27,084 nt of DNA from Spirogloea muscicola (lineage: Eukaryota; Streptophyta; Zygnematophyceae; Spirogloeales; Spirogloeaceae). The position numbers and the translations under genes were made by a program. The DNA lies in the NCBI GenBank assembly GCA_009602725.1, contig WELB01000009.1:661383-688466 (forward strand), in the 5' to 3' direction. This document shows, one piece after another, positions 1 through 27,084 of this stretch; the stretch's first letter is position 1; every line of letters begins with the position of its first letter. The notes below the pieces were generated by a model that had not been told where the DNA came from, did not search any database, and saw only the letters and a list, made by a program, of their open reading frames with translations.

Positions 1-149
1 GTACTGAGCTTCCCTAGTATGTTGTCGTGATTGGTAGAGTAGAGGAGTCCTTCCTCGGCTTCTCATTCTTCGGCTTTGGACATTGTCCATTCTTTTTGGG
101 CTGGCTTTGCCAGCCCCTCTTTCTTTATGGGCGAGCCTTCCCCCCTCTC
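1..149 (-). repeat. Copy A of the hairpin repeat, at the window edge
   Basis: The stretch holds GGACATTGTCC (78-88) and the hairpin GGGCTGGCTTTGCCAGCCC (98-116; stem 8, loop 3), then ATGGGCGAGCC (127-137). It is nearly the same as 21172-21327: both begin GTACTGAGCT and share the CCCTAGTATGTTGTCGTGAT block. The copies differ by a handful of substitutions and one 15-bp insertion in the other copy. The repeat probably continues upstream of the window. It lies about 300 bp upstream of the NUA start codon, so it may contribute promoter-proximal sequence. I use '-' for the orientation in which the complementary strand reads GCCAGCCC...GAATGGACA. Confidence 0.85.
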
Positions 150-443
150 TCACAGCCATTGCCGTGAATCGGAAAAAGCTAGTTCTTAGTTTTCGTTCTC
201 CAAACCGCCTACCTGCCAGCTTCTTATCGTCTCTGACCTTGTTGAGCTCGCCGTGTCCGAGCGGGGCGGGTTGCGGCTGCAGCCGCGAGCAGAGCGGCGC
301 GCCGCGCGCCGCGCGCCGCGGCCGCCGCCTCCGCCGGCGGCGGTAGCGCGAGTCAAGGGAGGCGCGGCTCGTCCGGCGGAGGCGGGAAGGCTCCCCGCAC
401 TCCATAGAAGGGGATTCGGGGCGGCGCAGCTCGCTCAGCAGCC
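150..443 (+). promoter_or_regulatory. CpG-rich leader/promoter region of NUA
   Basis: The sequence changes from mixed composition to extremely CpG-rich at about 245-443, with a self-complementary run of CGCGCCG units near 295-352. This is directly upstream of the NUA start codon and continues into exon 1, as is common for a transcription start region with a GC-rich 5' UTR. No TATA box is apparent. Open frames here, such as those starting at 83 and 253, are read-throughs of biased sequence and show no protein-like pattern. The exact transcription start cannot be placed from sequence. Confidence 0.5.
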
Positions 444-3212
444 ATGCCGACGTTCATGCCCGACGACGAGCTGGCGGCGGCGGTGGAGGCCGGGGATGTG
501 GCCGCCGTCGCCATGCGCGCCGACGAGTTCGCGCGCGCCGTGGTGCTCCAGCTGGAGAGCACGCGCGCGAGGGCGGACGCTGCCAAGATCGATGCTGAGC
601 AGGTCTCACGTCGCCTCCCTCGTCCCTGACCTCTGTATCATCATACAAAGACCACATGACGCTATATAGCCGCTTGCTCGCTCTCGCCATGCTGGAAGAC
701 TCTTCGAGAGGCGCAACTGACAAGTGCGAGCTGGAAGGCGGGCCGGGCCATACTCTGATAGACAAAGGGCCAAGCAATGGGCATTTTCAACGATAGAAGC
801 CGCTGTACGGAAGTACGAGTGCATCAGATCTGGGTCTAGGTGAGGTGCTGGCTGAGTGTAGACCGATCATATTGTTAGCTAAAGCTGACCCCTCTGCATT
901 GATGCGCTCTGTGTCCTGTCCCCCTTTCCCAGACGTGCTCCCTCATCGAGCAAAAGTACATGGCGGTAAACAGCGAGAATGCGCAGCTGGAGCAGGAGAA
1001 GGCCCAGCTGACAGTGGCCCTGGAGACGCGTAGCACCGAGCTGGCAGAGGCTCGGGCCGCTGCCCACCTCCTTGAGCTGGAGGCTGTGAGCACCTCGCAA
1101 CCCCCCGCCTCGGGGGTCTTCGTGCAGAGCAGCAGAGAGAGAATGAACCCTTCTTGGAGTTAGCAGAAGGCTCCAGTCACGACAGTAGTATGAAAGCTGT
1201 AGAACAAGGTCTGCAGCTGTGCAAGATATGCATAAAAGTGTGACTGGTCCAACTTGGTGCTGCTTACACGCCTCTGCAGTCGTGCAAAAGGTTGGGTTGG
1301 AAGCGCGAGTGGTCTGAGTTGAGGACCAGTAGTGTTGTGACCGTGGGGCTAGGATGCACTGCCGCAGATGAAGAAGGATGGGGAGCTACAGCGGGCTGGG
1401 GTGCAGCTGAACGAGCTTCGGCGGGCTCGCAAGGAGCTTCTTGACCTCAATGGTCAGAAGGACCAGGAGCTAGAGGAGAGGAATGCTTCCATCAAGTCTT
1501 ACCTGGACAAAATCGTGAGCCCCCAGCTGGAGCATCTCAGTGCACGTGTCTTGATTGAAATCATTAAAAGCTGTGATGGACTCTTCGCGTGTCCTTTTTG
1601 CAAGCGTTTAGCTGCACATTGTATCAGCAATATTTCTGGACTTTTGGAGCTTACAGGAAGGTTTGCATGGCCATTGACCTGCGCAGGTTGCCTTGACTGA
1701 ACAGCAAGCTAGCCAGCAGGGTAGTCACCTTGAGGAGCAGGCCGAGCTTTTGCGTGCTAAGACGACCTTGACTCGCTTCCAACAGGTGCTTACCACTATC
1801 TTCCGGCTGGTGACAGGTCATCCCTGGAACATACCAGGCTAGTCCTCACTGGGTGCTCCGATGCATTCCTTATTGTTTATCTCAATCAGGCAGCTTTGTT
1901 GCCTATGCCATGCAGTAGCCTTCAGTCACAAAAGTCCTGGTCATGCTTTGCGGAGTCTTACAGATAGATGTATGATATGAATGGCTCACAGTTAGGCAGC
2001 TGATTGCATTACCTACTTTGTGCAGGAGGTGGACCTTTTGAAGCAGCACAATGCCTGGCTGAATGACGAGCTTAGCTCCAAATCAGAGGCTTTGCTCAAG
2101 GATAGGAGAAATGCAGCTGATATGGAGGCTGGGTTGCAATCTAAGCTGGCCGAGGTATTTGAGACATGGGCAACTTATTCTCAGCATAAAATCGTGAAGC
2201 AAGGGGCAACAGGCTGAGTGGTCATTGAGTCCCTGTTGAGAAAGACATAGAGGGCAGTACTTACTTCTGTAGCAAGCCCTATTGTCAAGGCTTATATGTC
2301 AGAAGCTTCGCGTTGTGGAATGGCACGCAGCTGAAGTGCTTACTTGCTGATACGCTCTCCAGGCAGAGAGCAAGGTGAAGGAGCTGACAGCTGCCAATGT
2401 ACGAGCTAAGGAGCGAGTCCAAGACCTGGAAGGACTTCTTGGGCAGCTGCGGCAGGTCAGTCAGCCTTCGGTGCACTTCAAATGCAGAATAATTCACAAG
2501 ACCCTGTGATCACCCTTAAGGCTGCAGAGCTCAGCGAGACCATGCTACAGCCCATACCTGCTAAATAACACAAGCCACTTTGTTCAGATTAGAGGTTCTT
2601 GAGTTGCCTTTCTCTTGAAGGAACCGTGTTCTGTTCAGGAGCTGAAAGTTGCCAATGAGGAAGCAAATTCTCAGGAGGGTCAATTCTTCGCCGAGATTGT
2701 TTTGGTGACTCCATATGCTTCTACAATTGTATATGCGTTGGGAACATACCCTGAAGAAGAATGTCATGGGACCAATGCTAGACCCTGCATCTCTGACTTG
2801 CTTTGGACGAGCTAATGTCACCTCCTGCAAGGCCACCTTCTTAGCCTGGTGGTATGTTTCAGAGTTGGTATGAAGTGGTGCAGGCAGTCTGTCTGTCCAC
2901 AGATTGCACCACATCCTTGACTGCTACTTCTTGTGGATGTCAATTGTTCACAGGCTAAGAAGCTGGCAGACTTGTACAAAGCTAGTGCAGAGGACGCCAA
3001 CAACAAAGCAACTGAGCTGGAAGGAGTTGTTAAAGCCATGGAGGTCAGCTGTGCACACTAGCATTGCATGTGTTGTTCCTACCAGCTTGCAAGAATCAGC
3101 TGATGGCTGATGTCATGATTCTCCTTCTCTTCATCAGGTTCACATCAAACAGCTCGAGGAGCTTCCGCAACAACTTCAGTCTGAGAAGGATCGAAATGAA
3201 GCCCTGCAAAAG
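444..3212 (+). other. NUA: NUA exons 1-9: N-terminal coiled coil (residues about 1-335)
   Basis: Exons: 444-602, 933-1085, 1368-1514, 1687-1785, 2026-2154, 2363-2455, 2639-2698, 2954-3043, 3138-3212. Every length is a multiple of three, so all nine introns here are phase 0. The protein is rich in E, K, Q, L and A with heptad-like spacing. It starts with an acidic MPDDEL segment, then TCSLIEQKYM, then KSYLDKI, then KKLADLYKAS and ATELEGVVKAME. These are in the same order as in plant NUA. The donor of exon 7 (GTTTTG after 2698) is weak, and that boundary was chosen because it keeps the frame and joins FFAEI to AKKLADLY, as the family alignment predicts. Confidence 0.9.
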
Positions 3213-6200
3213 GTGAACATAGTTTGTTGCCATCAACCAATATGTAACAATCGGAAGTTGCAAACGTTGGAGCAGGTGTTACTGATGGTTGATGTCACCA
3301 TGCTATGTGCTTGGTGGTTCAGCTCATTGTAAACGGCAGTCCAGCTCTGTCAGGATCTATAACATTAGAAGTTGGGTATTGGAGGCAACCTGAGCAAGTA
3401 TGCAAGTCAGGTGCAAGGTGGGAGAGCTTCAAGGATATCTCTTGAAGCTTGTTTGATTTTTTAGCACATCACTAGCGTGCTCACAAGCAGAAGGCGCACA
3501 GCTGGCTAGGCTTTAGTAATGGATGACAGCTCTTCTGTCATGCAGGGGTGGGAATCAGCAAGACGGCAATTGGAGGAGGAGCTTGCGGGTGCCAAGGAGG
3601 CACTTGCAAAGGCACAGGTCGTGGATGAAGGAAATTTGCAGCTTGCTTTGGCCGGCCACAGGGATAGTCGAGAACGTTTTGTCGAGCCGCTGTGAGTCTA
3701 CCTTTGATGAAAATCTTGACTGTATCTATTGAGTAGGTAAATGGCCTTAGAGCAATTACCAGATTTCTTCCTGCTGCACGAGATACATACAAGTACTTTG
3801 GTTAGTCTGGGTAATGATAAGAATATTCACAATCATTCAGTTGCTACTTTCCAGTGATATGCAGCTGGCAGTTGTCCTTCATGGGTCCACAAACGTTCCT
3901 CCACAGCTTCCTCAATATGTATCAGGCACGGCTCTGGCTGCCTCCCTTCTACGAGATGGGTGGTCGGTAAGGATTGCTGCCCAGCACAATCACATTGCAT
4001 CTCTGCAATGCGTCGATGCATAGAAGAGATATGATTAATCTAAGGTTTTGTGCAACTCAGCAATGTACGAGTTATGTTTTCTTTTTTGGGGATTTTTAGC
4101 CTTTTTGTGGGCTGTTTTCTGTTCTTCTTTTTTGCTTAGTCAGGAACTTTGGCAACAATCATATCGCATCAGTTACAATGTCATGCAGAATGCTTACATA
4201 CCAATTGATCTGTCACAGTTGTCAACTATGTACGAGAAGTACCAGGAGGCAGCCGATGCATGGAGACATGAGAGGCAGGCCAGGCAGCATGCGGAGGTGA
4301 TCCTGGAGAGAGTGCGGATAGAGATTGAGAAGAGGGCTGAATTTCTTATGCAAGAGCGTGGTATGTCTTGCTTAATGAGAATACTTTTGATACTTTATTA
4401 TGTACTGAGGAGCAGACCTGAATGCTTCTCCTTTCAGTGATCTTGAGCATTTGCTACTTAGCCAATGAGACTTTGATGATGCATTGAGATAATGGCATCC
4501 TCACTACAGTCACACGTGCTTTTGCAGACGAGCACGCTCAAGTCCTTGTTGCCTACAGCGTTGTTGAGGGCAAGCTTAAGGAGGCAGCAGGGGAAAGGCT
4601 CTCAATGCGCACTAGGATCAGGGACTGCATGGTACGTGTTATTAGCCTGCTTAAGTTGGTACTATGTTGTTGTAACATCGTTGTACTTGCTAATTGCCGT
4701 GTGTGCACCAATTCAATGCCATATGTGCACCAAGTCACTGGTAAGCCAACTGGCATTGCGAGGTGGCAGGCTGATCTTCGCAAGAAGGATAGGGACATCA
4801 AGAGCCTTGAGAAAGAGGTTGCAGATCTTCAGAACCAGGTGCATGTCTGTCACGGCAAAGAACAACAGTTCGTCACAGGCGAGAGTGTGTAGAGTAGCAT
4901 GCAAAGCAGAACAGCGAAGGGCGGCATGAGAGTGCATGCAGGTGCATGTATCAAGCACGCTACTCAAAAGCTTTGGTGCCGAACGATGAGCAGTCCAGCT
5001 TCTAGTTGAGGTTAGTAAATTGGTTATCTGGTAACACAAGCATAGCGGTACCTTGCACAAGGGCACTGGGGTGTTGTTACTGAAGCAAGTGGAAAATTAA
5101 GTGGAGAGGAGCAGTTAACTTGAGGTACTACATTTGTTACCTTGAGGTACTATTTCTTAGCATGTAAGGTATGGAACTGATGTAAGGCCTTGCTTTCTTG
5201 TACCAGGTGACCGTCTTACTGAAGGAGGGAACTGACAAAGATGGAAGACTCCTAGATATGGAGGGAGCAGAGGCACCCTCCACTCCTCCACACAATGACG
5301 AATCTGGATCTGATGCAATCATCACCGAGCGGCTGGTGAGGATCTGGACATCAACTGGACTTTCTTGCAGTACATCTTGGTTAACAATGTTGGATTGCTG
5401 TAGCAGTGGTACTCATCAATTGAGGTCCTTGGATCTAGATTTCGCTACAACGGGATCTTGTATAATTGCTGGGGCTGGCTTGCCTGAAATGATGCCGATG
5501 ACGTCTGCTACTGTAGAAGCCTTCAACTTCAAGACCCTTTTTGCAAAGGATGTGTTTCATCAGAAGTTGTCCTACTTGTAAAGTGTTGTCACAAAGGAGC
5601 TCCATGTGTCAACCACCCAGTCAAAGTAGTTTATCTCTTGCATCTGTACATTCATTTGGGCTAGATAATTTCAGGAATGCAAGAGTGTGTGACATGTTCT
5701 TTGTGTGCCAGGTCAATGTGAAAGACATACACAGCCTAGTTGAGCACAACACGCAATTGCGGACACTGGCCAGGACACTTGCTCGCGAGATCGAAGAGAA
5801 GGAGGTTGAGCTGAAGGTGAAAGCGTAAATGCGTGGATGCATTTCAGCTGGGAAATGATGTGCAAATATAGCACTATGATGCTATTTTGGCTTGATTTCC
5901 ATGTGCTACAGTAGTATCATGAATTTATGTTCTTGACAACACTGGCAAGGCCAGAGAAGTGCTTGCAGAAGTCTCAGCAAGACGTGGAATGGCACAAGGT
6001 CAGTCATTGACTTAGCATGGCAACTTAGCAGACTGTTTGCAAATGCAGGAGAAGTATGCAGAAGAGTTAGAAAAGCGAAGCGAGGAGAACATGGCCAGGA
6101 TTGAGCAACTTCTGGAGCAGTTCCGGGAGCAAAGCCGCATTGTCAATGCTGTCCAGGGGCAGGTGACTTACACAATGTGCAATCTGCAGGGTTGACGCTT

Positions 6201-9200
6201 ATGTCAGACAGGCAGAAATGCATTTGCTAACAGAGACACAGAGAGTACTCGCGCCTGTATCTGCATTAGGTGTTCAGGTTCCTGGTACAAACTGGTTGGA
6301 TTCTGCAGTTTGGTTGTGCTTTGTGAGCTTGTGGGTACCTGTTTCGAGCCTTGAAGCTGCTACTTCTTGGTTGCACAAGGCTGATCAAGGTATTCTGTTG
6401 TCAGGCTTCAATGTTCAAGCGGTTATATCAGGAGGAGCTACAGGCTCGCACCTCAATTGGCACTCTGCAAAGAGTTCAATACACGTCTTCTTTGCCAGGT
6501 CTGCAGGTGTAGCTCTACAGAGCAGATTGTATCTCTTTGGACCAGGATGACAGTTATAGGACGTGTCAGCAGATAGCAGATGCACTTGCTTCACGCTTAC
6601 TTTTGCAGTGAGATCTTTTTCAACAGAGGCAAGGAGTGAAGAATCTCCAAATTTCAAGGAATTGTTTGAAAAGGCACAGGTTTGACCTTTGTTTATTGTC
6701 AGTGATAAATTAAGCAGATTGTGTTCACAGTTTTCTATCTGCAAACAACATCACTAGCCCATACTTGCCAGGAGCCATGTAAGCATGAAGAGTGCTCCAT
6801 GGCTCAAGCAGGCCTTTACAAATGGCATTGCTGCAGGAGGAGCTTAAGTCCATGAGGGAGGACACGAGCCAGCACCTGAAAGATCTACAGAGAGAAGTTG
6901 ACAAAGCCAGGTCACCAGTCCTTTTGACCGTTCTTCTGTACAATGTGAATTGCTTCATGAATATCCTGCACACTGAGTATCTGAATGTTCTAAAGTGCAC
7001 GCAAGACCCACACCCATGTTTCAAAATATGCAGAGAGGAGGCGAGTTCAGCTCGCATGGAGAGAGCTCGCTCAGATGGTGAAGCAAAGTATGCCAGAGAG
7101 CACCATGAAGCCACGTTGAGATCTTTGGATGAGCAGGTTAACACCCTCAAGCTGCTAATGACAAATGCTGTGACATGGGATTGTGAAACAATTTGGTGAG
7201 TATGGTTTGCAAAGTATGTGCTAGCTATGAGAGGAGCAGGTCATAGAGCAATATGGACTCAAGTACGATGGCCGTACTTCACATGCAGAGGCTGGAGATG
7301 GAAGGTGTACTTCGCCGCAACATGGGATTTGCTCAAACAATAACAGATTACCAGAAGCGGATAAGAGACAGTGCAGAAGCTGTGCAAGCTGCAGAAGAAT
7401 CCAGTCGCCGTCTGTCCATTGAGGTGATTTTGCTGCTTCCTCCTCGATATTGGACTTCAGACTTCATAAGAGAAATACAGCACAAAACATGATCTTCAGC
7501 ACAGCAGTAGCCAGAGCAATTAGAAAATCTAGTTGGTATTTCAGAGTATTACATGTTTAGGCCCTTCATTGGAAAGCTCACTTGACATGTACAAGTTATC
7601 ACACATCGGTGAAGGTGTCTGTACTTGAGAGAGAGAAGGACCTCCTTGCTAGCGTGGAGCGAAGAGCGTCGGAGGAAGTTTCATCGTTGTCGCAGAAAGT
7701 GCACCACCTGCAGGTGAGATAGCATGCATTGCTATTTTGACCAACTCTGATTGCACAGCTGTTCGATTTCCTTCTCATGCCCTTATTCCAACCATACTCG
7801 AAAGCGCATGATCGTACAGTGTCACATACCTTCTCCGTGGTCTCGAGAGTGTTGAGGCTTTGTGGACTTTGACTCTTACATCTTTTCAATTAACTTACAG
7901 GCATTGCTGGACAGCAAGCGAGAGGCTGATGATGCTAAGGAGGTCAGTCCCAAGCAACCTAATGCTTGTATGCACGTAGAAGGCAGAAGACAACGAGGGT
8001 TGTCAAAGCGTGATGTAGAATAGGGCGGCCTGCTAGAGAGGGCTCAGAGAAGCAGGTCTGTACGCTGTAAGATATGGGGTTCTATGTCACAGGCATAATC
8101 ATGAGAAACACTTCACGACCCCTGCCGGGTCAATCGCTGTGCCCTTGCAAGTGAGATTAGATTTCCAGCCAGAGCTGGACCTGAGATGTACAGCTCGTGA
8201 CAGTTCTGCTCATGTGGCTGTGCATCACCACAGGCTACAAGGAGAGCCGAGAAGGCGAAGGCAGAGGATGAGCTTCGGAGGCTTCAGGTGAGTGCCGAAA
8301 GCATTGCAGAAAGTAGGCAATGAATTACGTGTCAGCTTGGAGCACCACTACCATGTGTTACCAAGTTGGTTACTCAGATCAGACACCGCAGCACTGGTTT
8401 CTTCTATCCGCAGATCCTGCAATTAGTTGCTGATGTAGGTGGCCATCCTGGTCTTCAAAACCTGCTCGGTGGTGCAGAGAGAGTGGGCAGATAGCAAGCG
8501 GGAGTTAGAGCAGGAGAGGAGCCATGCGCGGGACATCTTAGCAGCCAGGGACACAGCTGTGCGGGAGTCCTCGCTGAAAGTGGAAGGTGCTCTGAAAGTG
8601 GTCGAAGAAGCCAGAAATGCTGCAAATGCTGCAGAAATGAAGTCCCAAGTCTTGCAGGTCACTTCCTATATCATTGTTGGCATCTATGCTTACGATGTCG
8701 TTTGGCTTGACTTACTCGAGCTTTGCTTACTTAGAGCAAGGACAGACCTGTCTTTCAGTTGACAGAGTGTGTGCATCTTCAGGCAGTTGCTTTTCCATGG
8801 TTTACAATGATGAGACTAGTCAAATGGGGACCTGCTTGTTATACTCGTACAAAGTCATCTAGCTTTTATTTCTGGAGATTGATGACTGTCTTGCTTTTGC
8901 ACCATGGGTTGGCTACAGGCAAAGGTTGAGCAGCTTGAAACGAACTTGCAAAAAGCAGACGAGAAGGTCTGCACAGACACGGCAGTCGCGAAATGGGTTG
9001 CAGATCTTTGCATCTCGTATTTCATACTGTGAAGGCCCTCATCAATGTGGCTCCATGAGTCAGCCTCTCATTTACCCAAGATTTTGTTTTTCCCCATTCG
9101 TTTGCCAGCTCACACTGGTCCTCAAGGGGGACAAGGGGACGGGTGATAGTCCAAGTGTTGGGCTTTTGCCTGAGCGGGAGGCAGAGGCAAGTGGCAGCTT

Positions 9201-12200
9201 TGATGGCTACCGCAGCAGACTTGTTACATCAAGATGTAGATCTTGCTGCAGAGAAGGTGTAAGAGGTGCACTTGACACATGGTGCGGAGGTCCTGCTGCC
9301 TGTCATTCGCCAAGGAAATTAATGTGCTGGTATGCCTGGTTGTCACAGCTGGTCGGAGCAACTCTGCAAGCCAGAGATGAGCTGGAACGAGCCAAAGAGG
9401 ATCTTGAGGCCACGAAGAGTCACCTTGATCAGGTCAGAGCTTATAATATGAAGCACAAAGGACAAGCCTTTCATGGTCATGTAAATTGCCATGCTAGAAG
9501 CTTTTATGTTCAGGTATTGCAAGCTAAACTATACGAGTTGCCATGGTACAAAATCAAGTGCAAGGATGTGGGTTGCTCTAAGAATAAATTTCTTGTGCCT
9601 GCCAAATGTGAGCCTTGACTCCTCCCAGTAAATTGGAAGGGTCTCTGATAATTCATAGTCGCTTGTGATTGCAGTACAAGCGTATATCAGTAGCCAATGA
9701 GGAAGCTCTTAATAGCATGTCCAAAGCTCACGAGCAATTCAAGCAGGAGGTACAACTGCAGGCTGATCTGCGAGTGCATTGATCCGTACTGATACACATT
9801 GATGACGAAAGATGTGGACAATGCTGATGCTTAGGAGGCGTACACTATTTGTATTCGTGTTGCTATCATGCACTTTTGCCAACCTGCGATCTGCACAAAG
9901 AGCTCTTTGCATGGATCCTAGAGTTGAGGTTTAAGGGTGTAAGCTGCATAGTTGGGCTGTTGCAGGCCAATCAATTTAAGGAGGATTCAGAAGCTGAGCT
10001 TGCGGCACTTCGAGGTCGCATAGACGAGCTGGAGGCCGACTTGACTAGCCGTAGTCAAGCCGAGGCTACCAGGAAGGAAGAAGAAAAAGCGGCTTTGATG
10101 CGAGCTGAGGCACAACAGAGTGAAGTAAGGAGCACCCTTGAAAGCACCATGTAAGTATGAAGGTTTATGAGCCCTGCGACTGTGCACCAGGAAGATTTTG
10201 CGAGCGGCAAATTACTGATCTTGCAAATGTCCACATTGTAGTGCTTGCCTTGAGAGAGTAGAGATGAAGGGCATGCATATCTATGGCACGAACAACTTCT
10301 TCACTTGCATAGCAGTGCAGCAAGAGCCTGACCATGGAAGTAGTCATTGACGGACTCGCTAGTATTACAGTGCAAGGGTTGCAAGCTAAACACTTGGTAT
10401 TGAGAACGCTACCAGGAAAGAGCTTGACGAAACTAGGACTCAATTGGAAACTATGAAGAAGGATGTGGAGCACCATCATAGGCGGTGGAGGGAGGCGCAG
10501 AACAACTATGAGCAACAGGTTGAGGCTCACCTGGGTGCCATGTCACAATATTGTGAACATGTTCGTCGGGTTTTCTTGATAGTCAGTCTTCATCAGATGG
10601 AGTATTCTGAGCTACATGATTGCATGTGAGACATAGTGACAATATATCTAAGCCCTTCAGTTAGCCATCTCTGAAGAGCATTGTCTTTGCTGACTCAACT
10701 CAATGCTATAATTCCAGGTGCTGCGGCAAGGTGACACCATTCGCGAGTTGACCACCGTGTCGGAGCAACTCTTAGCAGCACGGCAGGAGTTGGCAGCAGT
10801 CCGTGGGCGAGCAGAGACAGCAGAAGCTGAACTTGTGATGGCCTGTCCACTTGACTCAATTTCTTAGTTCCTTGAGTACATGGTATCATGCTGTTTTAAG
10901 TAATCTGCTTAGTTGGCGTTCGAATTTTTTGATATGACGGTCTGTTTTCTGGAAAGCAAAGCAGGACGTGCAGCACTGTGTCAATAGCACTACTGACAGC
11001 ATTTTCTGCGCAGGGTGCGGCCAAGGTCGTTAATGAGGCTGCTGCTGAGATCTCTGAGCAAGAAAGGGCTGAACTCAGGAAGAAAGTGGACGAGCTGGAA
11101 AAGCAGGTAACAGATTGTACACTCATATTTACTCATATTCATATATCATGTAGTATGCTCATACTATATTATATTCATACTCATATTCATGTAGTATACT
11201 ATGGTCTCAAACAAGTCAATAACTCCTCTTCATGGAGACAGTCACTCCCATCATTGTCTTTTCAACATTCTGAATTAAGTGGTGTAGGCGTCATGATACC
11301 TTCTCATACCTTCTTGTCTTGACACTGCTTTGACAGAACAAGGTGCTGCTTGATCGCTTGGAAGCGGTGCAAGTCAGCTCTGCAGAGGTTGGTGGTAGCA
11401 TTGAAAGGGAAAGAGGGGACACGGACATGCAGGAAGTCATTCGATATCTTCGACGATCCAAGGAGACGGTAAGACTCCAGATGAGTGCCGAGATGCTGCA
11501 GTTGTTCAGAGCTTCTGTGAAATTTGCTGGAACTATCTCATGACACGGCAGTTCTACTCATTTGTTGGATACTGTGTTAGACTCTTATTGCTATAGATGG
11601 CATATTGATGCGTAGCATAGTATCTGGTTGCTGAGAAGCACTTGCACTTGCACTTGCAAGCAGTTCTATTGAGAGATGGTCAAATACGGGCCTTGGACGC
11701 TCTGTATCTTGATACGAGCAGAGCACGGTGCTCTCCCCCTTGTGTGTCATTTACTTGGTGGATGATTACAGGCATATGTTATGTACTGACATTTGACGGT
11801 TTCCTGTTATTGCTTATTGTCTTCTGCAGGTAGAGGCTGAACTCGCCTTGCTGAAGCAGGAACGAGGGCGTCTTTTGAAGCAGGTGCATAGCAGTTTATG
11901 GCAGCAGTAACTAATATTGTTCTCAGCTGTATTCTTGACCACTTTCTCTGAAAGTTGCAGGAATCAAGGCTGGACTATCCATGGTCATGATCTGGTACTC
12001 GGCAATATAGCAGTCCTCTGAGTTTCCTGCTGTGTTTGAGGTACACTTATCAGCACTGATGTTGGTCACTCTGAGCAGCTGGACGCGGCTGAGCACGCGG
12101 CAGAGGAGGCTCAGGCACAGCTGCGCGCGGAGCAAGAAAAGCTGCGAGGCTCTCTCCACACTGCTGACGAATTCCAGAACCTCAAAAGCCAGGTGTCCCT

Positions 12201-15200
12201 TTGTTTTGCCTGCTTGAATGACTTTCAGAAAATTTAGCTGCATGTACAAAGATCAGTACTCTGCTAGGCACTCACAAAAAGATCGAGAACAGAAGCCTAG
12301 TTAAGGCCACTATCAGGTACTTAATTCTCATTGTTAGTTACTAGCTTAGATCAGCAAGCCAGTTTGCTTCCTTTACTTTGTCATCGCACTAAGAGCCTTC
12401 TGTTGTGGCCTTGAGAAGGCCAAGGACACCAATCTAGTGTGGTCTCCTTTCAAGTGAAACCCTTCTTACTGTATGTTGAAGGCGGAGCAAGTGAATCTTC
12501 TACGAGAAAGCAATGCCATGCTGCGTGAGGAAAACAGACGTAGCTTCGAGGACAGTCGAGTACGGCCTCCGCCAATTCCTGCATGCAGACTCTACGTACA
12601 TGGTTTCCTTGCAATCAAGTGTTTCAGTACGCATTGCTTGGCTGAGTGCTTCGCTTGAAGTCCATCGAATTTGTATCTTTCTCCGGATAAAAGTGCATGA
12701 ACAGAAGTGCATGACTTGTGATGGCTTGGCAGACATGGAGGGAGAAGTTGCGGAAGCTGCAGGATGAGCAGGCTCCACTCCACGCGAAAGTGAGAGAAAA
12801 GCAAGTTGAGCTAGAAGCCTCAGGGAAAGAGATTGAGACGTACAAGGCAGAAGCTCATCGCTGGCAGACTCGTGTGAACCAGGTGCCAAGCTAGTCCTGC
12901 TCATTCAATAAGAGTTGTTGACCTTTCAGCTTAACAGTATGGACCTACAGTACAGGATGATGTTGCACGTGTTGCCAGTGCATTGCAAGGCACCACTTAT
13001 GTGTAGAACTCTCTAAGATGCTATTGCAGTTCCAACTTGATCGCAGCTATTGCTTGAATATAGATGTCAGATCACTTGTCTATGTGAACCATGTGCAGTT
13101 ACTGGAGAAGTACAAAGCCGTGGATCTCGATGAGTACCAGCGTGTGCAGTCAGAGCTTGACGAAAGCATGGTGAGGTGATGATAGGCTCCGCATTGGCAG
13201 CATTGTGTTTGATGCGTGACAAGAAAGTAGCAGGACCCTACTTACTCCAGCAAAGGGTATTATCTTTGTACCTTTGTATTTTGGAAGCTGCTTGGCGAGT
13301 AGGTGATTATAAAAAGGCTGTTATTCTTGTCCATCTGCATCCACAGCGTGCTATTCAGAGCAAGGACGAAGAGGTTGATGCACTCAAGAAGAAGATGGCA
13401 GAGATAGAGGAGGAATTGAAGAAGCGCACGGCGTCAGAGACGAGGGTGAAAGAGCTTGAGCAAAATCTACAAGAGCAGCGCAGCCGTGCCACCAAGTTGG
13501 ACGAGGAACTTGTAAGTATTCTCATACGTTCCTCAACTTTGCCAAACTTTTCGCTACATGCAGATCGCTCTTCCTTGTCTTTGAGCAATTTGGCTGCTTG
13601 CAAGATCCACTGCATGTACCCTGGCAAAGTTCCAAGAACAAGCTGACAATGATCAAGAACAGGTGACAGCCCGACTTGAAAAGCGCAGGATAGAATTACT
13701 GGCCTCTAGACACAAGGTACATGCTACTACGTGTGCACACTTCTACTCTTCATGTCTGATGCAAACATCTTCTATACCCCTGTTTGTCTGTGTTTGTTTC
13801 TATCTCTCTCGAGGTGGGTACAAGACAAGCAGTATATGACTCACAACTACAGGCCTTCTCTTTTCATTGTCACTACAATCTTGTCACGAACGTGGTCATG
13901 GTCATCATGTAGCTGAAGCAGCCAAGCACTGGTATCGTCTACAGGCCAGGTATGAGCAGGTATCAAAAGAGAAGGATGAAGGAAGGGAGAAAGGGCACGA
14001 GCAGTTGCTGAAGGAGCGGGATGCGCTGCGGTCTGAGAAGGAGAATGTCAGGAAGGAACTTGACAAGGAGCGAGAAGTTGCTCTCAAGGCGAAGGAAGAG
14101 TCGACCAAAGAGAGGGAGAGCTTGCTGAAGCAGGTGCAGGACTTGAAAGCCGCAGTCGAGAGAGGTAACATCTCATCCTCCTCGTCTATCGTTTGCAGCT
14201 GATCACTAGTGATTGCATGCCACAATCCTAAATGCCTCTAATTGTGCTGCCTTGGTGCTCGTAAGATGCGCTTAGGACTGCCATTCCTGGTGCTCCTCCT
14301 GCTGTTTGTCAAGGGCTGCCAGGACAGACTGACAAAGTGACTTTGGCATTAGTACCTGAATGTATGTTCAGTAAATGAGAACACCAAACATGAAAGCTCA
14401 TGTGATTGAGGGTTTGTGTATGTTCCTGTCAGGTAACCATGCCGTTGGCAATAGCGAGGCTTCTTCTAAAGCTAGGGAGCAGAAGCTGCAGGTCAGTCAT
14501 CATGAGGAGGAGAGTGGTGTGGGCTTCTTGACCGGTTATCCAGCTTGCAGTTGTAGGGGTATAGTTGTTGCCACCTGTTGTCTATCTTAAGGTTCAGTAG
14601 TTCAGTAGTTGCAATGATACTCTCTGCTTACAGATTGTGGAAAGGCTCCTGAATGAGGAGAAGCAAAAGAGGAAGAAAAATGCTACGGACTTCACCAGTG
14701 TTGCTGATCGAGCAAATCAGGTCCGTTCCTGATCACAACCCAAGCGTGGGTGAGATGTTGTACTGCAGCTATTTAGAGTGTCAAATTGCCCATATTTTTG
14801 CACCCTGTGGCTAGGCGAAGCCTCAGAACTGCTTCTCACAATGGATGTGACGTTGCAGAAACACCAAGACGTGCTGGCTCAAGTCGAAGTCTTGCGAGCA
14901 GAGCTTAACAACTTGCGGTCAAAGGTGCGTTGCCTGATTCATTGCCATAGCTGTCAATCACATGTGTAGATGCAACAAGGACACCATGGATGTTTCTTCA
15001 CGGACCTTGATTCACATGTGTACCATCTGTCAGCTCCTGGTTGCACGTTTTCGTGACAGTATCTTGTGTTGTGCACACCTGGGTGCTGCAGCCAGACGGA
15101 AACAGCAAGCCTCTTGGGGAATTGCCAGCCGAGGTGGCCCTTGCCAAGGCGTCAGAGTCCTATACGACAGCAATCTCCGACTTGCAGCAAGCAGGTGCAG

Positions 15201-18200
15201 CCCATGGAGAGGGGGAGGCAGCAAAGGCTGGCACGGGGCCATCAAATCCCGAAGACGGGTCAGCGACCGTGGTGCCACAGCAGCAGGCGCCCGCTGGGCT
15301 GCCACCGGTTACGGCTGCCGCACCATCAAGTGAGCCACCAAGCCAGCCAGTCGCTGCTGCAACAGCGGTCATGCCCAGTAGAGCCGCCGCTGCCACTACT
15401 TCGCCAGCAAAGGCTGCCATGCCACCGGCAGCGCCCACACCTGCACATGCGCCTGCAGCAACCGAAGCGCGGCAGATCAGCGGTACAGGGTCGACTATCT
15501 CCACGACTGGCTCTGGTACCATGAGGCCCACCGGCGCAGGCGGCAGAGGCAGAGCAGTGCCGGCTGGACGCGGCGTGCTGGGGCCTGGCAGCCTTCGCCG
15601 CCCTCCTTTCTCGCAGCCCACTAAGGGCGCAGCGGGGGGCAGAGGTGGGGGCAGAGGTGTAGCGAAGGACGACCTCACCGAAAGGGCTGCATTCATGGAG
15701 GCGCAGCTCAGGCAGATGCTCCTGTCAGGCCAGCAGCGCGGGACTCCTGCTGCCCCAGAAGCAGCCGCCGCTGCCGGCGCCACTGCTGTCGCCAAGGACC
15801 CTTCTCCCGAAGGAGAGAGGAAAGCGGAGGGGGATGAGAAGGCAGAGGAGGTGAAGACTGACGGCGGAGCAGAGCGGGAGGGCCATGGAGAGGAAGGCGA
15901 AATTAAGGAGGAGAAGGAGGCAGAGGAGGTGACCACTATTCTCACACTCAATATGCCCTTCTTATGTGATAGCTGAGCCTAGTATGAAGATATATCGTGT
16001 TAAGTTGCTCTGGCCCTCGACTTTGCTCATTGCGCACCTGACGGCATCACTTGGGCTGACGAAAGCTCCTCTGGTAATGACTGGCTGAGCAGGGTACACG
16101 AAGAACATTGAGACGTTTCGTCCGACCAATGATCGGCACAGCACCGGCACCTCCCGCGGCTCCGACGACCTCCCGCCCGTTGCCAGTGACCACCAAGGCT
16201 CCAGATCAGACACAAGCACCGCCTGCAAGGGTTACCACTGCTGCTGCTACTACTGCTGCTGCCCCGGTGGAAAGCAGCAGGGACCCAACCACTGAAGCGC
16301 AAGGCACCCCCATTGAGGTCGCAAGTGGCGGCCCACAACCGGCTACTCTGGCTCCGACTGCAGAGCCCACCAAGTCTGCGGTTGCCTCCGGCCTTGGTTC
16401 AGAGATTGTGCTGCTTGGGAAGCGGCCCGTGCCTGAAGCAGAGGGAGATACTCCACCGGCAGCAAGTGCAGATGCTGCTCCTCTTGAGGGTGGTGGTCCT
16501 CCGGCCGCCAAGCGCGTACGAGAAGTTGGTGCCGCACAGAGGGCTGATCTACAGGAGCCGGAAGCAGGCACGACTGATGGTGCTCCTGCTGCCGCTGAGC
16601 CTGGCAAGGATCTGGCTGCAGAGGTTGGCAATGCAGCGGCAGCTGATGCTTCCACTGAGCTGGTTGGTGTTTTCGTGGAGACCATCACTGTCACGCCTAT
16701 GAGCATTGCAATTGAGGAGGAAGTGATTCTAGATGATGTTGCAGAAGCTGCCGCAGTAGAAGCAGAAGGTGTTGAGGAGGAAGAGCAGCAGACGCTCGAG
16801 GTGGGTGAGGCAGAGGAGCAGGTGGCAAAGCGGCCGCGTACAGAGGAGGCGGAGGCGGGGCCAGAGAAGCACGAGGAGACCGACATGGACCAGGTGGTGG
16901 AGGATGTTCCTGCTGCGGACGCCGAGGAGGGCGAGATTGAGGTCGCTCCTGGGCTTCCACAAGCCCAGGACACAAATACGGAGGCAAGGAGCTTGGCTGT
17001 GCAGACCGCAGCCACTTATGAAGACCAGCAGCTGGAGATGGGTGAAGTGGCAGTCGGCGAGGTAGCCCATGATGCGGGGATGCTTGAGGCTGAAGCACCG
17101 GCTCTGCCAAGTGCACAGGACAACGAGGTCGCCATGGAGGAGGCAGGCGAGCAGCTCGATGAGGCAACAGCAGCTGCTGTCACTGCAGAGCCTGCCGCTG
17201 ATACTGAGGCCCCAACGAACGTTGGCGATGAGGCAACGGCGCCCACGAGCCAAGTGGAAGGAGCCCCAGTAATAGATGGTACTTCTGGCGAAGAGGGTGC
17301 CAGTGCACAAGCCAAGGACGCGGCTGCTGAGGCGCAGCAGCTGGCCCCAGCCTCTGTCAGCACCGATGCTCCAAGCGAGCCAGTCCCTCCTCAGGAGTCG
17401 CCGGTCCGCATCACGCGCCGAGTCACAGCCGCTGCCCGAGGCCGAGGCCGGTTGTCCGTTGGAAAGGTGGCTGTTCTTCTGACAAGCTCTAGTGGTTGCT
17501 TGGCTCAGGAGTGGCTTTGTCTGAACTTAGTAGAAATTTGGTAGCTACAGGTAAGCTCTGCTTTGCTCGCTTGAAGCATGAGCTCATGTGCATATAGGAG
17601 GTGGTTGTAATCTGTTACTAGGAGCTTGTGTTGTGTCAGGAACCTCAAAAGGCAGGCGAAGGTCTCCTGCCAGTACCTGGCATGGGAGCAACATCCACTG
17701 GCAGTCCGGTACAGGAGAGGGCCAGTCAGGGGGCTGCGCTCCAGCTGCCAGCCAGTGGGGGAGTGAGCATGCCCGCAGTCGGCTCCCCGAGGCGAGGAGG
17801 CAAGGTCTCGCCTCCTGGGCGCAGGGCAGTGCCACCGTCGCCGGGAACACGGTCCGGCCGCGGCAAGGCTGGGGCAGCACAAAAACTCATGAAGGTGAAT
17901 GAGTACCCTCGCCTGTCTGGCATTGCCGTGCAGCCTGTTGCTTGTGACCTCAATTCTCACTGCAAGGTGCCAAATAACTCGCTTCTGCACTCACTTGTCT
18001 CTTGAGCTCCTGTGATTTTCAGGCGGTCAAGGAAACGCGCGTGGGCCATGCAGCTCGGGGGGGCGGCACTGCCAGGGGAGGGCGTCTCATCTCCTTGCAG
18101 GGTGCACCCAGTAAGAGTCCTTTGTGCAACTGCCTCGAGACAGTGCTTGACAAAAAGGATTGCGCTTACTTGCAGGTCCTTTTGGCACTGGCTTTGCATG

Positions 18201-18336
18201 GTATACCTCCTTAGAAGCACGAATGATGTACTTACCAGGTTCGTCTGGAGATATGATGGACTCCTTACGGAGCTCGTCTGACATGCTCAGGTCGTGGAGT
18301 TCCGCCACCTCCGGCATCTACAAATGCACCGGCTGA
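444..18336 (+). CDS. NUA: Nuclear pore anchor (TPR/Mlp-type nuclear basket protein), about 52 exons
   Basis: This is the plant-type homologue of TPR/Mlp1/Mlp2, the long coiled-coil filament of the nuclear basket. In known family members it anchors at the inner face of the nuclear pore and acts in mRNA export, SUMO homeostasis and spindle checkpoint control. The ATG at 444 has a good context (GCAGCCATGC) and opens with MPTFMPDDEL, close to the start of plant NUA. Diagnostic blocks include TCSLIEQKYM (exon 2), NASIKSYLDKI (exon 3), SGTALAASLLRDGWS then YEKYQEA (exons 11-12), REWADSKRELEQERSHARD (exon 27), VIRYLRRSKET (exon 36), NLLRESNAMLREEN (exon 39) and RRFVRPMIGTAP (exon 49). Joining the GT-AG exons keeps one open frame of about 2,520 residues, somewhat longer than Arabidopsis NUA (about 2,090). 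Exon coordinates are given in the block entries. Least certain are exons 17 and 29, the acceptor of exon 42 and the last exons; an unspliced ending would stop at 18214. The assignment rests on remembered NUA sequence, not a database search. Confidence 0.94.
3546..5816 (+). other. NUA: NUA exons 10-16: most conserved TPR/Mlp segment (residues about 336-604)
   Basis: Exons: 3546-3691, 3855-3966, 4219-4360, 4528-4631, 4770-4838, 5207-5335, 5712-5816. Introns after exons 10 and 12 are phase 2 and phase 1, and joining them restores L (exon 10/11) and D (exon 12/13) and keeps the frame. The segment contains the best family signature in the gene, SGTALAASLLRDGWS followed by LSTMYEKYQEAADAWRHE. It continues with VVEGKLKEA, ADLRKKDRDI, VTVLLKEG, an acidic stretch and DAIITERL, then VKDIHSLVEHNTQLRTLA. 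In yeast and animal homologues this part lies near the pore-binding region. The intron after exon 11 contains a T-rich stretch (4078-4139). Confidence 0.92.
5969..9749 (+). other. NUA: NUA exons 17-31: central coiled coil (residues about 605-1029)
   Basis: Exons: 5969-5998, 6049-6162, 6405-6498, 6609-6679, 6837-6910, 7034-7136, 7289-7423, 7615-7713, 7901-7942, 8234-8287, 8478-8657, 8919-8966, 9185-9256, 9349-9432, 9675-9749. Introns after exons 19 (phase 1) and 21 (phase 2) are the only non-phase-0 ones. Family-like runs are MFKRLYQEE, QTITDYQKRIRDSAEAV, AAEESSRRLSIE, ERRASEEVSSLSQKVHHLQ, REWADSKRELEQERSHARD and YKRISVANEEALNSMSKAH. Exon 17 is a 30-nt microexon followed by a 50-nt intron. Exon 29 is supported by frame and splice signals but has little recognisable similarity, so both are tentative. 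Confidence 0.85.
9966..14924 (+). other. NUA: NUA exons 32-47: distal coiled coil (residues about 1030-1618)
   Basis: Exons: 9966-10124, 10405-10518, 10718-10834, 11014-11106, 11337-11468, 11830-11883, 12079-12192, 12482-12559, 12733-12882, 13099-13170, 13347-13511, 13630-13716, 13945-14164, 14433-14491, 14634-14720, 14859-14924. Only the intron after exon 44 is not phase 0; it splits a Gly codon. Landmarks are WREAQNNYEQQ, VIRYLRRSKET, VEAELALLKQERGRLLKQ, NLLRESNAMLREEN, KAVDLDEYQRVQSEL, RYEQVSKEKDE and GNHAVGNSEAS before KAREQKLQ. These match the order of plant NUA. The acceptor of exon 42 could also be 12 nt downstream (start 13359), which also keeps the frame. Confidence 0.88.
11119..11205. 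repeat. AT-rich low-complexity repeat in NUA intron 35
   Basis: Irregular tandem copies of ACTCATATT/ATTCATAT, with CATGTAGTAT occurring twice, make up most of the first half of this intron (11107-11336). It is a simple-sequence tract that does not interrupt an exon. Confidence 0.75.
15092..15928 (+). other. NUA: NUA exon 48: Pro/Ala-rich tail with Arg-Gly patch
   Basis: This single 279-codon exon begins the tail just after the coiled coil. The start (PDGNSKPLGEL, then ALAKASESYTTAISDLQQA) is helix-like. It is followed by a long Ala/Pro/Ser/Thr/Gln-rich disordered stretch, then GAGGRGRAVPAGRGVLGPGS and GAAGGRGGGRG (about 15532-15660), a short helix-like MEAQLRQMLL, and a charged E/K-rich end. 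Arg-Gly patches are common in RNA- or protein-binding disordered tails, and plant NUA carries Arg-Gly repeats at its C-terminus. The exon ends at GAGGAG with donor GTGACC. The long antisense open frame over 15160-15951 is a composition artefact. Confidence 0.88.
16093..17466 (+). other. NUA: NUA exon 49: large acidic tail exon with basic clusters
   Basis: At 458 codons this is the largest exon. It opens with GTRRTLRRFVRPMIG, matching the conserved R-R-x-VRP block of plant NUA. After that come basic clusters resembling nuclear localisation signals, GKRPVPEAEG (about 16420), AAKRVRE (about 16505) and AKRPRTEE (about 16826), embedded in a very acidic Ala/Glu-rich sequence. The acidic part includes DAEEGEIEV (about 16920), the counterpart of the EEGE motif of NUA. 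It ends RITRRVTAAARGRGRLSVGK, an Arg-Gly segment. Low-complexity disordered sequence like this is normal for TPR tails. Confidence 0.92.
17640..18336 (+). other. NUA: NUA exons 50-52: C-terminal end, two possible stops
   Basis: Exon 50 (17640-17894) continues the frame with a Ser/Pro/Gly tail including SPRRGGKVSPPGRRAV and SGRGKAGAA. Exon 51 starts at 18023 (AVKETRVGHAARGGGTARGG). If unspliced it stops at 18212-18214. A good donor (GTAAGAGT at 18111) and a TGCAG acceptor (exon 52 from 18176) instead give an open frame to a TGA at 18334-18336. A second acceptor ending at 18238 is in the same frame. I prefer the spliced form because the donor and acceptor resemble the others in the gene. Confidence 0.7.
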
Positions 18337-19458
18337 TACCGATAAGAAGGAGCCGGATGGTCAGGGATCGTAGCTTTTGCCAACCTAGAAGGGGTTCTTG
18401 GAGAGAGAGGGCTTGGCATGTAGCTGGACATTGTCTGCTGTTGGCGAGCTATGCAACTCTTTGAGGATAGAGGAGTGATCGCTTGCAGGCAAAGAAGTAG
18501 GGCAGGCGACAGTTTCAAACCATCTGCGCAGATTTGCGCGAGATTGCCGCATTTAGATGTTAACAGGATGATTGTGTTTCTGCTGATGAGCTTGAGCAGT
18601 CAAGCTGAGGGGAAAGTGTTGGCTTCAGAGAAACGGTTATAGTCAACTGCCAGTCCAAGCATGCCCGTACAGAGTGACAGGTAGAAGACAGGCTAGAAGG
18701 AGGTCACAAAGTGAAGCAGATGACTGCTGTATTCTCAGGGCTCAGTAGCCCTGGTCGACAGCCAGTGGACTGACAGGTTGGTGAAGAACGGATTGTATGC
18801 AAGAAAAGCTGCTCGAGTTACAGAGCTGTGCACCCAGTAAAGTTGCACCAGATACAGTGACATTATTAGCAACATGACAGGTGATTGTGCATTGGAGTAC
18901 CCACGCAGAGGTTGAATTGCGAATATCAGAAGGCATTGAGCCCATGAGACATTCTCATTTAGAGCTTTGCTCTTGAGTTTTGTGTGCAAAGGAGGCTCAA
19001 GTGGCTTCTCCACGAGCAGAAGTTCTCACTATTGTGAAGCTATCTATCTGTTGAAAGCCCCAAAGGGTGCCTATCAAGAGACTGGCGAAGTGCTAGCAAC
19101 TAACTAAGAGGAAGCAGGCGGGCTGGCCTTGATCAAACGCAGCATGCGCTGGGCAAGCAGGAAGCAGAACAGCTGATGCAGCTGCTGCAATGTGCCAGGC
19201 ACAAAGAGCACTCTGTTCAGCAGTTAGCTAAGGTCGTGGACTGGCTACAGCTGGCTGCCCTCACTTGACCAGCCCACAGTAGCGCGATATGGTGCGGCTC
19301 CCCAGGAGGCCTTCAGCTATGCCTGCACCACTGCTGAAAGCAGCGCTCTGCAGGCTGCCGGCTAGCTTGTATGTGCCGGCTAGCTCGTCGTGGAGGCCTC
19401 CGCTGTAGTGTGCCGTGTGTAGTGGAGTGTGGAGGTGCTTGGTGTTGTTGTGGCACAC
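18337..19458. other. Convergent intergenic spacer, nothing recognised
   Basis: This spacer lies between the 3' ends of NUA (+) and the probable gene on the minus strand. I see no convincing coding region, RNA gene or mobile element. It should contain the 3' UTRs of both genes. A TTACA at 18818-18822 would be TGTAA on the minus strand, the usual green-algal poly(A) signal, but such a short motif is weak evidence. Confidence 0.5.
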
Positions 19459-19758
19459 TCAGTCATACTCTGCCTCGATGAGGTCGTCTGAGAGGCAGAC
19501 AAGGAGCGGGGGGGTCCGTTGCCGCCGCGAGCTCCAGGCCTTGTGGGGACTGCTCTCGTCCTCCTCCTCCTCCGAGTCAGCGTCAAAGTGCAGGTCCGAG
19601 AGCTCCTCCGTCAGGCTCCAGCTGTAGGCTTCGTCGTCCGCTGGCGTCGGCGGCGGCGGCGCAGAGCTCAGAAAGGCTTCCAGCGAGTTGAGCAGGGACG
19701 CCAGCGCCGGCAGGAGGCCGCCAGCTGCTGCAACGGACGGCAGGCGGGCGACCTCCAT
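19459..19758 (-). CDS. Probable small acidic protein of unknown function
   Basis: On the minus strand, the ATG at 19758 opens a 99-residue frame ending at TGA (19461-19459). The protein starts MEVARLPSV, has a hydrophobic LLPALASLLNSLEAFL segment that could form an amphipathic helix, then SAPPPPTPADDEA, an acidic run (DADSEEEEDESS), and ends LLVCLSDDLIEAEYD. The same frame is open upstream to an ATG at 20388 (309 residues), but that extension is Pro/Arg/Ser low complexity over a CGG tract and a strongly CT-rich stretch, which looks more like a 5' UTR. I recognise no family. The CpG-rich surroundings resemble the NUA start region and argue for a real promoter here. The gene is convergent with NUA. 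Confidence 0.45.
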   Translation of the reverse strand: MEVARLPSVAAAGGLLPALASLLNSLEAFLSSAPPPPTPADDEAYSWSLTEELSDLHFDADSEEEEDESSPHKAWSSRRQRTPPLLVCLSDDLIEAEYD

Positions 19759-20480
19759 GTCCTCGCCCGGGGCCTCCTCCTGGTGCTGGCGAGACGCTTG
19801 GACCAGGCGCAGCGGCAGCGGCAGCGGCAGCGGCGGCAGCGGCGACGGCGGCGGCGGCGGCGGCGGCTGAGGCTGGACACCGGCAACGGGAGACCGCTTG
19901 GCGTGGCGGGGGGGGGGGCGAGAGGGGAAGTGGGCGATGTGGGCGACGAAGTGGGTCTTCGGGGTGCTGCGCCTAAAGAGGGTGAGGAGAGGAAGCTCGG
20001 AGGAAGGCGAGAGGAGAGGAGGGAGGGAGGAGAGGGGGGACACGCCGGCGCCGGGGTGCCCGCCTGCACGGGGGGTGGTGGGGGCCAACAGCTCCCCCGG
20101 GCGCTCGGGCTCTCGGGCGCTGCCCGGCGCCGTCGGGCAGGCGCTCGGAAAGCTTCCCGGGCCTCCAGGGACCCGGGACACGGCCGGATTTTGTCGCGTA
20201 GCGCTGAGGCAGGTGCCCTGTGTGGGAAATCGTCTGCGGGCCTCGATCGTCGGGCCGGCCGCGTGCGTGGACCCCAGCTTCTCCCACCAGTGCGCTGTCC
20301 GGCTTGTCCCGGCCGTTAGATGGCCGCCACGTCGCGCCCGAAAAGCCGTCGAGCCCGCCGCTCGACGAGCCGGACGTCCCGCGGCCATGGGGGTGGAACA
20401 GTGGGGATGAGGAGGCCCTTGCCCGAGTCTCACTTAGTGCTAACCGCCTCGTGCCCGCCAATCTTTTAACGACTACTTTA
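19759..20480 (-). promoter_or_regulatory. CpG-rich leader/promoter of the minus-strand gene
   Basis: On the minus strand this segment is GC- and CpG-rich from about 20420 down to 19760, with a strongly CT-rich part at about 19970-20040. This is a common pattern for a long 5' UTR. Composition drops sharply to AT-richer sequence beyond 20450, which may mark the promoter edge. Open frames exist on both strands because stops are rare in GC-rich DNA, so none is called here. Confidence 0.35.
19809..19918. repeat. CGG/CAGCGG microsatellite and G-run
   Basis: CAGCGG and CGG units run from about 19809 to 19868, followed by an 11-base G homopolymer at 19908-19918. On the minus strand the triplet part reads as poly-proline in the extended frame. 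This is a likely site of length variation and sequencing error. Confidence 0.85.
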
Positions 20481-20635
20481 ACATGAAGGAGGGCAGTGTC
20501 GCCGCACCACCCGGTATGAACACATGTGGCTGCAGAAAGCGCAATTCTGCCACCAAGCCGCTTGCTGCTCACCACTTGCTTCTTCGTCGCCTTTGTGCTA
20601 GGTTATACTATGTGAGCATCCTTCGTGGTACTTAT

Positions 20636-20746
20636 TGGGAGAAGTGCTCGCCCATAAAGAAGAGTGGCTGGCAAAGCCAGCCCCAACAAGAATGGACAAT
20701 ATCCCAAGCCAAATAAAGAGGTGCCGAAAAAGAACTACACTACAAT
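20636..20746 (+). repeat. Copy B of the hairpin repeat
   Basis: Reads GAAGTGCTCGCCCAT, then GGCTGGCAAAGCCAGCC (20666-20682), then AAGAATGGACA and AGGTGCCGAAA. It is the same unit as copy C about 315 bp away in the same orientation, and the reverse of copies A and D. Confidence 0.85.
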
Positions 20747-20952
20747 CCATGCCGTTGGACTAGGACTAAGACATCAGCCAGAGGACGCTTATTGGACTGT
20801 GACAACTCTCGCCATAAAACAAGGTCTGGACGAGCCAGAACAGGATGAGACCACAGCTCATCAATTATCATCAGCAAAGTGGGTGAGAGCTGTGAAAAGG
20901 AAGTAGCAAGCTCTTGAACAAAACCGATGGACAAGTGTCGAAAGAGTCGGAA
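20747..20952. other. Spacer between repeat copies B and C
   Basis: About 200 bp of unassigned sequence lies between two same-orientation repeat copies. No gene is supported. The short open frame from 20664 runs through copy B and is not protein-like. Confidence 0.4.
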
Positions 20953-21375
20953 AGGAAGTGTTCGCCCGTAGAGAAGAGGGGGCTGGCAAAGCCAGCCCAA
21001 AAAGAATGGACAATGTCCAAAGCCAAAGAAAGAGGTGCCGAAATAGGACTACACTGGGGAAAGCAAACAAGGAGAAGAAAATGGCCGCTGAGAGCTTTGC
21101 GGGTCCGGGTCTCGGCGGAGTGCCTCCTTCCCTGCCTCGAGCTACTCGGACCTGATGTTGCTCACTCGCGGGTACTGAGCTCCCCTAGTATGTTGTCGTG
21201 ATTGGTAGAGTAGAAGGTGGTAGAGTAGAGGAGTCCTTCCTCGGCATCTCATTCTTCGGCTTTGGACACTGTACATTCTTTTTTGGGCTGGCTTTGCCAG
21301 CCCCTCTTTCTCTCTGGGCGAGCCTTCTTCTTTGCCAGCCCTTCTTCTCTATGGGCGAGCCCTTTCTTCCTAGAC
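20953..21375. mobile_element. Possible non-autonomous inverted-repeat element (copies C and D)
   Basis: Copy C (20953-21056, +) and copy D (21172-21375, -) face each other and enclose a short unique centre. Each carries the hairpin GGGCTGGC/GCCAGCCC (copy C at 20980-20998) and the half-palindrome GGACAATGTCC (21008-21018 in C). The outer ends are similar (GGAAGTGTTCGCCC on the left; the complement of the right end reads AGGAAG then GGGCTCGCCC). Together they look like roughly 100-bp terminal inverted repeats of an element of about 420 bp. No clear target-site duplication is visible. Copy D contains two internal tandem duplications: 15 bp near 21212-21230, and about 37 bp (21292-21367) that doubles the GCCAGCCC...GGGCGAGCC part. 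Confidence 0.5.
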
Positions 21376-21518
21376 CCCTACTCGCTGAGGGACGTGCCGG
21401 ATGTCCAGAATTGACGCCCGCCCGGGCAGGTCCGGCGGCCATTAACGGTCACACGGTTATACGAGGCAGAAGTCTCATTGTCCGCCTCCATCAGACGCTA
21501 GAAAGAAGTGCTAGCCCA
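21376..21518. other. Unassigned sequence before the MITE
   Basis: No gene or RNA is recognised here. It contains the left copy of the 12-bp repeat CATCAGACGCTA (21489-21500) and a hairpin-repeat fragment (21501-21520) that continues on the far side of the MITE. Confidence 0.5.
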
Positions 21519-21520
21519 TA

Positions 21521-21988
21521 CAGTCATACCTCGTTAAAGGCACCCACGGATAAGGGCACATTAGCGCAATCCCTCGATAGTGACACCTTTTTGCGGGAAG
21601 CACTTCTTTCCCCAGGCAAAAGTGACTCGATAAGGGAACGTGCCGTTATTTACAGGCACAGTTTTTCGGGGCAAATTCCCCCCCTAGAAGTGCCTAAATG
21701 AAAAGAAAGCAACATATCTCTAATATTCTCTACAGTGGTTAGGGTTGAGGTTTTGGGTTTAGGGTGTGGGGTTTAGAGTTTAGGTCTAGGGTTAGGGTCT
21801 AGTTTTTAAACCCTATGCCTAAACCTAAACCCAAAATGCCATTTTTCAAATATAATCTGATATACTGCTGATTGTCACGGTAGAAGCACATTTGGGGGCA
21901 ATAGTGCCTCTACAACGCACAAGCACACCTCGATATAGTCACACATTTTCGCCAAACCGGCCGACGTGCCTATAACGAGGTATGACTG
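21521..21988. mobile_element. 468-bp pogo/Tigger-like MITE with TA target duplication
   Basis: The left end reads CAGTCATACCTCGTTA and the complement of the right end reads the same 16 bases. The inverted repeats run 23 bp with one mismatch. The element is flanked by TA on both sides (21519-21520 and 21989-21990), the target duplication of the Tc1/mariner/pogo superfamily. A CAG...ACCTCG terminus is typical of pogo/Tigger-like elements. Subterminal motifs such as CTCGATA..GT.ACAC recur near both ends. It has no transposase frame, so it would depend on a transposase encoded elsewhere. It interrupts a fragment of the hairpin repeat. Confidence 0.9.
21737..21833. repeat. Inverted telomere-like repeats in the centre of the MITE
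   Basis: Degenerate TTTAGGG-type motifs (GGTTAGGG, GGGTTTAGGG, GGGTTTAG, AGGGTTAGGG) run to about 21801. They are followed by the opposite orientation (AAACCCTA, CCTAAACCTAAACCC) to 21833, so this part can fold into an imperfect hairpin. TTTAGGG is the telomere repeat of most plants and many green algae. The motif is degenerate and lies inside a transposon, so it is not a chromosome end. Confidence 0.85.
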
Positions 21989-22049
21989 TAGAGAAGAGTG
22001 GCTGGCATCAGACGCTAACAGTGTCAACTGTGCTATCTTCCTCAATCAG

Positions 22050-22118
22050 AAGAAAGGGCTCGCCCATTGAGGATAGGGGCTGGACAAGCCAGCCCAAAAA
22101 AGAATGAACAAAGAACGA
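22050..22118 (+). repeat. Copy E of the hairpin repeat
   Basis: Reads AAAGGGCTCGCCCAT, then GGGGCTGGACAAGCCAGCCC, then AAAAAGAATGAACA. It is the same architecture as copies B and C, with an extra base or two in the loop. Confidence 0.75.
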
Positions 22119-22225
22119 GAAGGGGGCAGTCAATCTGGCTGCTAGCGCCTCAGACAGAATCTTCTTCCTAAGCTGGCCAATAATGAACGTACCGCTTGGG
22201 ACCCAGTGCTACCCGTCCCGTTTCA

Positions 22226-22290
22226 TACTTCTTTCGGCCCCATTGGGAGTGCCACTTCTTCTATGGACCGTATTTGGGCTGGCTCTGATG
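22226..22290 (-). repeat. Degenerate copy J of the hairpin repeat
   Basis: Contains CGGCCCCATTGGGAGTGCCA, CTTCTTCTATGGACCG and GGGCTGGCTC. It resembles the variant seen at 24100-24250 and is in the opposite orientation to copy E, about 110 bp away. The second hairpin arm is lost. Confidence 0.55.
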
Positions 22291-22431
22291 AAGACCGTCG
22301 TCTGGATTCTCTCGATACTTCCGGCAGCCCTTTCAGACTTTCTTCATTTTCATAGGAGAAACAGCTCTTCTGATGCAAGGCTGTGAGAAAAGGAGCCAGC
22401 TTTTCGAAATTGACAGCAGTGTGGAGAAATT

Positions 22432-22505
22432 AGTAAGCCCTTCAGCAGGGGCTGTGAAAAGCCAGCCCAAAAAGGATGGACAAGATCCCAAGGGGCCCGA
22501 AGGAA
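22432..22505 (+). repeat. Copy F of the hairpin repeat, variant form
   Basis: Contains GGGGCTGTGAAAAGCCAGCC, then AAAAAGGATGGACA and GATCCCAAGG. The outer hairpin pairing GGGCTG/CAGCCC is kept while the inner bases differ from the main form. It directly abuts the coding repeat that begins at about 22510. Confidence 0.75.
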
Positions 22506-22509
22506 AAGA

Positions 22510-22795
22510 TCGTGTATTAGAAAGAAATGTAGGCCAAATGGCCAGGTACAAAGGCAAGCACATCTAAAAATCTACATAACCTACAGCAGATTGACCCGCT
22601 CAATAACCACGGGTCAAAACATAAAGGTCACTACTCGATGCATGAATACTAGATGCCAGGAACGGAGCCCTTCTGCCACCTACTAGAGCTCGCCCAGCTT
22701 TCTGGTGCAAGGCACTAGCCTGAGCACGCTGCAAACAGGCCGAAACTCGACGTCGCAAGAGCGACAGATATGCAGCTGGCAAGCCCATCTCAGCC
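22510..22795 (-). mobile_element. Coding repeat, copy 1: 3' end of an unknown conserved ORF
   Basis: On the minus strand this encodes a conserved C-terminus (GLPAAYLSLLRRRVSACLQR, then AQASALHQKAGRALVGGRRA, then SSIHAS and DLYVLTRGY) ending in TGA at 22602-22600. About 85 nt of matching 3' flank follow. It is closely similar to 25643-26016 and 26864-27084. Similarity stops at about 22795, so the copy is 5'-truncated; the frame stays open in GC-rich sequence up to 23139 without similarity to the other copies. I do not recognise the protein family. It is probably part of a mobile-element protein and is not a functional gene here. Confidence 0.7.
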
Positions 22796-23447
22796 GAAGG
22801 GGAGAGAGAAGGCGCGCGGAGCGCTTGAACTAAAAGGGAGGCAAAATCGAGCCAATACATTGAAAGCCCGAAAGCGGCAATGCCATTCTTTCTCCATGTC
22901 AACGGAGGGCTGCTCCGCGGCCAACCTCGTGCGGTAGCCGGCGGCTCTGCTTGTCGCGCACTATCGCACGCACCTGTGTGCCGTCTCGTGCCTTGAAACG
23001 ACAGCCACGACAGGCCGGGCGGGGAATGCGGCGTCGCCTGCGCGTCAAGGCCCAGCCGCCTCCTGCCCGGTGCTGCTTGACGAGGCTGGCGTGGTGCCTG
23101 CACAGTAATTTGTCGGCCCGCCACGAGGCTCAGGGCCACGAGGCTGCCGGCCCGGCCCGTCTGCCACCGCCAGCCGGGCTGTTTGCACAGGGCTTGCCCG
23201 CCCTCACTGCTTGACCCGCATCCACTGTAGATCTCAGCGCATCTCGCAAGCTACAAGGCCCGTTCCGGCTCTTGGGCGGCTACAATGTGCAGTCTGAATA
23301 TGTGTATTATGTCATTACGATCATTTAGTCCCGTACCATGTCCTCACTATGCGACAGTGCCGAACTCCATGCCCAAGGGAAGAGGAACGAGAGCTCGTTT
23401 CAGACGGGAAAGAGGAGCTTTATAGCGTAGCTTTATGATTTAGCGCC
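22796..23447. other. GC-rich spacer without a supported gene
   Basis: About 22900-23220 is CpG-rich, with small internal duplications such as CCACGAGGCT at about 23119 and 23137. Open frames occur on both strands but none has a protein-like pattern, a clear start or splice structure. 23220-23447 is mixed sequence with nothing recognised. Confidence 0.4.
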
Positions 23448-23482
23448 ATTGGACCTTGTCCAATGTTGGGCTGGCCTTTCAT
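23448..23482 (-). repeat. Short copy G of the hairpin repeat
   Basis: Contains TTGGACCTTGTCCAATGTTG followed by GGGCTGGCCTTTCAT. The GGACC..TGTCC half-palindrome and the left hairpin arm are kept while the right arm is lost. Confidence 0.55.
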
Positions 23483-24099
23483 AAGAACGCTTTTTTCTTC
23501 ACAAGGAGAGGCTTGTGAGGCAGCCTTGGTAGTCGTTCATTCACGAGTGGGCGGCAGGCAGGCCTTCACCTCCTCACGCGCGCCACCATGCCCGACGTCC
23601 TGCAACGCTGTCAGGTGGAGATCACGCGCGGATAACGTTGCGAATGTGGGGCGGGCGCCGGGTCGCGACGGCAGGAGGAGTAGGGCGCCCGACAACGCAG
23701 GCGACCTGGCCCGCCCCGCCAGCCCGACATTCCGACCCCCAATGCCTTCTCCAGCTAGTTGCACCTACCACCCACTCCCAGTTATTTCCTCCTGTGCCCG
23801 CCACATTCCACGCCCTCCGCGGCCGCGCCGTGCGCCTCACCCCGCTGGCGCTCACAGCCCCACTGGACTCCCAGCACAGCTATCCACCGCCCCAAGATCT
23901 TGGCGTCCGCTGCCCGCTCGCTCGGTAGCGACCGATCGATCTTGAGATCCTTCACCGCCACCTCGTCAGCACTGTCGTCATCATTGTCCTAGCCATTCGA
24001 CTGCAAGCTACTCTGACATGCGGCTGCTGACTAGGAAATAGTTTAGCACCTAATTATTTAGCAACTTGAGCTTCAGCGCCTTTCGGCGTTCATGGTTCA
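23483..24099. other. CpG-rich island, no confirmed gene
   Basis: About 23530-23960 is CpG-rich, like the starts of NUA and the minus-strand gene, so it may be a promoter or first-exon region. Two candidates are visible: an ATG in good context at 23588 with only 15 codons before a stop, and a minus-strand open stretch (23988-23782) reading DNDDDSADEVAVKDLKIDRS that lacks a start codon. Neither is strong enough to call. Confidence 0.35.
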
Positions 24100-24250
24100 T
24101 GGCCCCTTCGAACCTCTGTCAATTCTTTTCGGGCTAGCTTTTCACAGCCCTTGCCCCCATTGGAGTGCCACTTCTTCTTCCGGCCATTTCGGACCATGGC
24201 CATCCTCCTGTGGGCTGGCCTTTCACAGCCATAGTCCCTTACTGGGAGTA
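24100..24250 (-). repeat. Copy H: two hairpin-repeat units in tandem
   Basis: The first unit (24100-24180) contains TGTCAATTCTTTTCGGGCTA with GCTTTTCACAGCCC, then CCATTGGAGTGCCACTTCTT. The second (24181-24250) contains GGACCATGGCCATCC, then GGGCTGGCCTTTCACAGCC. Both are the variant form with a GGGCT.G/CAGCC pairing. On the complementary strand they read CAGCC...GAATTGACA, as in the other copies. Confidence 0.65.
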
Positions 24251-25144
24251 CTGGGAAGAGCTTTCGTTGTCAAAGTCACTAGCCCCTCTTGCATTGCCTC
24301 TGGAGAGCTCCCATGCTTGAGTACATGGCTTGCCCTAAGCAAGTACCATGTTCTTGAATAGCCAGTGTTTATTGATCGCAACCTTTAACTATCCATGGAC
24401 TTGTTGTGACGTTCAGGATGACCAGGCACTGCATAGAGCAGGTCGATCCCACACCCAGCTCGTTCATGCACGTCTGGTGCATACAGTTGTCCATGTGTTG
24501 GTTACGCACTCGCTAGCCTTTACCTTGCACCTTCAGGCCGGTGCTTAGATGCTGCTATACCTAGCCATGGGGTTTGTACTCTTCCGGTAAACTGTCTGCT
24601 ACCGTCTGCTGTCTCGTACCTACTGGGCTTGCATGATGGCCACGTCGCTAATGCTTGCTTAAATTGTGGGCAACTCTGCATCACACAACCAATACAATAC
24701 CCATTGCAGTAATTGTATTACCTCACCAATGCTTCTGGCTATATCTTGCCAGCTGGTCCTACAGAGATATCGCTCTTTGAGTCTCTGATGGATCGCAGAG
24801 TGTGCCTCATTATTTGCCGCTGTGCTCTGTCTTCATTTTGCCACGGACCTTTGCGTAACAAAGTATTCATAGTCCCTCTGTTTTTCTGTGCCTGGCAACC
24901 TTAATCTTGACTTATGGTGGCAGGCCTCTGCCAGCAATGGCTATGTCGTGGTAGCGCTGGCCCTTCACACAAGCATACAGGCCCTTCATCAATTTATGAC
25001 CGAGGAGTTTCCCAACTTACATAGACGAGGGGCACACAGCTACCACCCTAGGGATGGCATGCGAGTGGGCTGACCCAATTGCCATACTTTGACCTTCTCG
25101 ACCGTCCATGGTGGAGCGTTTTCAATGTGAGAGCATGACAGCAT

Positions 25145-25165
25145 TATAAATTAGATGCTAATTTA
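25145..25165. repeat. AT-rich inverted repeat
   Basis: ATAAATTA (25145-25152) and TAATTTAT (25158-25165) form an 8-bp perfect stem with a 5-base loop. It is the first of three palindromes within 375 bp. Confidence 0.75.
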
Positions 25166-25275
25166 TGCCACACCTTTACGTGGGAGCGCAGCACCACACA
25201 CATTCAGGGGCGTCAAAGGGAGCTCCGGCAGCTGACATCCCACCAATCGGTTGCTGAACAGCGATTAAGTGACTA

Positions 25276-25311
25276 ATCCTCCGCCCCCACTCTTGAGTGG
25301 GGGCGGAGGAT
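25276..25311. repeat. Perfect 36-bp GC-rich palindrome
   Basis: ATCCTCCGCCCCCACTC (25276-25292) is followed by TT and its exact reverse complement (25295-25311), giving a 17-bp perfect stem with a 2-base loop. Imperfect pairing continues outward (TTAAG on both sides after a few unpaired bases). It lacks a following T-run and there is no nearby gene end, so I do not call it a terminator. Confidence 0.95.
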
Positions 25312-25493
25312 CTCTTAATACACCCGCATTTCCTCTTGAGACAGGAGCATGCCCACCCGTCTTTTCTCGAAATTGTTATGCGGTATGAGCTGGTTGTGTT
25401 TGCGGTGCTGCGTTTGGCTTTCTCGCCTGCTAAAAGTAAGAAATAGGAATGGCCGCTCCACAACAGCCGCAAGCACGCTGATTTTGCTCTTCG

Positions 25494-25519
25494 CCAGTCT
25501 ACAGAGTTCTGTAGACTGG
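25494..25519. repeat. Perfect 26-bp palindrome
   Basis: CCAGTCTACAGA (25494-25505), GT, then TCTGTAGACTGG (25508-25519) form a 12-bp perfect stem with a 2-base loop. It lies 183 bp beyond the larger palindrome and has the same near-zero loop. Confidence 0.95.
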
Positions 25520-25642
25520 AAGACTGGAAACCTCAAGCTATCTATCGTGGATGGGAAGGTACGATGCTTGCACCTCTTAACCTAACTGCATGAACGAATA
25601 GACGGTTCGGTCTGGCCTCCATTTCATTTCATGAAGAGGATT

Positions 25643-26016
25643 GCGTGTATTTCAAACAAACGTAGGCCAAATGGCTGAGTACAAAGGCAAGCACATTCAA
25701 AATCTACATAATCTACAGCAGATTGACCCGCTCAGTAACCACGGGTCAAAACATAAAGGTCGTCAATCGATGCATGAATACTAGATGTCAGATACAAAGC
25801 CCTTCTGCCACCAACTAGAGCTTGCCCAGCTTTCTGGTGCAAGGCATGAGCCTGAGCACGCTGCAAACAGGCGGAAACTCGTCGTCGCAAGAACGACAGA
25901 TGTGCAGCTGGCAAGCGCATCTCAGCCTGAAACACATCTGCACGTCGTGTGTAGCCTAGATTGGCATTGTTTTGAAGGAGGGTGTGGAAACGAGGACTCA
26001 GACAGCCAGAGATAGT
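25643..26016 (-). mobile_element. Coding repeat, copy 2: longest copy of the unknown ORF end
   Basis: The minus-strand frame ends at TGA 25734-25732 and is open to about 26094. The conserved part reads GCLSPRFHTLL, then LGYTRRADVFQAEM, LPAAHLSFLRRRVSACLQRA, LHQKAGQALVGGRRA and DLYVLTRGY. Relative to copy 1 it keeps about 70 more upstream residues, shared with copy 3. Its 3' flank matches copy 1 to about 25643. Upstream of 26016 no similarity to the other copies can be checked in this window. It is probably a decayed fragment of a mobile-element gene; I do not recognise the family. Confidence 0.7.
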
Positions 26017-26671
26017 GATTGCCGCTGGCAGGAGCTGATCGCATTGGGGGTGATTGGAGTAGTGCTGCATCTTTCTTTGTTCTGCACCGCCCACTGCGTG
26101 ACCAGCGATGTGTGTGGATGCTGGACCTTTACCTTTATATACGCCTCCGCAACAACAACGTCGACCAGGGCCCGTGGTCCTCCACCAGGTTGCACGCCCA
26201 CAATGTCAAGTGTGCGGCGATGATGACGTAATTTCATGGGCACCGCAAGGCCTGTCCATGAGAGAAAGTGTGCAGCGCAAATGAAAGGCAAGATGACCAG
26301 ATTATGCTAGTACACAATTCAAGCAAAAGCCAGTGCAATGAATGAGGCTACACAGAGCGAAGTCCTATGCTGTGGTGGGCTGAGGTAACAGTGCGTAAGC
26401 CGGCTGAAGCGTGACTTCAGTACCCACGAGTGAGCACAAGTATATTCAACCTTTCAAAAAAGTTGGGGAGCCGGAGCACCGCCACAAAGCTAGAGGCCTT
26501 TCAGGTCTCTGAGCGGCGCCTGCGCCCAGCACGCCGATGAACAGCTTGGGGTAGGGCCGCCGCTGCGTCAACCCGCCACCTTAGCATAGGGCTTCGTTAC
26601 ATGTAGCCCCAATTTCTGCACTAGCTGTTGCCTAAACAGTGTATAGGCTTCAATTGGCCACCCTCTCATTG
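26017..26671. other. Unassigned sequence between coding-repeat copies
   Basis: The overlapping open frames 25998-26291 (-) and 26019-26231 (+) may include further upstream, frame-shifted parts of the coding repeat, but I have no second copy to compare. No RNA gene or promoter is recognised at 26300-26671. Confidence 0.4.
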
Positions 26672-26716
26672 CATGCGCACCGCGCGCCTTCTCTCTCTTC
26701 ATGCGCACCGCGCGCC
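26672..26716. repeat. 17-bp direct repeat (CATGCGCACCGCGCGCC)
   Basis: The same 17 bases occur at 26672-26688 and 26700-26716, separated by TTCTCTCTCTT. The CT-rich sequence after each copy is also similar, so this looks like a local tandem duplication of about 28 bp. Confidence 0.85.
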
Positions 26717-26726
26717 ATCATTCTAT

Positions 26727-26853
26727 CTTCTGGGCTGGCCTCTCACAGCCACCGCCCTCTACCAGGAAGAAAGCGCGGCCAGATTGACTGGTGGCGGGGA
26801 AAGGCCAGCCCATAAGGAATGGACAAGGCCTCTCACAGCCACCGCCCTCTACC
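26727..26853. repeat. Hairpin repeat pair I1/I2 with a 27-bp direct repeat
   Basis: I1 (26727-26763, -) reads GGGCTGGCCTCTCACAGCC. I2 (about 26790-26827, +) reads GGGGAAAGGCCAGCCCATAA and then GGAATGGACAAGG. The 27 bases at 26737-26763 recur exactly at 26827-26853, so the right end of I2 carries a second copy of the I1 arm. I2 lies immediately upstream of coding-repeat copy 3. Confidence 0.75.
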
Positions 26854-26854
26854 G

Positions 26855-26892
26855 CCGCAATCGACACTTTTGGCCGCAATCGACACTTTCGG
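26855..26892. repeat. 19-bp tandem duplication
   Basis: CCGCAATCGACACTTTTGG (26855-26873) is repeated directly at 26874-26892 with one C/T difference. It overlaps the first codons of coding-repeat copy 3. Confidence 0.9.
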
Positions 26893-27084
26893 CTGCTTGG
26901 GTCCTCGCTTCCATACCCTACTCGAGAACATAGCGAGTCTGGGATATGCACGACGCGAGGATATGCTCCCAGCCCAGATGGGTATGCCGGCAGCCTATCT
27001 GTCATTTCTGCGACGTCGAGTGTCAACCTGTCTGCAACGAGCTCAGGCGTATGCTCTGCATCAGAAAGCTGGTCGAGCCTTAGC
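26864..27084 (+). mobile_element. Coding repeat, copy 3, running off the window end
   Basis: The plus-strand frame reads LLAAIDTFGCLGPRFHTLLE, then SLGYARREDMLPAQMG, PAAYLSFLRRRVSTCLQRA and LHQKAGRAL, and continues past the end of the window. It aligns codon by codon with copies 1 and 2, and most differences are synonymous. It is in the opposite orientation to the other two. No stop or frameshift is seen in the available part, so this may be the most intact copy. The protein family is not recognised. Confidence 0.7.

Follow-up and report, generated by a model that had tools for sequence, protein, structure and literature searches.

What kind of sequence leaves 3 diverged copies of the same reading-frame end within a few kilobases, and why do these copies still look like protein? 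The question is raised by a stretch of Spirogloea muscicola DNA of 27,084 nucleotides, referred to here as the window. A sequence-only reading of its final part proposed that the shared C-terminus belongs to a mobile-element protein, possibly an undescribed one. The mobile element is borne out: we recovered a full protein with a reverse transcriptase (RT), and the copies are the 3' ends of LINEs. Judged by motif and architecture, they are very probably 3' ends, now dead, that derive from autonomous non-LTR retrotransposons encoding a restriction-like endonuclease (RLE).

The 3 copies and their state

The extents of the copies were set by blastn against full-length relatives. Copy 1 (22501..22796, minus strand) is the 5'-truncated 3' end of a family B LINE, and matches the B element at locus L012 with 99.7% identity along 297 nt. 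Its coding remnant (22600..22794) holds the final 64 codons (AEMGLPAAY...DLYVLTRGY) and the stop, and is 100% identical to B residues 1250-1313. The 3' untranslated tail (22505..22599), which includes GGCCATTTGGCC, was aligned with 8 other tails; its folding (z -1.12) is not above that of shuffled sequences. These last 64 codons and the tail are all that copy 1 comprises.

Copy 2 (25644..26229, minus strand) is an older, 5'-truncated B-like copy with 88.9% identity to B over 587 nt. A segment with the D-x14-D spacing of the endonuclease (RHHRRTLDIVGVQPGGGPRALVDVVVAEAY; 26139..26228) matches B residues 1152-1181 at 96.7%, and the K-x2-H-Y motif with the C-terminal domain (25735..26130) matches residues 1182-1313 at 85.6%. 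A frameshift between 26130 and 26139 places the D-x14-D segment out of frame with the remainder.

Copy 3 (26872..27084, plus strand) is a 5'-truncated piece of a family A LINE, identical over 213 nt to positions 3577-3789 of the A element at locus L011. An assembly gap cuts it at the window end (N starts at the base after 27084), and its own end is unseen because the window stops there. At its 5' junction lies a partial duplicate of its first bases (26855..26871, plus strand), with CCGCAATCGACACTTT present at 26855 and again at 26874. Pfam at E 0.01 found no family in the 9 longer open frames of the window (157-487 aa).

Codon-level evidence for a protein-coding past

The codon count that first drew attention to the copies is reproduced exactly. 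Copies 1 and 3 share 35 in-register codons, of which 18 differ only synonymously, 4 change the amino acid, and 13 are identical. The 24 base differences fall 8, 1, and 15 at codon positions 1, 2, and 3; when 24 random substitutions were placed on copy 1, they produced a mean of 14.9 amino-acid changes and a minimum of 8, with 4 or fewer in 0 of 4000 trials. Copies 2 and 3 likewise align with many synonymous differences, as had been claimed (72 codons: 33 synonymous, 20 amino-acid, 19 identical). The description of the change as mostly synonymous holds between families, that is, when copy 3 is set beside either of the others, but not for copies 1 and 2, both of the B-like group, where dN/dS is 0.66 over only 64 codons and closer to neutral drift.

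The full-length families agree with the proposal that the parent lineage has been under purifying selection as a protein. Between A and B, dN/dS is 0.15 over 1246 codons, and the differences by codon position are 218, 149, and 554. By region, the value is 0.10 for the RT and 0.04 for the 130 codons of the knuckle and RLE, the most constrained part of the protein. A decaying non-coding repeat is ruled out by the codon-position pattern together with the intact open frames. The window copies look protein-coding because they are the broken-off ends of a still-young jumping-gene family.

Full-length families and their protein

Family A, to which copy 3 belongs, is about 3.97 kb long (3967 positions) with one open frame of 1267 codons; the L011 element starts just 67 bases upstream of that frame. 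Family B, which includes copy 1 and the older copy 2, has an open frame of 1313 codons. A third family, C, stands at 42% identity across the C-terminal part. The protein runs from an N-terminal C2HC finger through the RT, a Cys/His knuckle, and a segment with the RLE signature to the conserved C-terminus. Pfam searches, which covered the A and B proteins, matched RVT_1 in both (in A with E 1e-18, spanning residues 554-752; in B with E 1.1e-16) and found no AP-endonuclease, RNase H, protease, c-myb, or other nuclease. A and B have the single-ORF layout of a zinc finger before the RT and a knuckle and RLE after it, the RLE assigned by motif only. PHROGs gave no match for A and C, the sole NCBIfam match in A was a group II RT below its cut-off, and no relatives were confirmed in viral contigs or prokaryote genome contigs.

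The genome, 153 Mb in size, is rich in the LINE families of the 3 copies; all copy counts are lower bounds. Among the matches listed for a C-terminal search (at least 151), at least 9 lie in an open frame whose length is exactly 1267 codons. The 185 nt of copy 3 recur at 100% identity in at least 40 places, window included (40 of 1536 candidates scored), and a rough first look gave 1622 candidates for the 3' tail versus 85 for the 5' end.

Insertion junctions

Matches to A end at a single 3' boundary in 37 loci, beyond which the sequences differ; 30 of these loci were picked through their tail sequence and the other 7 independently of it, and 2 (L044 and L045) have a common flank. The 5' starts range from position 1 to 3798 of 3967, indicating variable 5' truncation, and a C stands right after a T run at 34 of the 37 boundaries. 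With 9 loci dropped for gaps or locus edges, 28 were usable for target-site duplications. Duplications of at least 6 nt (6-20 nt) occur in 11 of these, versus 1.6% with mismatched flanks, and are absent in 17; those of at least 10 nt occur in 3, versus 0 with mismatched flanks. Insertions are scattered at C/T-rich sites, and the copies listed are spread over many contigs. One 3' boundary, 5' truncation, and scattered C/T-rich sites with duplications are what target-primed reverse transcription predicts.

Other kinds of element and of gene can be weighed against these junctions. No terminal repeats were seen by eye at the 2 ends of the element; an LTR retrotransposon is ruled out, there being no LTR-like repeat at the ends and 5'-truncated copies at one 3' boundary. 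Site-specific insertion into rRNA, tRNA, or U2 genes was considered and rejected, as Rfam gave no match in the 20 loci scanned, out of 48, or in the window (0 matches at gathering score in 83,851 bases of the 20 loci, which comprise 18 of the 37 junction loci and 2 B loci). A host gene family, or a domesticated LINE gene kept for a host function, would also fit purifying selection as strong as that seen between A and B. We find that explanation scarcely credible: it is contradicted by the insertion junctions, where loci stop at the same 3' boundary, are truncated at the 5' end, and in part show target-site duplications. Dozens of copies are identical, and the window copies are truncated, one of them frameshifted.

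In the flanks, a hairpin-tail motif on the same strand lies close to 5 of 30 insertion sites, and 17 of 399 stretches farther away have one (Fisher p 0.013, for a motif picked post hoc from the flanks); on the opposite strand the counts are 0 of 30 and 22 of 399. We do not claim a preference for family-C-type element tails, since the motif was chosen after the flanks were viewed.

The putative endonuclease segment

In the sections of PMC5678591 that treat it, the LINE RLE signature combines the catalytic core D..(D/E)..KX2KY with an H in helix 1 and a D/E in strand 1. All 3 families carry it: H1071, E1092, D1113, D1128, K1155, and Y1159 (A numbering) are invariant, with 14 residues between D1113 and D1128. 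The exact KX2KY, as KERKY, occurs in family C only, and the same source describes the second K as less conserved. Published RLE LINEs also have a CX2-3CX7-8HX4C knuckle, a Pro before the first Asp, and a GXW after strand 4 (PMC5678591, same sections). A, B, and C instead have CX1CX11-12HX3C, Leu-Asp or Ala-Asp, and GCL or GAF. A PDB sequence search with the C-terminal 368 residues returned nothing even at E 10 from a collection that included R2 structures, and a structure model made from window sequence alone had a mean pLDDT of 36.9. The signature residues thus suggest an RLE by motifs and architecture rather than by fold.

The missing Pro and GXW, the lack of a nuclease match by structure or profile, and insertion that is not site-specific in the loci examined could be read differently: the segment may be a non-working RLE, retained as a diverged DNA-binding remnant, while a nuclease of the host or of a partner LINE makes the nick. 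We regard this as unlikely. It is the most constrained segment of the protein (A-B dN/dS 0.04, 130 codons), both Asp, the Lys, and the Tyr persist unchanged as far as family C, at 42% identity in the C-terminal part, and Pfam searches of the A and B frames turned up no other nuclease.

The conserved C-terminus had been called unrecognised, and a Pfam search with the C-terminal 225 residues indeed gave no match even at E 10. It lies just 3' of the RLE signature and is probably the end of an endonuclease/DNA-binding superdomain.

Comparison with known LINE groups

Known RLE-encoding LINEs include R2, NeSL, R4, HERO, CRE, and the Utopia group. The families resemble the R2 superclade in their single ORF, N-terminal zinc finger, RT, Cys/His knuckle, RLE-signature residues, and 5'-truncated copies. 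An RT profile of all 3 families also has R2 proteins as its best solved matches (E 1.1e-7), followed by retron-type (2.8e-6), group II (1.9e-5), and LINE-1 (3.6e-5) enzymes; chain 8gh6, which we take to be Bombyx R2, comes behind LINE-1 at 2.6e-4. With a single A sequence, in contrast, R2 (7.2e-4) falls behind RTs of the group II and retron types (2.9e-4 to 5.2e-4), and the R2 affinity of the RT is weak. Further differences separate them from R2: the R2 clade inserts at a 28S rRNA site, whereas no rRNA match was found by Rfam in the 20 loci scanned; A and B have one N-terminal C2HC finger and no c-myb (Pfam); the A/B/C knuckle spacing differs; and L/A-D replaces P-D. In their loose, dispersed insertion they are like RLE-type LINEs without strict site specificity, a likeness by description only.

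Utopia inserts in or beside U2 snRNA genes, and no U2 match was found by Rfam in the same 20 loci. A and B also differ from Utopia/NeSL in that they show no RNase H or protease domain. The likeness lies in the layout: part of PMC4640811 describes a single ORF that encodes between one and three zinc fingers at the N-terminus, then the RT, a further zinc finger, and the RLE. Zepp and Zepp-like elements, as covered in part of PMC8226300, are likewise LINEs with many 5'-truncated, nested copies, but belong to the L1 group and are reported from tight clusters, whereas the copies listed for the present families lie on many contigs.

A Dualen/RandI-type element would carry an AP-endonuclease in addition to the RLE. 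This group is reported from Chlamydomonas and relatives. Excerpts of 2 papers place Dualen elements in green algae (PMC8226300) and describe their RLE-like nuclease (PMC3636483). We consider this identity very unlikely: the 1267- and 1313-residue proteins show no AP-endonuclease, the defining feature, which contradicts it for A, and the L011 element has only its 67 bases ahead of the open frame. The literature seen in part on restriction-like endonucleases and algae, with Repbase and most subscription papers outside its scope, held no algal RLE-only LINE that we recognised.

The reading had taken a match to a well-known element family as grounds against novelty. Such a match exists at the level of kind, with a standard RT and RLE-encoding LINE architecture, while the searches, which covered no library of named LINEs, matched no named family; the kind of element is known, and the lineage may be undescribed. 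That A, B, and C make up an RLE-LINE clade of their own, so far undescribed and probably algal, is a tentative suggestion, to which we give less than even chances. Such a clade would be marked by a diverged (L/A)D..D..KX2(K/H)Y core, a new knuckle, a loose C/T-rich preference in exchange for strict site specificity, and high-copy dispersal.

The 3' tail and a proposed mechanism

Most tails hold a 4-5 bp GGCCA/TGGCC hairpin, although the 23 tails were collected with a pattern that requires it; among 9 aligned tails, that of window copy 2 keeps it only in part. Tails fold no better than shuffled sequences (z -0.69, -1.12, 0.22), and no covariation was seen by eye in the hairpin. Tail structure as a recognition signal is a suggestion.

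By analogy with R2 biochemistry, the protein of the one ORF would bind its own RNA, most likely near the 3' tail. The RLE would then nick one strand of a C/T-rich target, and the nick would prime reverse transcription at the RNA 3' end. Reverse transcription would usually halt early, leaving 5'-truncated copies such as those in the window.

Implications

Research on RLE LINEs treats them as machines for site-specific insertion and looks to them for clues to the earliest LINEs. For an element of this type, dispersed insertion is unusual, as are the spacing of the knuckle and the replacement of Pro-Asp by Leu-Asp or Ala-Asp. PMC4640811, in the part consulted, speculates that early LINEs were site-specific and that site specificity pays most in small genomes. 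If our identification is correct, that speculation would meet a counter-example in a eukaryotic genome of 153 Mb: an RLE-type family that is dispersed, present in many copies, and active until recently. A separate clade, should A, B, and C prove to be one, would run against the idea of RLE LINEs confined to safe multicopy sites in compact single-celled genomes. The several identical intact copies would provide material for testing the determinants of target choice.

Three ORF ends of LINE origin

The sequence-only reading singled out three related ORF ends in the window, copies 1 and 2 on the minus strand and copy 3 on the plus strand, as what may be the end of a mobile-element protein, possibly an undescribed one. 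The parent is indeed a mobile element, and its kind is a known one: its architecture and its signature residues place it among the LINEs that encode a restriction-like endonuclease (RLE). The codon pattern behind that reading is reproduced in register: between copies 1 and 3, 18 of 35 codons show synonymous change, 4 show amino-acid change, and 13 are identical. When the 24 substitutions are placed at random, none of 4000 trials yields so few amino-acid changes (mean 14.9, minimum 8). Copies 2 and 3, for which many synonymous differences were also noted, repeat the pattern: of 72 codons, 33 differ synonymously, 20 change the amino acid, and 19 are identical.

In the genome (153 Mb in 471 contigs), where the window is G000:C9:661383-688466, matches to copy 3 and to the C-terminal protein, traced outward, lead to full-length elements of three families, A, B, and C. 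Family A is full-length at loci L010, L011, and L013, the first two identical over 3970 nt, and family B at L012 and L018, which are 99.7% identical over 3956 nt; A and B share 78% DNA identity over 3150 nt. Family C, at L016, is more distant, with a 1130-codon frame 44% identical to A; its endonuclease segment gives 4191 first-look candidates, and the family is also present at L002 (oriented 2066-3090). Blast of A and B against the window assigns copy 1 to family B, with 99.7% identity over 297 nt, and copy 3 to family A, with 100% identity over 213 nt. Copy 2 is B-like and older; it is 88.9% identical over 587 nt and carries a frameshift between 26130 and 26139. The window stops at an assembly gap. 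A partial duplication at the 5' junction of copy 3 (26855-26889) repeats some 16 nt from the start of that copy and could be a trace of template jumping at the close of reverse transcription.

The 185 nt of copy 3 occur at 100% identity in at least 40 places, the window included (40 of 1536 candidates scored), and a C-terminal protein query gives at least 151 matches (150 of 16,703 first-look candidates scored). At least nine of the listed C-terminal matches fall within an uninterrupted frame exactly 1267 codons long. First-look candidates number 1622 for the A 3' tail versus 85 for the A 5' end, where a 122-base query is covered in full at 100% by 9 of the 40 matches listed. Family A therefore looks recently active.

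Protein architecture and affinities

At its N-terminus the family A protein (1267 codons; residue numbers refer to it) is rich in proline and carries a C2HC finger, located at 247-266 (PF13913, E 4e-4, under the family cut-off). A reverse transcriptase follows (RVT_1 at 554-752, YADD at 713), then a long linker and a Cys/His knuckle at 1043-1061. In PMC5678591, the residues given for LINE RLEs are a His starting helix 1, an Asp or Glu ending strand 1, two Asp, and KX2KY. Assigned by motif and order, with no confident helix or strand prediction, the corresponding residues are H1071, E1092, D1113, D1128 (14 residues between the Asp), K1155, and Y1159, all six invariant in A, B, and C; family C has an exact KX2KY, KERKY. 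Three features published there differ: the knuckle spacing here reads CX1CX11-12HX3C, and the Pro preceding the first Asp and GXW are absent. The C-terminal 368 residues have no sequence match in PDB, and Pfam finds neither an AP-endonuclease nor an RNase H in the A or B proteins. The signature motifs support a putative RLE in the C-terminal segment; the conserved peptide of the sequence-only reading forms the final hundred residues, directly past the RLE signature.

A profile of the three reverse transcriptases searched against solved structures places R2 proteins first (E 1.1e-7), then retron-type (2.8e-6), group II (1.9e-5), and LINE-1 (3.6e-5) enzymes; chain 8gh6, which we take to be Bombyx R2, falls below LINE-1 (2.6e-4). 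The single A sequence ranks group II and retron-type enzymes first (2.9e-4 to 5.2e-4), then R2 (7.2e-4). This ranking by similarity, as distinct from a phylogeny, weakly suggests an R2 affinity. In a comparison that covered R2, Utopia, and Dualen, the element lacks the features that define these three clades, as far as tested. In the literature searched, with Repbase outside its scope, we recognised no algal LINE of the RLE-only type.

Insertion sites and proposed mechanism

We compared 37 loci with A, 30 selected by a 146-base tail and 7 found without it. In all of them similarity ends at one 3' boundary (filter, within 6 bases), beyond which the sequences differ, except for a common flank at L044 and L045. 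A T run of 2-5 nt follows the boundary in 34 of 37 loci, and then a C in 34 of 37. The 5' starts range from position 1 (two loci) and 44 (one locus) up to 3798 of 3967; nine are upper bounds (two beyond the fetched piece, seven adjoining gaps) and were dropped for duplication counts. Target-site duplications of at least 6 nt occur in 11 of the 28 usable loci versus 1.6% with mismatched flanks, and are absent in 17; those of at least 10 nt occur in 3 of 28 versus 0%, the longest being 20 nt. No Rfam family of any kind, those of rRNA, tRNA, and snRNA included, rises above cut-off in 20 loci, 18 of the 37 plus two B loci. Dispersed insertion is already described for HERO and cockroach BLAG elements in PMC4640811 and PMC7650587.

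The junctions, truncation, and duplications are observed, and insertion is most likely by target-primed reverse transcription as in R2, which serves as the model for how the tail would be recognised and in what order the steps would run. A single protein would bind RNA of the 3' tail, its RLE would nick one strand at a C/T-rich site, and its reverse transcriptase would copy the element RNA starting from the nick, leaving most copies incomplete at the 5' end. A short GGCCA/TGGCC hairpin of the tail can be no more than suggested as the recognition signal: the pattern used to gather the tails required this hairpin, and shuffled versions of the tails fold equally well.

Neighboring sequences

A repeat, CATGCGC(C/A)CCGCGCGCC..., perhaps a MITE or the end of another element, occurs in the window at 22803-22862, where it adjoins copy 1, and at 26640-26717. 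In L012 (oriented 2801-2980) it is folded back on itself next to the B element, and by eye the 3' flank of copy 2 resembles it. Pieces like the family C 3' tail (GGGCTGGC...CAGCCC-type hairpin), probably ends of other LINE families, are visible by eye at about 22040-22110 and 22440-22500 (minus strand), 24130-24210, and 26720-26830, and several young A copies adjoin family-C-type tails. A degenerate telomere-like tract, TTTAGGG-like then CCTAAAC-like, occupies 21735-21860, with the window's only exact TTTAGGG at 21758. Bacterial-type SSU rRNA, probably organelle DNA, has seven matches on five contigs of the genome; at L014 (G000:C19:529625-530010 and flank) a fragment lies close to an apparent B-type LINE tail, which probably reflects a LINE insertion into organelle DNA already present in a nuclear contig.

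Selection on active lineages

The claim that the parent protein has been under selection is borne out between families: A versus B gives a dN/dS of 0.15 over 1246 codons (Nei-Gojobori), with 218, 149, and 554 differences at codon positions 1, 2, and 3. By part, the ratio is 0.34 for the N-terminus, 0.15 before the reverse transcriptase, 0.10 within it, 0.14 for the linker, 0.04 for knuckle plus RLE, and 0.07 for the C-tail. A or B versus C gives 0.33-0.36, with synonymous sites close to saturation. Values for chosen pairs of copies are 0.67 for two B copies (41 differences), 0.66 for window copies 1 and 2 (64 codons), and 0.30 for copy 2 versus B (132 codons). Since dN/dS is low between families and higher among copies, selection bears chiefly on the active lineages, and copies drift once inserted. 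LINEs usually show this picture, and it resolves the puzzle of synonymous change among the window copies.
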